Shown: piece after piece, positions 1 through 64,000 of the stretch | Position numbering within the stretch: the stretch's first letter is position 1 | Layout of the letters: every line of letters starts with the position of its first letter | DNA from: Xanthobacteraceae bacterium | GTDB lineage: Bacteria; Pseudomonadota; Alphaproteobacteria; Rhizobiales; Xanthobacteraceae | Direction: 5' to 3' | Assembly (NCBI GenBank): GCA_019635585.1 | Contig: JAHBZE010000001.1 | Span: 1,736,001-1,800,000, forward strand | DNA: 64,000 nucleotides | Notes under the pieces: generated by a model | The model's input: only the letters and a program-made list of their open reading frames with translations | Told to the model about the DNA's origin: nothing | Database searches by the model: none | Program-made: the position numbers and the translations under genes

Positions 1-570
1 TCGGCGAACGACGACCACGACGGCATCAAGCGCGAGATCGAATGGTGCGAAGTGCCGCTGAAGGAAGACAAGCCGTTCTTCGGCATCTGCCTCGGCGCGC
101 AAATGCTGGCGAAGAAGCTCGGCGCCAAAGTGGATTTCCATGAAAAGGGCCTGACCGAGATCGGCTACTACCCGTTGCGCGCGACCGAGGAAGGCAGCGC
201 CATCCTCGACTGGCCGGATCACATGTATCAGTGGCATCGCGAAGGTTTCGCGCTGCCTTCGGGGGCGGTGAAACTCGCGGAAGGCGACACCTTCGAGAAT
301 CAGGCGTTCCGCTTCGGGCGCGCGGCGTTCGGCGTGCAATTCCACCCGGAGGTCACGCACCAGATGATGTGCCGCTGGACCACGATGGCTGCACACCGGC
401 TCGAGCTTCCCGGCGCGAAAACGCGGGCCGAGCATTTCGACGGACGCTATATGCACGATGCGAAAGTGCGCGCGTGGCTGGAGCGTTTCCTCGATCACTG
501 GACGGGATTGATGAATCTGCCGGGCGAAAATTCGCAAAATGCGAAAAGCCTCGCAAAACGCGAAAGCTGA
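1..570 (+). CDS. class I glutamine amidotransferase (5' partial)
   Basis: The reading frame is open from the first base, so the N-terminus lies outside the window. The visible 189 residues carry the class I glutamine amidotransferase fold. The nucleophile Cys is in the motif GICLGAQ (about residue 30 of the visible part), and the catalytic His-Glu pair is in QFHPEVT. The domain hydrolyses glutamine to deliver ammonia. It ends soon after the triad with no PP-ATPase (GuaA) or other synthetase domain, so it is either a stand-alone amidotransferase or one whose synthetase is a separate protein. The acceptor substrate cannot be told from this fragment. It converges on the transporter gene downstream. 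Confidence 0.85.
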   Translation, partial: SANDDHDGIKREIEWCEVPLKEDKPFFGICLGAQMLAKKLGAKVDFHEKGLTEIGYYPLRATEEGSAILDWPDHMYQWHREGFALPSGAVKLAEGDTFENQAFRFGRAAFGVQFHPEVTHQMMCRWTTMAAHRLELPGAKTRAEHFDGRYMHDAKVRAWLERFLDHWTGLMNLPGENSQNAKSLAKRES

Positions 571-734
571 CTACGTTCTCTCGCGTCAAATTTCCCAAGC
601 TATTGAATCGGCGGTGCGCGGCGCGCTGCATCTTGTGTGCGAACGGCGCCGAGAAAACTGGCAAAGGCGTTGCTCAAGGAATGCCGGCCGGCATCAGGTA
701 ATGCGTCGCCGGCGTCATCGTGTACCTACTAAAG

Positions 735-770
735 GGGACGGAAGCTAAGACCCCAGCTTCCGTCCCTCTC
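735..770. terminator. hairpin between convergent genes
   Basis: A perfect 12-bp stem (735-746 pairing with 755-766) with an 8-nt loop lies between the convergent amidotransferase and transporter genes. The following T-tract is weak on both strands, so it may terminate bidirectionally and only partly. Confidence 0.55.
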
Positions 771-1649
771 TCATTTCCGGCGTGCGGCATGCACCTGCTG
801 AAGCTGCACGATCGCTGCCGCCGACAGAATGGCAGCCGCGCCGCAGGCGCCGACAAGCGATAATCCCTCATGAAAGAACAGCCACGCGCCGAATGCGGCG
901 AACAGCGTTTCCGTCATGATGATGATCGCGGCTTCGGACGGCGAGGTCGCGCGTAAGGCGAAGGTAAGGATCGTGAAGCTCATCGCGGTCGAAAGCACGC
1001 CGACATAAAGAATATTCGACAAGGCTGCCCGCAGGCTGTCCGTGGTCACGGTTTCGAACAGCGCGGCGCCTGCGAGCGCGGTCACGGAGACCACGGAAAA
1101 CTGAACGACCGAGAAGAGCACCGACCGTCCCATGGGTGCCGCGACGCCGGCGATCACCATGTGAAGCGCCCAGAAGCAGGCGGAAAGCGCGACCAGAATA
1201 TCGCCGACGCCGAAAGTAGTGAGCGTGCCGCCGCCCAAAAGCCAGGTGCCGACAAAGGAAAGGCCGACTGCGAACCAGATCAGCGGTGCGACCGGTTTTC
1301 CGGTCAGCGCAAAACTGATGAAGGGCGTCGCCACGACATAAAGCGCGGTGAGGAAGGCCGTGTTCGTCACGGACGCCGTGACGAGGCCCGCCTGCTGCAA
1401 AACCGCGCCGGTGACGAAAGCGAGCCCGGCGAAGATGCCGGTTCTGAGATAAGCGCCGGTAACGGGAACGGTTGAACGCCGATGCTCTAGAAAAGCGAAC
1501 GGCGCGAGCACGAGGGTCGCAAGCAGCGCGCGCGAGCCGACGAAAGTGAAGGGACCGATGTGGTCCATCGCCGACTTCTGAAACAGGAAAGCGAATCCCC
1601 AGATCGCGGCGCAGGCGAAGAGCAGGAGATCGGCGCGGATGCGGGTCAT
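771..1649 (-). CDS. DMT-superfamily transporter (EamA family)
   Basis: A 292-residue hydrophobic protein with about ten predicted membrane segments in two homologous halves, as in EamA / drug-metabolite transporters of the inner membrane. The second half ends with the usual pattern of a helix with the motif SxAMSFTIL, a short loop, then two helices and a basic tail (HAARRK). Length matches the family (280-310). Family members export amino acids or other metabolites, but substrate cannot be predicted from sequence. It is a single gene immediately downstream (on its own strand) of the tRNA-Ala gene. Confidence 0.85.
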   Translation of the reverse strand: MTRIRADLLLFACAAIWGFAFLFQKSAMDHIGPFTFVGSRALLATLVLAPFAFLEHRRSTVPVTGAYLRTGIFAGLAFVTGAVLQQAGLVTASVTNTAFLTALYVVATPFISFALTGKPVAPLIWFAVGLSFVGTWLLGGGTLTTFGVGDILVALSACFWALHMVIAGVAAPMGRSVLFSVVQFSVVSVTALAGAALFETVTTDSLRAALSNILYVGVLSTAMSFTILTFALRATSPSEAAIIIMTETLFAAFGAWLFFHEGLSLVGACGAAAILSAAAIVQLQQVHAARRK

Positions 1650-1672
1650 GTCGGGGGATTATAAGGAACCGC

Positions 1673-1748
1673 TGGTGGAGCCGAGGGGAGTTGAACCCCT
1701 GACCTCTGCAGTGCGATTGCAGCGCTCTCCCAACTGAGCTACGGCCCC
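1673..1748 (-). tRNA. tRNA-Ala (anticodon CGC)
   Basis: The minus strand folds into a full cloverleaf. The acceptor stem GGGGCCG pairs with CGGCTCC and includes the G3:U70 wobble that identifies alanine tRNAs. The D-arm is GCTC...GAGC, the anticodon stem CTGCA/TGCAG encloses loop ATCGCAC (anticodon CGC, reading GCG), and the T-arm is AGGGG-TTCAACT-CCCCT. The discriminator A is followed by a genomically encoded CCA. No intron is present. Confidence 0.97.
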
Positions 1749-1881
1749 GGTCCGGCGAGGCGGCATCTAGGGCGGGCCTCCAAGGGGTGTCAAGAACCGC
1801 GTTAATCACACAGGGTTCCTGCGCCTTCCTTTCGGCCTCCGGCGCGGCTATCTAGGTGCCGGATTTCGAGGGACTGCCCGC

Positions 1882-2163
1882 ATGAACCCGTTTCTCTGGC
1901 TTCTGGACACCGTCATCACGCTTTACATCTGGGTGCTGATCGCATCCGCGGTGCTGTCCTGGCTCGTCGCCTTCAATGTGGTGAACCCTTATAACAACGT
2001 GGTCCGCGCGATTTCGGGAGCGCTCTACCAGCTCACAGAGCCGCTGCTGCGCCCGATTCGAAATATCCTGCCCAATCTCGGCGGCCTCGATATTTCGCCA
2101 GTCATCCTGATCCTGATTCTGATGTTCATCCGCCAGACGGTGTTCTGGCTGTTCACGCGGTGA
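1882..2163 (+). CDS. YggT family membrane protein
   Basis: A 93-residue inner-membrane protein with two hydrophobic segments (about 5-30 and 65-90). Between them is the family's conserved stretch, a [13 protein letters not shown]-like motif followed by [10 protein letters not shown]. Length and motif match YggT (CcdA/YlmG-like) proteins, linked in other bacteria to cell-envelope or division functions. The stop codon overlaps the GTG start of the next gene, so the two are probably translationally coupled. The pairing yggT-yggU is common in proteobacteria. Confidence 0.9.
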
Positions 2164-2489
2164 TTTCGGCCGCGCGGCCTTGGCGCGCGGCTGCAGGCGG
2201 CGTTCTTCTGGATGTGCGCGTAACGCCGAAAAGCGGGCGCGATGCCGTCGAGGGCGTTGAATTGCTTTCGAGTGGGCAGCCGATTCTCAAGCTGCGCGTG
2301 CGGGCGCTGCCCACCGACGGCGAAGCCAACACAGCCGTCGTCGCGCTGCTCGCAAAAATCCTGAAACTTCCGAAGTCGGGTATCGCGCTTGAGCGCGGCG
2401 GCACATCGCGTGTTAAAACGCTGCGGCTTGCCGGAGATGCGAATGCGATCTCTGCGGCGCTGGAAAAAATAACGAAGGCGGAAACGTGA
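2160..2489 (+). CDS. DUF167 / YggU family protein
   Basis: A 109-residue soluble protein of the DUF167 (YggU) family. It has the characteristic [14 protein letters not shown] motif near the N-terminus, [15 protein letters not shown] in the middle and a [11 protein letters not shown] motif near the C-terminus. The molecular function of the family is not established. It starts with GTG overlapping the yggT stop and overlaps the folD start by 4 bp, so yggT-yggU-folD reads as one operon. Confidence 0.9.
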
Positions 2490-3370
2490 GCGCGAAGATT
2501 CTCGACGGCAAGGCAATCGCAGACGAACTGCGCGCGAAGGTCGCGCAGGAAGCAGCGAAGATCTCCGCCAAGCTCGGGCGCAAGCCGGGGCTCGCCGCGG
2601 TACTGGTCGGCGAGGATCCGGCGAGCCAGACTTATGTAAAGAGCAAGGCAAAGGCCACGAACGAAGCCGGGATGATTTCGTTCGAGCATCGTCTTCCGGA
2701 AAACACTTCGGAAAAAGATCTGCTCGCGCTGGTCGCGCAACTGAATGCCGACGATGCGGTGGATGGCATTCTGGTGCAGTTGCCCTTGCCGAAGCAGATC
2801 GATACCGAGCGCGTGATCGAAGCGGTGGATCCTGCGAAAGATGTCGATGGATTCCATCCGATGAACGCAGGGAAGCTTGCGACCGGTCTGCCGTCGCTCG
2901 TGCCGGGAACGCCGATGGGCTGCATCGTCATGGCGAAGAAAGCGCATGCTTCGCTCGCCGGATTAGACGCGGTCGTCGTCGGGCGCTCGAACATCGTCGG
3001 CAAGCCGCTCGCGCAGTTGCTCATCGCAGAGAGTGCGACGGTGACGGTCGCGCATTCGAAAACGAAAAATCTTCAGGAAGTCTGCCGCCGCGCGGATTTG
3101 TTGTGCGTCGCGATCGGCAAGCCCGAGTTCGTCAAAGGCGACTGGATCAAGCCGGGCGCGACCGTGATCGATGTCGGCATCAATCGCGTGCCCGGCGCGG
3201 ATGGAAAGAACAAACTCGTCGGCGATGTCGCGTTCGACGAAGCGGTAAAAGTTGCGGGCTGGATCACGCCGGTGCCAGGCGGTGTCGGGCGCATGACCGT
3301 CGCGTGTCTGTTGGTGAATACGTTGCGCGCGGCGGCGGCGCGGGCGGGGTTAGAGGCGCCGAATCTCTGA
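2486..3370 (+). CDS. folD: bifunctional methylenetetrahydrofolate dehydrogenase / methenyltetrahydrofolate cyclohydrolase
   Basis: FolD, 294 residues. It interconverts 5,10-methylene-THF and 10-formyl-THF, using NADP+, in cytosolic one-carbon metabolism. Visible landmarks are the catalytic YVKSKAKA segment (Tyr and Lys, about 50-58), the [10 protein letters not shown] motif (about 92-101), [12 protein letters not shown] in the Rossmann domain, and the C-terminal [10 protein letters not shown] signature. The start is GTG, overlapping the yggU stop, with an [12 protein letters not shown]-terminus typical of the family. It is the last gene of the yggT-yggU-folD unit; a palindromic repeat follows. 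Confidence 0.97.
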
Positions 3371-3371
3371 C

Positions 3372-3468
3372 GTTGTTCCCGCGAAAGCGGGAACCCATAA
3401 TCCCTGTGCTCAAATTTAAAGTTGGTGGTTATGGATCCCGGCTCTCGCTTTGCTCGGCCGGGATGACG
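3372..3468. repeat. rhizobial-type palindromic intergenic repeat
   Basis: A compound palindrome lies between convergent folD and the GNAT gene. The left hairpin is GTTCCCGC-gaaa-GCGGGAAC (3375-3394). The right hairpin has arms ATCCCGGC / GCCGGGAT (3435-3442 and 3457-3464). The outer short arms CCATAA / TTATGG (3395-3400 and 3429-3434) pair across the centre. Read in frame, it gives the peptide signature RHPGRAKREPGS, familiar from spurious translations of Bradyrhizobium-type dispersed repeats. It may also act as a bidirectional terminator. Confidence 0.8.
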
Positions 3469-3476
3469 ATAGAGTG

Positions 3477-3986
3477 TTACCGCGCCCAGCCGAAGGCGAC
3501 TTTGTCGAGTACCTTGGAGCCGAAGCGTTCGGTGGAGCGCGCAATCGGCTTGCCGCCGAGCGAGCGATAGAAATTCATCGCCGGTTCGTTGTCCGAGAGC
3601 GCCCACACCACGAGACTCGACTGGCCGGACTGGATCAGATCGCGCTTGGCGGTGGTGAAGAGGCGGCTGCCGAAACCGAGGCCCTGATATTCGGGCTTCA
3701 GGTACAGTTCATAGACCTCGCCCGTGTAGGGCAGGCTCTTTGCACGGTTGCGGCCGTAGTTCGCGTAGCCCGCGACCTCGTCGCCGAAATTCAGGAGAAT
3801 TACGCGAGAACCGCGCCGAATCGCCGCATCCCACCAGGTCGGCCCGCGGCGCTGCACGAGCTTCTCTAGTTCCGGGCCCGGAATGATCCCACGATAGGCG
3901 GCACTCCAGGCTTCGTCGTGCGTTTCCGCCAGCGCTACCGCATCTTCGGAGCGCGCGCGGCGGAGTTCGATCAGGACCGTGCTCAT
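3477..3986 (-). CDS. GNAT family N-acetyltransferase
   Basis: A 169-residue GNAT acetyltransferase, using acetyl-CoA to acetylate an amino group of an unknown substrate. The core motif A is visible as YELYLKPEYQGLGFGSRLF (about 95-113), followed by a C-terminal NEPAMNFYRSLGGK motif typical of GNAT motif B. I chose the ATG at 3986 (MSTVLIELRRA) because the family homology begins there; an upstream ATG at 4022 would add 12 residues without domain support. A CtrA-like box lies 45-60 bp upstream of this start. Confidence 0.85.
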   Translation of the reverse strand: MSTVLIELRRARSEDAVALAETHDEAWSAAYRGIIPGPELEKLVQRRGPTWWDAAIRRGSRVILLNFGDEVAGYANYGRNRAKSLPYTGEVYELYLKPEYQGLGFGSRLFTTAKRDLIQSGQSSLVVWALSDNEPAMNFYRSLGGKPIARSTERFGSKVLDKVAFGWAR

Positions 3987-4030
3987 GGGCCTAATCGAAA
4001 CAGGGTGGGGCCGCCGTTTCAAGCGTTTCG

Positions 4031-4046
4031 TTAATGAGCGGTTAAC
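4031..4046. promoter_or_regulatory. CtrA-type binding box (TTAA-N7-TTAAC)
   Basis: The plus strand reads TTAA (4031-4034), seven bases, then TTAAC (4042-4046), a perfect match to the alphaproteobacterial CtrA consensus TTAA-N7-TTAA. It sits upstream of the minus-strand GNAT gene (start 3986) and beyond the 3' end of typA. Control of the GNAT gene by CtrA is inference. Confidence 0.5.
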
Positions 4047-4105
4047 TTATCCGGTAAAGCGCGGCGGATCGGCCACACTTTTCCGGCCGCCTGTCCCAAA
4101 ATGAA

Positions 4106-5935
4106 TCAGGCGGCGTTCTCGGCCTCGCGCTTGCGCTCCTCACGCTTGCGGTCGTTCGGATCGAGCATGACCTTGCGGAGCCGGATCGACTTCGGCGTGA
4201 TCTCGACCAGTTCGTCCTCGCCGATATAGGCGAGCGCTTTTTCCAGAGTCATTCTAATAGGCGGCGTGAGGCGCACCGCTTCGTCCTTCGACTGCGTGCG
4301 GATGTTGGTGAGCTTCTTGCCCTTCAACACATTCACTTCGAGATCGTTGTCGCGCGTGTGCTCGCCGACGATCATGCCGCGATACACTTTCCAGCCCGGC
4401 TCGATCATCATCGGTCCGCGGTCTTCGAGATTCCACAGCGCGTAAGCGACCGCTTCGCCCTGATCGTTGGAAATCAAGACACCGTTCCGGCGGCCCGGAA
4501 TGTCGCCCTTGTAGGGCGCGTAGGAATGGAAGATGCGGTTCAGGACGGCCGTGCCGCGCGTGTCGGTGAGTAGTTCGTTCTGATAGCCGAGCAGGCCACG
4601 CGTCGGCACGTGGAAGACGAGGCGCAAACGATTGCCGCCCGACGGACGCATATCCATCATCTCGCCGCGGCGCTCGGACAATTTCTGCACGACGATGCCG
4701 GAGTGTTCCTCATCGACGTCGATCACGACTTCCTCGATCGGCTCCATCATTTCGCCGGTCGCTTCGTCTTTCGAGAGCACGACCTTGGGGCGCGCGACGG
4801 AAAGCTCGAAGCCTTCGCGGCGCATGGTCTCGATGAGAATGCCGAGCTGCAATTCGCCGCGGCCCGCGACTTCGTAGGAGTCCTTGCCAGCGCTTTCGGA
4901 AATCTTCAGCGCGATGTTGCCTTCGGCTTCGCGGAACAGGCGGTCGCGGATCATGCGGCTCGTCACCTTGTCGCCTTCAGTGCCCGCGAGCGGGGAGTCG
5001 TTCACGCGGAAGGTCATCGCGAGCGTCGGCGGATCGATCGGCTGCGCCGGGATCGGTGTCGTAATGTCGGGATGACAGATGGTGTCGGCGACGTTGGCCT
5101 CGGTGAGGCCCGCGATCGCGACGATGTCGCCTGCACTTGCTTCCTCGACCGGCTGACGCTCGAGGCCGCGGAAGGCGAGCACTTTCGTAATGCGGCCGTT
5201 TTCGAGCACCTTGCCGTCGCGCGAGAGCACCTTCACGCTCTGGTTCGGCTTCACCGAGCCCGAGGTGATGCGGCCGGTGAGAATGCGGCCGAGATACGGG
5301 TTCGCTTCGAGAATCGTCGCGAGCATCCTGAATTCGCCGGGCTCGACGGTCGGCGCGGGCACATGCTTCACGACGAGATCGAACAGCGGCTTCATCGAAT
5401 CTTTCGGGCCGTCGAGCGAAGGCGCCATCCAGCCTTCCTTCGCCGAGCCGTAGAGGATCGGGAAGTCGAGCTGCTCTTCGGTCGCGTCGAGCGCCGCGAA
5501 CAGATCAAAAACTTCGCCCGCGACTACGTTGGCGCGGGCATCCGGGCGATCGACCTTGTTGATGGCGACGATGGGCTTCAGCCCCATCTTGAGCGCTTTG
5601 GACACCACGAACTTGGTCTGGGGTAGCGGACCTTCGGCGGCGTCGACCAGCACGATCACGCCATCGACCATATTCAGAATGCGTTCGACCTCGCCGCCGA
5701 AATCGGCGTGACCCGGCGTATCGACGACGTTGATGCGGATGTCGTTCCAGAGGATCGAGGTTGCTTTGGCGAGAATCGTAATGCCGCGCTCGCGCTCGAG
5801 GTCATTTGAGTCCATCGCGCGCTCGGTGACTTTCTCGTTGGCGCGGAACGTGCCCGCCTGTTGCAACAGGCGGTCGACCAGAGTCGTTTTGCCATGGTCG
5901 ACGTGCGCGATGATCGCGATGTTACGAAGATGCAT
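4106..5935 (-). CDS. typA: GTP-binding protein TypA/BipA
   Basis: TypA/BipA, a ribosome-associated translational GTPase of 609 residues, involved in ribosome assembly and stress or cold growth. The N-terminal GTPase motifs are G1 AHVDHGKTT (about 10-18), G3 DTPGH and G4 NKVDRPDA. EF-G-like domains and the BipA-specific C-terminal domain follow, with RLRKVMLDPNDRKREERKRE at the end. The start at 5935 (MHLRNIAII) is the family start; the frame stays open 53 codons upstream but those residues (Arg/Pro/Gly-rich) do not match the family. Single transcription unit. Confidence 0.96.
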   Translation of the reverse strand: MHLRNIAIIAHVDHGKTTLVDRLLQQAGTFRANEKVTERAMDSNDLERERGITILAKATSILWNDIRINVVDTPGHADFGGEVERILNMVDGVIVLVDAAEGPLPQTKFVVSKALKMGLKPIVAINKVDRPDARANVVAGEVFDLFAALDATEEQLDFPILYGSAKEGWMAPSLDGPKDSMKPLFDLVVKHVPAPTVEPGEFRMLATILEANPYLGRILTGRITSGSVKPNQSVKVLSRDGKVLENGRITKVLAFRGLERQPVEEASAGDIVAIAGLTEANVADTICHPDITTPIPAQPIDPPTLAMTFRVNDSPLAGTEGDKVTSRMIRDRLFREAEGNIALKISESAGKDSYEVAGRGELQLGILIETMRREGFELSVARPKVVLSKDEATGEMMEPIEEVVIDVDEEHSGIVVQKLSERRGEMMDMRPSGGNRLRLVFHVPTRGLLGYQNELLTDTRGTAVLNRIFHSYAPYKGDIPGRRNGVLISNDQGEAVAYALWNLEDRGPMMIEPGWKVYRGMIVGEHTRDNDLEVNVLKGKKLTNIRTQSKDEAVRLTPPIRMTLEKALAYIGEDELVEITPKSIRLRKVMLDPNDRKREERKREAENAA

Positions 5936-6041
5936 AATGTCGGGTCCGGAAATGCTTCGCGGGCCCAAATGGCCCGCGGATTCGCGCGTCGTATATAGGG
6001 GCGGCCTGCCGCTTGGCAACCTTGGCCGATGGCCGAGGCCG

Positions 6042-7157
6042 TTAACCCAGGCGCCGCCGCCAGGGTCCTTCATAATCCTTGGGCCGGGCGGCACGGACCA
6101 TCATCATCTCGCCGAGGTTTTCGGCGGTGAGCAGCCCGACCAGACGGTCGGAACTGTCGGTCGCGCCGATCGCCGGGGCCCGGCTTTCCTGCAAAAGCTT
6201 GATTGCGCTTTCGAGCGTCGTGCGGGCCGAGACGGTGGGAACCTCACCGGTGGTCGCCTCCAGCACCGGGCATTGCGGGCCTTTTTCTTTCAGCGCCTTG
6301 ATCATGGCGTCGCGGGTCAGCACGCCGCGCAGTTTCCCCGCGCCATCGACGATCGGAAACTCTTTCTGGGTCGTCTGGATCAGGGCGTTCGCCGCTTCAT
6401 CCACGGTCGATTGGGTGTGGAGCGAACGGAACTGCGTGATCATCGCGTCGGAGACAAGCGCCCCGCGCGAGACGTCGCGAAGCTGCGCGTGCCCGGCTTC
6501 GGCGGAAGCGGCAAGGAACACGAAGATCGCGATCACGATCAGCATCGGATTGCCGAAGATGCCGAGGATGCCGAAGAACACCGCAAACGCCTGTCCGACC
6601 ATGGCGGCAAGCTCGGTCGCACGGCCGAAGGAATAACGCGTGGCGAGCAGCGCGCGCAGTACGCGGCCGCCGTCCATCGGGAAGGCGGGAATGAGATTGA
6701 ACAGCACCAGAAATATGTTCGCGCCGGCGAGTTTCACGATCATCGAAGTCGCGGGATCTTCGATTTTGGTCAGCGCCTGTACGTCCATGTTCTGAGCGCC
6801 GAGATAAACGATCAGCACACCCGCGATCACGACGTTCACGAGCGGTCCCGCGATCGCGACGATGAATTCCTGATACGGCTTTTCCGGAATGCGTTCGAGC
6901 GAGGCAATGCCGCCGAAGGGCCAGAGTGTGATGTCCGGCGTCTTCACACCGAAGTAGCGCGCGGCGAAGACATGACCGAATTCATGGAGCAGCACGCAGA
7001 GAAGCAGGAGCGAGATGAAGATCACGCCTTCCCACGCGGCGTCGGTGCCGCCCTGCCGGTAATACGAATACCAAATCCAGACGAGAAACAGCAGGAGCGT
7101 GACGTGGATGCGGACGGCGGTGCCGGCAACGCGGGCGACGGTCAGCGACCAGAGCAT
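6042..7157 (-). CDS. site-2 protease family protein (M50) with CBS pair
   Basis: A 371-residue intramembrane zinc metalloprotease of the M50 (S2P / SpoIVFB-like) family. Several membrane segments fill residues 15-225. The zinc motif HEFGH is at 58-62, and the second zinc/active-site motif NLIPAFPMDGGRVLRA is near 157-172. Two CBS domains follow (about 235-355: VSDAMITQFRSL and VLEATTGEVPTV regions), which usually sense adenine nucleotides. The substrate is unknown; such S2P-CBS proteins are common next to housekeeping genes in this order. It lies between typA and a small membrane protein, all on the minus strand. Confidence 0.92.
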   Translation of the reverse strand: MLWSLTVARVAGTAVRIHVTLLLFLVWIWYSYYRQGGTDAAWEGVIFISLLLLCVLLHEFGHVFAARYFGVKTPDITLWPFGGIASLERIPEKPYQEFIVAIAGPLVNVVIAGVLIVYLGAQNMDVQALTKIEDPATSMIVKLAGANIFLVLFNLIPAFPMDGGRVLRALLATRYSFGRATELAAMVGQAFAVFFGILGIFGNPMLIVIAIFVFLAASAEAGHAQLRDVSRGALVSDAMITQFRSLHTQSTVDEAANALIQTTQKEFPIVDGAGKLRGVLTRDAMIKALKEKGPQCPVLEATTGEVPTVSARTTLESAIKLLQESRAPAIGATDSSDRLVGLLTAENLGEMMMVRAARPKDYEGPWRRRLG

Positions 7158-7214
7158 GGCGGATTTCCTCGTGAGGATCTCCGCCTAAGATAGGGCGTCC
7201 GGCGCTTCGCGCAA

Positions 7215-7430
7215 TCAGCCCGCGATCTTGCGGCCGAGCTTGTAGACGCCGAAGCCGATCGCAAAACCGAGCGCGATCATCAGCAGCAGGATCGAGCGGC
7301 CTTCCCAGCCGCCGGTCTCCTGCGCGTTCCAATAGGCGCCCGCAAGGATGATGCCCGGAATGGAAAGTGCGAGGCCGAGCAGAATCCCGAAGATCGCGAC
7401 CAGAAACCCTATGATCCGGCGCGGGGTCAT
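7215..7430 (-). CDS. small two-helix membrane protein, unknown function
   Basis: A 71-residue protein with two hydrophobic segments (about 6-32 and 46-65) separated by a polar loop with [12 protein letters not shown] and ending in a basic tail KLGRKIAG. I do not recognise the family. Its ATG overlaps the argG stop codon by 4 bp (ATGA), which suggests translational coupling with argG. The overlap and the clean two-helix pattern support a real gene. Confidence 0.7.
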
Positions 7431-8656
7431 TTATTTTTTTTGTTGCGGCTGGCGAGCGTGCGCAGGCGAAGCGCGTTCAGCTTGATGAAGCCTTCGGCGT
7501 CCTTCTGGTCGTAGGCGCCCTTGTCGTCCTCGAAGGTGACTAGCGTCGAGGAATAGAGCGACTTCGGCGAGGCACGGCCCGCCATCAACACGTTACCCTT
7601 ATAAAGCTTCAGCGTGACTTCGCCTTCGACATGCTCCTGGCTCTTGTCGATGAGCGCCTGCAACATCTCGCGTTCGGGCGAGAACCAGAAACCGTTATAG
7701 ATCAGCTCCGCGTAGCGCGGCATGATCTCGTCTTTCAGATGCGCGGCACCCCGGTCGAGCGTGATCGATTCGATCGCGCGATGTGCTGCGAGCAAAATCG
7801 TGCCGCCCGGCGTTTCGTAAACGCCGCGCGACTTCATGCCGACGAAGCGGTTTTCGACGAGATCGAGACGGCCGATGCCGTTGTCGTGACCGAGTTCGTT
7901 GAGCTTCGTGAGCAGCGAAGCGGGCGAGAGCTTCTTGCCGTCGATGGAAACCGCGTCGCCTTTCTCGAATCCGATCTTCACCGTGGTCGGCTTATCCGGC
8001 GCGTCCATCGGCGAGATCGTGCGCTGAAAGACGATGTTCGGCGCTTCGACGTTCGGGTCTTCCAAGACCTTGCCTTCGGACGACGAGTGCAAAAGGTTAG
8101 CGTCGACCGAGAAGGGCGCTTCGCCCTCCTTGTCCTTGGTGATCTGGATCTGGTGATTGCGCGCAAAGGTGAGCAATTCCTCGCGGCCCTTGAATTCCCA
8201 CTCGCGCCACGGCGCGATGATCTTGATGCCGGGTTCGAGCGCGTAATAACCGAGCTCGAAGCGCACCTGATCGTTGCCTTTGCCGGTCGCGCCGTGAGAC
8301 ACGGCATCCGCGCCGGTCTTGCGCGCAATTTCGATCTGCTTCTTCGCGATCAGCGGACGCGCGATCGACGTGCCGAGAAGATAAAGTCCTTCGTACTGTG
8401 CGTTCGCGCGGAACATCGGGAAGACGTAATCGCGCACGAATTCTTCGCGCACGTCCTCGATGAAGATGTTTTCTTCCTTGATTCCGGCGCGCAGCGCCTT
8501 CTCGCGCGCGGGCGCGAGCTCGCCGCCCTGGCCGAGATCGGCGGTAAAGGTCACGACCTCGCAGTTATAGGTGGTCTGCAGCCACTTCAGGATGATCGAG
8601 GTGTCGAGGCCGCCGGAATAGGCGAGCACCACCTTCTTGATTTCTTTGGCCATCAA
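7427..8656 (-). CDS. argG: argininosuccinate synthase
   Basis: ArgG, 409 residues. It condenses citrulline with aspartate using ATP, the penultimate step of arginine biosynthesis, in the cytosol. The PP-loop ATP-binding motif AYSGGLDTS is at about 12-20. [14 protein letters not shown] and [15 protein letters not shown] (citrulline/aspartate binding) follow, and [19 protein letters not shown] is near the C-terminal third. Length matches the bacterial enzyme. Two adjacent ATGs (MMAK) are possible starts. It is divergent from the isomerase gene at 8746. Confidence 0.97.
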
Positions 8657-8745
8657 CCGCGCCCCGTTTGGAATTTCGGGAGTTATAGGCGGCTTATTGC
8701 CGTTCGCAAGCCGCGCTATTCTTCGCGGGAATCAGGCGCTCCGCG

Positions 8746-9339
8746 ATGGCCAAAATCGACTTCTTCTACGAATTCGCCTCGACCTATTCCTATCCGGCCG
8801 CGATGCGGATCGACGACCTCGCGCTCGACTTCGACATCGAGGTGAACTGGCGGCCGTTTCTGCTCGGACCGATCTTCAAGGCGCAGGGCTGGGACACCTC
8901 GCCCTTCAACATCTATCCGGAGAAGGGCCGTTATATGCGCCGCGATCTGGAGCGGGTCTGCGATACGCTGGGGTTACCGTCCTTCAAAATGCCGAAGACC
9001 TTTCCGGCGCATTCGCTGTTGCCCGCGCGGGTCGCGCTTTGTTTCTCCGGCGAGATGCGGGCGGCGTTCTCGCGCGCGGTCTATGACGCGGAGTTCGCGC
9101 ATGGCGCGGATATTTCCGACACCAAGGTCATCGAAAAAATCCTCAAAGGTCTCGGCGAGACGCCCGCGAAAATTTTCGAGAAGGTGAATACGCAAGCGAT
9201 CAAGGATGCGCTGCGCGTGGAAACGGAGGCCGCGCAGAAAAACCGAATCTTCGGCGCACCTGCGTTTGTCACCGAAGACGGGGAATTGTTCTGGGGCAAC
9301 GACCGGCTGGAAGCGGCGCTGGAGTGGGCCGCGCGTTAG
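8746..9339 (+). CDS. 2-hydroxychromene-2-carboxylate isomerase family protein (DsbA/GST-kappa fold)
   Basis: A 197-residue thioredoxin-fold protein of the HCCA isomerase / GST-kappa family. The N-terminus has FFYEFASTYSYPAA (the Ser-containing glutathione site), WRPFLLGPIFK follows, and the C-terminus has a cis-Pro loop GAPAFVTEDGELFWGNDRLE. The start ATG at 8746 fits the family start (MAKIDFFYEFAS). Family members act in naphthalene-type catabolism or as glutathione-dependent isomerases; the substrate here is unknown. It converges on, and overlaps by 4 bp, the membrane protein gene at 9336. Confidence 0.85.
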   Translation: MAKIDFFYEFASTYSYPAAMRIDDLALDFDIEVNWRPFLLGPIFKAQGWDTSPFNIYPEKGRYMRRDLERVCDTLGLPSFKMPKTFPAHSLLPARVALCFSGEMRAAFSRAVYDAEFAHGADISDTKVIEKILKGLGETPAKIFEKVNTQAIKDALRVETEAAQKNRIFGAPAFVTEDGELFWGNDRLEAALEWAAR

Positions 9340-9779
9340 CGCTCGCGCCACAGGCCGGCGAAGCGTCCGGCGACCGCCCAATACACGACCGCACCGAGCG
9401 CGCCTGCGGCAACCATAACGGCGCTACCCACAGCGCTTTGCATGGGAACGTCGAGCGGGTTCAGCCATGGAGAAATCCGCGCCGCCTGGCCCGTCAAAAT
9501 AAATCCGATGAAACCGCCGATCAGAATATGCGCGAAGAGCGAGCGCAGCCTGATTGCCTCTGCGATCAACACGGCAATCAGTGCTGGGATCGCGGCGAAC
9601 ATCGCAATCAAAAGCCAGTAGATCAAAGCGAGCGCAAAGAAATCGTTCGAGGTGAAGTCCGGTTCGCCTGCTCCGGGTCCGGGCGCGAACCAAGGCAGCA
9701 GCAGGCCAGCGATCAGCGCGACGAAAGTCGCGGCGATATAGCCTGCAACGATGCGCGCAATTTGCTTCAAAAATTTCAT
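9336..9779 (-). CDS. multi-pass membrane protein, paralogue of its upstream neighbour
   Basis: A 147-residue protein with about four hydrophobic segments (residues 8-30, 45-75, 80-95, 112-137). The central PALIAVLIAEAIRLRS motif and the C-terminal VVYWAVAGRFAGLW motif match those of the adjacent gene (PAFVAILIAETFSLRS and FVFWAIAGRSAGQW), so the two are tandem paralogues. The family is not known to me. The ATG at 9779 overlaps the upstream gene's stop by 4 bp; a longer frame to 9863 lies inside that gene and is not used. Confidence 0.75.
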   Translation of the reverse strand: MKFLKQIARIVAGYIAATFVALIAGLLLPWFAPGPGAGEPDFTSNDFFALALIYWLLIAMFAAIPALIAVLIAEAIRLRSLFAHILIGGFIGFILTGQAARISPWLNPLDVPMQSAVGSAVMVAAGALGAVVYWAVAGRFAGLWRER

Positions 9780-10222
9780 GGCAACTCTTTCCATTGCCCC
9801 GCGCTGCGGCCCGCGATCGCCCAGAACACGAAACCCGCAACGATCCCGGCAGCGGCGAGCCATTGCAATTCGTCGGTGATCGGCATGACCGCGCCCTTGC
9901 CCTGCATGTGCGCGGTCGTGTCCGTCATGAAATAGGCGAGCGCACCGATGACCGCGCCGCCGAGCGCGTAATAGATCACCGAGCGCAACGAAAATGTCTC
10001 GGCAATCAGGATCGCGACGAAGGCAGGTGCGAAGACATAGAACGGTGTCACGAGCCCCGCCGCGCCCGCGAAGAAAAGAACGAGCAGGAAATAACCGGCG
10101 CCGCCATCGGCGTTCTGCGGAAGATCGGGCGCAACGAGCCCGTAAGCGACGACGAAAGCGGCAACGAGACAGGAAACGAGGAAGGCGACGGCGATCACGA
10201 TGGAGCGGAGAAAGAGCGCCAT
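9776..10222 (-). CDS. multi-pass membrane protein, paralogue of its downstream neighbour
   Basis: A 148-residue protein with about four hydrophobic segments and a short polar loop with DTTAHMQGKG before the last. It shares the central IAE-x3-LRS motif and the C-terminal W-A-[IV]-AGR-x-AG-x-W motif with the 9336-9779 gene, and has the same length. It lies just downstream of rlmN (8-bp gap) on the same strand, so rlmN and the two paralogues may be co-transcribed. No known function. Confidence 0.75.
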   Translation of the reverse strand: MALFLRSIVIAVAFLVSCLVAAFVVAYGLVAPDLPQNADGGAGYFLLVLFFAGAAGLVTPFYVFAPAFVAILIAETFSLRSVIYYALGGAVIGALAYFMTDTTAHMQGKGAVMPITDELQWLAAAGIVAGFVFWAIAGRSAGQWKELP

Positions 10223-10229
10223 CTTTTTC

Positions 10230-11393
10230 CTAGTCCGTCATCGCCATGGCGCGGAGCGCCATGCGCTCGCGCGCAGACAGCTTCTGCGTTTCGGATTTCA
10301 ACTGGCCGCAGGCGGCGAGAATGTCGCGGCCGCGCGGGGTTCGCACCGGGCTCGCATAACCGGCGTTGAACACGATCTCGGAGAATTTCTCGATCGTTTC
10401 CCAGTCCGAACATTCGTATTTGGTGCCGGGCCATGGATTGAAGGGAATGAGATTGATCTTGGCCGGGATGCCTTTGAGCAACCGCACCAGTTCGCGCGCG
10501 TCGGCCGGTTTGTCGTTCACGTCTTTCAGCATCACATATTCAAACGTGATGCGGCGCGAGTTCGACGCGCCCGGATAGGCGCGGCAGGCATCCAGCAATT
10601 CCTTAATCGGGTATTTCTTGTTGAGCGGCACGAGCTCGTCGCGTAGCTCGTCGCGGGTCGCGTGCAGCGAGATCGCGAGCATCGCACCGACATCGTTGCC
10701 CAAAGGTTCGATCATCGGCACCACGCCGGAGGTGGACACCGTGATGCGGCGCTTGCCGATGGAAATACCCTGATCGTCGGAAATGATCGCGATCGCGTTC
10801 TTCACGCCGTCGTAATTATAAAGTGGCTCGCCCATGCCCATGAAGACGAGATTGGTGACGAGGCGCGGGGCGTCGGCTTCGGAGGCGGTGCCTTCCGCGC
10901 GCGTCGCGCCGGGCCATTCTCCCAAACGATCGCGCGCGATCATCACCTGTGCCACGATTTCGGAGGCGCGCAGGTTACGCACCAGCTTCTGCGTACCGGT
11001 GTGGCAGAAGGAGCAGTTCAGCGTGCAGCCGACCTGAGACGAAATGCAGAGCGTGCCGCGGTCGGACTCGGGGATATAAACCGCCTCGACATCGTGCGGC
11101 TTTTCGCCGGGCGTGTCGGCGGGCAGGCGGATAAGCCATTTGCGCGTGCCGTCGGTCGAGGCCTGCTCGACCACGACTTCGGGACGTTCGAGCGTGAAAT
11201 GCCCCGCGAGCTTCGCGCGCAGATCTTTCGAGACGTTGGTCATCGCTTCGAAGTCGCGCACGCCGCGAAAGTAAATCCAGTTCCAGAGCTGCGAAACGCG
11301 CATGCGGCGCTCGCGCTCGCTTACTCCGATTTCGGCGAGCGCGTCGCCGAGCTCCGTGCGGTCGAGTCCTGCGAGCGAGCGCATCACGGACAT
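10230..11393 (-). CDS. rlmN: 23S rRNA (adenine(2503)-C(2))-methyltransferase
   Basis: RlmN, 387 residues, a radical-SAM enzyme that methylates C2 of A2503 in 23S rRNA and A37 of some tRNAs. The [4Fe-4S] motif CxxxCxxC is GCTLNCSFC with Cys 123, 127 and 130. [13 protein letters not shown] and the SAM-binding [12 protein letters not shown] motifs follow, and a C-terminal [17 protein letters not shown] holds the second catalytic Cys. It overlaps the 3' end of the IalB-like gene by 10 bp on the same strand. Confidence 0.96.
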
Positions 11394-12031
11394 TCCTTCG
11401 CTACGCGTTCCAGCGCCTGCGTGAGGCCGACCAGCGAATAGCGGTCGGTCGTGACTGCACCTTTCGCAGGCGTGAGCTTGAGCGTGATCTCGTTATCCTT
11501 TTTCAGTGCCTCGAGCAGCTTACTCTCGTCGGCCGGCTCCTTGATCCAGAGGCCGTTGCCTTTGACGAACATCGGGAAGTTCATGCTCGCGGCGGTGAGT
11601 ACGACATCGGCGTCTTCCTTGAGCGGAAAGCCCGCCATGATGCTGATTTCGTTTGCGAGCTTGTCGGCGGGGCGCGTCGTGACGAAGAAATATGCGGGAT
11701 CGCGTTTTACGTTCGCGGGCTGGCGCTCTTTGGGCTGGGTCAGCGCAAAGCAGGTCTTGCCGGCCTTGTTCACATAAACGCCCCAGTCACCGAACTGCGC
11801 GACGAGCGAGGGCGTGCCCGGCGTGGTCTTTTTCTGCTGCGCTTTCTTCTGCTCGGTCTTCTGCTCGGCTTTGGGCGCTTCCTGCTTTTTCTCGGGCGCC
11901 TTGGGTGCGGCTTTCTTCGGCGCGGTTTTTACCGGGGCTTTCTTGTCGGCGTCCTGCGCAGCGGAATGCATCGCTCCGGACGAAACCAGAGCGGCGCCAA
12001 GCAGCGCGGCAAAGACGAAACGAGCCTTCAT
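11384..12031 (-). CDS. invasion-associated locus B (IalB) family protein
   Basis: A 215-residue secreted or periplasmic protein. A signal peptide (about 1-26, ending SAAQ) is followed by a Lys/Ala/Pro/Gln-rich linker (about 27-70). The IalB domain then begins at a [11 protein letters not shown] motif and contains a single Cys pair region ([10 protein letters not shown], and AKECP at the C-terminus). IalB proteins are widespread in Hyphomicrobiales; the name comes from Bartonella invasion, but most members have no proven role. The start at 12031 places the signal peptide at the N-terminus; the frame extends 18 codons upstream without support. Confidence 0.85.
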
Positions 12032-12219
12032 TTGAATTCCTTTTTGCCGGCGGCTGTCAAAAGCCCCCGCGACAAAACCCGCCACACAATCTAGAAATAA
12101 CCGCCTTTCGGGCTCGATGCCAAGGAAAGCGGTCTTGCCGGTTTCGGCGGTTCCTTAGGCGGCGACGCCGACAAAAACATGGCGCGAAGCGAGCGCCGTT
12201 CAAGGGATGGAGTAAAGCG

Positions 12220-13194
12220 ATGAAAGCGGTACTTTGCGTGCGTCACGGCGGGCCGGAAGCGCTCGAAATCCGGGACATTCCCGATCCGGTGGCCGGCAAG
12301 GGCGAAGTCGTGGTGAAGGTCGCGGCTGCCTCGCTCAACTTCTTCGACACGCTGATCATCCAGAACAAATATCAATACAAGCCGGAACTGCCGTTCTCGC
12401 CTTGCGCGGAATTTTCCGGGACGGTGGTAGAGGTCGGCGAAGGCGTTTCCAGCTTCAAGGCTGGCGACCGCGTATGCGGAAACCTGCCGACGGGCGCCGC
12501 GCGCGAGAAGATCGCGGTACCTGCGCGGGCGCTGATTCACGTGCCGCAAGGACTGGAACTCGAAAAGGCCGCCGGTCTCATCATCACCTACGGCACCACG
12601 ATTCACGCACTCAAGGACCGCGCGAAACTCAAAGCCGGCGAGACGCTCGCGGTGCTCGGTGCATCCGGCGGCGTCGGTCTTGCCGCGATCGAGCTCGGCA
12701 AGGTGATCGGCGCGAAAGTGATCGCGGCGGCGTCTTCACCAGAGAAACTCGAATTCGCGAAGAAGCACGGCGCCGATGAAGTCATCGACTATTCCAAGGA
12801 AGATCTGAAAGAGCGGCTGAAAGAGCTGACCGGCGGCAAGGGCGTGGACGTGATCTACGATCCGGTCGGCGGACCCTACGCGGAGCCCGCGCTGCGTTCG
12901 ATCGCCTGGGAAGGACGCTATCTCGTGATCGGGTTCGCGGCGGGCGACATTCCGAAAATCCCGCTGAACCTCGCGCTTCTCAAAGGCTGCGATATCGTCG
13001 GCGTGTTCTGGGGCGATTATGCGCGCCGGAATCCGGAAGGAAACAAGAAGCATCTCGACGAGATCGTGAAGCTCGCCGCCGAAGGCAAGCTCTCGGCGCA
13101 TCTCGACGCGCGCTACAAATTCGATAACGCAGTCGAAGCCTTCCACGCGATCGCGCAGCGCAAGGTAAAGGGCAAGATCGTCCTGGTGCCGTAA
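12220..13194 (+). CDS. NADPH:quinone oxidoreductase family protein (MDR superfamily)
   Basis: A 324-residue medium-chain dehydrogenase/reductase without the zinc-binding cysteines, as in quinone oxidoreductases. The N-terminal GroES-like domain contains the motif FFDTLIIQNKYQYKPELPF. The Rossmann motif VLGASGGVGLAAIELGK is near 146-162, and GGKGVDVIYDPVGGPYAEPAL follows. It probably reduces quinones or enoyl compounds with NADPH. The ATG at 12220 (MKAVLCVRHGG) follows a purine-rich site; the frame is open far upstream but without homology. It is convergent with the YkvA gene. Confidence 0.9.
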   Translation: MKAVLCVRHGGPEALEIRDIPDPVAGKGEVVVKVAAASLNFFDTLIIQNKYQYKPELPFSPCAEFSGTVVEVGEGVSSFKAGDRVCGNLPTGAAREKIAVPARALIHVPQGLELEKAAGLIITYGTTIHALKDRAKLKAGETLAVLGASGGVGLAAIELGKVIGAKVIAAASSPEKLEFAKKHGADEVIDYSKEDLKERLKELTGGKGVDVIYDPVGGPYAEPALRSIAWEGRYLVIGFAAGDIPKIPLNLALLKGCDIVGVFWGDYARRNPEGNKKHLDEIVKLAAEGKLSAHLDARYKFDNAVEAFHAIAQRKVKGKIVLVP

Positions 13195-13198
13195 CGCT

Positions 13199-13573
13199 TT
13201 AGCGGTTCGTCTGAATATCGCTCAACGCTGCTTTCGCAGCGTCGCGATGCTCGGGCTTGATGTGCGCGGCGATCAACTGGAAGGTCGCCATCAGCACCGC
13301 GGCGTCGTCGGTAAATCCGAGTGCGGGCATCACGTCGGGAATCAGATCGAGCGGGATCACGAAATAGGCGAGTGCGGCGACCAACATGCCGCGCACGCGC
13401 AAAGGCGTCTGGCGGTCCATCGCGCAGTAGTAGGCGGCGAGCGCATCTTCCGCGAAGGGGATTTTCGCGGCGACGGCCTTCATCTTCGGCCAGAACTCCT
13501 CGCGCACGCGCGAGGCGTCACCCTTACGGGCGCGGAACTTCCAGAAGAAATTGCTCGCCTGAAACGCTGCCAT
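13199..13573 (-). CDS. YkvA family protein (DUF1232)
   Basis: A 124-residue protein with the DUF1232 core: a hydrophobic stretch RVRGMLVAALAYFVIPLDLIPD followed by PALGFTDDAAVLMATF (about 60-98). The family is a small membrane-associated group of unknown function. Its 3' end lies only 4 bp from the convergent oxidoreductase stop. Confidence 0.9.
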   Translation of the reverse strand: MAAFQASNFFWKFRARKGDASRVREEFWPKMKAVAAKIPFAEDALAAYYCAMDRQTPLRVRGMLVAALAYFVIPLDLIPDVMPALGFTDDAAVLMATFQLIAAHIKPEHRDAAKAALSDIQTNR

Positions 13574-13611
13574 TGTCTCGCCCCGGCCGCGGCGGAACTG
13601 CCGCGAGCCAT

Positions 13612-14184
13612 TTACATGGCGTTTGCGTAGCGCTGTTCAAGACCCGCGCGGCCTCGAAGCGGGTAATCAGCCTCGACGATGTAGGGTCCGCCGCCCTGAG
13701 AGGCGCGCGACGAATAAAGTACGAAACGCGACACCGGAAAGCTCACCGCCCGGAAGCCGCCGCGGGTCGAGAGATAGTCCGCGACTTCGATCACGGAGGC
13801 GTCGCGAAGCCGCGCCAGCGTGACATGCGGCGTGAAGCGGCGCCCTTCGGCGGGAAGCCCGATCCGCTGCATCATGCGTTCGTGCTCGGCCTGCAATTCG
13901 ATCAGGGCCGGGGTCGGCTGCACCGAGGCGATGATTGCGCGCGGCTTCTTGCCGCCGAACTGGCCGAGGCCCGTGAGCGTCACCTTGAACGCGGGGCGTT
14001 CGACGAAATCGAGAATGCCCGCGACCTCGTTCGCGGTGCGGTCGTCGATGTCGCCGATGAAGCGGAGCGTAAGGTGGTAGTTTTCCGGGTCGATCCAGCG
14101 CGCGCCGTGAATTCCGCCGCGGAGCATGGACAGCATCGTGCCGATCTCTTTCGGCACTTCGATCGCAGTAAAAAGGCGCGGCAT
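13612..14184 (-). CDS. thpR: RNA 2',3'-cyclic phosphodiesterase (2H family)
   Basis: A 190-residue member of the LigT/ThpR 2H phosphoesterase family. It hydrolyses 2',3'-cyclic phosphates at RNA ends to 2'-phosphates. The two catalytic HxT motifs are HLTLRFIGDI (about 42-51) and HVTLARLRD (about 125-133), spaced as in the family. The start ATG gives the typical MPRLFTAIEVP N-terminus. It lies 6 bp downstream of the SGNH hydrolase gene on the same strand, so the two are probably co-transcribed. Confidence 0.92.
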   Translation of the reverse strand: MPRLFTAIEVPKEIGTMLSMLRGGIHGARWIDPENYHLTLRFIGDIDDRTANEVAGILDFVERPAFKVTLTGLGQFGGKKPRAIIASVQPTPALIELQAEHERMMQRIGLPAEGRRFTPHVTLARLRDASVIEVADYLSTRGGFRAVSFPVSRFVLYSSRASQGGGPYIVEADYPLRGRAGLEQRYANAM

Positions 14185-14190
14185 GACAAA

Positions 14191-14907
14191 TTACCCGCGG
14201 CGTTTTTTGACTCGCTCAATCAGCGATTCGACGACTGGCAGTATACGCTCAACCACGAGAGATACACCCTTCGCCGTTGGATGAATTCCATCGTTGAGGT
14301 TGAGGTCCGGCTTGCCGGCCACACCATCGAGGAAGAAGGGATAAATCAGCGTGTCATACTTCTTGGCGAGTTCCGGATAAATCGAATCGAATTTCGCGGC
14401 GTAGTCGGCGCCGAGGTTGGGGGCGGCGCGCATACCTCCGATAAGGACTTCGATTTTCCGGGCTTTGAGGCGCCCGAGTGCCTCATCCAAGCTTTTGCGG
14501 GTCAGGTCCGGGTCGATGCCGCGCAGCATGTCGTTGGCGCCGAGCGCGAGGATCACGGCGTCGGTGCCGTCGGGGATCGACCAGTCGAGGCGCGCTAGCC
14601 CGCCCGTCGAGGTGTCGCCGGACACCCCGGCATTGGCGATCGCGACGTCATGGCCGCGTTTTTTCAGCGCGGCCTCGAGCTGTGCCGGGAAGGCTTCCGA
14701 GGCGGTGAGGCCGAAGCCGGCGGTCAGGCTGTCGCCGAAGGCGACGATTTTGATGGTTTGCGCCTGGAGCGGCGCCGTAAACAGCGCCACCAAGAAAGCC
14801 ACAATGATTACGCCATAGAAACGGGGAGCTTTGCGCTTTCGGCTGCCGCGGCATTCCGTGGCAGAACGGTCGGCGCGAGAATCGCGCCCGAAGAGATCAG
14901 TGCACAT
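14191..14907 (-). CDS. SGNH/GDSL hydrolase, TesA-like arylesterase / thioesterase I
   Basis: An SGNH hydrolase. The block I motif is IVAFGDSLTAGFGL (nucleophile Ser). Block II Gly is in ANAGVSGDTSTGGLARLDW, block III is LALGANDMLRGID, and block V is NDGIHPTAKG with the catalytic Asp and His. A hydrophobic segment (VIIVAFLVALFTAPLQAQ) just before the domain indicates a periplasmic signal peptide. The start is uncertain: the ATG at 14907 gives a long basic lead before the signal sequence, and the next plausible start is a GTG inside the hydrophobic segment. The arrangement divergent to ybbA-ybbP is the same as tesA-ybbAP in E. coli. Confidence 0.88.
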   Translation of the reverse strand: MCTDLFGRDSRADRSATECRGSRKRKAPRFYGVIIVAFLVALFTAPLQAQTIKIVAFGDSLTAGFGLTASEAFPAQLEAALKKRGHDVAIANAGVSGDTSTGGLARLDWSIPDGTDAVILALGANDMLRGIDPDLTRKSLDEALGRLKARKIEVLIGGMRAAPNLGADYAAKFDSIYPELAKKYDTLIYPFFLDGVAGKPDLNLNDGIHPTAKGVSLVVERILPVVESLIERVKKRRG

Positions 14908-15619
14908 GAATATCTCCACGCCGATAGCCGAACAGCCTGCAATCCGGCTCACCGGTGTCGACCTGAAACTCGGGTCGGGCGCCGCGCGCGTTCATATCCT
15001 CAGGAAAGTGTCGCTCCAAATTGGCCAAGGTGAGGCGGTGGGTCTCGTCGGTCCCTCCGGCTCCGGCAAGTCGACGCTCTTGATGGTGATGGCAGGGCTC
15101 GAGCGCGCCGACAAAGGCACGGTCGAGGTCGCGGGTCAGGACTTGACCAAGCTTTCCGAGGACCAGCTTGCGCGCTTTCGCGGCAACACGGTCGGGATCG
15201 TATTCCAGTCGTTTCATCTCATTCCGACCATGACGGCGCTCGAGAACGTCGCTGTGCCGCTGGAGCTTGCGGGCCGCGCGGATGCGTTCGAGCGGGCGAG
15301 CCGCGAACTCGAAGGCGTGGGCTTGAGCGCGCGCGTCCAGCATTACCCGGCGCAGCTCTCCGGCGGCGAGCAGCAGCGCGTGGCGCTTGCCCGCGCACTC
15401 GCGCCCGAGCCTTCGATCATCTTCGCCGACGAGCCGACCGGCAATCTGGATGAAAAGACCGGCAAGGAGATCATGGATCTTCTGTTTGCGAAGCAGGCGG
15501 AGAAGGGCGCGACGCTCGTCATCGTGACTCACGATCTCACGCTCGGGAATCGCTGCGACCGCCTGATCCGCATGCGCTCGGGCGAAGCGCAGCCGGAAAC
15601 GCCGAAGGCACGCGCATGA
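14906..15619 (+). CDS. ybbA: ABC transporter ATP-binding protein (YbbA/LolD type)
   Basis: A 237-residue ABC ATPase of the MacB/LolD/YbbA class. Walker A is GPSGSGKST (49-57), the Q-loop is VFQSFHLIPTMT, the signature is LSGGEQQRVALARAL, and Walker B is IIFADEPTGNLD. It should energise the large permease encoded next, with which it overlaps by 4 bp. The ATG at 14906 (MNISTPIAEQ) is the most domain-consistent start; 14831 would extend into the divergent esterase gene. Cargo is unknown for YbbAP; a lipid or lysophospholipid link has been suggested from the tesA association. Confidence 0.92.
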   Translation: MNISTPIAEQPAIRLTGVDLKLGSGAARVHILRKVSLQIGQGEAVGLVGPSGSGKSTLLMVMAGLERADKGTVEVAGQDLTKLSEDQLARFRGNTVGIVFQSFHLIPTMTALENVAVPLELAGRADAFERASRELEGVGLSARVQHYPAQLSGGEQQRVALARALAPEPSIIFADEPTGNLDEKTGKEIMDLLFAKQAEKGATLVIVTHDLTLGNRCDRLIRMRSGEAQPETPKARA

Positions 15620-18183
15620 GCGCGGTCACCGCGAGTGGTGCGTCTCCGTCGCGGCTATTCGTTTCGCTGAAACTTGCGCTGCGCGAATTGCGAGGCGGCG
15701 TGCGTGGCTTCGGCGTGTTTCTCGCCTGTCTTGCAATCGGTGTCACCGCGATCGCGGGCGTAGGCTCGTTCGCCCGCGCGCTTTCCGACGGCATGCTGCG
15801 CGAAGGCGGGCGTATTCTCGGCGGTGACATTTCGTTCTCGCTGATCCACCGCCAGACCAGTCCCGCGGAGATGGACTTTCTCAAAAGCCGCGGCACGGTT
15901 TCGGAAATCGCGAGCATGCGCGCGATGACGCGCGTCACCAATGGCGCGGCGACGCTGGTCGAACTGAAAGCGGTAGACGCGAACTACCCGCTCGACGGCA
16001 AGATCGAACTCGATCCGAAAGTGCCGCTGCCGCGCGCGTTGCAGAAGGTCGGCAATCGTTACGGCGCGGTCGCCGAACCGACGCTCCTGTTGCGGCTCGG
16101 TGTGACGCCGGGTGCGGAAATCAAAATCGGCGACGCGACCTTCGTCATTACCGCCTCGATCGTGAGCGAACCGGACCGCGTCGCAGCCGGCGTCGGCTTC
16201 GGGCCGCGGCTGATCGTTTCGCAGGAAGGCTTGCAGGCGACCGGACTGGTGCAGCCCGGCAGTCTCGTGCGCTGGAGCTATCGTGTGAAGCTCGCGGACC
16301 AGAGCGACACGTCGCTTCTCTTCACGCAGACGCAGGCGCGCGATCTTTTCCCCAACGCGGGCTGGGAAATCCGCACGCGTTCCAGCGCCTCGCCGCAGCT
16401 CGAGCGTAACGTGCGGCGGCTTGCGGAGTTTCTCACTCTCGTCGGGCTGACAGCGCTCTTGGTCGGCGGCGTCGGTGTCGCGAACGCGGTGATGCATTAT
16501 CTGGAGCGCAAGCGCGCGGATATTGCGACCTTCAAGGCGGTCGGCGCGTCCGGCGGCACCGTGTTCTCGATCTATCTTGCCGAGATCGGAATCATCGCGC
16601 TGATCGGCATTGGCATCGGCGTCGTGCTCGGCTCCGCGATTCCCTTCATCGTGACGCAATTTTTTGGGCGGGCGATTCCGCTGCCGCTGGCACCCGGAAT
16701 CCATTTGAGCGTAATCGCGCTCTCGGCGGCTTTCGGTTTGCTGGTTGCGCTTGCGTTTGCGCTGTGGCCCTTGGGCCGCGCACACGACGTGCCGGTATCG
16801 GCGCTGTTTCGCGACAGCGTCGAGCAGACGCGCAGGTTTCCGCGCCCGCGTTATGTCGCGATGGTGGTTGCGGCGATCGTCGTGCTTGCGGGGCTGGCAC
16901 TTCTGGTCGCGGAGAGCCGCCGCATCGCACTGATCTACATTGTCGCGGCGGCGGCGATCTTTCTGGTGCTGCGTCTGCTCGCGTCGGGATTGATGGCGAT
17001 CGCGGCAAAGTTGCCACGGCCGCGCTCGACTGCGCTCCGGCTGGCGCTCGCGAACATTCATCGCCCGGGCGCGCTGACGCCTTCGGTCGTGCTTTCGCTG
17101 GGCTTGGGCCTGGCGCTCCTCGTCACGCTGACCTTGATCGACGGCAACCTGCGGCGGCAGCTTACGCAAGCATTGCCGAAAAGCGCGCCGAGCTTTTTCT
17201 TTGTCGATATTCCTTCGACCGACGTCGAGCGCTTCAACGCTTTCGTAAAGCAGACCGCGCCAAACGCGGAACTGACCGAAGTGCCGATGCTGCGCGGACG
17301 TATCCTGAAAGTGAAGGGCGTTCCCGCCGAACAGGTGAAGCCGGATTCCGAACAGGCCTGGGTGCTGCAATCCGATCGCGGCATCACCTATACCGAGACG
17401 CTGCCCGAAGGCTCGGTGCTGACCGAGGGCGAATGGTGGCCCAAGGATTACGCCGGGCCGCCGCTGGTTTCCTTCGAAAAGCGCGCGGCGGACGGTCTCG
17501 GACTGCGCGTCGGCGACAAGGTTTCGGTGAACGTGCTCGGCCGCACGATCGAGGCCCAGATCGCAAACCTGCGCACGGTCGAGTGGGAAAGTCTCGGCAT
17601 CAATTTCGTGATGCTGTTTTCGCCGAACACGTTTCGCGGCGCGCCGCATACGATTCTCGCGACGCTCGCCTATCCCGGCGGCGGCAATCAGAAAGCCGAG
17701 ATCGAATTGCAGCGCGCCGTGGCAAGCGAGTTTCCGGCGGTGACCGCGGTGCGCGTGAAGGAAGCGTTGCAGGCGATCAATTCGCTGGTCGCCGACATCG
17801 CGGTCGCAGTGCGGGGCGCGAGCGCTGTCACGCTGATCGCAAGCATCCTCGTGCTCGCCGGTGCGCTTGCGGCGGGTCATCACAGCCGCGTCTATGATGC
17901 CGTCATTCTGAAGACTCTTGGCGCCACACGCGCGCGGCTCGTGTTCGCCTATGGCATCGAATACGCGATCCTGGGGCTTGCCACCGCGATCTTCGCGACC
18001 GCAGCCGGTGCGGTCGCGGCATGGTTCGTGGTCGAGAACGTGATGAATTTCCGCTTCCGATTCGAGCCGGCGGCGGCCGGCATTGCGGCTCTTACGGCGG
18101 TACTTCTAACGATCGGACTCGGCCTGGTCGGGACCTGGCGCGCGCTCGGACAGAAGCCCGCGCCGGTGCTGCGCAATCTTTAA
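15616..18183 (+). CDS. ybbP: ABC transporter permease (YbbP, FtsX-domain)
   Basis: An 855-residue inner-membrane permease with two FtsX/MacB-type domains. There is one N-terminal membrane segment (about 25-45), then a large periplasmic part and a membrane cluster at about 265-390 (GVGVANAVMHYLERKRADIATFKAVGA motif). Four more segments run to about 510. A second periplasmic part precedes the final membrane cluster at about 730-850 (KTLGATRARLVFAYGIEYA motif). Architecture and length match YbbP. It partners the ATPase upstream. Confidence 0.92.
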   Translation: MSAVTASGASPSRLFVSLKLALRELRGGVRGFGVFLACLAIGVTAIAGVGSFARALSDGMLREGGRILGGDISFSLIHRQTSPAEMDFLKSRGTVSEIASMRAMTRVTNGAATLVELKAVDANYPLDGKIELDPKVPLPRALQKVGNRYGAVAEPTLLLRLGVTPGAEIKIGDATFVITASIVSEPDRVAAGVGFGPRLIVSQEGLQATGLVQPGSLVRWSYRVKLADQSDTSLLFTQTQARDLFPNAGWEIRTRSSASPQLERNVRRLAEFLTLVGLTALLVGGVGVANAVMHYLERKRADIATFKAVGASGGTVFSIYLAEIGIIALIGIGIGVVLGSAIPFIVTQFFGRAIPLPLAPGIHLSVIALSAAFGLLVALAFALWPLGRAHDVPVSALFRDSVEQTRRFPRPRYVAMVVAAIVVLAGLALLVAESRRIALIYIVAAAAIFLVLRLLASGLMAIAAKLPRPRSTALRLALANIHRPGALTPSVVLSLGLGLALLVTLTLIDGNLRRQLTQALPKSAPSFFFVDIPSTDVERFNAFVKQTAPNAELTEVPMLRGRILKVKGVPAEQVKPDSEQAWVLQSDRGITYTETLPEGSVLTEGEWWPKDYAGPPLVSFEKRAADGLGLRVGDKVSVNVLGRTIEAQIANLRTVEWESLGINFVMLFSPNTFRGAPHTILATLAYPGGGNQKAEIELQRAVASEFPAVTAVRVKEALQAINSLVADIAVAVRGASAVTLIASILVLAGALAAGHHSRVYDAVILKTLGATRARLVFAYGIEYAILGLATAIFATAAGAVAAWFVVENVMNFRFRFEPAAAGIAALTAVLLTIGLGLVGTWRALGQKPAPVLRNL

Positions 18184-18342
18184 AATTAGAAGCGATTTCA
18201 AGCGCTTCAATCCGTCACGTAACCTTGACGTAAATTCACTTGCCGGGGGGTTGGGCCAGCCCCATATTCGATGCCGGTTTCAGGACAAGCGCCGGGAAGC
18301 CGGCGCGCGATGTCCTGCTTACAAGGGAGAAAGGGACCCTCG

Positions 18343-19113
18343 ATGTCCGACCTGAACAACAATCCTGCTGCTCGTTACGGTGGCGCAGTTGCGCGTGCCG
18401 ACGTCGATCAGGGCCTCCGCGCATACATGCTCGGGGTCTATAACTACATGGCGATCGGCCTTGCGATCACGGGCCTGTTCGCTCTCGGCATTTACATGCT
18501 TTCGGTTTCGGGCACGCCGACGCCCTATCCGATCCGAGGCGGCGTCTATCTGACCTCGCTCGGCTATGCGCTATTCGTCAGCCCGCTGAAGTGGGCGGTG
18601 ATCTTCGCGCCGCTCGCGATCGTGTTCTTCATGAGCTTCCGCATCGACAAAATGAGCGTCGGCGCAGCACAGCTCACCTTCTGGATCTATGCCGCACTCG
18701 TCGGCGTTTCGCTCGCGACGATTCTGATGGTCTATACGCATACCTCGATCGCCCGCGTATTCTTCATCTCGGCGGCTTCGTTCGGAGCGCTCAGCCTCTA
18801 TGGCTACACTACCAAGCGCGATCTCTCGGGCATGGCGACATTCCTCGTCATGGGCCTGTTCGGCGTGATCATCGCCTCGATCGTCAACATCTGGCTGGCG
18901 TCCTCGATGCTCCAGTGGATCGTTTCGATCGTCGGCCTTCTCGTGTTCGCAGGCTTCACCGCCTACGACACGCAGGACATCAAGAACATGTACGACGTGA
19001 ACGACGACGGCACCGTCGCCGGTCGCAAGTCGGTGATGGGCGCGCTTCGCCTCTATCTCGACTTCCTCAATATCTTCCTGTTCCTGTTGCAGTTGCTCGG
19101 CAACCGCGAATAA
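18343..19113 (+). CDS. Bax inhibitor-1 / YccA family membrane protein
   Basis: A 256-residue protein with seven predicted membrane segments. The family signature GFTAYDTQDIKNMYDV is near the C-terminus (the Asp residues form the pH-sensing pair in BI-1 proteins), and the protein ends YLDFLNIFLFLLQLLGNRE. It probably acts as an inner-membrane leak channel or FtsH modulator, as known for relatives. The ATG at 18343 (MSDLNNNPAARYGG) follows a purine-rich AAGGGAGAAAGGG site; the upstream ATG at 18271 would add residues without homology. Confidence 0.93.
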   Translation: MSDLNNNPAARYGGAVARADVDQGLRAYMLGVYNYMAIGLAITGLFALGIYMLSVSGTPTPYPIRGGVYLTSLGYALFVSPLKWAVIFAPLAIVFFMSFRIDKMSVGAAQLTFWIYAALVGVSLATILMVYTHTSIARVFFISAASFGALSLYGYTTKRDLSGMATFLVMGLFGVIIASIVNIWLASSMLQWIVSIVGLLVFAGFTAYDTQDIKNMYDVNDDGTVAGRKSVMGALRLYLDFLNIFLFLLQLLGNRE

Positions 19114-19136
19114 GCGGAAAACGGAATAAAAACGCG

Positions 19137-19164
19137 AAGGCCCGGCTCACGCCGGGCCTTTTGC
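19137..19164. terminator. intrinsic terminator (bidirectional)
   Basis: A 10-bp stem (AAGGCCCGGC / GCCGGGCCTT, 19137-19160) with loop TCAC is followed by TT on the plus strand. On the minus strand a TTTTT tract lies a few bases past the stem. It can serve both the Bax-inhibitor gene and the convergent DUF2794 gene. Confidence 0.85.
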
Positions 19165-19184
19165 TTTCTGGCTTAGCTATAATT

Positions 19185-19583
19185 TCAGTTCACGACGCTG
19201 AGGCGCTTGTCGATCACCGAAAGCACGCGGCCGAGGTCGCGCCCGCGTTTCAGCACGAAGCCGGTGGAATTCACCACGGCGTACTCGCCCTGTTTGCGCG
19301 CGAGCGCCGGGCTCTTTTCGATGCGGTAGAGCGGCTGCTCGGAGGAACGGCGGAAGATCGAAAACACCGCCCGGTCCTTCATGAAGGCGATCGCGTAGTC
19401 GCGCCATTCGCCGGCGGCGACCATGCGGCCATAGAGATCGAGGATGCGCAGCAATTCGCGCCGGTCGAAAGTGGTGTCTTTGGGTGCGGGGGCGGATGTG
19501 CGGTGCGCAGGCCGCCCCGGAAACGCTATCGGCTCGAGATCGCTCAAATTCCAGCGCCCTCCTGATCCGTCACTGACGCGCAT
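19185..19583 (-). CDS. DUF2794 domain-containing protein
   Basis: A 132-residue protein of the alphaproteobacterial DUF2794 family. The recognisable core runs from FDRRELLRILDLYGRMVAAG through EWRDYAIAFMKDRAVFSIFRR to PLYRIEKSPALARKQGEY and FVLKRGRDLGRVLSVIDK. No enzymatic motif or signal peptide is visible, and the function is unknown. Single gene. Confidence 0.88.
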   Translation of the reverse strand: MRVSDGSGGRWNLSDLEPIAFPGRPAHRTSAPAPKDTTFDRRELLRILDLYGRMVAAGEWRDYAIAFMKDRAVFSIFRRSSEQPLYRIEKSPALARKQGEYAVVNSTGFVLKRGRDLGRVLSVIDKRLSVVN

Positions 19584-19913
19584 GTTGCGCCGTTGTCATG
19601 ATCGCGCCGAGCTCAAGTTCCGGCAAGCCTTTGTTTTCCGCTTGAGATTGCTCGCTTTTCCGGCGCGGGACACGGAGACGAAAAATCATAAAGACGCCCA
19701 ATTCCGGCCCCCCCGCTGCCAAAGCGCGAAGCGAGATTCCTTCCCGTAGCCTCCGGGCCGGTTCCGAAGGAGATCCGGTCAATCCCAGCCCCCCAGCCCC
19801 CCGGGCTCAGTCGGGCCGGCCCATCTGGCTGCAACTGCGTACGGTTCAAACCCCAGAATTTAAGGGCCGCTCTTTCGGGCGGCCCTTCTTTTATTCCCGG
19901 ATGGATTTTTTCG
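19584..19913. other. 330-bp intergenic region with an orphan plus-strand terminator
   Basis: No convincing coding frame is present. The right end holds a hairpin with a good plus-strand T-tract (listed separately). The stretch before it contains a GC-rich block with self-complementary arms (GGGCCGG near 19756 with CCGGCCC near 19815) and a GGTTCAAACC sequence near 19843. The left part should hold the promoter of DUF2794. Confidence 0.5.
19862..19893 (+). terminator. intrinsic terminator with no plus-strand gene upstream
   Basis: A perfect 9-bp stem (AAGGGCCGC 19862-19870 with GCGGCCCTT 19879-19887) is followed by CTTTTATT on the plus strand. The nearest plus-strand gene ends at 19113 with its own terminator. 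On the minus strand the hairpin lies 26 bp past the DUF1223 stop but its T-tract there is poor. Confidence 0.7.
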
Positions 19914-20642
19914 TCAGCGCAGCGCGACGATTTCGGCGTTGCGGATCGCCCCAGGAGAATTTTCCGCACCGTTCTGCACGAAGACCACGACCGCGTCGGC
20001 GCCGTCTTTCGTCAACTCCCCGACCGGCACCGAAGTCCTGATCGGCGAGCCGGAATAAGCGCCGAGATTGCGCCACGAGCGCACCACGTTGAAGTAGCTG
20101 ATGGTCTCGCCCTTGTTCTCGCCGCGCGCGATCTGCACCTCGATCTTGTTCTTGACGGTCACGAGCCAGACCGTCGCCTTGCCTTCGCTCGCGCCGACAT
20201 CGACCGTGATGTTGTCGCCATCGCGCTTTACGGTGAGCGGGATTTCCCGCTCGTTCCCCGGGTGGTTGCGTAGTGCTGCCGAAATTTCCCGCTCGTCGCT
20301 GCCGACAGCGTATTTGACGCCGTTCACGATTGCCTGCGGCGTATAAACGTTCATGTCGCCGCGCACTTTAGCGTAATTGCGCTGGCGCAGCGTGTGGCCG
20401 TGCAGCGCCAGCGTATCCTTCCAGCCGAGGTAATCCCAGTAATCTACCGCGAGCGTGAGCGGGATCACGTTGGGGTTTTGTGTCAGCCGTCCGAGCAGCT
20501 TGTCAGCCGGCGGGCAGGAGTTGCAGCCCTGGCTCGTGAAGAGTTCGACTACGGTTTTGCCGCCCGCGAGCGCAGGCGAGGACGACCATCCGGTCATCGC
20601 GGCGAGTACGGCGAGCACGCCGAGAATGCGAAACACATGCAT
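19914..20642 (-). CDS. DUF1223 domain-containing secreted thioredoxin-like protein
   Basis: A 242-residue protein with an N-terminal signal peptide (about 1-26, ALA-GG cleavage region) and the DUF1223 thioredoxin-like fold. The motif VVELFTSQGCNSCPPADKLL carries a CxxC pair at Cys 40 and 43. LAVDYWDYLGWKDTLA and RQRNYAKV-YTPQAIVNG follow, the usual DUF1223 blocks. It is predicted to be periplasmic; redox activity is likely from the CxxC but unproven. The ATG at 20642 begins the signal peptide; the frame extends upstream to 20699 without support. acnA lies upstream but is separated by a terminator. Confidence 0.9.
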   Translation of the reverse strand: MHVFRILGVLAVLAAMTGWSSSPALAGGKTVVELFTSQGCNSCPPADKLLGRLTQNPNVIPLTLAVDYWDYLGWKDTLALHGHTLRQRNYAKVRGDMNVYTPQAIVNGVKYAVGSDEREISAALRNHPGNEREIPLTVKRDGDNITVDVGASEGKATVWLVTVKNKIEVQIARGENKGETISYFNVVRSWRNLGAYSGSPIRTSVPVGELTKDGADAVVVFVQNGAENSPGAIRNAEIVALR

Positions 20643-20686
20643 CACGAACCTGTCGGGTTGATCGGAAGACGATAAGCCTACAAACG

Positions 20687-20722
20687 CAAAAGCCGCCACT
20701 CACTATTGGGTGAGCGGCGGCT
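20687..20722 (-). terminator. intrinsic terminator of acnA
   Basis: Arms 20691-20703 and 20710-20722 form a 12-bp stem with one mismatch. On the minus strand it is followed by TTTTG. It lies 27 bp past the acnA stop. Confidence 0.85.
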
Positions 20723-20748
20723 TCGTTATTGATAACGCGCGTTAATTT

Positions 20749-23460
<2,712 letters not shown>

Positions 23461-23600
23461 GGCGATATTCCCGCTGGTTCAGGGTGAACGCCCGTACCGG
23501 CCGGCGGCGTTTCTCGTCCGGTGCCAAGGCTGATAAGGCGCTTTATAGAACTATTCGGAACAAGGGCAATGGAGCCGCGCTTGATCGAAAGTCGCGCCCG

Positions 23601-24209
23601 ATGAGGCTTACCGCGAACGGCATTTCCTGCGTCCGCGGCGGGCGGAAACTCTATGACGGGTTGTCATTTTCGCTGACCGGAGGCGAGTTGTTGCTGCTTT
23701 CGGGGGCAAACGGTGCGGGCAAGACCTCGCTCCTGCGGCAGGTCGCCGGGCTTCTGCCGCTTTCGGGCGGCGAGATCGGTTTCGAGGGCGGGGATCTGGC
23801 CGAAGAAACGCACTTCGTCGGCCATGCCTCGGGAATCAAGGACACGCTTTCGGTCGCCGAGAATCTGCACTTCTGGTGCGCGCTTTACGGCAGCGCTGAC
23901 GCCGCGACGGAGGATGCGCTCGCGCGGCTGAAACTCGCGCCACTCGCGATGCTGCCTGCCCGCGTACTTTCCGCCGGGCAGAAACGCAGGCTCGCGTTGT
24001 CCCGGCTGCTCGCGATCCGCCGCGCGATCTGGCTCCTCGACGAGCCGGACGCCGCGCTCGACGCGGAAGGGCGCGAAACTCTGCTTTCGATCATTGCTGG
24101 GTATCGCGCACGCGGCGGGATCGTGATCGTCGCGAGCCATGCGGCGCTCGATCTCGCGCCATCGAAAGAGATCGTGCTCGGCGCGGCTGCGGAAACGGCA
24201 GCCGCATGA
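23601..24209 (+). CDS. ccmA: heme exporter ATP-binding protein CcmA
   Basis: CcmA, 202 residues, the ATPase of the CcmABCD complex that releases holo-CcmE during cytochrome c maturation at the inner membrane. Walker A is GANGAGKTS (35-43). The signature is LSAGQKRRLALSRLL (the CcmA-type LSAGQ variant), and Walker B is IWLLDEPDAALD. The ATG at 23601 (MRLTANGISC) is the family start; the frame is open upstream from 23484 without homology. It is the first gene of ccmABCDG, overlapping ccmB by 4 bp. Confidence 0.95.
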   Translation: MRLTANGISCVRGGRKLYDGLSFSLTGGELLLLSGANGAGKTSLLRQVAGLLPLSGGEIGFEGGDLAEETHFVGHASGIKDTLSVAENLHFWCALYGSADAATEDALARLKLAPLAMLPARVLSAGQKRRLALSRLLAIRRAIWLLDEPDAALDAEGRETLLSIIAGYRARGGIVIVASHAALDLAPSKEIVLGAAAETAAA

Positions 24210-24877
24210 TGCGCGCGTTCTTTGCGATCCTCCGGCGCGATCTTGCGCTCTCCTTCCGCGCGGGCGGCGGCGCAGGCATTGGCGTGATCTTTTTCCTCGC
24301 AGTCGTGATGGTGGTGCCGTTCGCGATCGGGCCGGACCAGAAACTGCTCTCGCAGATCGGCCCGGCAATTCTCTGGAGCGGGGCGCTGCTCGCTTCGCTC
24401 CTCGGGTTGGATCGCCTGTTCGGCGCGGATGCCGAGGACGGCAGTCTCGATCTTCTGTTGCTCGCGCCGTTGCCACTCGAAGTGATCGCGTTTGCGAAGG
24501 CGCTCGCGCATTGGCTTGCGACCGGGCTGCCGCTCGTGATCGCCGCACCCTTGTTCGGCTTGATGCTGGGCGTCGAAGGTAAGGCGTCGCTCGCGCTCGC
24601 CACGATGCTCTTCGTCGGTACGCCGGCAATCGCGTTCCTCGGGCTGATCGGGGCGGCGCTCGCGGCGAGCCTTTCGCGCGCGGGACTTTTGATCGCGGTG
24701 CTGATCGTGCCGTTCACGATCCCGGTCCTGATCTTCGGCACGGCGGCGACGGAAGCCGCGATTTCCGGTACGCCGTTCGGAACCGCGTTCAAGCTGCTCG
24801 CGGCACTTCTTCTGTTCTCGCTGGTGATTGGGCCGGTGGCGGCGGCCGCGGCGTTGAGAATCGGGCGCGGAACATGA
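24206..24877 (+). CDS. ccmB: heme exporter protein CcmB
   Basis: CcmB, 223 residues with six predicted membrane helices, the membrane partner of CcmA. The N-terminal FFAILRRDLALSFR motif and the central LFGADAEDGSLDLLLLAPLPLE block are characteristic of the family. It overlaps ccmA by 4 bp and is followed after about 33 bp by ccmC. Confidence 0.95.
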   Translation: MMRAFFAILRRDLALSFRAGGGAGIGVIFFLAVVMVVPFAIGPDQKLLSQIGPAILWSGALLASLLGLDRLFGADAEDGSLDLLLLAPLPLEVIAFAKALAHWLATGLPLVIAAPLFGLMLGVEGKASLALATMLFVGTPAIAFLGLIGAALAASLSRAGLLIAVLIVPFTIPVLIFGTAATEAAISGTPFGTAFKLLAALLLFSLVIGPVAAAAALRIGRGT

Positions 24878-24910
24878 GCCGTCTTCGCCGCATTGCCGGA
24901 AAATCGGCCG

Positions 24911-25657
24911 ATGCCTAAAACGCGCGGGATGAAGATCGGCGACCTCGCCAACCCCAACCGCTTCCTGCGGATCGCGCGCGTGGCGATTCCGCTTTGCGCG
25001 GCAGCGAGCGCCGTGTTGCTCGCCTATGGATTTTATCGCGGCTTCCATACGCCGGCGGAGCGCGATCAGGGCACCGTGTTCCGGATTATGTTCGTGCACG
25101 TGCCCTCGGCGTGGCTCGCGCTCGGCATTTATTCGCTGATGGCGACGGCCGCACTCGGCACGCTGGTCTGGCGGCATCCGCTCGCCGATGTCGCGCAGAA
25201 GGCGGCAGCACCCATCGGCGCGGCGTTCGCGCTGGTCTGTCTCGTCACCGGCGCGATCTGGGGACGGCCGACCTGGGGCACTTATTGGGAATGGGACGGG
25301 CGGCTGACTTCGATGCTCGTGCTGTTCCTCATTTATCTCGGCATCATCGCTTTGTGGCGCGCGTTCGAGGAGCCGTTGCAAGCGGCGAAGGCGGTTGCGA
25401 TTCTTACGCTGGTCGGCTTCATCAATGTGCCGATCGTGAAATACTCGGTCGACTGGTGGAGCACGTTGCACCAACGGGCGTCCGTGTTCCGCCTCGACGG
25501 GCCGACCATGCATCCGGCCTATCTGTCGCCGCTGCTTGTTTGCGCGCTCGGCTTTTCGTTTCTGTTTGCGGCGCTCTTGATGGCGGCGATGCGGAACGAA
25601 TTGATGCGCCGCCGCGTCCGGACGCTGACGCTGTTCGCGGCGCGGGAAGCACACTAA
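24911..25657 (+). CDS. ccmC: heme ABC transporter permease / heme-handling protein CcmC
   Basis: CcmC, about 248 residues with six membrane helices. It loads heme onto CcmE in the periplasm. The tryptophan-rich heme motif is WGRPTWGTYWEWDGRLTS (near 120-137). Conserved histidines appear in FVHVPSAW (about 62) and in the periplasmic loop STLHQ before the last helices. The start is uncertain among a TTG at 24893, ATG 24911 and ATG 24929; I chose 24911. The stop codon shares one base with the ccmD start. Confidence 0.95.
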   Translation: MPKTRGMKIGDLANPNRFLRIARVAIPLCAAASAVLLAYGFYRGFHTPAERDQGTVFRIMFVHVPSAWLALGIYSLMATAALGTLVWRHPLADVAQKAAAPIGAAFALVCLVTGAIWGRPTWGTYWEWDGRLTSMLVLFLIYLGIIALWRAFEEPLQAAKAVAILTLVGFINVPIVKYSVDWWSTLHQRASVFRLDGPTMHPAYLSPLLVCALGFSFLFAALLMAAMRNELMRRRVRTLTLFAAREAH

Positions 25658-25806
25658 TGGCGGCCCTGCATTCCACCTTCATCGCGGCGGCTTACGGCTT
25701 CGCGGGTATCGTCCTGTGCGCGCTCGTCGTCTGGATCGTGCTGGATTATCGCGCGCAGCGAAAGATGCTTGCCGAACTCGAAGCGCGCCGCGCGGAAAAA
25801 AAGTAA
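25657..25806 (+). CDS. ccmD: heme exporter protein CcmD
   Basis: A 49-residue single-pass protein: an N-terminal polar stretch MAALHSTF, one hydrophobic helix (FIAAAYGFAGIVLCALVVWIVL) and a basic C-terminus DYRAQRKMLAELEARRAEKK. This is the classic CcmD pattern. CcmD helps release holo-CcmE from CcmABC. The start overlaps the ccmC stop (TAATG) and its stop overlaps the ccmG start (TAATG). Confidence 0.93.
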   Translation: MAALHSTFIAAAYGFAGIVLCALVVWIVLDYRAQRKMLAELEARRAEKK

Positions 25807-26345
25807 TGCGCCGCGCAGCTGTCTTCATTCCGCTTTGCATCTTTCTCGCGCTCGCGGGCGTGTTCTTCTTCCGCATTAATGTCGGCGACCCCTCGATCGT
25901 GCCTTCGGCGCTGATCGGCAAGGAAGCGCCGCGGCTCGTCTTGCCCGCACTCGAAGGCGCGAACGTGCCCGCGATCGATCCGGCAAACTTCAAGGGCAAT
26001 GTCACGGTCGTGAATATCTGGGCGTCGTGGTGTGCTCCGTGCCGCGCCGAGCATCGCTTTCTGAAACTGCTCGCGAAGGATGAGCGGATTCGCGTGGTCG
26101 GCATCAATTACAAGGACCCGCAAACCGCAAATGCGCTGCACTTCCTGAACGAAGTCGGCAATCCCTTTGCCGCGATCAGCACCGACCCGCGCGGCCGCGG
26201 GGCAATCGAGTGGGGCGTCTATGGAGTGCCGGAAAATTTCATCGTCGGGCGCGACGGCAAGATCAAGTTCAAGCAGGTCGGGCCGATCACCGACGAAAAT
26301 CTCGCGCGTTTTCAGGCCGAGATTGAAAAGGCGTTGGCGAACTAG
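25806..26345 (+). CDS. ccmG: thiol:disulfide interchange protein CcmG/DsbE
   Basis: A 179-residue membrane-anchored periplasmic thioredoxin. Residues 5-23 form an uncleaved signal-anchor. The active site WASWCAPC has Cys 76 and 79. The CcmG-specific acidic/GVYGVPENF motif (cis-Pro) is near 136-145. It keeps apocytochrome c cysteines reduced for heme ligation. ccmE, ccmF and ccmH are not here and must lie elsewhere. Its TAG stop overlaps by 4 bp the stop of the convergent yciB gene. Confidence 0.95.
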   Translation: MRRAAVFIPLCIFLALAGVFFFRINVGDPSIVPSALIGKEAPRLVLPALEGANVPAIDPANFKGNVTVVNIWASWCAPCRAEHRFLKLLAKDERIRVVGINYKDPQTANALHFLNEVGNPFAAISTDPRGRGAIEWGVYGVPENFIVGRDGKIKFKQVGPITDENLARFQAEIEKALAN

Positions 26346-26926
26346 TTCTTCGCGTCCGGATCCTTGATCGCGTATTTTGCCATGATCGGCGCTTGAAGAA
26401 GCGCGAAAGCGAGCGTCAGCGGCAGGAAACCGAAAGTTTTGAAGGTCACCCACTGGTCGGTGGTGAAGGAACGCCAGACGAATTCGTTGACGACCGCCAT
26501 CGCAAGAAAGAACAGCGACCAGTTTAGGGTGAGTTTTTTCCAGCCTTCCTCTTTCATGTGAAAGGCGCCGTCGAGCACGAGCTGAAACAGCGGGCGGCCG
26601 GTCGCGAGCCCGAACAGAAGAATCGCCGCGAACATCACGTAAATGATCGTCGGCTTTAGTTTGATGAAGGTGTCGTCGTGCAGCCAGAGCGTAAGCGCGC
26701 CGAACACCATCACGATCACGGCGGTGAAGATCGGCATCACCGGGAAGCGCCGGATCAAATAATAGCTGATGGCGAGCGTGACGATGGTCGCGACCATGAA
26801 GGCGCCGGTCGCGAAATAAATGCCGCCATAGGAGTTCGCGAAGAAGAAAAGCAAAAGCGGGCCGAGATCGAGCGCGAGTTTAGGCAGGGGCGCGAGATGT
26901 TTTTTCGGTGCGGCGGCGTCTGTCAT
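26342..26926 (-). CDS. yciB: septation protein A / YciB (IspZ) family membrane protein
   Basis: A 194-residue inner-membrane protein with five or six predicted helices. Characteristic motifs are [19 protein letters not shown], a [21 protein letters not shown] loop, and the C-terminal [34 protein letters not shown] block. YciB affects cell-envelope synthesis and septation. It lies 31 bp downstream of ftsY on the same strand. Confidence 0.94.
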   Translation of the reverse strand: [194 protein letters not shown]

Positions 26927-26957
26927 TTTCTTTTGTTGCCCAAGGAATGCGGCGGTT

Positions 26958-27875
26958 TCAAGCGGACTCGTCGAGGCCTACCAGCGCACGCGAGAAATCT
27001 TTCGCGGAAAAGGTTTCCAGATCGTCGACGCTTTCGCCGACGCCGATGAAATGCACGGGCAGGCCGTGGCGCGCGGAAATCGCGACCAGAATGCCGCCCT
27101 TCGCGGTGCCGTCGAGCTTGGTCACGACAAGGCCGGTGACGCCGGCGGTCTGCTTGAAGGCTTCGACCTGGCTGAGCGCGTTCTGGCCGACGGTGGCGTC
27201 TAACACGAGCAACACCGCGTGCGGCGCGCTGTCGTCGATCTTCTTGATGACGCGAACGATCTTCTCGAGTTCGCCCATCAACGCTTCTTTGTTCTGTAAG
27301 CGGCCTGCGGTGTCGATCAGCAACACATCCGCATCTTCTTCGCGCGCTTTCGTCATCGCGTCGAAAGCGACGCCCGCGGGATCGGAGCCCTGCGCCTTCG
27401 CGATGATCGAAGAATTGGTGCGGCTCGCCCAGAGTTTGAGTTGCTCGATCGCGGCGGCGCGGAACGTGTCGGCCGCGCCGAGCGTGACCTTCTTGCCTTC
27501 GGCGTGGAATTTCGCGGCGAGCTTGCCGAGCGTCGTGGTCTTGCCGGAACCGTTCACGCCGACCGCGAGAACCACGAAAGGCTTGTGCGACGAAATATCG
27601 AGCGGCTGCTCGACCTTTGAAAGCACTTTCTCGACCTCGGAAGCGATCAACGCTTTGAAATCATTTTCCTCGTAGCGTTCGCCGAGACGGCCGTCGTTCA
27701 GCGCGGCGACGATTCTGGTCGCGGTTTCGACGCCGATGTCGGAGGAAATCAGAAGGTCTTCGACTTCCTGCAAGGTCTTCGGGTCGGCACCGCGCATGCC
27801 GATCTTCGCCAAGCCTTCGCCGAGCTTCGAGGCGGAGCGCGAAAGCCCGCCGGTGAGACGCTTCCAGAAACTCAT
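26958..27875 (-). CDS. ftsY: signal recognition particle receptor FtsY
   Basis: FtsY, 305 residues, the membrane-associated SRP receptor GTPase that docks Ffh-bound ribosomes at SecYEG. The NG domain shows G1 GVNGSGKTT (106-114), the insertion-box region DTFRAAAIEQL, G3 DTAGR and G4 TKLDGTAKGG. The acidic N-terminal A domain of E. coli is absent, as is usual in this order; instead there is a short basic start MSFWKRLTGGLSRS. The start overlaps the mtaB stop by 4 bp. Confidence 0.96.
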   Translation of the reverse strand: MSFWKRLTGGLSRSASKLGEGLAKIGMRGADPKTLQEVEDLLISSDIGVETATRIVAALNDGRLGERYEENDFKALIASEVEKVLSKVEQPLDISSHKPFVVLAVGVNGSGKTTTLGKLAAKFHAEGKKVTLGAADTFRAAAIEQLKLWASRTNSSIIAKAQGSDPAGVAFDAMTKAREEDADVLLIDTAGRLQNKEALMGELEKIVRVIKKIDDSAPHAVLLVLDATVGQNALSQVEAFKQTAGVTGLVVTKLDGTAKGGILVAISARHGLPVHFIGVGESVDDLETFSAKDFSRALVGLDESA

Positions 27876-29116
27876 GCGGCCAGTAACCCGCGTTCGTCGT
27901 GGCTTGCAATGCGTACTTCCGCGATGGTGCCGCGTGTAAACGAGCGCGCGAGCTTCACCGGCATGAAATGTTCGCTGCGGCCTTCGATACCGCTTTGCTC
28001 GACCAGCACGCGGCGCGATTTTCCGATCTCATTCTGAAAATGACGGCGCAGGAGTTCTTCGCCTTTCGTACGAAGGCGTGCGGCGCGCTCTTTCGCGACG
28101 GCGCGTGCAATCTGCGGCATGCGCGCAGCGGGTGTGCCTTTGCGCGGCGAGAACGGAAAGACATGCAGGAAAGTCAGCCCGCAATCTTCCGCGTGTTGCA
28201 TCGTATTCACGAAATGCGTTTCGGTTTCGGTCGGGAAGCCCGCGATGAAATCCGCGCCGAACACGATGTCAGGCCGCAGGCGGCGCGCTTCTTCGGTGAA
28301 GCGGATTGTGTCGCGCGTCAGGTGCCGCCGTTTCATGCGCTTCAAGATCAGATCGTCGCCGGCCTGCAGCGAAAGATGCAGATGCGGCATCAGGCGTTCT
28401 TCGTCGGAGAGCGCACGCATGAAGTCGCCATCGACTTCGATCGAGTCGATCGAGGAAATGCGCAGCCGCGGCAATTCTGGAATGTGTTTTAGAATCTGGC
28501 GAACGAGCGCGCCGAGCTTCGGCGTGCCGGGAAGATCGCTGCCCCATGAGGTGAGATCGACGCCAGTCAACACGACCTCGCGATGGCCGCGCTCGACGAG
28601 TGCGCGGATTTGCGAAATCACTTCGCCGGCACCGACCGAGCGCGACGGCCCGCGGCCGTAGGGGATAATGCAGAAAGTGCAGCGGTGATCGCAGCCGTTC
28701 TGAATCTGCACGAAAGCGCGCGTATGCCCTTCGAAGCCATCGACGAGATGTAGCGCTGTTTCACGGATCGAATCGAGATCGTCGATCTGGACCTTCTCGA
28801 GTGCGCCGAAAGGCTCCAGCCACGTTTCGGCTTTGAGCTTGCGCGCGTTACCGATGACGGCGGCTACTTCCGGCATGGCGGCGAAAGTTTCGCTTTCGGT
28901 CTGCGCCGCGCAGCCGGTGACGACGATTTTTGCTTCGGGCCGCTCGCGCTTCATGCGGCGAATTTGCTGTCGCGCCTGCCGCACGGCTTCCCCGGTGACG
29001 GCACAGGAGTTGACGATGATCGTGTTTTCGAGCCGTGCCGCTTCCGCGTGGCGGCGAATGGTTTCCGACTCGGTGATGTTGAGCCGGCAGCCGAAAGTGA
29101 CGACTTCAACCGGCAT
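27872..29116 (-). CDS. mtaB: tRNA (N(6)-L-threonylcarbamoyladenosine(37)-C(2))-methylthiotransferase
   Basis: MtaB, 414 residues, a radical-SAM methylthiotransferase converting t6A37 to ms2t6A37 in ANN-decoding tRNAs. The N-terminal MTTase cysteines are Cys10 (TFGCRLN), Cys38 (NSCAVTG) and Cys69 (TGCAAQ). The radical-SAM cluster is CDHRCTFC in GCDHRCTFCIIPYGRG. A C-terminal TRAM region ends the protein. The ATG at 29116 shares one base with the dapF stop (TGATG). The frame runs open through dapF to 30127, but only this start gives the family N-terminus. Confidence 0.94.
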   Translation of the reverse strand: MPVEVVTFGCRLNITESETIRRHAEAARLENTIIVNSCAVTGEAVRQARQQIRRMKRERPEAKIVVTGCAAQTESETFAAMPEVAAVIGNARKLKAETWLEPFGALEKVQIDDLDSIRETALHLVDGFEGHTRAFVQIQNGCDHRCTFCIIPYGRGPSRSVGAGEVISQIRALVERGHREVVLTGVDLTSWGSDLPGTPKLGALVRQILKHIPELPRLRISSIDSIEVDGDFMRALSDEERLMPHLHLSLQAGDDLILKRMKRRHLTRDTIRFTEEARRLRPDIVFGADFIAGFPTETETHFVNTMQHAEDCGLTFLHVFPFSPRKGTPAARMPQIARAVAKERAARLRTKGEELLRRHFQNEIGKSRRVLVEQSGIEGRSEHFMPVKLARSFTRGTIAEVRIASHDERGLLAA

Positions 29117-29991
29117 CACGCAGCCGGAGCCGTGTTCAGAATTTTCGAATCCAACACGCCTTCGAATTCGAATTCGGCCGGGCCGGTCATCAGCACATGA
29201 TCGTCGCTTTCGCGCCACTCGATGAAAAGATTTCCGCCGGGCAGTGAAAGATGCACCTTGCGGCCCGTCCGCTTGGTGCGTGCCGCCGATACCGCGACCG
29301 CGCAAGCCGCGGAGCCACAGGCCCTGGTCAAGCCAGCGCCGCGCTCCCAGGTGCGCATGACGATGTGTTCGCGATCCTTGACGCTTGCGAGCGAAATATT
29401 CGCGCGCTCGGGGAAGATCGGATGGTTTTCGAGCAACGGCCCGAACTTTTCGAGGTCGTAGGCGTAAGGATCGTCGACCCAGAACACCGCGTGCGGGTTG
29501 CCCATCGAGACGACGGAGGGCGAGTGCAGCACCGGCGCGTCGATCGGTCCGATCTGCAATTCGATCATGCGGGTGTCGCGGAATTCCTCGGCGAGCGGGA
29601 TGTCGCGCCAGTCGAAGCGCGGCTTGCCCATGTCGACCGTGATCGTGTTCTCGTTTTCGAAATGCGCGGGGATCAGTCCAGCGCGCGTCTCGTAAACGAA
29701 GTCGTGCTTGCCGGTTCTCTTCACGTCGCGCGAGACCACGCAGCGCATGCCGTTGCCGCAGGCGCCGGCTTCCGAGCCGTCGTTGTTGTAAATGCGCACG
29801 AAGGCGTCGGTGCCGCCCACGCGTGGCGGGTAAAGCACCATGAGCTGGTCGAAGGGCACGGCGTCCTTCCGGGCAATGGCCCGTGCGTCGGCCTCGGTTA
29901 TGGGCGCGGAATCCGCGCGCAGATCGACGACGACGATCTCGTTGCCGATGCCGTTCATCTTGACGAAAGGGCGGTTCAGAAGCGCGCTCAT
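29116..29991 (-). CDS. dapF: diaminopimelate epimerase
   Basis: DapF, 291 residues. It converts LL- to meso-diaminopimelate for lysine and peptidoglycan synthesis. The two catalytic cysteines are in [11 protein letters not shown] and in [12 protein letters not shown]. The N-terminus [23 protein letters not shown] is typical, so I chose the ATG at 29991 over 30030. dapF, mtaB, ftsY and yciB form a tight minus-strand operon. Confidence 0.96.
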
Positions 29992-30055
29992 GATGCGCCC
30001 ATATATGGCGATTAGGCCTATTCCTGCCAATCCGGGCCGAAAATGCCCGATTTCC

Positions 30056-30192
30056 TTGACTTAAGAGGTCCCGGCCCCTAGTCGTCCTGCCACCTAAGCG
30101 ACCTCGCGAGACTTCCTCGCGGCCCACCGGGACCTAGAGCCCGGAGGTCACCCTCCGACAGCGCGTTGCGCCCTCGGGGGCGTTTGTCGTTT
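30056..30192 (+). ncRNA. candidate structured RNA upstream of ffh
   Basis: A TTGAC box (30056-30060) is followed by an extended stem-loop. Arms AGGTCCCGG (30066-30074) and CCGGGACCT (30127-30135) pair perfectly. They enclose a small GTCG/CGAC stem (30081-30084 with 30099-30102) and a hairpin CGCGAG-acttc-CTCGCG (30105-30121). A further hairpin CGCCC-tcgg-GGGCG (30169-30182) is followed by TTTGTCGTTT, like a terminator. It does not show the GGAA tetraloop region of SRP RNA. An independent small RNA or an ffh leader is inference. Confidence 0.45.
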
Positions 30193-30204
30193 GGCTTCAT
30201 TACT

Positions 30205-30323
30205 CCCTCTCCCCGACGGGGAGAGGGTCGGGGTGAGGGGGATCTGCGGTGAATAAAGGCGACTCAGTCGCCCCTCACCCGGCCTCACTTCGTTCGGCCG
30301 ACCTCTCCCCAACGGGGAGAGGT
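30205..30323. repeat. inverted pair of palindromic repeats
   Basis: The left unit is CCCTCTCCCC-gac-GGGGAGAGGG (30205-30227) followed by TCGGGGTGAGGGG. The right unit is the reverse arrangement: CCCCTCACCC, a GGCC...GGCC hairpin, then ACCTCTCCCC-aac-GGGGAGAGGT (30301-30323). A short GGCGAC-tca-GTCGCC hairpin lies between. This is a well-known type of dispersed intergenic palindrome in rhizobia and other proteobacteria. Here two copies face each other, directly upstream of ffh. Confidence 0.85.
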
Positions 30324-30343
30324 TACAAGGACTTGAGACTGAG

Positions 30344-31858
30344 TTGATGTTTGAGAACCTGACCGGCCGTCTCGGCGGCGTACTCGACAGGCTTCGTGGC
30401 CGCGGCGCGCTTACCGAGCGCGACGTGACCGAAGCCATGCGCGAGGTTCGGCAGGCGCTTCTCGAAGCCGACGTCTCGCTCGAAGTGGCGCGTGCCTTCG
30501 TCGAGAAGGTGACGGCGCGCGCGGTGGGCGCGGAAGTCATCCGTTCGGTGACGCCGGGCCAGATGGTCGCGAAGATCGTCCATGACGAACTGGTCGCGGT
30601 GCTGGGCTCGGATGCGAAGCCGATCGATCTTCAAGCCACCCCGCCGGTCGCGATCCTGATGGTCGGTCTGCAGGGCTCGGGCAAGACGACGAGCACCGGC
30701 AAGATCGCGAAGCGCCTGAAAGAGCGCGCGAAGAAAAAAGTTTTGATGGCGTCCTTGGATACGCGCCGTCCGGCAGCGCAGGAGCAGCTTGCGGTGCTCG
30801 GCAAGCAGGTGAGCGTCGATACGCTCCCCATCGTCGAAGGCGAGAACGCGGTCGCGATTACGAAACGCGCTTTAAACGAAGCGCGGCGCGGCGGCTACGA
30901 CGTCGTGATGCTCGACTCGGCGGGTCGCGTGACCGTCGACGAAGAACTGATGCAGGAGGCGGCGGATGTCGCAGCCCTCGCCAAGCCCCATGAAATTCTG
31001 CTGGTCGCGGACGCGCTCACCGGCCAGGACGCGGTGAACACCGCGCGTGCGTTCGACGCGAAGCTTGCAGTTACCGGCATCGTGCTGACGCGTGTCGACG
31101 GCGACGGACGCGGCGGTGCCGCGCTTTCCATGCGGGCGGTCACCGGCAAGCCGATCAAGCTCATTGGTACCGGCGAAAAACTCGACGCGCTCGAAGACTT
31201 CGATCCTTCGCGTATTGCGAGCCGAATTCTGGGCATGGGCGATGTCGTCGGTCTTGTCGAAAAGGCCGCCGAAAATCTCGACGCCGCCAAGATGCAGGCG
31301 ACCGCCGAGAAGATGCGCAAAGGCTCGTTCGACCTTTCGGACCTGCGCGATCAACTCGACCAGATGAGCAAGATGGGCGGGCTTTCGGGTCTCATGGGTA
31401 TGATGCCGGGCGTCGCCAAGATGAAGAACCAGATGGCGAACATGAACATCGATGACGGTCTTCTGAAGCGGCAGAAGGCGATCATCGATTCCATGACGCC
31501 GGGCGAACGCCGCAACCCGGATATTCTGAAAGCCTCGCGCAAGCGCCGGATCTCGGCGGGCAGCGGTGCGAAGGTCGAAGAGATCAATCGTTTGCTCAAG
31601 ATGCACCGGCAGATGGCCGATGTGATGAAGTCGATGCGCAAGGGCAAGGGCGGCGGCATGCTTGCGGGCTTGGGCAACATGCTCGGCATGGGCGCCCCCG
31701 GCGGCCAGATGCCGAGCCAGGAAGAAATCCAGAAACTCGCCGAGAAAATGCCGGACGCAGGAAAGCTGCCCGCGCAATTTCCCGGCCTCTCCAACATGCC
31801 GTCGAAATTTCCGGGTCTTCCCGGTCTCGGCGGCGTGAATCCACTCAAGAAAAAGTAG
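30344..31858 (+). CDS. ffh: signal recognition particle protein Ffh
   Basis: Ffh, 504 residues, the SRP GTPase that binds signal sequences and SRP RNA. The NG domain has G1 GLQGSGKTT (107-115), DTRRPAAQEQL, G3 DSAGR and G4 TRVDGDGRGG. The M domain holds the methionine-rich helices and the RNA-binding SRKRRISAGSG motif. The C-terminus is extended by a Gly/Met/Pro-rich tail (GMGAPGGQMPSQ to NPLKKK), making it about 50 residues longer than E. coli Ffh, as in other Rhizobiales. It is followed by rpsP after 24 bp. Confidence 0.96.
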   Translation: MMFENLTGRLGGVLDRLRGRGALTERDVTEAMREVRQALLEADVSLEVARAFVEKVTARAVGAEVIRSVTPGQMVAKIVHDELVAVLGSDAKPIDLQATPPVAILMVGLQGSGKTTSTGKIAKRLKERAKKKVLMASLDTRRPAAQEQLAVLGKQVSVDTLPIVEGENAVAITKRALNEARRGGYDVVMLDSAGRVTVDEELMQEAADVAALAKPHEILLVADALTGQDAVNTARAFDAKLAVTGIVLTRVDGDGRGGAALSMRAVTGKPIKLIGTGEKLDALEDFDPSRIASRILGMGDVVGLVEKAAENLDAAKMQATAEKMRKGSFDLSDLRDQLDQMSKMGGLSGLMGMMPGVAKMKNQMANMNIDDGLLKRQKAIIDSMTPGERRNPDILKASRKRRISAGSGAKVEEINRLLKMHRQMADVMKSMRKGKGGGMLAGLGNMLGMGAPGGQMPSQEEIQKLAEKMPDAGKLPAQFPGLSNMPSKFPGLPGLGGVNPLKKK

Positions 31859-31882
31859 TCACTTCTAAAAAAGGAAACTGAA

Positions 31883-32257
31883 ATGTCAGTCGTCATTCGT
31901 CTTTCCCGCGCGGGCGCGAAGAAGCGCCCGTTCTACCGTCTCGTGGTTGCCGACTCGCGCTTTCCGCGCGACGGCCGCTTCATCGAGCGCGTCGGCACCT
32001 ATGATCCGAAGAAGCCGAAGGATTCGCCGGAGCGCGTGAAGCTCGAGCTTGAGCGCATCAAGTACTGGCTCTCCAAGGGCGCGCAGCCGTCGGACCGCAT
32101 CACGCGCTTCCTCGACGCCGCGGGTCTCTTGAAGCGCAAGCCGCGCAACAACCCGCAGAAGGCGAAGCCGAAGAAGGAAGCGGCTGCGGCTCCGGAAGGT
32201 GCGGCGCCTGCCGCCGCTCCGGCGGCCCCCGCTGCCGAAGCGCCGGCTGCGAGCTAA
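31883..32257 (+). CDS. rpsP: 30S ribosomal protein S16
   Basis: S16, 124 residues. The conserved core ([25 protein letters not shown] to [12 protein letters not shown]) takes the first 80 or so residues. A low-complexity tail follows, first Lys-rich ([14 protein letters not shown]), then Ala/Pro-rich. E. coli S16 is 82 residues, so the tail is lineage-specific. An AAGGAAACTGAA ribosome site precedes the ATG. First gene of the rpsP-rimM-trmD-rplS block. Confidence 0.97.
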
Positions 32258-32266
32258 CGGACCTTT

Positions 32267-32794
32267 ATGGATCGCGTCTGCGTCGCAAAGATCGGCGCCG
32301 CGCATGGCTTGCGCGGCGAAGTGCGATTGCAGGTCTTCACCGAAGACCCGGATGCGATTCTCAAATTCGGCGAACTGACAAGCGAGGACGGCACGAAGAA
32401 ATTCCGTGTCGCCTCGCTTCGGCTTGCCAAGGGTCATTTCGTCGCGAAGCTCGATGGTGTGAACGACCGCAACGCTTCCGAGCTGCTTACCAACATCGAG
32501 CTGTTCGTTCCGCGCGAAAAACTTCCCAAGATCGAAGACGACGGCGAGTTTTATCACGCCGACCTGATCGGGCTTCGGGTGGAAGACAAGACCGGCAAAA
32601 ATTACGGCGTCGTAGTCGCGGTACGGAATTACGGTGCGAGCGATCTCATTGAGGTCGCCGAGCCGCCGAAGAAATCCGGCGCTCTCATTCCCTTCATCGA
32701 TCAGTTCGTGCCGGAAGTGGATCTTGCAGGCGGCCGTGTCGTGATCGAGCCGGTGGCGGGATTGTTCGACGAGCCGAAGGCGGAATCGAAATGA
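32267..32794 (+). CDS. rimM: ribosome maturation factor RimM
   Basis: RimM, 175 residues. It binds S19 in the 30S head during 16S rRNA maturation. The N-terminal RimM domain starts [21 protein letters not shown], and the C-terminal PRC-barrel contains [13 protein letters not shown] and [22 protein letters not shown]. It starts 9 bp after rpsP and overlaps trmD by 4 bp. Confidence 0.96.
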
Positions 32795-33492
32795 GCTGGC
32801 GCGCGTCGGTGCTCACGTTATTTCCGGAAATGTTTCCGGGGCCGCTCGGGCTTTCGCTCGCGGGCAAGGCGCTGGCAGGCGGAACGTGGTCGCTCGACGC
32901 CGCCGATATTCGCGCGTCGGCTACCGACAAACACCGCACTGTCGACGATACGCCGTCGGGGGGCGGTCCCGGCATGGTGATGCGCGCCGATATTCTCGCG
33001 AAAGCCATCGATGCCGCATCCCCGAAAGACGATCCGCGTCCGCGGCTTTTAATGAGTCCGCGAGGGCTTCCGCTCACGCAGGCACGGGTGCGTGAACTCT
33101 CCAGCGGTCCGGGGGTCGTGATCGTCTGCGGCCGTTTCGAGGGGGTGGATGAGCGGATCATCGCAGCCCGCAACCTCGAGGAAGTTTCGGTCGGGGACTA
33201 TGTGCTTTCGGGCGGCGAGATCGGGGCTTTCGTGCTGCTCGATGCCTGTGTGCGGCTGCTTCCCGGCGTCATGGGCCATGAAGCTTCGGGAACCGAGGAA
33301 AGCTTTTCCGAAGGGCTTCTCGAATACCCGCAATATACCCGGCCGCAGGAGTTCGAGGGGGTGCCAATTCCGGCCGTTTTGACCTCCGGCGACCACGCCA
33401 AAGTGGCCGCCTGGCGCCGTGCCGAGGCCGAGAAGTTAACGGCGGCCCGCCGCCCGGACCTGCCGGGCCAAAAGGGGGGCAAAAAGGCATGA
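32791..33492 (+). CDS. trmD: tRNA (guanine(37)-N(1))-methyltransferase
   Basis: TrmD, 233 residues, a SPOUT-fold methyltransferase making m1G37 in tRNAs to prevent frameshifting. The trefoil-knot SAM site is visible as [30 protein letters not shown] and [19 protein letters not shown]. The catalytic Asp region is [23 protein letters not shown]. It overlaps rimM by 4 bp; rplS follows after 88 bp. Confidence 0.97.
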
Positions 33493-33580
33493 CAAGGCCG
33501 GAATCTTCCCCTATAGACCCCGCCCATCCCGTTATGGATTTCACTTCCCGGCGCCGGATCGCTGGCGCGGAGCAACTGTC

Positions 33581-34069
33581 ATGAACCTCATTCAGACCAT
33601 CGAAAAAGAAGAAATCGCCCGCGTCACCGGCGGCAAGCCAATGCCGAAATTCCAGCCCGGCGACACCCTGATCGTGAACGTCCGCATCAAGGAAGGCGAG
33701 CGCTCGCGCGTGCAGGCCTATGAAGGCGTGTGCATCGCGCGTTCCGGCGGCGGCCTCCAGGAGAGCTTCACCGTCCGCAAGATTTCCTACGGCGAAGGCG
33801 TCGAGCGCGTGTTCCCGCTCTATTCGCCGAACATCGATTCGATCGACGTCGTGCGCCGCGGCAAGGTCCGCCGCGCGAAGCTCTATTATCTGCGCGATCT
33901 CGAAGGCAAGCGTGCACGCATCGTCGAGCGTCAGGACGCGGCAGCCGCCGCGATGGACGCGGAAGCGGCTGCGCTGAAGGCGGCGGCACCCAAGGCCGAG
34001 AAGGTCAAGAAGGAGCGTCCGAAGCAGGTTGCGGCCACGCGCGCTGCCAAGGGTGGCGGCAAGAAGTAA
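33581..34069 (+). CDS. rplS: 50S ribosomal protein L19
   Basis: L19, 162 residues. The conserved core is about the first 115 residues ([54 protein letters not shown]). It is followed by an Ala/Lys/Glu-rich tail ([20 protein letters not shown] and onward) of roughly 45 residues that E. coli L19 (115 residues) lacks. An intrinsic terminator follows 38 bp after the stop, closing the ffh-rplS gene string. Confidence 0.97.
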
Positions 34070-34106
34070 GACTTCGCCATTAAGGCTTGGCTCACGAAAA
34101 ATTCAG

Positions 34107-34139
34107 AAAGGCCGGCGCATTCCCGCCGGCCTTTTTATT
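34107..34139 (+). terminator. intrinsic terminator of rplS
   Basis: An 11-bp perfect stem (AAAGGCCGGCG 34107-34117 with CGCCGGCCTTT 34124-34134) and a loop CATTCC are followed by TTATTTA on the plus strand. Confidence 0.93.
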
Positions 34140-34182
34140 TATCCGCCAGGGAAGCAACCGTATCGCGATCCCGGAGTTTTCC

Positions 34183-34572
34183 ATGACGATGTTCGGTATT
34201 CGGAAAGCGCAGTGCATCTTCGCCGCCGCTGTTCTCGCGGCGTCGTTTTCGTCGTCCGCAGTGGCGGAAACCCTCAACGTCGAAGTGCAGTCGTCCTCGG
34301 TGGAGCGCGACAAGCAGACCAATGAAGTGGTGGTCACGATCGAGCTTTCGGCGGACGGCAAGACAGCATTTGAGAATTTCACCGAGCGCAACAAGGGCCG
34401 TCAAATCGAAGTTCGCGTCGGCTCGACCGTGCTTTTGAAAGCGCGTCTGGTGGAGAAGATTTCCGGCGGCATCATCCGGGCGAACACGAAATTTACTGAA
34501 GACGAGGGTAAGAAAGTGTCCGCGCAGCTTACGCGCGGCACCATGATCACGCTCGAAGACAAGCTCGACTGA
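34183..34572 (+). CDS. secreted protein resembling the SecDF P1-head domain
   Basis: A 129-residue protein with an N-terminal signal peptide (about 1-27, SSAVA-ET) and a single domain. Its pattern fits the head subdomain of the SecD P1 periplasmic region: VTIELSADGKTAFENFTERNKGRQIEV, then a strand with VLLKARLVEKISGGIIR and a FTEDEGKKVSAQL helix. No membrane helices or other SecD parts are present. Stand-alone head-domain proteins occur in Rhizobiales; their role is unknown. The start ATG is 34183 (a second ATG at 34189 is possible). A metallophosphoesterase gene follows after 7 bp. Confidence 0.7.
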   Translation: MTMFGIRKAQCIFAAAVLAASFSSSAVAETLNVEVQSSSVERDKQTNEVVVTIELSADGKTAFENFTERNKGRQIEVRVGSTVLLKARLVEKISGGIIRANTKFTEDEGKKVSAQLTRGTMITLEDKLD

Positions 34573-34579
34573 CGCATCC

Positions 34580-35428
34580 ATGATTTCGAGACGCGCTTTC
34601 CTGCGCCTGTTCGGCGGGGCGTTCGCCGCGGGTGCGGGGCTTCTCTCTTACGCCTTCATCGAGCCGCGCTACCGTCTCGTCACCACGAGCTATCGCTTCA
34701 CGCCGCCCGGCTTTCCGAAGCGCGCCAAGCCGCTACGCATTGCCGCGATCGCAGACTTGCATGCGGTCGAGCCGTGGATGCCGCTTTCGCGGATCGAGGA
34801 GATCGTGCGGGCGACGAATGCACTCGAACCCGATCTGATTGTGTTGCTCGGCGACTATGTTTCCGCGATTCCGCGCCGGCTGCGCTCCGGCATCGTGCCG
34901 ATGCAGGCATGGGGCGCTGCACTCGCGAAACTCTCGGCTCCACTCGGCACGTTCGCGGTGCTCGGCAATCACGACTGGTATCACGAGCCGGAAGCCGTGC
35001 GCGCGACGCTCATTGGCAACAGCATTCCTGTATTCGAAAACGATGCGACGAAACTCAAGACCGCCGACGGGTTCGAATTCTGGCTCGCGGGCCTCGGCGA
35101 TCAGGTGGCGCGGCGCGACGATCTTGTGGCCACGATGCGCGCGATTACGGATGACGCGCCAGCACTTCTGCTCGCGCATGAGCCCGATATTTTCCCGCAG
35201 GTGCCGGAGCGCATTTCCTTGACCCTGTGCGGACATACGCATGGCGGGCAAGTGAGGATTCCCTTCCTCGGGCCGCTGATCGTGCCGTCGCGCTACGGCA
35301 CCCGCTATGCCTACGGCCATATCGTCGAGGAGGGCCGGCATCTCGTGGTGTCAGGCGGTTTGGGCTGCACCTTCCTGCCGGTCCGAGTGGCCATGCCGCC
35401 GGAGATCGTCCTGCTCGAATTGGGATAG
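34580..35428 (+). CDS. Tat-exported metallophosphoesterase (YkuE/YaeI-like)
   Basis: A 282-residue calcineurin-type metallophosphoesterase. The N-terminus MISRRAFLRLFGGAFAAGAG is a twin-arginine signal (SRRAFLRL). Metal-binding motifs are IADLHAVEPW (Asp, His), VLLGDYVS (Asp), VLGNHDWY (Asn, His), LLAHEPD (His) and LTLCGHTHGGQV (GHTH). Related proteins act on lipid A-type or UDP-sugar lipid substrates at the periplasmic face; here the substrate is unknown. It lies 7 bp after the SecD-head-like gene, likely the same operon. Confidence 0.92.
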   Translation: MISRRAFLRLFGGAFAAGAGLLSYAFIEPRYRLVTTSYRFTPPGFPKRAKPLRIAAIADLHAVEPWMPLSRIEEIVRATNALEPDLIVLLGDYVSAIPRRLRSGIVPMQAWGAALAKLSAPLGTFAVLGNHDWYHEPEAVRATLIGNSIPVFENDATKLKTADGFEFWLAGLGDQVARRDDLVATMRAITDDAPALLLAHEPDIFPQVPERISLTLCGHTHGGQVRIPFLGPLIVPSRYGTRYAYGHIVEEGRHLVVSGGLGCTFLPVRVAMPPEIVLLELG

Positions 35429-35455
35429 TTTGCGGCCCGATTAGAGCGGGTCTAT

Positions 35456-35620
35456 ATGAGCCCCATGCCGAAGACCCGGACCCCGGAACTCTTAGCTCTA
35501 GAAGGCTTGGGAAATGCAGGCGCTGCGCGCCCGCTGACCTTTGTCGTGCTGCGCGATCACGCGCGGCTGCCGGGCCGCTTCTTCGGGCGGCTGACCGCCT
35601 CGATCCAGGCAGCGCTTTAA
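35456..35620 (+). CDS. possible small protein of 54 residues, unknown
   Basis: A short frame starting ATGAGCCCCATG between the phosphoesterase and leuC. The product is MSPMPKTRTPELLALEGLGN followed by a segment with PLTFVVLRDHARLPGRFF and GRLTASIQAAL. It has no signal peptide and no family I recognise. The second ATG (residue 4) may be the true start. It is below usual gene-calling length, and only codon pattern and position support it. Confidence 0.3.
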   Translation: MSPMPKTRTPELLALEGLGNAGAARPLTFVVLRDHARLPGRFFGRLTASIQAAL

Positions 35621-35683
35621 GCGGGCTTTCGCGCTTTCGCGCGTAATTTCTCACCCGCTTCCACCAGACTTAGCCAAGAGCCA

Positions 35684-37099
35684 ATGACTATGAAACCGCG
35701 CACTCTCTACGACAAAATCTGGGACGACCATCTGGTCGACGAACAGCCCGACGGTACCTGTCTCCTCTACATCGACCGTCACCTCGTGCATGAGGTGACG
35801 AGCCCGCAGGCGTTCGAGGGTCTCCGCATGGCGGGCCGCAAGGTGCATGCGCCCGAAAAAACGCTCGCCGTGGTGGACCACAACATCCAGACCACGGACC
35901 GCTCGAAAGGCATTGCCGATCCTGAATCGCGCACGCAGGTCGAGGCGTTGGCTGCGAACGCTAAAGAATTCGGAGTCGAGTATTTCGACGAGCACGACCG
36001 CCGTCAGGGCATCGTCCACATTATCGGACCGGAGCAGGGCTTCACGCTGCCGGGCACCACCATCGTCTGCGGCGACAGTCACACCTCGACGCATGGCGCG
36101 TTCGGCGCACTTGCGCATGGCATCGGCACTTCGGAAGTCGAGCATGTGCTGGCGACGCAGACGCTGATCCAGAAAAAAGCGAAGAACATGCGCGTGACGG
36201 TGGACGGGAAGCTTCCCGAAGGCGTCGGCGCAAAGGACATCATTCTTGCGATCATCGGCGAGATCGGCACCGCGGGCGGCACGGGCAGCGTCATCGAATA
36301 TGCCGGCGAAGCGATGCGCTCGCTTTCGATGGAAGGCCGCATGACCGTCTGCAACATGACGATCGAGGGTGGCGCGCGCGCGGGATTGGTTGCGCCCGAC
36401 GAGAAGGCGTTCGAATATCTCAAGGGCCGTCCCCGCTCGCCGAAGAACGGCGACTGGGACGCGGCCATGCGTTACTGGGAAACGCTGCGCTCGGATGACG
36501 GCGCGCATTTCGACCGCGAAGTGAAACTCGACGGCGCGTCGCTGCCGCCGATCGTGTCCTGGGGCACGAGCCCGGAGGATGTGGTTTCGATCTCGGGCGT
36601 CGTGCCGGATCCGGCGAAGTTGTCCGACGAAAATCAGCGCATCGCGAAACAGCGCGCGCTCGATTACATGGGCTTGAAGGCCGGAACGAAAATCACCGAC
36701 ATCAAGCTCGACAAAATCTTCATCGGTTCTTGCACCAACGGCCGCATCGAGGACCTGCGCATGGTCGCGAAGATCGTCGACGGCAAAAAGGTGCATGACG
36801 CAGTGAGCGCGATGATCGTGCCGGGTTCCGGTCTTGTGAAGGCGCAGGCCGAACAGGAAGGCCTCGACAAGATTTTCAAGGCTGCGGGCTTCGAATGGCG
36901 CGAGCCGGGCTGCTCGATGTGCCTTGCGATGAACCCGGACAAGCTGAAGCCCGAGGAGCGCTGCGCTTCGACCTCGAACCGCAACTTCGAAGGCCGTCAG
37001 GGCTACAAGGGACGCACCCATCTTGTTTCGCCGGCGATGGCGGCGGCGGCGGCGATTGCCGGTCACTTCGTCGATGTGCGCCAGTGGCCGAAACACTGA
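35684..37099 (+). CDS. leuC: 3-isopropylmalate dehydratase large subunit
   Basis: LeuC, 471 residues. With LeuD it isomerises 2- to 3-isopropylmalate in leucine biosynthesis. [4Fe-4S] ligands are in [16 protein letters not shown] (about residue 351) and [11 protein letters not shown] (about 411-414). Aconitase-family motifs [19 protein letters not shown] and [17 protein letters not shown] are visible. leuD lies 3.2 kb downstream, separated by the small secreted-protein cluster, the zincin and the HXXEE gene. Confidence 0.97.
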
Positions 37100-37121
37100 C
37101 GGCTTCGACCGGCTGAAAAGC

Positions 37122-37153
37122 AAAACGGGCGCCTCAAGAGGCGCCCGTTTCGT
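37122..37153. terminator. bidirectional terminator, leuC and Tyr-rich gene
   Basis: A 12-bp perfect stem (AAACGGGCGCCT 37123-37134 with AGGCGCCCGTTT 37139-37150) and loop CAAG. Plus-strand continuation is CGTT; minus-strand continuation is TTTTG. It lies between convergent leuC and the 37172 gene. Confidence 0.9.
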
Positions 37154-37171
37154 TCTCGGGTATTCGGGTTC

Positions 37172-37762
37172 TCAGAACCGCGAATAGATCGTGTTGTCGT
37201 CGTCGTTCTGCTGCGGCTGCCAGTATTGCTGCTTCACCGGCTGCGGCGCGTAATAATATTGATGCGCGCGGGCCGGATACTGCGGCTGAGCGACGTAGGT
37301 ATAAGGCTGCGCGTACTGCACATAAGTCTGCGGCGCCGCGTAGTAATAGGTCGTGGTCGCATAAGCATATGGCTGCGCGTAGGTCTGCTGTTGCACGTAA
37401 TACTGCTGCGGCTGCGCATAGGCGTACTGCGGCGCGTATGCGTATTGCGGCTGCTGCGCGTAGTAATACGGACGCGCGTAGTGAAAGCGCTGTGCGTAGC
37501 GATAGCGCGGACCATAGTAGTTCTGGTTCGCATAATAGTGATAGCGGCGCGCGTAGTTGAAGCGCTGCGCGTAGTTGTGGCGGTGCGAATAATGATGCCG
37601 CTGCGAATAGCGATGCGGGCGATAGCAGTTCGGATGATTGCAATTCGCCTCGATCGTATTCGTCTGCGCCGACGGCGCCTTCGCCGCGATGCGCGCGTCA
37701 GCGGCGGTCGCGAGCGTTGCAATCGCACCGGCGGCGGCGATCGCAAGCATGAGTTTTTTCAT
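37172..37762 (-). CDS. secreted Tyr/Gln/Ala-rich low-complexity protein
   Basis: A 196-residue protein with a signal peptide (about 1-23, ATAADA-R). A short segment follows with AKAPSAQTNTIEANCNHPNC, then an extended low-complexity region of degenerate repeats: YSQRHHYSHRHNYAQRF, RYAQRFHYARPYYYAQ, and many YA/QY/YAQP units. Tyrosine makes up roughly a quarter of the mature chain. The KAPS...NTI.A.C.H block matches the two smaller neighbours at 38285 and 38717, so it belongs to the same local family with an expanded C-terminus. An adhesive, surface or metal-binding role is speculation. Confidence 0.75.
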   Translation of the reverse strand: MKKLMLAIAAAGAIATLATAADARIAAKAPSAQTNTIEANCNHPNCYRPHRYSQRHHYSHRHNYAQRFNYARRYHYYANQNYYGPRYRYAQRFHYARPYYYAQQPQYAYAPQYAYAQPQQYYVQQQTYAQPYAYATTTYYYAAPQTYVQYAQPYTYVAQPQYPARAHQYYYAPQPVKQQYWQPQQNDDDNTIYSRF

Positions 37763-37882
37763 TGTAACGGCTTTCCCTGTTAACCATGTCTCGCGCGCAT
37801 TATTTCGTCTGGCGCGTGCACGCGAAAGCGAAAGCCGTTGGTATGGTAACCTGATATGGTAAAGTAGCGCCTTTGTAGGGGC

Positions 37883-38212
37883 TCAACGCCACGGCGACGC
37901 GAAATAGCGGTAACGCCAATAAGGCCAGCCGTAATAATAGTCGTCTGGCTTCCAGTAGAAGCGCTGCGCGTAATGCGGCGTGCCGCCGAAATAGCGATTC
38001 GGATAATAAAGCGGCGGCCGCGCGACGTAACGCAACGCCTTCGCGTTCGTGCAACGTCGCTGCGATGACCAGCGATAGTGATGGCAGACGCGGCTGTTGA
38101 CCTTTACGCTTTCCGATACGGCGACAGGCGCGGCACGGGAAATCGGCACGGCGCCGGCAACCGCAGGCAGAATCAACGCGGTCAGTGCCGGTGCGAGAAA
38201 AAGACTTTTCAT
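37883..38212 (-). CDS. small secreted His/Arg/Tyr-rich protein
   Basis: A 109-residue protein with a signal peptide (about 1-22). A segment SESVKVNSRVCHHYRWSSQRRC carries two cysteines and an H-x2-RWSS-x-RRC motif like that of the 38285 and 38717 genes (HRRWSSRWRC). The C-terminus is Tyr/Arg/Trp-rich (YYGWPYWRYRYF). The ATG at 38212 begins the signal sequence; the frame is open upstream through the adjacent terminator without support. Function unknown. Confidence 0.7.
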   Translation of the reverse strand: MKSLFLAPALTALILPAVAGAVPISRAAPVAVSESVKVNSRVCHHYRWSSQRRCTNAKALRYVARPPLYYPNRYFGGTPHYAQRFYWKPDDYYYGWPYWRYRYFASPWR

Positions 38213-38249
38213 CTCTTCTTCTTTAGTCGCCGCACGTATCCGCTTCAAC

Positions 38250-38284
38250 GAAAAACGGGCGCTCCTTCCGAGCGCCCGTTTCAT
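38250..38284 (-). terminator. intrinsic terminator of the 38285 gene
   Basis: An 11-bp perfect stem (38253-38263 with 38271-38281) lies 3 bp past the stop. The minus-strand T-tract (TTTTT) follows directly. Confidence 0.88.
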
Positions 38285-38548
38285 TTAGTGCCGGTGATGA
38301 TGGCGGCGATGATGCCAGTGGCGATGCCGGTGCCAGCGGTGCGGCTGGTAGTAGAACGGCTGCACATAATGGTGGCGGCGGAAGCAACGCCAGCGCGACG
38401 ACCAGCGGCGATGATAGCAACGCGCGCTCACGGTGTTGCTCTCGACGGAAGGCGCCTTGAGGCCGGAGACGCCGGCGCTTGCAGGAGTAGCGGATGCCGC
38501 AAGGCCAATGAAGCCAGCCGCCGCTACCGCGAGCAGGAGATTTTTCAT
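38285..38548 (-). CDS. small secreted His/Arg-rich protein
   Basis: An 87-residue protein with a signal peptide (about 1-25, PASAG). The shared block GLKAPSVESNTVSARCYH-RRWSSRWRC follows (two cysteines), then a His/Arg/Trp-rich tail with RHRHWHHRRHHHRH at the C-terminus, which may bind metal. Residues 1-55 are nearly the same as in the 38717 gene. The ATG at 38548 begins the signal peptide. Its terminator follows at once. Confidence 0.75.
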   Translation of the reverse strand: MKNLLLAVAAAGFIGLAASATPASAGVSGLKAPSVESNTVSARCYHRRWSSRWRCFRRHHYVQPFYYQPHRWHRHRHWHHRRHHHRH

Positions 38549-38670
38549 GCTGTCGTTTCTCTCTTTCTTTCCCATCGCACTCGAGAAAGTGCGGCATTTC
38601 TTCTGAACGTCGTGTGAGACCGTCATTCACGCCGGGTTCAACAAAATGGCGGTGACGCGGAATCTCAAAC

Positions 38671-38703
38671 GAAAAGCGGGCGCTTCAAGCGCCCGCTTCA
38701 TTT
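38671..38703 (-). terminator. intrinsic terminator of the 38717 gene
   Basis: Arms 38674-38683 and 38689-38698 (AAGCGGGCGC / GCGCCCGCTT) form the stem, extended by a T-A pair around a TCA loop. The minus strand continues TTC. It lies just past the stop at 38717. Confidence 0.8.
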
Positions 38704-38716
38704 TGCAGGCCGCGGA

Positions 38717-38929
38717 TCACCACCAGTGACGCGAGCGCCAGCGGCGATGCCAGCCGCGCTGACAAACCCAGCGCGAGGACCAGCGCCGGTGCCAGCAGCG
38801 CGCGTCGATCGTGTTGGATTCCACCGAGGGTGCTTTTAGTCCGGCAACGAAACCGGCATTTGCAGGTGTCGCGGTCGCGGCGAGACCGATGGCGCCGGCA
38901 GCTGCGAGCACAAGGGCGATATTTCTCAT
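38717..38929 (-). CDS. small secreted Arg/Trp-rich protein
   Basis: A 70-residue protein, the shortest of the local family. The signal peptide spans about 1-25 (PANAG). The shared block GLKAPSVESNTIDARCWH-RRWSSRWVC carries two cysteines and is followed by a tail RGWHRRWRSRHWW. Nearly half of the mature residues are Arg, Trp or His. Function unknown. It is the first gene of a four-member minus-strand cluster whose members mostly have their own terminators. Confidence 0.72.
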   Translation of the reverse strand: MRNIALVLAAAGAIGLAATATPANAGFVAGLKAPSVESNTIDARCWHRRWSSRWVCQRGWHRRWRSRHWW

Positions 38930-39116
38930 CGATGATTTCCTCCGTTCATTGGTTGAAGAGGGAAATCGTCAGCAACCTATTTCGTTCCTGTCGTGCGTTG
39001 CTTAACCGCAGATAACGTTTCAACCTGAACGATTGTTCAGGCTAGCGTCGGTTCGCTGGGCCGTTTTCTGCGCCACCGTTCCGGCGTTATAAGCGTGCAT
39101 CGCGGCGACCGTTCAA

Positions 39117-39557
39117 ATGACCGAGAAATCTTTCGACGCCGACCACTGGCATTCGCGCGCCGCGCCTTCGCTTGGCGAGTTCGAGCGCATGGCGGCAGCG
39201 GCCTATGGGCGGCTGCCGGAAAATTTTCGTGCACTATGCCGCGACGTAGTGATTCTGGTCGCGGATTTTCCCGACGAGGATGTGCTCAAGGAGATAGAGG
39301 CGGAAAGCCCATTTGATCTGCTCGGGCTGTTTTCCGGCATTGGCTTGCCACAGGATTCGGCGGTCGCCGAAACCGGAAGGCTTCCGAACCACATCTATCT
39401 CTATCGCCGCCCGATTCTGGATTACTGGGCGGAGCATGACGAGACGCTCGGTAGCATCGTCACGCATGTTCTCGTGCACGAGATCGGACATCACTTCGGA
39501 ATGTCGGATGACGACATGGAACGGATCGAGGCGCTTGCCGACGCCGAAGCTCGTTAG
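39117..39557 (+). CDS. metallopeptidase family protein (zincin, PF06262-type)
   Basis: A 146-residue minimal zincin. The zinc motif HEIGHHFGM (HExxH, 121-129) is followed by SDDDMERIEALAD at the C-terminus, as in this family. The N-terminal half (APSLGEFERMAAAAYGRLPENFR) matches the family's first helix. Its start at 39117 (ATG) follows an AT-rich gap. Family members are cytosolic and of unknown substrate. It is preceded by the divergent secreted-protein cluster. Confidence 0.9.
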   Translation: MTEKSFDADHWHSRAAPSLGEFERMAAAAYGRLPENFRALCRDVVILVADFPDEDVLKEIEAESPFDLLGLFSGIGLPQDSAVAETGRLPNHIYLYRRPILDYWAEHDETLGSIVTHVLVHEIGHHFGMSDDDMERIEALADAEAR

Positions 39558-39656
39558 TGCACTGCAACAGCGCTTCGCTGGTTCCACTTAGACCAAAGTG
39601 GTACCCCTCCGCACGTTTGATTCGTATTCACGAGTTGATTCGCAAAGGGGAACGCC

Positions 39657-40163
39657 ATGTCACTCACCACCTTAGCGTGGCTTGCAGTTGCAGCGTATGC
39701 GTTACACATCGTCGAAGAACATATTCTCGGCTGGTACGACTGGGCACGCCGTACCATGAATATTTCGCTCGGTTGGGAGCAATATGTCATTACCGAGGTC
39801 GCAATCCTGATCCTCGGGCTCGTTGCCGCGATGCTTTCGGCCTCGTCGATCGGACCGATGCTGGTGGTCGCGTTCGCGACCTTGCTTCTGATCAACGTGA
39901 TCTTCTTCCATCTTCTGCCGATGCTCGCGAATGGCGGAAGATTTTCGCCGGGCGTGCTTTCCGGCATCGTGCTGTTCCTGCCGCTCGGCTGGCACGTATT
40001 CAAGGCGCAGAACCTGTCGCAGAGCGACCTGGTCTGGGCGGTTGCGATCGGCGTACTCGCCATTCTGTGGCCGATGTTCCTGCTGAAACTTCGGGGCGTT
40101 CCGTACTTCACCGGGGCGCCGCTTCGCGCCGCCGCGAAATCCAAGCCGAAGCGGAAGCGCTAA
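39657..40163 (+). CDS. HXXEE domain-containing membrane protein
   Basis: A 168-residue protein with the motif HIVEE (17-21), which names the HXXEE family, inside the first hydrophobic segment (AYALHIVEEHILGW). A second signature is NVIFFHLLPMLANGGRFSPG. About four or five membrane helices are predicted, followed by a basic C-terminus (KSKPKRKR). Function of the family is unknown. A strong hairpin follows 26 bp after the stop, before leuD. Confidence 0.88.
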   Translation: MSLTTLAWLAVAAYALHIVEEHILGWYDWARRTMNISLGWEQYVITEVAILILGLVAAMLSASSIGPMLVVAFATLLLINVIFFHLLPMLANGGRFSPGVLSGIVLFLPLGWHVFKAQNLSQSDLVWAVAIGVLAILWPMFLLKLRGVPYFTGAPLRAAAKSKPKRKR

Positions 40164-40188
40164 AGCCCTTCAAATAAGGCCGATTTCG

Positions 40189-40218
40189 AGAGCCTCCGGC
40201 GGCGACGCCGGAGGCTCT
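40189..40218 (+). terminator. strong hairpin between HXXEE gene and leuD
   Basis: A perfect 12-13-bp stem (40189-40201 with 40206-40218) around a GCGA loop is followed by TGATC, so the T-tract is short. It may end the HXXEE transcript, or act as a leader structure ahead of leuD (start 40280). No leucine-rich leader peptide is visible. Confidence 0.6.
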
Positions 40219-40279
40219 TGATCGTCATGGGCCCGATGTGGGACAGGAACGGCGCATTTCCCGTCCTCAGGTAGTAGCC

Positions 40280-40885
40280 ATGGAAAAGTTCACGACCCTC
40301 ACCGGCGTCGCCGCGCCCCTCCGGATCATCAATATCGACACCGATATGATCATCCCGAAGCAGTACCTGAAGACGATCCAGCGCACCGGGCTCGGCAAGG
40401 GCCTGTTTTCGGAGATGCGCTACAAGGACGACGGTTCGGACAATCCCGATTTCGTGCTGAACAAGCCGGCCTACAAAAACGCGAAGATTCTCGTCGCCGG
40501 TGACAATTTCGGCTGCGGCTCCTCGCGCGAGCATGCGCCTTGGGCGCTGATGGATTACGGCATCCGCTGCGTGATCTCGACCTCGTTCGCCGACATTTTC
40601 TACAACAACTGTTTCCAGAACGGCTTGCTGCCGATCGTCGTCTCGAAGGGCGATCTGGAGAAATTGTTTGACGACGCTTCACGCGGCGCGAACGCGACGC
40701 TGACGGTCGATCTCGAGAAGCAGGAGATTCGCGGGCCCGACGGCGGTGCGATCAAGTTCGACCTCGATCCGTTCAAGAAGCATTGCATGCTGAACGGCCT
40801 CGACGGCATCGGGCTCACGATGGAGAAGAAATCCTCCATCGATGCGTTCGAGAAGAAAAACGCCGCAGCGCGGCCCTGGGCGTAA
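40280..40885 (+). CDS. leuD: 3-isopropylmalate dehydratase small subunit
   Basis: LeuD, 201 residues, the swivel-domain partner of LeuC. Motifs are [22 protein letters not shown] at the N-terminus and [21 protein letters not shown] (substrate-binding SSRE). The C-terminus has the usual DGIGLTMEK. The ATG at 40280 ([14 protein letters not shown]) is the family start; 40238 is in frame upstream but unsupported. leuB follows 54 bp later. Confidence 0.97.
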
Positions 40886-40939
40886 AGTCCGGGGCGTCAC
40901 GCCTGCTATTCAACTTCCGATTTCGTAAGCGAGTACATC

Positions 40940-42052
40940 ATGCCGACATATAATCTTCTCCTGCTGCCGGGCGACGGCATCGGTCCCGAAGTCATGGCGC
41001 AGGCCAAGCGCGTCATCGACTGGATGCAGAAGCGTGGGCTTGCCACGTTCAATATCGAGGAAGGTCTTGTCGGCGGCGCGGCGTATGACGCGCATGGCAA
41101 AGCGATCTCCGAAGACGACATGAAGAAAGCGATGGCCGCCGACGCCGTGATCTTCGGCGCGGTCGGCGGACCGAAGTGGGACAAGGTGCCCTACGACGTG
41201 CGGCCGGAAGCGGGCCTGCTTCGTTTGCGTAAAGACCTCGCGCTGTTCGCGAACCTGCGCCCCGCGATCTGCTACCCGGCGCTCGCGGATGCTTCCTCGC
41301 TGAAACGCGAACTGGTCGAGAACCTCGACATCGTGATCGTGCGCGAACTCACCGGCGGCGTCTATTTCGGCGAGCCGAAGACGATCACGGATCTCGGCAA
41401 CGGGCAGAAGCGCGCGATCGATACGCAGGTTTACGACACCTACGAAATCGAGCGCATCGCACGCGTCGCCTTCGATCTCGCGAAGGCGCGCAAGAACAAG
41501 GTAACGTCGTCCGAGAAGCGCAACGTGATGAAATCGGGCGTGCTCTGGCACGAAGTCGTCACCCAAGTGCACGATCGCGAATACAAGGATGTCGAACTCG
41601 AGCATCAGCTCGCGGACGCGCTCGGCATGCAGCTCGTGCGCAACCCGAAGCAGTTCGACGTGATCGTCACCGACAACCTATTTGGTGACATGCTCTCCGA
41701 CGTTGCGGCGATGCTCACGGGTTCGCTCGGTATGCTGCCTTCGGCTTCTCTCGGCGAAGTGGATTCCAAGACCAAGAAGCGCCGCGCGCTCTACGAGCCG
41801 GTGCACGGCTCCGCACCCGACATCGCCGGCCGCGGCATGGCGAACCCGATCGCGATGATCGGCTCGCTCGGCATGGCGCTGCGTTACTCTTTCGGCATGG
41901 GCAAAGTCGCGGACCAGATCGAGGAAGCGATTTCGAACGTGTTGGCCGCCGGTCATCGCACCGCCGACATTCGTGGGAATGCCACCAAGATCGTATCCAC
42001 GCAGGACATGGGCGATGCGATCCTCGCCGAGCTCGACAAGCTTGCCGCTTAA
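40940..42052 (+). CDS. leuB: 3-isopropylmalate dehydrogenase
   Basis: LeuB, 370 residues. It oxidises and decarboxylates 3-isopropylmalate with NAD+ to 2-oxoisocaproate. The N-terminus LLLPGDGIGPEVMAQAKRV, the RELTGGVYFGEPK loop, the catalytic Tyr-Lys region and the dinucleotide-binding signature NLFGDMLSDVAAMLTGSLGMLPSASLG are visible, as is EPVHGSAPDIAGRGMANP. It ends at a strong terminator. Confidence 0.97.
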   Translation: MPTYNLLLLPGDGIGPEVMAQAKRVIDWMQKRGLATFNIEEGLVGGAAYDAHGKAISEDDMKKAMAADAVIFGAVGGPKWDKVPYDVRPEAGLLRLRKDLALFANLRPAICYPALADASSLKRELVENLDIVIVRELTGGVYFGEPKTITDLGNGQKRAIDTQVYDTYEIERIARVAFDLAKARKNKVTSSEKRNVMKSGVLWHEVVTQVHDREYKDVELEHQLADALGMQLVRNPKQFDVIVTDNLFGDMLSDVAAMLTGSLGMLPSASLGEVDSKTKKRRALYEPVHGSAPDIAGRGMANPIAMIGSLGMALRYSFGMGKVADQIEEAISNVLAAGHRTADIRGNATKIVSTQDMGDAILAELDKLAA

Positions 42053-42073
42053 TTTCGCGCGAGCATGAAAAAC

Positions 42074-42107
42074 AAAAACGCCGGGCAAAAAGCCCGGCGT
42101 TTTTTTT
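42074..42107. terminator. intrinsic terminator of leuB (bidirectional)
   Basis: A 10-bp stem (AACGCCGGGC 42077-42086 with GCCCGGCGTT 42092-42101) is followed by TTTTTT on the plus strand and by TTTG on the minus strand. It can also serve the convergent 42130 gene. Confidence 0.93.
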
Positions 42108-42129
42108 AAATTTCGGATTCGCCTGATGC

Positions 42130-42411
42130 TTAGCGGAAGTAGGGCAGCTCGAACTGCATCGGCAGCGGCCAGCGCGACATGCCGGTTTGGTCCGCGCCAT
42201 AGGTCGGGAACAACGCCTCGCGGGTATAGATGTGCGAGTGATAGTTCTTCGAGCCGGGCGTGACTTCGGTGCCGGCATCGAGATAGCTCCGGTGCTTCTT
42301 GATATAAACGCGCGGACGCTGATCGCGGCGCGACTGGGCGTCGGCCTCATAGGCGGTCGCGGCCAGGATCGAAAACCCGGCCAGAAGGGCGATAAACGGC
42401 GCGAAACGCAT
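42130..42411 (-). CDS. small secreted protein, unknown function
   Basis: A 93-residue protein with a signal peptide (about 1-25, EADAQ-S). The mature part contains RPRVYIKKHRSYLDAGTEV and PGSKNYHSHIYTREALFPTYG, ending MQFELPYFR. I believe it matches a conserved Rhizobiales hypothetical, but cannot name a family. The ATG at 42411 (MRFAPFIALLAG) gives a standard signal peptide; 42426 adds five residues. It sits alone between leuB and the sulfite-oxidase-like gene. Confidence 0.7.
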   Translation of the reverse strand: MRFAPFIALLAGFSILAATAYEADAQSRRDQRPRVYIKKHRSYLDAGTEVTPGSKNYHSHIYTREALFPTYGADQTGMSRWPLPMQFELPYFR

Positions 42412-42584
42412 GGCTTTCTCCAGCAACCCTTGATTTCAGATAACCTTTTAGCCCGGAACAGGTTTCCGGGCCTAGTGGCCGAAAGCCACACAGGTTCGCG
42501 GATTGAGCGGCAGCTGGCCAGCCTCTAGGTAGGCTGGGAAAGACGCGAAGTAGCAGCCGGATTCGCAGTCAGCGGCGGGGTTCC

Positions 42585-43715
42585 GTGAAGGATCAGAACG
42601 CGAAAGACGTATTATCAGGCAGAGCGCGCGACCCCGCGCTCAACGGCAAGGACCCGCGTGTCTTCGTAATCGGGGAACAGCCGTTGGTTGCCGAAACGCG
42701 GCCGGACGCGCTCGACGATGACACCACGCCGACGGACAAGTTTTTTATCCGCAACAACGGCAAGATCGCGCCGCCCACGGAGGATCCGGAGCGCTGGACG
42801 CTTTCGATCGACGGTGAGGTGAATAACGCGCTCGCGCTGACACTCGGCGAGATCAGGCAAAAGTTCGCGCATGTCACGCAACGCATGATGCTCGAATGCG
42901 GCGGCAACGGCCGCGCATATTTCTCACCGGAAACCGAAGGCGTGCAGTGGCATCATGGCGGCGCGGGCTGCGCGGAATGGACCGGCGTCCGGTTGCGCGA
43001 CGTGCTGCTCGCGGCCGGATTGAAGGAGACCGCGCGCTATACCGGGCATTTCGGAAGCGATCCGGCGCTCGACGCGCAACATCCTTCGCCGCCGATTTCG
43101 CGCGGCATTCCCATCGCGAAGGCGATGGACGAGAACACGCTGCTCGTCTTCGCGATGAACGGCAAAGATTTACTTCCCGTGCACGGCCTTCCGCTGCGGC
43201 TCGTGGTGCCCGGCTGGACCGGCTCGGTTTCGCACAAATGGCTGACGCGGATTTTGATCCGCAAGGATCGTCACGACGGTACGTTGATGGACCCGTGGCA
43301 CTACCGCGTGCCTGTGCGCGTGATGAGCTACGGCGACAAATTCGATCCGACGAAGTTCGTCGATCTCGAAAGCATGCCGGTGCGCTCGATCATTACTTCG
43401 CCGGCTGACGGAGCGCGCGTGGGCGCGAATTTTACGCTTCGCGGGGCGGCCTGGGCGGGAGATCGATCCGTGCGGCAGGTCGAGATCTCAACGGATAAAG
43501 GCGCGAACTGGCGGAAGGCTGCACTTAGCGCACCGAAAAATCGTTACGATTGGACGCGCTTTACGGCGCAAGTGACGCTTCGCCCTGGCATGCATGAACT
43601 CTGGTCGCGGGCGACCGACAGTGAAAACAACGCGCAGCCGGAAGAAGCGCTGGGGTGGAATCCGCAAGGCTACTGCGCGAATCCGGTTCACAAAATCAAG
43701 GTGACGGTCAGCTAG
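42585..43715 (+). CDS. sulfite oxidase-like molybdopterin-dependent oxidoreductase
   Basis: A 376-residue protein of the sulfite oxidase family. The Mo-cofactor domain shows the cysteine ligand motif MLECGGNGRAYF, the VPGWTGSVSHKWLTRI motif and a TPTDKFFIRNNG start. The C-terminal dimerisation domain begins at RSIITSPADGARVGANFTLRG, with VEISTDKGANWRKA and GMHELWSRATDSENNAQPEE. No heme domain and no Tat or Sec signal peptide are visible at the GTG start (42585), so either the protein is cytosolic or the start is mis-set. Sulfite is the likely but unproven substrate. Confidence 0.85.
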   Translation: MKDQNAKDVLSGRARDPALNGKDPRVFVIGEQPLVAETRPDALDDDTTPTDKFFIRNNGKIAPPTEDPERWTLSIDGEVNNALALTLGEIRQKFAHVTQRMMLECGGNGRAYFSPETEGVQWHHGGAGCAEWTGVRLRDVLLAAGLKETARYTGHFGSDPALDAQHPSPPISRGIPIAKAMDENTLLVFAMNGKDLLPVHGLPLRLVVPGWTGSVSHKWLTRILIRKDRHDGTLMDPWHYRVPVRVMSYGDKFDPTKFVDLESMPVRSIITSPADGARVGANFTLRGAAWAGDRSVRQVEISTDKGANWRKAALSAPKNRYDWTRFTAQVTLRPGMHELWSRATDSENNAQPEEALGWNPQGYCANPVHKIKVTVS

Positions 43716-43726
43716 TGGTTCGGCGT

Positions 43727-44617
43727 TCAACGCGCGCTGAATTTCCCGCGCAGCACAGGGCCGGTTTTCGCGTCGAGCCAGTCGGGCGCGGTGGCGCGCG
43801 GCGCGTTACCGAGGAGCGTGTTGCGCGCGTCGCAGAAGCTGCGGTTCAGTTCGGCTTTCGCGAAGAAGTCGATCAGCTTTTCGTCGCGGCCCGAAGTCAC
43901 AAGCGAGAGCCGGTCCAGTAGGCAGGCGAGTTGGCCGACGGCCACGATCTCTTCGCCCGGATTGCAGTACCAGATGACGAGGCCGAGACCGGGCGCGTCG
44001 AACTTGCCGCTGGCTGCGAGACAATTGCGCGCGCTGTTCGCGGTCCTGAGCTGCATGTCGATGGTCGTCAGGCCGCCAAACTTGGTCACGACTTCGCCGG
44101 CCGGGCCTTTCAATTCCGCATCGATGCGGGCGTCGAGCGCTTCTGCCGCGACTGCTTCAATCGGGTCGATCGACACGGGGCCTTCGCTGCCGGGCCGGTA
44201 AATCGAAACCCGCACGAAAGGCACGGCGGCGTCGGCCGCTGCGCCGAAGGTAATGATGTCCTTGCGGCCCTGCCCGGTGCGGTGGCGGCGCGTCAGATGG
44301 TTCTGCTCAATTCCGGCGAGCAGCGGTGAGACAAGGTCGAAGGCGCCGTTCGTGCGCGGAATTTCCAGCCAGGCGGAACGCGGCTGCGGCTCATCGGAGG
44401 CGGACGATTTTGCGGGAGATGGGCTCACCAGATCCATCGCGATGATGGCGAGGAGCGTGGCAGCAGAGACGGCCGCGAGCGCGCGCGAGAACGTCAGGCG
44501 CTTGCGCGGGGAGATCGCCGGAATCTTCGGCGCCGGTGCGGGTTCGGGCTTCCGGAATACGGAAAGCGGTTCTTGCGGCTGCACTTTTAGGCTTCCCTGA
44601 AGGCTTAACTGCCCCAT
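43727..44617 (-). CDS. single-pass membrane protein, unknown function
   Basis: A 296-residue protein: a Pro-rich cytosolic N-terminus (about 1-45), one hydrophobic segment (AALAAVSAATLLAIIAMDLV region, about 50-70) and a large periplasmic domain. The domain holds three cysteines (NCLAAS, IWYCNPGE, ACLLDRL) and a RTNGAFDLVSPLL start. No known domain is recognised; similar proteins exist in Bradyrhizobium relatives, as I recall. The ATG at 44617 gives the clean N-terminus MGQLSLQG; the upstream extension to 44719 overlaps the asd start. Confidence 0.7.
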   Translation of the reverse strand: MGQLSLQGSLKVQPQEPLSVFRKPEPAPAPKIPAISPRKRLTFSRALAAVSAATLLAIIAMDLVSPSPAKSSASDEPQPRSAWLEIPRTNGAFDLVSPLLAGIEQNHLTRRHRTGQGRKDIITFGAAADAAVPFVRVSIYRPGSEGPVSIDPIEAVAAEALDARIDAELKGPAGEVVTKFGGLTTIDMQLRTANSARNCLAASGKFDAPGLGLVIWYCNPGEEIVAVGQLACLLDRLSLVTSGRDEKLIDFFAKAELNRSFCDARNTLLGNAPRATAPDWLDAKTGPVLRGKFSAR

Positions 44618-44718
44618 GTTTTCCGAGGCTTGGCGTTGCCATTCTTCTCGCGTAGAAACCGCCGCATTCCGGTTAAAAGCGTGGAGCGGAGCGGCGGTTT
44701 CCGCCGCCAGAGTGAACA

Positions 44719-45753
44719 ATGGGTTACAAGGTTGCCGTAGTTGGCGCGACGGGGAACGTCGGCCGCGAAATGCTCAATATCCTCGCCGAGCGCGGGTTCC
44801 CGGCGGACGAAGTGGTGGCGCTCGCGTCGCGCCGCTCGCTCGGCGTCGAGGTCTCGTACGGCGACCGCGTGCTCAAATGCAAAGCGCTCGAAAACTACGA
44901 CTTCTCGGACACTGATTTCTGCCTGATGTCGGCGGGTTCTTCGGTTTCGAAGGAATGGTCGCCGAAGATCGGCAAGCAGGGCTGCGTCGTGATCGATAAC
45001 TCGTCGTGCTGGCGCTACGACGACGAGGTGCCGCTGATCGTGCCGGAAGTGAACGCCGACGCCGTTACCGGCTACACGAAGAAGAACATCATCGCGAACC
45101 CGAACTGTTCGACCGCGCAGCTCGTGGTCGCGCTGAAGCCCTTGCACGACGCCGCGAAGATCAAGCGCGTCGTGGTCTCGACCTATCAATCGGTGTCGGG
45201 CGCGGGCAAGGACGCGATGGACGAACTCTTCAACCAGACCAAGGCGATCTATGTGAACGACTCGGTCGAGCCGGAGAAGTTCACCAAGCGCATCGCCTTC
45301 AACGTCATTCCGCACATCGACGTGTTCCGCGAGGACGGCTACACGAAGGAAGAGTGGAAGATGGATGCCGAGACGAAGAAGATTCTCGATCCGAAGATTG
45401 CGCTGACTGCGACCTGCGTGCGCGTGCCGGTGTTCGTCGGCCACTCGGAGGCGGTGAACGTCGAGTTCGAGCAGCCGCTCTCGGCCGATCAGGCGCGCGA
45501 CATCCTTCGCGAAGCGCCGGGTATTCTCGTCATCGACAAGCGCGAGAATGGCGGCTACGTGACGCCGTTCGAAGCGACCGGCGAAGACGCGACCTACATT
45601 TCGCGAATCCGCGAAGATCACACGGTCAAGAACGGCCTGAACTTCTGGTGTGTGTCCGACAACCTGCGCAAGGGTGCGGCCCTGAACGCGATCCAGATCG
45701 CGGAAGTGCTGGTCAACCGCAAGCTGGTGCAGCCGAAGAAGAAGGCGGCATAA
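44719..45753 (+). CDS. asd: aspartate-semialdehyde dehydrogenase
   Basis: Asd, 344 residues. It reduces aspartyl-phosphate to aspartate semialdehyde with NADPH, on the route to lysine, DAP, threonine and methionine. The Rossmann motif VVGATGNVGREMLNIL is at the N-terminus. The catalytic Cys is in NPNCSTAQLVVALKP (about 130). STYQSVSGAGKDAMDEL and RVPVFVGHSEAVNVEF are family blocks. It is followed by a terminator shared with carbonic anhydrase. Confidence 0.97.
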   Translation: MGYKVAVVGATGNVGREMLNILAERGFPADEVVALASRRSLGVEVSYGDRVLKCKALENYDFSDTDFCLMSAGSSVSKEWSPKIGKQGCVVIDNSSCWRYDDEVPLIVPEVNADAVTGYTKKNIIANPNCSTAQLVVALKPLHDAAKIKRVVVSTYQSVSGAGKDAMDELFNQTKAIYVNDSVEPEKFTKRIAFNVIPHIDVFREDGYTKEEWKMDAETKKILDPKIALTATCVRVPVFVGHSEAVNVEFEQPLSADQARDILREAPGILVIDKRENGGYVTPFEATGEDATYISRIREDHTVKNGLNFWCVSDNLRKGAALNAIQIAEVLVNRKLVQPKKKAA

Positions 45754-45774
45754 GTTTCGCCGGAAATCGAAATG

Positions 45775-45804
45775 AAAATGGCCGGGGAGACCCGGCCATT
45801 TTTC
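45775..45804. terminator. bidirectional terminator, asd and carbonic anhydrase
   Basis: An 11-bp perfect stem (AAATGGCCGGG 45776-45786 with CCCGGCCATTT 45791-45801) and a GAGA loop. TT follows on the plus strand; the minus strand continues TTCATTT. Confidence 0.92.
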
Positions 45805-45809
45805 TGTCT

Positions 45810-46484
45810 CTAGAACCTCGGTGCCGCCGTTGCGGCCGCGTGTTCGGCCTTTGCAACCGGCAGGAAGTCTTTGGCTTGCTCGTCATAAACAAGAAGGTCG
45901 CCGTCCGCGACGCCGAAATAGGCTCCATGGAGTTTCAGCTTGCCCTTGCCGACGAGAATGTTGACGCAAGGGAAAGTCATCAGATTTCTGATCGTAAGAA
46001 GGACGGAAGCCTTTTCCAAGCGCGTCAGGTAATCGCGCTCGCTCTCATTGTGCGCGCGGCGCGGCATGCTCGCGACCGCGGGCTCGATCAGTTTCATCCA
46101 GTTGCCGATGAAATCGCCTGGGGAAAGCGGTTCGATATGGTTCGCGTGCGCGGCGATGCCGCCGCATTGCGCGTGGCCGAGCACGACGATGTGCTTCACG
46201 CGCAGCGCCTGTACCGCAAATTCGAGCGAGGCCGAGACTGCGCGGGTCGCGCCGTCCGGTGAATAAGGCGGCACAAGATTCGCGACATTGCGCGCGACGA
46301 ACAACTCGCCGGGCGCCGCGTCAAAGATAACTTCGGGAGATACGCGGCTGTCGCAGCACCCGATCACCATGACTTCCGGCTTCTGGCCGCGGGTAGCAAG
46401 TTCCCTGAAACGCGCCTGCTCGTCCGGCAGATGGTGTGTGAGAAAGTTACGATAACCTTCGGTCAAACGTTCGGGAAAATCCAT
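45810..46484 (-). CDS. beta-carbonic anhydrase
   Basis: A 224-residue beta-class carbonic anhydrase interconverting CO2 and bicarbonate. Zinc ligands are Cys44 (CCDSR motif, with Asp and Arg), His104 and Cys107 (LGHAQCGG). The N-terminus PERLTEGYRNFLTHHLPDEQARFRELA is typical. The ATG at 46484 is the family start; the frame extends upstream to 46619, overlapping the lyase gene's leader. Divergent from the CoA-ester lyase gene. Confidence 0.93.
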   Translation of the reverse strand: MDFPERLTEGYRNFLTHHLPDEQARFRELATRGQKPEVMVIGCCDSRVSPEVIFDAAPGELFVARNVANLVPPYSPDGATRAVSASLEFAVQALRVKHIVVLGHAQCGGIAAHANHIEPLSPGDFIGNWMKLIEPAVASMPRRAHNESERDYLTRLEKASVLLTIRNLMTFPCVNILVGKGKLKLHGAYFGVADGDLLVYDEQAKDFLPVAKAEHAAATAAPRF

Positions 46485-46605
46485 CGGGCGCGCTCCTTGG
46501 CGGCAATTTGCTACGAAAGAAAGCACTTGCGCCCTCACGTCAAGGGCTTGGCATGTAAGATGCAGCGGCTTACGAGATTGGGCTGTCACTTGGGGGTTTC
46601 TGTTT

Positions 46606-47496
46606 ATGGCTTCGATCATCCGTCCGCGCCGCAGCGTTCTCTATATGCCGGGATCGAACGCCCGTGCGCTGGAGAAGGCACGCACGCTTGCCGCTGACGC
46701 GCTCATCCTCGATCTCGAGGATGCGGTCGCGCCGGATGCGAAACAAACCGCGCGGGAACAGGTGACGGCGGCCGTGAAAGCCGGCGGCTATGGCAAACGC
46801 GAAATCGCGATCCGCGTGAACGCGCTCTCGACGCCCTGGGGCATGGACGATTTTAAGGCCGCGGCGGACGCGAAGCCCGACGCGATCCTGGTGCCGAAGG
46901 TTTCTTCCGCCGACGAAGTGCACGATATCGCGCGTGCGCTCGCACAACTGGGCGCGGACGCAAGAACGCGCATCTGGGTCATGATCGAGACAGCGCTTTC
47001 GGCATTCCGTCTCGAGCAGATCGCGGCGACCGCGAAGGACGATAAGACGCGGCTTTCGGTCTTTATCCTTGGCACCAACGATTACGCGAAAGAAACGCGG
47101 TCGAAAATCACGCGCGGCCGCGCGGGGCTGATCCCATTTCTCGCCAATTCCGTCGCCGCCGCGCGGGCCTACGGCATCGACGTGATCGACGGCGTTTACA
47201 ACGACATCTCCAATCTCGACGGATTGAAGGAAGAAGCGGCGCAGGCGCGCGATCTCGGCTTCGACGGCAAGACCATCATCCATCCGACGCATATCGCGCC
47301 ATGCAACGAGGCCTTCTCGCCAAGCGAGGAGGAGGTCGCAACCGCGCGCAAGGTGGCCGGCGCCTTCGAGCAGCCGGAAGCGCAGGGCAAGGGCGTATTG
47401 CAGATCGATGGGCGGATGTACGAAATTCTGCATGCCGAGATCGCGAAGCGTACGGTAGCGGTTGCCGACGCCATCAAGGAGCGGGAAGCGCAATGA
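46606..47496 (+). CDS. HpcH/HpaI aldolase-citrate lyase family protein (malyl-CoA lyase-like)
   Basis: A 296-residue CitE-like CoA-ester lyase. Motifs are RSVLYMPGSNARALEKA at the N-terminus, LILDLEDAVAPDAK (metal-binding Glu/Asp), RVNALSTPWG, and KTIIHPTHIAPCNEAF at the C-terminus. Such enzymes cleave or form malyl-CoA-type thioesters. The next gene encodes a mesaconyl-CoA hydratase-like protein (4-bp overlap), so a beta-methylmalyl-CoA or malyl-CoA lyase or thioesterase role in the ethylmalonyl-CoA pathway is likely. Confidence 0.85.
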   Translation: MASIIRPRRSVLYMPGSNARALEKARTLAADALILDLEDAVAPDAKQTAREQVTAAVKAGGYGKREIAIRVNALSTPWGMDDFKAAADAKPDAILVPKVSSADEVHDIARALAQLGADARTRIWVMIETALSAFRLEQIAATAKDDKTRLSVFILGTNDYAKETRSKITRGRAGLIPFLANSVAAARAYGIDVIDGVYNDISNLDGLKEEAAQARDLGFDGKTIIHPTHIAPCNEAFSPSEEEVATARKVAGAFEQPEAQGKGVLQIDGRMYEILHAEIAKRTVAVADAIKEREAQ

Positions 47497-48560
47497 ACCC
47501 GATCGTCACCAAAGCGAAGACTTCGGCCGGAAATTTCTTCGAGGATTTCAAACTCGGTCGGGTCATTCACCACGCGACACCGCGCACGATTACGGTGGGC
47601 GACGTTTCGCTCTATTCGGCGCTTTACGGCACGCGCTTCGCCGTGCAGTCGGCGGAGAGTTTTGCAAAAGCCATCGGCTATCCACAGTCGCCGGTCGACG
47701 ATCTGCTCGTGTTTCATGTCGTGTTCGGGAAAACCGTGCCGGACATTTCGCTGAACGCGGTCGCCAATCTCGGCTATGCGGCGTGCCGGTTTCTCGCGCC
47801 CGTTTACCCCGGCGATACGCTCACCGCCGTTTCAGAAGTGATCGGCTTGCGCGAGAACGCGAACCGCACCTCCGGCGTCGTTTATGTCCGCTCGACCGGC
47901 TTCAACCAGCACGGCGTCGAAGTGCTCGACTACGTGCGCTGGGTCATGGTGCGAAAGCGCAACGAACACGGCAGCACGCCGGAGCCGGTGGTACCGAAGC
48001 TGCCTTCAGCGATTTCGGCGGAGCAACTCGGCAAGGGCCTGCCGCCGATCCATGTGCGCGAATATAATTTCCGGCTCGCAGGCAGCGAGCACCGCTTCGA
48101 GGACTACGCGCCGGGCGAGCGCATCGATCATGTCGACGGCATGACGGTCGAGGACGCCGAGCAGCAGATCGCAACGAGGCTCTATCAAAACACCGCGAAA
48201 GTGCATTTCAACAACTTCGCGCAGAAGTCGGACCGTTTCGGCAAGCGCCTGATCTACGGCGGCCATGTGATTTCGCTCGCGCGCGCGCTTTCCTTTAACG
48301 GGCTGGCGAACGCCTTTCATGTCGCCGCGATCAATGGCGGCCGTCATGTTGCGCCGTTGTTTGCGGGAGACACCGTGTTTGCCTGGACCGAAGTGCTGGA
48401 CGTGCAGCCGCTTCCGGGCCGGAGCGACGCCGGTGCGCTCAGGCTCCGTACGATTGCGGCCAAAGACCGTCCCTGTGCCGATCATCCCTACAAGAACGGC
48501 GACGAATACGAGCCGGGCGTGATCCTCGATCTCGATTACTGGGCGCTGATGCCGCGCTGA
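47493..48560 (+). CDS. MaoC family dehydratase, mesaconyl-CoA hydratase-like
   Basis: A 355-residue double-hotdog MaoC dehydratase. The N-terminal repeat starts SAGNFFEDFKLGRVIHHATPRTI with GDVSLYSALYG. The second repeat has NFAQKSDRFGKRLIYGGHVISLARAL with the catalytic Asp/His region, then APLFAGDTVFAWTEVLD. Length and opening match mesaconyl-CoA hydratase (Mch) of Rhodobacter and relatives, which hydrates mesaconyl-C1-CoA to beta-methylmalyl-CoA. It overlaps the lyase gene by 4 bp and abuts the convergent LysR gene. The ATG at 47493 is preferred over in-frame upstream codons inside the lyase gene. Confidence 0.85.
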   Translation: MNPIVTKAKTSAGNFFEDFKLGRVIHHATPRTITVGDVSLYSALYGTRFAVQSAESFAKAIGYPQSPVDDLLVFHVVFGKTVPDISLNAVANLGYAACRFLAPVYPGDTLTAVSEVIGLRENANRTSGVVYVRSTGFNQHGVEVLDYVRWVMVRKRNEHGSTPEPVVPKLPSAISAEQLGKGLPPIHVREYNFRLAGSEHRFEDYAPGERIDHVDGMTVEDAEQQIATRLYQNTAKVHFNNFAQKSDRFGKRLIYGGHVISLARALSFNGLANAFHVAAINGGRHVAPLFAGDTVFAWTEVLDVQPLPGRSDAGALRLRTIAAKDRPCADHPYKNGDEYEPGVILDLDYWALMPR

Positions 48561-49451
48561 TTATTCGTCCTGCGCGCGCAGGTGCGTGACGAGCTCGCGC
48601 GCAAACGCGGGCAGTTGCTCGAAGCTGCGCACGCAGATCGTCAGATCGCGCTCGGCCCAGCTATCGGAGAGCGTCACCGAAGTTACCGCCATCGAAAGTG
48701 CGGCGCGCCTTGCCGTCGTTTCCGGCACGACGCCGATGCCGACATTGCGCTCGACCATGCGGCAGACGGCATCGAAGCTCCTGAGTTGAATTCGCAACCG
48801 CAGCGGCCGTCCGATGCGCGCAGCCTTGTCGGCGAGAAAGCGCTGGAGCGCGGAGGCGCGGTCCAGCCCGACGAAGTCATGGTCGAGCACCTGCGCGAGC
48901 GAAACCGCCGAGCGCACCGCGAGCGGATGATCGTGCGCGACCACGAGCACAAAGCGGTCGCGGCGGTACGGATAGGTTTCAAGCGAGCCGGAATCGACCG
49001 TGCCCGCGACGATGCCGAGATCGGCGACGCCTTCGGCAATGAGACTCACGATCTCATCGGAAAGCCGCTCCTCAAGATCGACGCTGACGTTGGGGTTCGC
49101 GGCAAGAAACGAGGCGAGCGCTTCCGGCAGAAATTCGGTGAGTGCGTTCGTGTTCGACAGCACCTTGATCTGGCCGGCCTGTCCGCCGGCGAAGACGCCA
49201 AGCTCTTCGCGCAGCTTTTCGGCCTGCTGGAGCATGGAGCGCGCATGCGCGAGCAGGATGCGGCCGGCCTGTGTCGGGGAGGCGCCTTGACGGCTCCGGA
49301 TCAGGAGCGGCGCGCCGAGCGCTTCCTCCATGTTCCGGATCCGGGTCGAGGCGGCAGCAAGTGCCAGATTTGCTCGTTCCGCGCCGTGGGTAATCGAGCC
49401 CGCATCGACCACGTGACGAAACAGGCTGAGATCGGAAAGATCAAAACGCAC
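48561..49451 (-). CDS. LysR family transcriptional regulator
   Basis: A 296-residue LysR-type regulator. The N-terminal winged HTH is FDLSDLSLFRHVVDAGSITHGAERANLALAAASTRI (about 2-38), with GAPLLIRSRQGASPTQAG following. The effector domain spans about 90-290. Targets are unknown. It converges on the lyase-hydratase pair with no intergenic gap, so regulation of that pair is possible, but LysR genes more often control divergent neighbours, here sdhC. Confidence 0.9.
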   Translation of the reverse strand: MRFDLSDLSLFRHVVDAGSITHGAERANLALAAASTRIRNMEEALGAPLLIRSRQGASPTQAGRILLAHARSMLQQAEKLREELGVFAGGQAGQIKVLSNTNALTEFLPEALASFLAANPNVSVDLEERLSDEIVSLIAEGVADLGIVAGTVDSGSLETYPYRRDRFVLVVAHDHPLAVRSAVSLAQVLDHDFVGLDRASALQRFLADKAARIGRPLRLRIQLRSFDAVCRMVERNVGIGVVPETTARRAALSMAVTSVTLSDSWAERDLTICVRSFEQLPAFARELVTHLRAQDE

Positions 49452-49654
49452 CGATTCCTCGCTGGTATGCCAATCCTTCGTATTTTGCGAAGGAATACTA
49501 CGCCAAATAAGGCTTGTTAGGAAGTTCGGCGGGCATATGGTTCGCGGAACACGAAGTCAGAGCCGTTCCAAACTATGTGGATTGCGCTGGCTTTGCATTG
49601 CCGCGCTGGCGGGAACGGCCAATTCTCCGGCGCATTCAAGATAGAGAGCCAGCG

Positions 49655-50050
49655 ATGTCAGAAACATCAGCCCGCCCGCGGCCGGTCTCGCCGCATCTGA
49701 CGATTTACCGCCTGACCTGGACCATGGCGATGTCCATCGTCCACCGCATCACCGGGGCGGCGCTTTACTTCGGCACGCTGTTGCTCGCCTGGTGGCTGGT
49801 CGCTGCCGCGACCGGCGCGAAATACTTCGACACCGCCAACGCCTTCTTTGGCAGCTGGTTCGGGCAACTGATCCTGCTCGGCTACACTTGGGCGCTCGTG
49901 CACCACATGCTCGGCGGCATCCGCCATTTCATCTGGGACACGGGCCGCGGCTACGGTCCGGAGCGGCAAACGCTCGCGCGCATGACGCTGATTGGATCGG
50001 TCTCGATCACCATTCTTCTCTGGGCGCTGGCCCTCGTGCTCAGGAGCTGA
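49655..50050 (+). CDS. sdhC: succinate dehydrogenase cytochrome b556 subunit
   Basis: SdhC, 131 residues, a three-helix membrane anchor of complex II that binds heme b and ubiquinone. The PVSPHLTIYRLTWTMAMSIVHRITG motif is at the N-terminus. The heme-ligand His lies in ALVHHMLGGIRHFIWDTG (about 84-100). The ATG at 49655 is the family start; the frame upstream to 49514 lacks homology. First gene of sdhCDA-orf-B, with 200 bp upstream that should carry the promoter. Confidence 0.95.
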   Translation: MSETSARPRPVSPHLTIYRLTWTMAMSIVHRITGAALYFGTLLLAWWLVAAATGAKYFDTANAFFGSWFGQLILLGYTWALVHHMLGGIRHFIWDTGRGYGPERQTLARMTLIGSVSITILLWALALVLRS

Positions 50051-50053
50051 CGC

Positions 50054-50431
50054 ATGATGCGTACGCCTCTCTCCCGCATTCGCGGCCTTGGCGCCGCACA
50101 TCACGGCACCGAGCACTTCTGGCTGCAGCGTTTGACCGCCGCCGCCAACGTGCTCCTGCTTGTCGTGCTGATCGGAATCGTCGTGACGCTGGTCGGCCGC
50201 AGCCACGCGACCGTGATCGCGACGCTATCGAAACCGCTGGTCTCCGTGTTGCTGGTCGCAGCGATGATCTCGGTCGCGATCCACATGCGGATCGGCATGC
50301 AGGTCATCATCGAGGACTATGTGCATTCGCCGCTGCGCAAGGTCGCGCTTCTGATGTTGAACACGTTCTTCGCCTGGGGCGTCGGGCTCGCCTGCATCTT
50401 CGCCGTTCTCAAAATTTCCTTCGGACCCTAA
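50054..50431 (+). CDS. sdhD: succinate dehydrogenase hydrophobic membrane anchor subunit
   Basis: SdhD, 125 residues with three membrane helices. Motifs are [20 protein letters not shown] near the N-terminus and the heme-ligand helix [18 protein letters not shown] (about 75-92). It follows sdhC after 3 bp and precedes sdhA by 4 bp. Confidence 0.95.
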
Positions 50432-50435
50432 AAAT

Positions 50436-52241
50436 ATGACCGCCATCAACGGACGCGCCTATCCGATCACCGAGCATCTCTATGACGTCGTCGTCGTCGG
50501 CGCCGGCGGCGCGGGCCTGCGCGCGGTCGTGGGCTGTGCAGAAGCCGGTTTAAAGACCGCCTGCATCTCGAAGGTTTTCCCGACGCGCTCGCATACGGTC
50601 GCGGCGCAGGGCGGTATTTCGGCAGCGCTCGGCAATATGGGCGAGGACGACTGGCGCTGGCACATGTACGACACCGTGAAGGGGTCGGACTGGCTCGGCG
50701 ATCAGGACGCGATCGAATATCTCTGCCGCAACGCGCCACAGGCGGTTTATGAGCTCGAGCATTGGGGCGTGCCGTTTTCGCGCACCGAGGCCGGAAAGAT
50801 CTACCAGCGCCCATTCGGCGGCATGACCACCCACTACGGCAAAGGCACCGCGCAGCGTACGTGTGCCGCCGCCGACCGTACCGGCCACGCGATTCTGCAC
50901 ACGCTTTATGGTGCCGCGCTGAAGCACCGCGCGGAATTCTTCATCGAATATTTCGTGCTCGATCTCCTGATGAACGACGACGGCAACTGCTGCGGCGTGC
51001 TCGCGCTGAAAATGGACGACGGCACCCTGCACCGCTTTCGCTCGCACGAGACGATCCTTGCGACCGGCGGCTATGGCCGCGCCTATTTCTCCTGCACCTC
51101 CGCGCATACTTGCACCGGCGACGGTAACGCCATGGTGCTGCGCGCGGGCCTGCCGTTGCAGGACATGGAATTCGTGCAGTTCCACCCGACCGGCATTTAC
51201 GGCGCGGGCTGTCTCATCACCGAAGGTTCGCGCGGCGAGGGCGGCTATCTCGTCAATTCCGAGGGTGAGCGCTTTATGGAGCGCTATGCACCGTCCGCGA
51301 AGGACCTCGCCTCGCGCGACGTCGTCTCGCGCTCGATGACCATCGAAATCCGCGAAGGCCGCGGCGTCGGCAAAAACAAGGATCACATCTATCTGCACCT
51401 CGATCATCTCGATCCGGCGGTGCTGCACGAGCGGCTCCCAGGTATTTCGGAATCCGCGCGCATCTTCGCGGGCGTCGATGTCACCAAGGAGCCGATCCCG
51501 GTGATTCCGACCGTGCACTACAACATGGGTGGCATTCCCACGAACCCGCATGGTGAAGTGGTCACCAAGAAGGGCGGCGATCCGGATACGATCGTCAACG
51601 GCTTGATGGCGATCGGCGAAGCGGCCTGCGTCTCGGTGCACGGCGCGAACCGGCTCGGCTCGAACTCGCTGATCGATCTCGTGGTGTTCGGACGCGCGGC
51701 CGCCGACCGCTGCGCGGAGAAACTGACGCCGAACGACAAGCACATGATGCTGTCGGCCGAGCCGACCGATAAGGCGCTCTCGCGCTTCGACCGGCTGCGC
51801 AACGCCAACGGCTCGACTTCGACCGCGGATCTGCGGCTCAACATGCAGAAGGTCATGCAGACCAACTGCGCGGTGTTCCGCACCCATGACGTGCTGGAAG
51901 AGGGCCACAAGCTCATTCACGGCGTATTCGGCAGCGCCGGCGACGTGAAGGTCACCGACCGCTCGCTGATCTGGAACACGGATCTCATCGAAACGCTCGA
52001 GTTCGACAACCTCATTTCGCAGGCTGTCGTCACCATGGACTCGGCGCTGAACCGCACCGAGTCCCGCGGCGCGCATGCGCGCGAGGACTTCCCGAACCGC
52101 GACGACAAGGACTGGATGAAGCACACGCTGAGCTGGGTGGATTTCGAAACCAAGAAGGTTTCGATCGATTACCGCCCGGTCCACACCTACACGCTGACCA
52201 ACGAGGTCCAGTACATCGAACCGAAGGCGCGCGTGTACTGA
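50436..52241 (+). CDS. sdhA: succinate dehydrogenase flavoprotein subunit
   Basis: SdhA, 601 residues, the FAD-bearing catalytic subunit oxidising succinate to fumarate on the cytoplasmic side. Landmarks are the dinucleotide motif [15 protein letters not shown], the flavin-linking His in [19 protein letters not shown] (about residue 50), the [15 protein letters not shown] substrate site, and the catalytic Arg in [18 protein letters not shown]. The stop codon shares one base with the next small gene (TGATG). Confidence 0.97.
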
Positions 52242-52474
52242 TGAAACTCGCGCTGGTTTCCGACGGAAACGATTTCGCCGTTTATGAAGATGCCGCCTGG
52301 AAGGCGGGGAAGGCGACGAAGTTTGCGATGCTGAACCGTAACCAGGCGGATTTCAGCATCGAACCGACGGCGGATGCCCCGAAGGCACTGCCGACCGGCG
52401 ACTTCCAGACGCTCAACGACGCCCTGATCGCGCTTCGCGAAGCGGGCTTTGAATTCGAGAGATACGAGAAATAG
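52241..52474 (+). CDS. 77-residue protein encoded between sdhA and sdhB
   Basis: A small soluble protein with start [20 protein letters not shown] and end [13 protein letters not shown]; no signal peptide, membrane helix or cysteines. Its ATG overlaps the sdhA stop by one base, and its stop is 2 bp before the sdhB start, so it is embedded in the operon and probably translated with it. It does not resemble SdhE (no RGxxE motif). I do not recognise the family. An accessory role in complex II assembly or regulation is inference from position. Confidence 0.75.
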
Positions 52475-52476
52475 CC

Positions 52477-53256
52477 ATGGTCGAACTGACACTGCCGAAA
52501 AATTCCCGCGTGGTCGAAGGCAAGACCTGGCCGAAGCCGGAAGGCGCCACCAACCTCGAGGAACTCCGGGTTTATCGCTACGACCCCGATCAGGACGCGA
52601 ACCCGCGCATCGACACCTATTACGTCGACCGCGACGATTGCGGCCCGATGGTTCTGGATGCGCTGATCTGGATCAAGAACAACATCGACCCGACGCTGAC
52701 CTTCCGCCGCTCCTGCCGCGAAGGCATCTGCGGCTCCTGCGCCATGAATATCGATGGCGGCAATACGCTCGCCTGCACCTGCGGCATGGACGAAATCAAA
52801 GGCACGGTGAAAATCTATCCGCTGCCGCACATGGCGGTGGTGAAGGACCTCGTGCCTGATCTCACCGGTTTCTACGCGCAGCACGCCTCGATCGAGCCGT
52901 GGCTGCAAACCACGACGCCGGAGCCCTCCGCCGAATGGAAGCAAAGTCACGAAGACCGCCAGAAGCTCGACGGGCTTTACGAGTGCATCCTCTGTGCGTG
53001 CTGTTCGGCGTCGTGCCCTAGCTACTGGTGGAATTCGGAGCGCTATCTAGGACCCGCCGCGCTGTTGCAGGCCTATCGCTGGATCAACGACAGCCGCGAC
53101 GAGGCGACCGGCGAGCGGCTCGATAATCTTGAGGATCCGTTCCGGCTCTATCGCTGCCATACCATCATGAATTGTGCGAACACTTGCCCGAAGGGTTTGA
53201 ACCCGGCCAAGGCGATCGCGGAAATCAAGAAGAAGATGGTGACGCGCCAACTCTAG
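52477..53256 (+). CDS. sdhB: succinate dehydrogenase iron-sulfur subunit
   Basis: SdhB, 259 residues, carrying electrons from FAD to quinone. The [2Fe-2S] ligands are in [21 protein letters not shown] (about 83-105). The [4Fe-4S] and [3Fe-4S] ligands are in [17 protein letters not shown] and [17 protein letters not shown]. The N-terminus [19 protein letters not shown] fits the alphaproteobacterial family. Last gene of the operon. Confidence 0.97.
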
Positions 53257-53274
53257 CGCGTCGCGCTTGTCTGC

Positions 53275-53565
53275 TCAGTCGATCCGGCTGCCAGCGCGGA
53301 ACGGCCAACCCTTCAGCATGCGTGTAATACCAAGCACGATCACGATGCAGGAGGCGAAAACAGGCAGCATGACGATGCCGAGTACCAGCGCCCAGACCAG
53401 CCAGGCCGTCGCGCCGCCGCCGGGAATGAGTGGCAGCAGCGCGCTATAGAGTGAAGCGGAGGCGATCAGCGCGATCGCCTTCAAGGCGGCGAGCATGAGC
53501 GCCAAGGCCACCAGCGCAGCGGCGGCGACCCAGAAGGCAAAGAATACGCGAAGGAAAGAACGCAT
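53275..53565 (-). CDS. small membrane protein, unknown function
   Basis: A 96-residue protein with two or three hydrophobic segments (about 5-45 and 60-82). The start is basic (MRSFLRVFFAF) and the C-terminus is basic and Arg-rich (ITRMLKGWPFRAGSRID). I do not recognise a family. The ATG at 53565 is preferred over 53595, which adds ten residues without support. It is convergent with sdhB, 18 bp apart. Confidence 0.6.
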   Translation of the reverse strand: MRSFLRVFFAFWVAAAALVALALMLAALKAIALIASASLYSALLPLIPGGGATAWLVWALVLGIVMLPVFASCIVIVLGITRMLKGWPFRAGSRID

Positions 53566-53686
53566 CGAATGACCGAAGCAGACCGCCGGTTCCATTCGAT
53601 AGCGGGCGCCGGGTTAAGGACTGGGTAACGCCATCCCCGAAAATCCGTTAATGCGGAGAGTTCCCCATAAGCGCAACGGCAACCCG

Positions 53687-53726
53687 AAAAAGTTGATGGC
53701 CGCATGCCTTGCGGCATACGGCCATC
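53687..53726 (-). terminator. intrinsic terminator of the lysine-rich peptide gene
   Basis: A 14-bp stem with one mismatch (53695-53708 with 53713-53726, loop TTGC). On the minus strand it is followed after three bases by TTTTT. It lies 27 bp past the stop at 53753. Confidence 0.85.
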
Positions 53727-53752
53727 GAAAACTATTCGCGAGTAGCGAAGAG

Positions 53753-53839
53753 TTACATCGCCTTCTTCTTGCGACGCTTCTTCGTTTTCTTGGCCTTCTT
53801 AGCCTTCTTCGCTTTCGCCTTCTTACGACGTTTTGCCAT
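53753..53839 (-). CDS. 28-residue lysine/arginine-rich peptide
   Basis: A tiny gene encoding MAKRRKKAKAKKAKKAKKTK followed by KRRKKKAM: 19 of 28 residues are Lys or Arg, the rest Ala, Thr and Met. The minus strand shows an AGAGG ribosome site 6-9 bases before the ATG and a strong terminator 27 bp after the TAA stop, so it is a complete transcription unit. The composition resembles the basic tails of bacterial histone-H1-like proteins or a nucleic-acid-binding peptide; function is unknown. A longer in-frame reading from 54034 has no ribosome site or homology. Confidence 0.6.
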   Translation of the reverse strand: MAKRRKKAKAKKAKKAKKTKKRRKKKAM

Positions 53840-54467
53840 GATATGCCTCTTGGCGGATGTTGGGTTGCGCGCTTCAGAACCGGATTTAGCTTTCGATTCC
53901 TTCGTGCGGCGCGGTCTTGAAGGAGATGTTTCCTTCGGTTCGATCCCGAAGATGCCCATCATGGGACTGGTTGAGTCGCTCCTGGGCATTCGCTTCCGAA
54001 TCAAACAACCGGCAGCGACATATCGCGCATGCATTTGTCGTTTGCCAATAGGGGTGGCACATCTCGCGGGTATTTGCGTGCCAAACTACGAGGTGTTGCG
54101 TTCAGAAACTTCGCGCGAGAATCAGTTTTCGATTGACAAAGAAAACTTGCGACAGCACTTCGTTTAAAAAGAAAATGCTCGAACTTTCAGTACGTTAGCT
54201 AAGCTGTGTTTTTGGAGCGCGATTCTTATTTTTGCTTCGCACGACTCGACAAAGATTCCTGCGCGCATTCGTTTAACCCTCTTGAAAAAATTATTCACAG
54301 GCACGCGAAAACGCACGCCGGAAACGTCACTGCGAGTCATTTTTTGGCAAAACGCGCACTGATTCGCGCAAAGTGATTCGTTTTTCGGACGCGTAACGCG
54401 AACGCAAAATGCGCGGCGCGCGCTTCGAAACCTCCCTTTAACGAATCAGAACGGGCTAACGCGCGAT
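53840..54467. other. 628-bp non-coding gap, lower GC
   Basis: Between the lysine-rich peptide gene and a GNAT gene, both on the minus strand. Its right two thirds are visibly richer in A and T than the surroundings (for example 54125-54300). Frames are short or have composition unlike neighbours. A TTGACA box occurs at 54136-54141 on the plus strand, without a convincing -10 partner. Near the left end (53840-53960) is the upstream region of the lysine-rich peptide gene. I see no recognisable gene, tRNA or repeat. Confidence 0.5.
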
Positions 54468-55052
54468 TTACGCCGAGCGAAGCGCGCGCGTCGTCGTTTG
54501 CATCACCGAATTGGCGATGTCCTGGCCGTCGGTGAGCGCTTCCTTCCAGATTGAAAGTGCGTTGGCACGCGGCGCTTCGATCTGCGCGTGGCCGCCATCG
54601 GAGTCATAGGTCACAACCGCGTCGAACTTTCGCGCGATCGCCTGCATTCGCGCGTTCTGCGAGAGGAAATTGACGAAAAGCTTCGAAATACCGCGATTTC
54701 GCGCGGCCAGAACGGTGCGGCTGAACAATTCGGTGCCGATCCCGCGGTTTTGGAAGTCCTTTTCGACGCTGAAGGCCGCTTCCGCCTCACCGCCGGCCAC
54801 CCCGCGAAAGCCACGAAGCTCGGCAACGCCGCGTAATACGCCATCGACGAAGTAGCCGTGCGCGATTGAGTGGCTGCCGAGCGCGTTTTGCGCGTATTGA
54901 TCGATAAAAAAGTCGCTGACCGGCGTGCCGAAACGCATGCGGCGGCTTTCCGGATCAAGGCGCAAGAGATGCGCCTTGAGCGCCGCGGTATCACTCGCCC
55001 ACAGTTTGCGGAAGGAAATTTGGGCTTCGCTCGCTACGTTCGTTGTCATCAT
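54468..55052 (-). CDS. GNAT family N-acetyltransferase
   Basis: A 194-residue GNAT protein. Motif A is AAFSVEKDFQNRGIGTELFSRTV (QNRGIG acetyl-CoA loop), then FVNFLSQNARMQAIARKFDA (motif B). The N-terminal LLRLDPESRRMRFGTPVSDFFIDQY block is typical of acetyltransferases found beside acyl-CoA synthetases, but here the domain stands alone. Starts MMTTNV at 55052 or 55049; longer frames to 55133 lack support. Substrate unknown. Confidence 0.85.
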   Translation of the reverse strand: MMTTNVASEAQISFRKLWASDTAALKAHLLRLDPESRRMRFGTPVSDFFIDQYAQNALGSHSIAHGYFVDGVLRGVAELRGFRGVAGGEAEAAFSVEKDFQNRGIGTELFSRTVLAARNRGISKLFVNFLSQNARMQAIARKFDAVVTYDSDGGHAQIEAPRANALSIWKEALTDGQDIANSVMQTTTRALRSA

Positions 55053-55378
55053 CCTATCTCCGGGCCGGCAACGTCGAACCGAACTGCCTTTCCGTTCACG
55101 GAAAGCATGTATGTGCACTGCAGCAATTTGCAACCCTGACGGTTGTCTGTAGCGGCCAGATGACGGCGGCGCGGCGAAAGCAGGGCCGAATAGAAATCCA
55201 CCTAAACTATTGTTTCATAATATGGATTTCAGCATTTCGGGCACAGTAAACAATTCCCTAATGCAGCCCGTGCAATGCCGTGCTGCACTTGCGAAGAGCT
55301 CTTCAGCCCGGCTTGCCCGTTATGCCGCCGCGGGGTTAGGTCCCTGCGCGAAATCAAACGAAAGGCCGCCCGCGTCCG
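55053..55378. other. 326-bp gap between divergent GNAT and zapE genes
   Basis: No coding frame with family homology. The middle (55200-55260) is AT-rich, including CATAATAT (55216-55223), a possible -10-like element. The right end should hold the zapE ribosome site (GAAAGG, 55358-55363). No terminator or repeat is visible. Confidence 0.45.
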
Positions 55379-56521
55379 ATGCCGGGAATTGCCGAACGCT
55401 ATGCGGGTCTGGCCGAAAGCGCCGCGCTGGAACGCGATTCCGCGCAGGCTCGGGCGGTCGAGCGCCTGCAAAAACTTCAGGATGAACTCGCGAATTACCG
55501 CCGCGCGTCGAAATCCTCGTCGCTCGGCTGGCTAATGGCGCGCGGGCCGCAAAAAGCGCCGCGCGGTCTTTATATCTGGGGCGACGTCGGGCGCGGCAAG
55601 ACGATGCTGATGGACCTCTTCTTCGAATCCGCAAAGGTCGAGAAGAAACGCCGCGCGCATTTCCATGAATTTATGGCCGATGTGCAGGATCGTCTCAACG
55701 AAGCGCGCCAGGCACTGAAAGGCACGAAAGACGCCGACCCGATCGCGCCGGTCGCGGCCAGCCTTGCCGACGAGGCGCTGCTTCTTTGCTTCGACGAATT
55801 TCATGTCAATGACATCGCCGACGCGATGATCCTGTCGCGCCTGTTCGAGCGGCTGTTCGAACGCGGGGTGGTCATGGTCGCGACCTCGAACGTCGCGCCC
55901 GACGATCTATATAGAGAAGGGCTGAACCGTCCTTTGTTTCTGCCCTTCGTGAAGCTCCTGAAGGAAAAGTGCGACACCGTTCACCTGACGGCGCGCACCG
56001 ACTACCGCCTCGAAAAACTTACCGGTACGCGCATGTGGCACGTGCCGGACGATCTCGAAGCGCAGCAGCAGATCGACGAAGTCTGGCGCAAGCTCCTGGG
56101 CGGATCACGCGGCGCGTCATGCGATCTTTCCTATCGCGGGCGCAAGATTCATGTGCCGTTTGCCGGCAACGGTGCGGCACGCTTCGATTTCGCCGATCTC
56201 TGCCATCAGCCGCTGGGGGCCGCCGATTTCGTGCAGATCGCGCATAATTTCCATACCGTCGTGATCGAAGGCATTCCGGTGATGTCGCCGGCGCAGCGCA
56301 ACGAAGCCAAGCGCTTCATTCTGCTGATCGACGCGCTCTACGATAACGCGGTGAAGCTGATCGCCTCGGCCGAGGCGGAGCGAGAGGAGATCTACGTGGG
56401 CGAAGGCACGATCGAGGCCACCGAATTCCGGCGCACCATTTCACGTCTGATCGAAATGGGCTCGACGGAGTATCTCGCCTTGCCGCATGGCGCGGCCGGC
56501 GCGAAGACGGTAAAATCTTAG
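55379..56521 (+). CDS. zapE: cell division protein ZapE (AFG1-like ATPase)
   Basis: ZapE, 380 residues, an AFG1-family P-loop ATPase associated with the Z-ring. Walker A is GDVGRGKTM (68-76), Walker B is LLCFDEFHVNDIADAMIL, and AFG1 motifs include RRAHFHEFMADVQ and MVATSNVAPDDLYREGLNR. The C-terminus has NEAKRFILLIDALYDN and EFRRTISRLIEMGS. Start ATG at 55379 gives a helix-rich N-terminus. An LprI-like gene and then mdh follow; the order zapE-mdh-sucCDAB is usual in this bacterial group. Confidence 0.94.
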   Translation: MPGIAERYAGLAESAALERDSAQARAVERLQKLQDELANYRRASKSSSLGWLMARGPQKAPRGLYIWGDVGRGKTMLMDLFFESAKVEKKRRAHFHEFMADVQDRLNEARQALKGTKDADPIAPVAASLADEALLLCFDEFHVNDIADAMILSRLFERLFERGVVMVATSNVAPDDLYREGLNRPLFLPFVKLLKEKCDTVHLTARTDYRLEKLTGTRMWHVPDDLEAQQQIDEVWRKLLGGSRGASCDLSYRGRKIHVPFAGNGAARFDFADLCHQPLGAADFVQIAHNFHTVVIEGIPVMSPAQRNEAKRFILLIDALYDNAVKLIASAEAEREEIYVGEGTIEATEFRRTISRLIEMGSTEYLALPHGAAGAKTVKS

Positions 56522-56561
56522 CCGTCGAACGAGGTTCTTTGGGCCGGGTGAAGGAGAGAAT

Positions 56562-56978
56562 ATGCGCGCCACCAAACTGATTGCCGTGCTTGCCTTTGTT
56601 TTGGCCGCGTCCGCTTCTGTCATTTCGCCGGCAAAGGCGCAGGGTACGGACTGCCGGTATCCAACGTCTCCGCCACTCACGATCGCGGAACTCACGGTAT
56701 GCCGTAATCCGGAGTTGTTCGAACTCGAGCAGCGCCTTACGCGCCGTTACCTCCGGATTCGAGACGAACTCCGGGGCGGCGAGCTTTATCAATTTGAACA
56801 GCAACAGGAGGCGTGGCGCGCAAGACGCCGGCAGTGTGGCTACGACACACGCTGTCTCCATTCTGTTTACGGCCGCCGTCTCGACGAACTCCGCGCGTAT
56901 CGCGAAGACTTGCGCGACGATCGGCCGGACCCTCGCAACTACCCGCCCCAGCCACGGCCTTATCGCGACCGCCGCTAG
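56562..56978 (+). CDS. secreted LprI/DUF1311-like protein
   Basis: A 138-residue protein with a signal peptide (about 1-26, PAKAQ-G) and a short helical domain. Its pattern is PPLTIAELTVCRNPELFELEQRL, RRYLRIRDEL, QQQEAWRARRRQCGYDTRCLHSVYGRRLDEL. The cysteine spacing and the Ala-Glu-[LI]-x-VC and CG-x-D-x-x-C motifs match the DUF1311 / lysozyme-inhibitor LprI N-terminal family. A Pro/Arg-rich tail ends it. Lysozyme inhibition is not shown for this type. A terminator follows. Confidence 0.75.
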   Translation: MRATKLIAVLAFVLAASASVISPAKAQGTDCRYPTSPPLTIAELTVCRNPELFELEQRLTRRYLRIRDELRGGELYQFEQQQEAWRARRRQCGYDTRCLHSVYGRRLDELRAYREDLRDDRPDPRNYPPQPRPYRDRR

Positions 56979-57015
56979 CGTTTAATCGGCGCGTTCAATC
57001 GCACTTAAAAGCCTT

Positions 57016-57046
57016 GCGCCGCAGCGACTTTTGCTGCGGCGCTTAT
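57016..57046 (+). terminator. intrinsic terminator after the LprI-like gene
   Basis: A perfect 10-bp stem (GCGCCGCAGC 57016-57025 with GCTGCGGCGC 57033-57042), loop GACTTTT, then TTATGCGTTTT. It separates this gene from mdh. Confidence 0.8.
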
Positions 57047-57150
57047 GCGTTTTCCGGCTAGACGGCCGAACGGTTAGCTGCTGGTATTATGTATTACAGA
57101 TGCCGGAATAAGCTCCACGTCTTGTTGCAGTGCCCTCGTCAAATGGATAA

Positions 57151-58158
<1,008 letters not shown>

Positions 58159-58183
58159 AACTTCGAAGGGGCAAAGACTCGCG

Positions 58184-59353
<1,170 letters not shown>

Positions 59354-59354
59354 G

Positions 59355-60239
59355 ATGTCGATCCTCGTCGATAAGAACACCAAAGTTCTCACCCAGGGCA
59401 TGACCGGCAAGACCGGCTCGTTCCACACCGAACAGGCGATTGCTTACGGCACCAAGATGGTCGGCGGCGTTGCGCCCGGCAAAGGCGGCACCAAGCATCT
59501 GAACCTTCCGGTATTCAACACCGTACGCGAGGCGAAGGAAGCAACCGGCGCCGACGCGACCGTCATTTATGTGCCGCCGGCGGGTTGCGCCGACGCGATC
59601 TGTGAAGCGATCGATGCGGAAATCCCGCTGATCGTAACCATCACCGAAGGCGTGCCCGTGCTCGACATGGTGCGGGTGAAGCGCTCGCTCTCTGGCTCCA
59701 AGTCGCGGCTCTTAGGCCCGAACTGCCCGGGTGTGATCACGCCGGGCGAATGCAAGATCGGCATCATGCCGGGCCACATCCACAAGCCGGGCAAGGTCGG
59801 CATCGTTTCGCGCTCCGGCACGCTCACTTATGAAGCGGTGTTCCAGACGACTGCTGAGGGTCTCGGCCAGACCACCTGCGTCGGTATCGGCGGCGATCCG
59901 GTGAAGGGCACCGAGTTCATCGACGTCTTGGAAAAATTCCTTGGCGATCCGAAGACCGAAGCGATCATCATGATCGGCGAAATCGGCGGTTCAGCCGAAG
60001 AGGACGCGGCGCAGTTCCTGAAAGACGAAGCCAAGAAGGGCCGGAAGAAGCCGATGGCAGGCTTCATCGCAGGCCGCACCGCGCCTCCGGGCCGCCGCAT
60101 GGGCCATGCCGGTGCGATCATCTCGGGCGGCAAGGGCGGCGCCGAGTCGAAAATCGAGGCGATGGAAGCCGCCGGTATCAAGGTGTCCCAGTCGCCGGCG
60201 CGGCTCGCCAAGACCTTGGTCGAAGTCCTCAAGGGCTGA
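59355..60239 (+). CDS. sucD: succinate-CoA ligase subunit alpha
   Basis: SucD, 294 residues. CoA-binding motif [25 protein letters not shown] at the N-terminus, [22 protein letters not shown] in the middle, and the active-site His in [25 protein letters not shown] (about 247). It follows sucC after one base and is closed by a terminator before sucA. Confidence 0.97.
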
Positions 60240-60265
60240 TCTACAACAACATCAAAAATGCTTAC

Positions 60266-60305
60266 AAAACGGGCGCTTTCCGGGATCGGATGGCGCCCGT
60301 TTCGC
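60266..60305 (+). terminator. terminator or attenuator hairpin between sucD and sucA
   Basis: A 10-bp stem (AAACGGGCGC 60267-60276 with GCGCCCGTTT 60293-60302) and a partly paired 16-nt loop are followed by CGCGTTTAATTC on the plus strand. sucA begins 190 bp later, so it may have its own promoter. Confidence 0.75.
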
Positions 60306-60495
60306 GTTTAATTCGTCGGTTACGGACGCCTTCTTATATTGAGAAGCGGGGCCTGCCCCATTAAAAGAGCCCTGCGCGGCGCGGGGGCCTGCTCGGACCT
60401 CGTTTCCTCATATTTTCGAAGTCTTATGTAGGTAATGACAAAGCAGCGCGGCCTAGTCAGGCAGGCGCGCGAAATGGCGGACGCTTTCGTCCGGG

Positions 60496-63462
60496 ATGAA
60501 CATGGCACGCGAAGCAAGCAACCAAGGCTTTCTGGATTCGTCTTTCCTCTATGGCGGCAACGCCGCCTATATCGAAGATCTCTACGCGCGGTATGAGAAG
60601 AACCCGGCGTCGGTGGATGCCGAATGGCGCGCGTTCTTCGAGCAACTGAAGGGCGACGATAAATCCGCGATCGAAAAGAGCGCGAAAGGTCCGTCGTGGA
60701 AAAAGCCGGGCTGGCCCATGATCGCGAACGGCGAACTCGTCGCCGCGATGGATGGCAACTGGGCCGCGACCGAAATCGCGGTCGGCAACAAGATCAAGGG
60801 TAAAGCGGCAGCCAAAGGCGTCGAGCTTTCCGAAGCCGACGTGCAGCAGGCGACGCGCGACTCGGTGAAGGCGCTGATGATGATCCGCGCGTTCCGCATG
60901 CGCGGCCATCTCGAAGCGAAGCTCGATCCGCTCGGCATGGAGCCGGAGATTCCGCATCCCGAACTCGATCCCGCGTCCTACGGCTTCACCGAGGGCGATC
61001 TGGACCGCAAGATTTTCATCGATCACGTGCTCGGGCTCGAATTCGCGAGCGTGCGCGAGATGATCGAGATACTCCGCCGCACCTATTGCCAGACCATCGG
61101 CATCGAGTTCATGCACATTTCCGATCCGGAAGAGAAATCCTGGTTGCAGGAACGGATCGAGGGGCCGGACAAGGAAATCACTTTCACGCGCGAAGGTAAG
61201 CGCGCAATCCTGAACAAGCTGATCGAAGCCGAAGGCTTCGAGAAGTTCATCGACGTGAAATACACCGGCACCAAGCGCTTCGGCCTCGATGGCGGCGAGT
61301 CCATGATCCCGGCGATGGAGCAGATCATCAAGCGCGGCGGTGCGCTCGGCTGCAAGGAGATCGTGCTCGGCATGGCTCATCGCGGCCGTCTCAACGTACT
61401 CAGCCAAGTCATGGCGAAGCCGCACCGCGCGATCTTCCATGAATTCAAAGGCGGCTCCTCGACCCCGATGGAAGTCGAAGGTTCCGGCGACGTGAAGTAT
61501 CACCTTGGCGCTTCGTCGGACCGCGAGTTCGACGGCAATCAGGTTCATCTGTCGCTGACCGCAAACCCGTCGCATCTTGAGATCGTCGATCCGGTGGTGC
61601 TCGGCAAGGCGCGGGCGAAGCAGGATCTGTTCGGCGACAAGCCGGAAGACCGCATCTCCGCGATGCCGTTGCTCATCCACGGCGACGCGGCTTTCGCGGG
61701 TCAGGGCGTGGTCGCGGAATGTTTCGGGCTTTCGGGCCTGAAGGGCCACCGCACCGGCGGCTCGATCCACTTCATCATCAACAACCAGATCGGCTTCACC
61801 ACCGATCCGCGTTTCTCGCGCTCGTCGCCTTATCCGTCGGACGTCGCGAAGATGATCGAGGCGCCGATCTTCCACGTGAACGGCGACGATCCGGAAGCGG
61901 TGGTGTTCTGCGCCAAGGTCGCGACCGAGTTCCGGATGAAATTCCATAAGCCGGTCGTGATCGACATGTTCTGCTATCGCCGCTTCGGTCATAACGAAGG
62001 CGACGAACCGGCGTTCACGCAGCCGTTGATGTATCAGCGGATCAAGGCGCATACCTCCACGCTCGATATCTATGCCAAGAAGCTTGAAAGCGAAGGCGTC
62101 GTTGCCGCCGGCGAAGTCGATGGCATGAAGGCCGAGTGGCGCGCGAAACTCGAAGCCGAGTTCGAGGCGGGCCAGAGCTACAAGCCGAACAAAGCTGACT
62201 GGCTTGACGGCCGCTGGTCCGGCATGAAGGCGGCAAAAGAAATCGACGATCCGCGCCGCGGCGACACCGGCGTTTCGCTCGACGTGCTGAAAGAAATTGG
62301 TACGCAGATCACGTCGATTCCGGAAGGCTTCCACGCGCACCGCACGATCCAGCGCTTTCTGGAGAATCGCAAGAAGGCGATCGAAACCGGACAGGGCATC
62401 GACTGGGCGACCGGCGAAGCGCTCGCGTTCTGTTCGCTGCTGCTCGAAAACCATCGCGTGCGGCTCTCGGGCCAGGACGTCGAGCGCGGCACCTTCTCGC
62501 AGCGCCATTCGGTGCTGGTCGATCAGGAAAACGAGAACCGCTACACGCCGTTCAATCACGTGCGCGAGAAGCAAGGCCGCTACGAAGTCATCAACTCGAT
62601 GCTGTCGGAAGAAGCCGTGCTCGGCTTCGAATACGGCTACTCGCTCGCGGAGCCGAATGCGCTGACCTTGTGGGAAGCGCAATTCGGCGACTTCGCGAAC
62701 GGCGCGCAGGTCGTGTTCGACCAGTTCATCTGCTCCGGCGAACGCAAATGGCTGCGCATGTCGGGTCTCGTGTGCCTCCTGCCGCACGGTTACGAGGGGC
62801 AGGGGCCGGAGCATTCGTCGGCGCGGCTCGAGCGCTTTTTGCAGCTTTGCGCCGAAGACAACATGCAGGTCGCGAACTGCACGACGCCGGCGAACTATTT
62901 CCACATCCTGCGGCGTCAGCTGAAGCGCGATATCCGCAAGCCGCTCATTCTGATGACGCCGAAGTCGCTGCTTCGTCACAAGCGCGCGGTTTCGCGCCTC
63001 GATGAACTCGGTCCGCAGACCTCGTTCCACCGCGTGCTGTGGGACGACGCGCAGTACCTGAAGGACCAGCCGGTCAAGCTGGTTGCCGACGAGAAGATGC
63101 GCCGCGTGGTGCTGTGTTCGGGCAAGGTCTATTACGACCTATACGAAGAGCGCGAGAAGCGGGGGCTGAACGACGTCTATATCCTGCGCGTCGAGCAGCT
63201 TTATCCGTTCCCGTTGAAGGCGCTGACCACCGAGCTTTCGCGCTTCAAGAACGCGGAAGTGATCTGGTGTCAGGAAGAGCCCAAGAATCAGGGCGCCTGG
63301 GCCTTCGTTCAGCCTTACGTCGAATGGCTGCTCGAGAACGTGGGTGCCAAAAACAAGCGGGCGCGCTATGTCGGCCGTGCGGCTTCGGCTTCGACCGCGA
63401 CCGGGTTGATGTCGATGCACACCAAACAACTGCAGCAATTCCTCGAAGAAGCGCTGGGCTAA
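60496..63462 (+). CDS. sucA: 2-oxoglutarate dehydrogenase E1 component
   Basis: SucA, 988 residues, the thiamine-diphosphate E1 subunit of the 2-oxoglutarate dehydrogenase complex. The N-terminal lipoyl/E2-interacting segment is NQGFLDSSFLYGGNAAYIEDLYARYE. ThDP-binding motifs are GMAHRGRLNVLSQVMAKPHRAIFHEF and GDAAFAGQGVVAECF, then INNQIGFTTDPRFSRSS. The C-terminal transketolase-like domain has GYEGQGPEHSSARLERFLQL and EEPKNQGAWAFVQPYVEW. Two in-frame ATGs (60496 and 60502) are possible starts. The 857-residue frame on the other strand is a shadow. Confidence 0.97.
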   Translation: MNMAREASNQGFLDSSFLYGGNAAYIEDLYARYEKNPASVDAEWRAFFEQLKGDDKSAIEKSAKGPSWKKPGWPMIANGELVAAMDGNWAATEIAVGNKIKGKAAAKGVELSEADVQQATRDSVKALMMIRAFRMRGHLEAKLDPLGMEPEIPHPELDPASYGFTEGDLDRKIFIDHVLGLEFASVREMIEILRRTYCQTIGIEFMHISDPEEKSWLQERIEGPDKEITFTREGKRAILNKLIEAEGFEKFIDVKYTGTKRFGLDGGESMIPAMEQIIKRGGALGCKEIVLGMAHRGRLNVLSQVMAKPHRAIFHEFKGGSSTPMEVEGSGDVKYHLGASSDREFDGNQVHLSLTANPSHLEIVDPVVLGKARAKQDLFGDKPEDRISAMPLLIHGDAAFAGQGVVAECFGLSGLKGHRTGGSIHFIINNQIGFTTDPRFSRSSPYPSDVAKMIEAPIFHVNGDDPEAVVFCAKVATEFRMKFHKPVVIDMFCYRRFGHNEGDEPAFTQPLMYQRIKAHTSTLDIYAKKLESEGVVAAGEVDGMKAEWRAKLEAEFEAGQSYKPNKADWLDGRWSGMKAAKEIDDPRRGDTGVSLDVLKEIGTQITSIPEGFHAHRTIQRFLENRKKAIETGQGIDWATGEALAFCSLLLENHRVRLSGQDVERGTFSQRHSVLVDQENENRYTPFNHVREKQGRYEVINSMLSEEAVLGFEYGYSLAEPNALTLWEAQFGDFANGAQVVFDQFICSGERKWLRMSGLVCLLPHGYEGQGPEHSSARLERFLQLCAEDNMQVANCTTPANYFHILRRQLKRDIRKPLILMTPKSLLRHKRAVSRLDELGPQTSFHRVLWDDAQYLKDQPVKLVADEKMRRVVLCSGKVYYDLYEEREKRGLNDVYILRVEQLYPFPLKALTTELSRFKNAEVIWCQEEPKNQGAWAFVQPYVEWLLENVGAKNKRARYVGRAASASTATGLMSMHTKQLQQFLEEALG

Positions 63463-63486
63463 GTTTAGAGAGCGCTGGAGAAGACG

Positions 63487-64000
63487 ATGGCGACCGAAAT
63501 CCGCGTGCCGACCCTTGGCGAATCCGTCACCGAAGCCACCATCGGCAAATGGTTCAAGAAACCCGGCGACGCGGTGAAGGCCGACGAGCCGCTGGTCGAA
63601 CTCGAAACCGACAAGGTCACGGTGGAAGTGCCCGCACCCGCTGCCGGTGTGCTCGAGGAAATCGTCGCGAAGGACGGCCAGACCGTCACGATCGGCGCGG
63701 TGCTTGGCTCGATCAAGGAAGGTGCTGTTGGTGCGAAAGCAGCACCCGCTGCCGCGGCACCGAAGGCCGCCGCTCCGGCTCCTGCGAAAGCCGAAGCGCC
63801 AAAAGCTGCGCCCGCTCCGGCAAGCGCGCCGAAGGGCGAAGGTCAGGCACCGTCGGTGCGCCGTCTCGGCGCCGAAAGTGGCGTCGATCCGGCAGGCGTT
63901 GCCGGTTCGGGCAAAGACGGCCGCGTGACCAAGGGCGACATGCTCTCCGCGATCGAGCGCGGGCCGTCCGTATCTCCTGCGCCGGTTGCGCAGATGCGCA
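63487..64000 (+). CDS. sucB: 2-oxoglutarate dehydrogenase E2 component (dihydrolipoyllysine succinyltransferase), 3' partial
   Basis: The first 171 codons of SucB, cut by the window end. The lipoyl domain is at the N-terminus (RVPTLGESVTEATIGKW, with the lipoylated Lys43 in ETDKVTVEV). An Ala/Pro-rich linker follows (about 80-120), then the start of the E3-binding domain (PSVRRLGAESGVDPAGVAGSGKDGRVTKGDML). The catalytic domain lies outside. It starts 24 bp after sucA, in the same operon. Confidence 0.96.
   Translation, partial: MATEIRVPTLGESVTEATIGKWFKKPGDAVKADEPLVELETDKVTVEVPAPAAGVLEEIVAKDGQTVTIGAVLGSIKEGAVGAKAAPAAAAPKAAAPAPAKAEAPKAAPAPASAPKGEGQAPSVRRLGAESGVDPAGVAGSGKDGRVTKGDMLSAIERGPSVSPAPVAQMR

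Follow-up and report, generated by a model that had tools for sequence, protein, structure and literature searches.

What are the four small genes that lie between leuC and leuD in this Xanthobacteraceae genome, and what could their products do for the cell? A sequence-only reading of the window (the whole 64,000-nucleotide stretch of DNA analysed) had described them as minus-strand genes for signal-peptide proteins, and all four are present as described, with the signal peptides called by a home-made heuristic rule, not by SignalP. P0001 (subfamily A1, 38717..38929, minus strand) encodes a 70-aa precursor whose mature part of about 45 aa has a pI of 11.9, a charge of +8, 9 Arg, 7 Trp and the cysteine pair Cys45/Cys56 (C-x10-C). 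P0002 (subfamily A2, 38285..38548, minus strand) encodes an 87-aa precursor with 13 Arg and 13 His in its mature part and cysteines at Cys44/Cys55. P0003 (subfamily B, 37883..38212, minus strand) reads CHHYRWSSQRRC...RPPLYYPxRYF, with Cys43/Cys54, while P0004 (subfamily C, 37172..37762, minus strand) combines the head KAPSAQTNTIEANC with a Tyr/Gln-rich tail (38 Tyr, 28 Gln) built of Tyr/Gln/Pro/Ala repeats. The likely ATG starts of P0003 and P0002, at 38212 and 38548, lie 3' of the longest-ORF starts. The GLKAPSVESNT[IV]xxARCxHRRWSSRWxC block reported for P0001 and P0002 was found again, as were KAPSxxxNTIxANC in P0004 and the CHHYRWSSQRRC segment of P0003. The predicted mature proteins have pI values of 9.5-11.9 and charges of +8 to +14, so that by the heuristic rule and by composition all four products look exported and very basic.

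Comparison with the closest sister species (G007, a Xanthobacteraceae MAG, JAHBZB010000001) reveals that the four ORFs are real genes under purifying selection, with dN/dS values of 0.06 for P0001, 0.11 for P0002, 0.27 for P0003 and 0.28 for P0004, and low values in most segments of both heads and tails. Under strict criteria the 64-kb window contains four such ORFs, all at this cluster, and the same criteria applied to 400 kb of the same genome return one doubtful ORF. Pfam, at E values up to 1, provides no family for any of the four products, NCBIfam no fitting one, and neither search finds an enzyme-like domain; a profile search of the head against the PDB gives no significant match. BA14k proteins (PF07886) are small secreted Arg/Tyr/Trp-rich proteins of Hyphomicrobiales that resemble the cluster products, but the latter have no match to that domain.

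The proposal that the four form one related family is borne out by a genome search with P0002, which finds the other three at E values of 1.8e-19, 1.3e-6 and 8.8e-5. An A-head profile retrieves P0004 (E 1e-7) and P0003 (E 1.2e-4), and with a B profile A genes from sister species are found at E values as low as 9e-11; these cross-matches, to whose scores the signal-peptide region contributes, therefore relate subfamilies A, B and C. The idea of a recent duplication does not survive the comparison. Each of the eight species in the genus has A, B and C genes; G007 has an orthologue of either A paralogue, and G002 shares the A1 type of promoter, which by sequence comparison makes the A pair older than some species splits. 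The A-protein tree is short and mostly unsupported, its usable part being the window/G007 orthologue pairs. Along the direction of transcription three species have the order A-B-C and the other five A-C-B, with an extra A copy at the end in one of these five (G005); in G006 a decayed A copy starts with ATT (L312). The set is an old one with slow turnover. Absence of homologues and loss of the reading frames had been named as outcomes that would count against the family, and intact homologues were found in 8/8 genus genomes and in other genera. In the homologue search subfamily B is confined to the genus, and clear A-head homology occurs beside leuC in G022 (E 6e-22) and G053 (E 1.5e-7).

Two further parts of the sequence-only reading stand in modified form. 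The tails do differ among the products, but this is not mere divergence, since purifying selection is seen in most comparisons of close species. The “fixed” cysteine head is conserved in the set, but cysteine spacing in subfamily C differs from that of the A/B heads, and a paralogue on a second contig (L120:923-1216) has a GLKxAPAVxSNTIDVR-type head devoid of Cys. The tail of this paralogue is Arg/Tyr-rich and ends in FGL, and it has an orthologue in G007 (L131). Another small secreted protein of the genome (L004:1495-1731), with NTTDVQYHHWRRHH, is encoded far away from leuC.

Conservation of the locus across the family, which the earlier reading had missed together with the operator described below, places the cluster in a wider frame. 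leuC was found in 139 of 141 relatives and the region behind it was read in 80; named loci were gathered by a genome scan with the zincin gene as query. The zincin-like metallopeptidase gene (PF06262; 39117..39557, plus strand) is the conserved far boundary, and the layout of leuC, counter-oriented small secreted genes, zincin and leuD is widespread in the family, the named genera being Bradyrhizobium, Nitrobacter, Rhodopseudomonas and Methylopila. A secreted Arg/Tyr/His/Trp-rich ORF facing leuC is present in 43 of 56 measurable leuC-to-zincin intervals (36 of 49 outside the genus), as against four of 56 with a secreted ORF in the opposite, co-oriented direction. Such ORFs number 86 in 71 kb of intervals and 8 in 400 kb of background taken from this genome, an approximately 60-fold higher density. 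Bosea has a short gap behind leuC and no such secreted genes there. Residents in other genera include proteins with TDVSARRR heads and YYRPYY...FGFGF tails, TTEVHWRRHHRHHW and RPSGTVIVPRMNCFW; as these are unlike one another in sequence, the link between genera rests on position and style. The cluster is a local, lineage-specific form of an older secreted-protein locus, on which our literature search found no paper.

Within the cluster, the terminators proposed behind the stops at 38717 and 38285 were found as hairpins with T tails, at 38672..38698 for P0001 (minus strand; folding z-score -4.8 for 38655-38716) and at 38250..38282 for P0002 (minus strand; z -5.2). The terminator said to be common to P0004 and leuC is likewise there, as a hairpin at 37118..37157 used by both strands (z -5.5 on the minus and -3.7 on the plus strand). 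A simple terminator scanner did not pick up these hairpins. P0003 has no terminator directly 3' of its stop. The 38250..38282 hairpin doubles as the P0003 leader, a layout that most of the eight species share, and in most species B genes begin 40-60 nt past a terminator hairpin, whichever gene lies upstream; this suggests either read-through or a promoter inside the hairpin region. An Rfam search returned sub-threshold STnc320 matches only, on the terminator hairpins.

Upstream of P0002, 55 nt before its ATG, lies the 37-bp candidate operator TGAACCCGGCGTGAATGACGGTCTCACACGACGTTCA (38604..38640, minus strand), composed of four TGAAY/RTTCA-type half-sites at 11-bp steps. This is the sole exact copy in the genome, P0003 and P0004 being without it. 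An upstream alignment of A2 genes gives the pattern TGAAC-N6-TGAAY-N16-RTTCA, which also precedes leuC-adjacent genes of other genera with identical spacing. Of the 141 relatives, 83 carry this pattern, while a reversed-pattern control gives 0, and it usually stands 65-100 nt before genes for secreted proteins. It is enriched before such genes: in other genera and families a secreted ORF follows 20-180 nt downstream at 38 of 67 sites, compared with 9.3% of random positions. A counter-oriented site no more than 2.3 kb past leuC is found in 16 genomes, 8 of them outside the genus. Across 640 kb of named loci, a TGAAY-RTTCA spacing of 16 yields 11 matches, all between leuC and the zincin gene, and the other spacings from 10 to 24 yield 0-3; as these loci were fetched for their leuC neighbourhood, the result describes placement and not a genome-wide rate. 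The other genes have elements of their own. Upstream of P0001 is a short palindrome, CTGAACAATCGTTCAG (39025..39040, minus strand), in which the operator half-sites are separated by a spacer of 4 and which is conserved in G007 and G002; upstream of P0004, the block TTACCAT-N7-GCTTTCGCTTTC (37824..37849, minus strand) is unique in the genome and invariant before the C genes of all eight species. Many family members are without the operator or without the Cys pair, and shared control is therefore partial. In one relative (G099, L224:669-16076), four tandem genes of curlin-repeat type each have a near-identical operator, 86-87 nt from the start, and the one gene tested matches PF07012.

Which regulator might bind here? 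TTCA-N7-TTCA has been proposed as the site of FeuP in Sinorhizobium meliloti (PMC3616915), where ndvA is an established FeuP target (PMC3616915, PMC5539429), NCR247, a cationic peptide, induces the FeuPQ pathway (PMC12714254) and SMc02366/67 form a second such pair (PMC5539429). The operator core TGAA-N7-TGAA is the reverse complement of this motif, and within the cluster the box is found before P0002 only, as TGAA-CCCGGCG-TGAA inside the 37-bp operator. Besides the copies before exported-protein genes, one relative (G083) has a degenerate copy, TGAAT-N5-GTTAA-N6-GTTCA, 65 nt before ndvA (product scoring 1073 bits), with three of the four half-sites, one of them imperfect; five other, more distant chvA-family genes have no site of the operator type. 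Unlike the FeuP motif, the two boxes are inverted here within a single 37-bp unit. Most likely, judging from the motif, the regulator is FeuP or a FeuP-like protein of OmpR type, and the position of the operator before exported-protein genes in other species hints at envelope-stress control. The genome contains 11 OmpR-type regulators, none assigned to FeuP. Proximity of the operator to response-regulator genes is seen in one case, in G099 (2.2 kb), which is about the chance level; there (L300:442-2621) a response regulator and a long ORF, probably a kinase, stand just before an operator-driven secreted gene, perhaps by coincidence.

Other regulators fit less well. The CenR regulon of Rhodobacter sphaeroides (TGA-N8-TGA) shares an 11-bp direct repeat and mostly extracytoplasmic targets with the present case, so that the spacing fits loosely, but the bases do not: CenR sites are mostly TSACGC...TGA, not TGAAC, and the inverted second box is absent (Table 1, PMC9275681). 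The Caulobacter LexA box, (T/A)TGTTC-N6-TGTTC (PMC13384398), is unlike the operator, whose half-sites are TGAAC, reading for the most part GAAC-N7-GAAT within the genus, and which has an inverted second box. Neither motif reported for ChvI, GCC-N8-GCC or TTGC-N3-GCAA (PMC9731502), matches it. The EcfG general-stress promoter has no matches in upstream regions of the genus and a few in other genera, and no RpoH or full CtrA sites were found in the upstream regions.

Taken together, these features are most plausibly explained by proteins that bind anionic polymers of the envelope, the pointers being the predicted export, cationic and aromatic composition, stapled hairpin and envelope-type switch. 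Confidence is low in the AF2 models of A and B (mean pLDDT 47 and 56), and in both models the two Cys face each other across a hairpin (41-47/52-58 in P0002 for A, 41-45/52-56 for B); the A and B heads are thus likely, on these models, to close into a disulfide-stapled, Arg/Trp-rich beta-hairpin. The locus would then hold a lineage-specific set of cationic-aromatic proteins at an old leuC-zincin/leuD site for secreted proteins. Each product would be exported, the A/B heads forming their hairpins and the tails staying flexible, and in the periplasm or at the surface the proteins could bind LPS, peptidoglycan or exopolysaccharide and so reinforce or shield the envelope. An OmpR-type response regulator, FeuP or one like it, would switch at least P0002 through the double TGAA-N7-TGAA operator; synthesis would in that case follow envelope, osmotic or cationic-peptide stress. 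To this joint reading, in which the proteins are cationic, bind the envelope and are in part controlled by a FeuP-type regulator, we assign a probability of roughly 0.4.

The same composition could be read differently. The His/Arg- and Tyr/Gln-rich tails might act as periplasmic buffers that bind protons or metal (Zn, Ni, Cu), in the manner of Asr or His-rich sponges, for which the 13 His of P0002 speak, as do a weak match of P0004 to the Asr model NF033636 (E 0.0068) and a weak likeness of a His-rich neighbour in Bradyrhizobium to ZrgA (E 0.094). We consider this unlikely: the mature parts of P0001 and P0003 have just three His each, with Arg and Trp/Tyr being what the set has in common, the upstream regions show no recognisable site for a response to metal or acid, and both scores fall far under their cut-offs (17.2 bits for P0004 against a curated 50 for Asr). 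Asr is, like the products here, a small, exported, repetitive and basic protein, but it is Lys/Ala-rich, a composition unlike that of P0004. A RiPP metallophore of the HvfA type was rejected, with one weak match (E 0.15, to the relative in G022) and no modification genes adjoining the cluster. Rather unlikely, too, is a role as matrix or fibre proteins whose Tyr/Gln/Arg-rich tails self-assemble or adhere like curli, with the operator serving an adhesion or biofilm programme. The repeats of the P0004 tail would suit it, and the operator is held in common with curlin-repeat genes of another family of the order, in G099, but a Pfam search finds no curlin repeat in the four products, the locus has no visible CsgG or secretion partner, and for fibre proteins the A products are short.

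A role of the A proteins as antimicrobial peptides, secreted against competitors as Arg/Trp hairpins stapled by Cys and diversified in an arms race, seems improbable. The small, cationic, Trp-rich mature P0001 with its C-x10-C pair recalls beta-hairpin antimicrobial peptides, as does the Cys-paired hairpin of the low-confidence A/B models, and copy number and gene order do differ among species; against this, selection is strongly purifying and not positive, no gene for immunity, processing or dedicated export adjoins the cluster, and long tails and Cys-less relatives are unlike such peptides. Finally, the genes could act through leuC, counter-transcription or the shared terminator tuning leuC while the peptides are incidental. 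The genes are convergent with leuC, share a two-way terminator with it and keep their orientation, but purifying selection on the proteins at codon level, the insulating effect of the terminators and a Bosea leuC with no such genes make this explanation very improbable.

We would tentatively, and at less than even odds, propose an order-wide envelope regulon of the Hyphomicrobiales in which a 37-bp double inverted FeuP-type operator governs fast-changing exported proteins of low-complexity and curlin-repeat type, the leuC-zincin-leuD gap being one ancestral home where new secreted proteins, the presumed disulfide-hairpin set of this genus among them, arise and turn over. The order is rich in small exported proteins with no family or function, and an operator that marks many of them, with a candidate regulator responsive to osmotic and cationic-peptide stress, makes these hypothetical proteins open to study as one regulon. 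Since the position stays fixed while its residents change, the locus is also well suited to tracing how short secreted proteins originate and diverge. On the other side of the zincin gene, before leuD, the window contains a gene for an HXXEE-domain membrane protein (PF13787, 39657-40163); in several relatives zincin and leuD lie much closer together, and this gene is therefore probably absent there.
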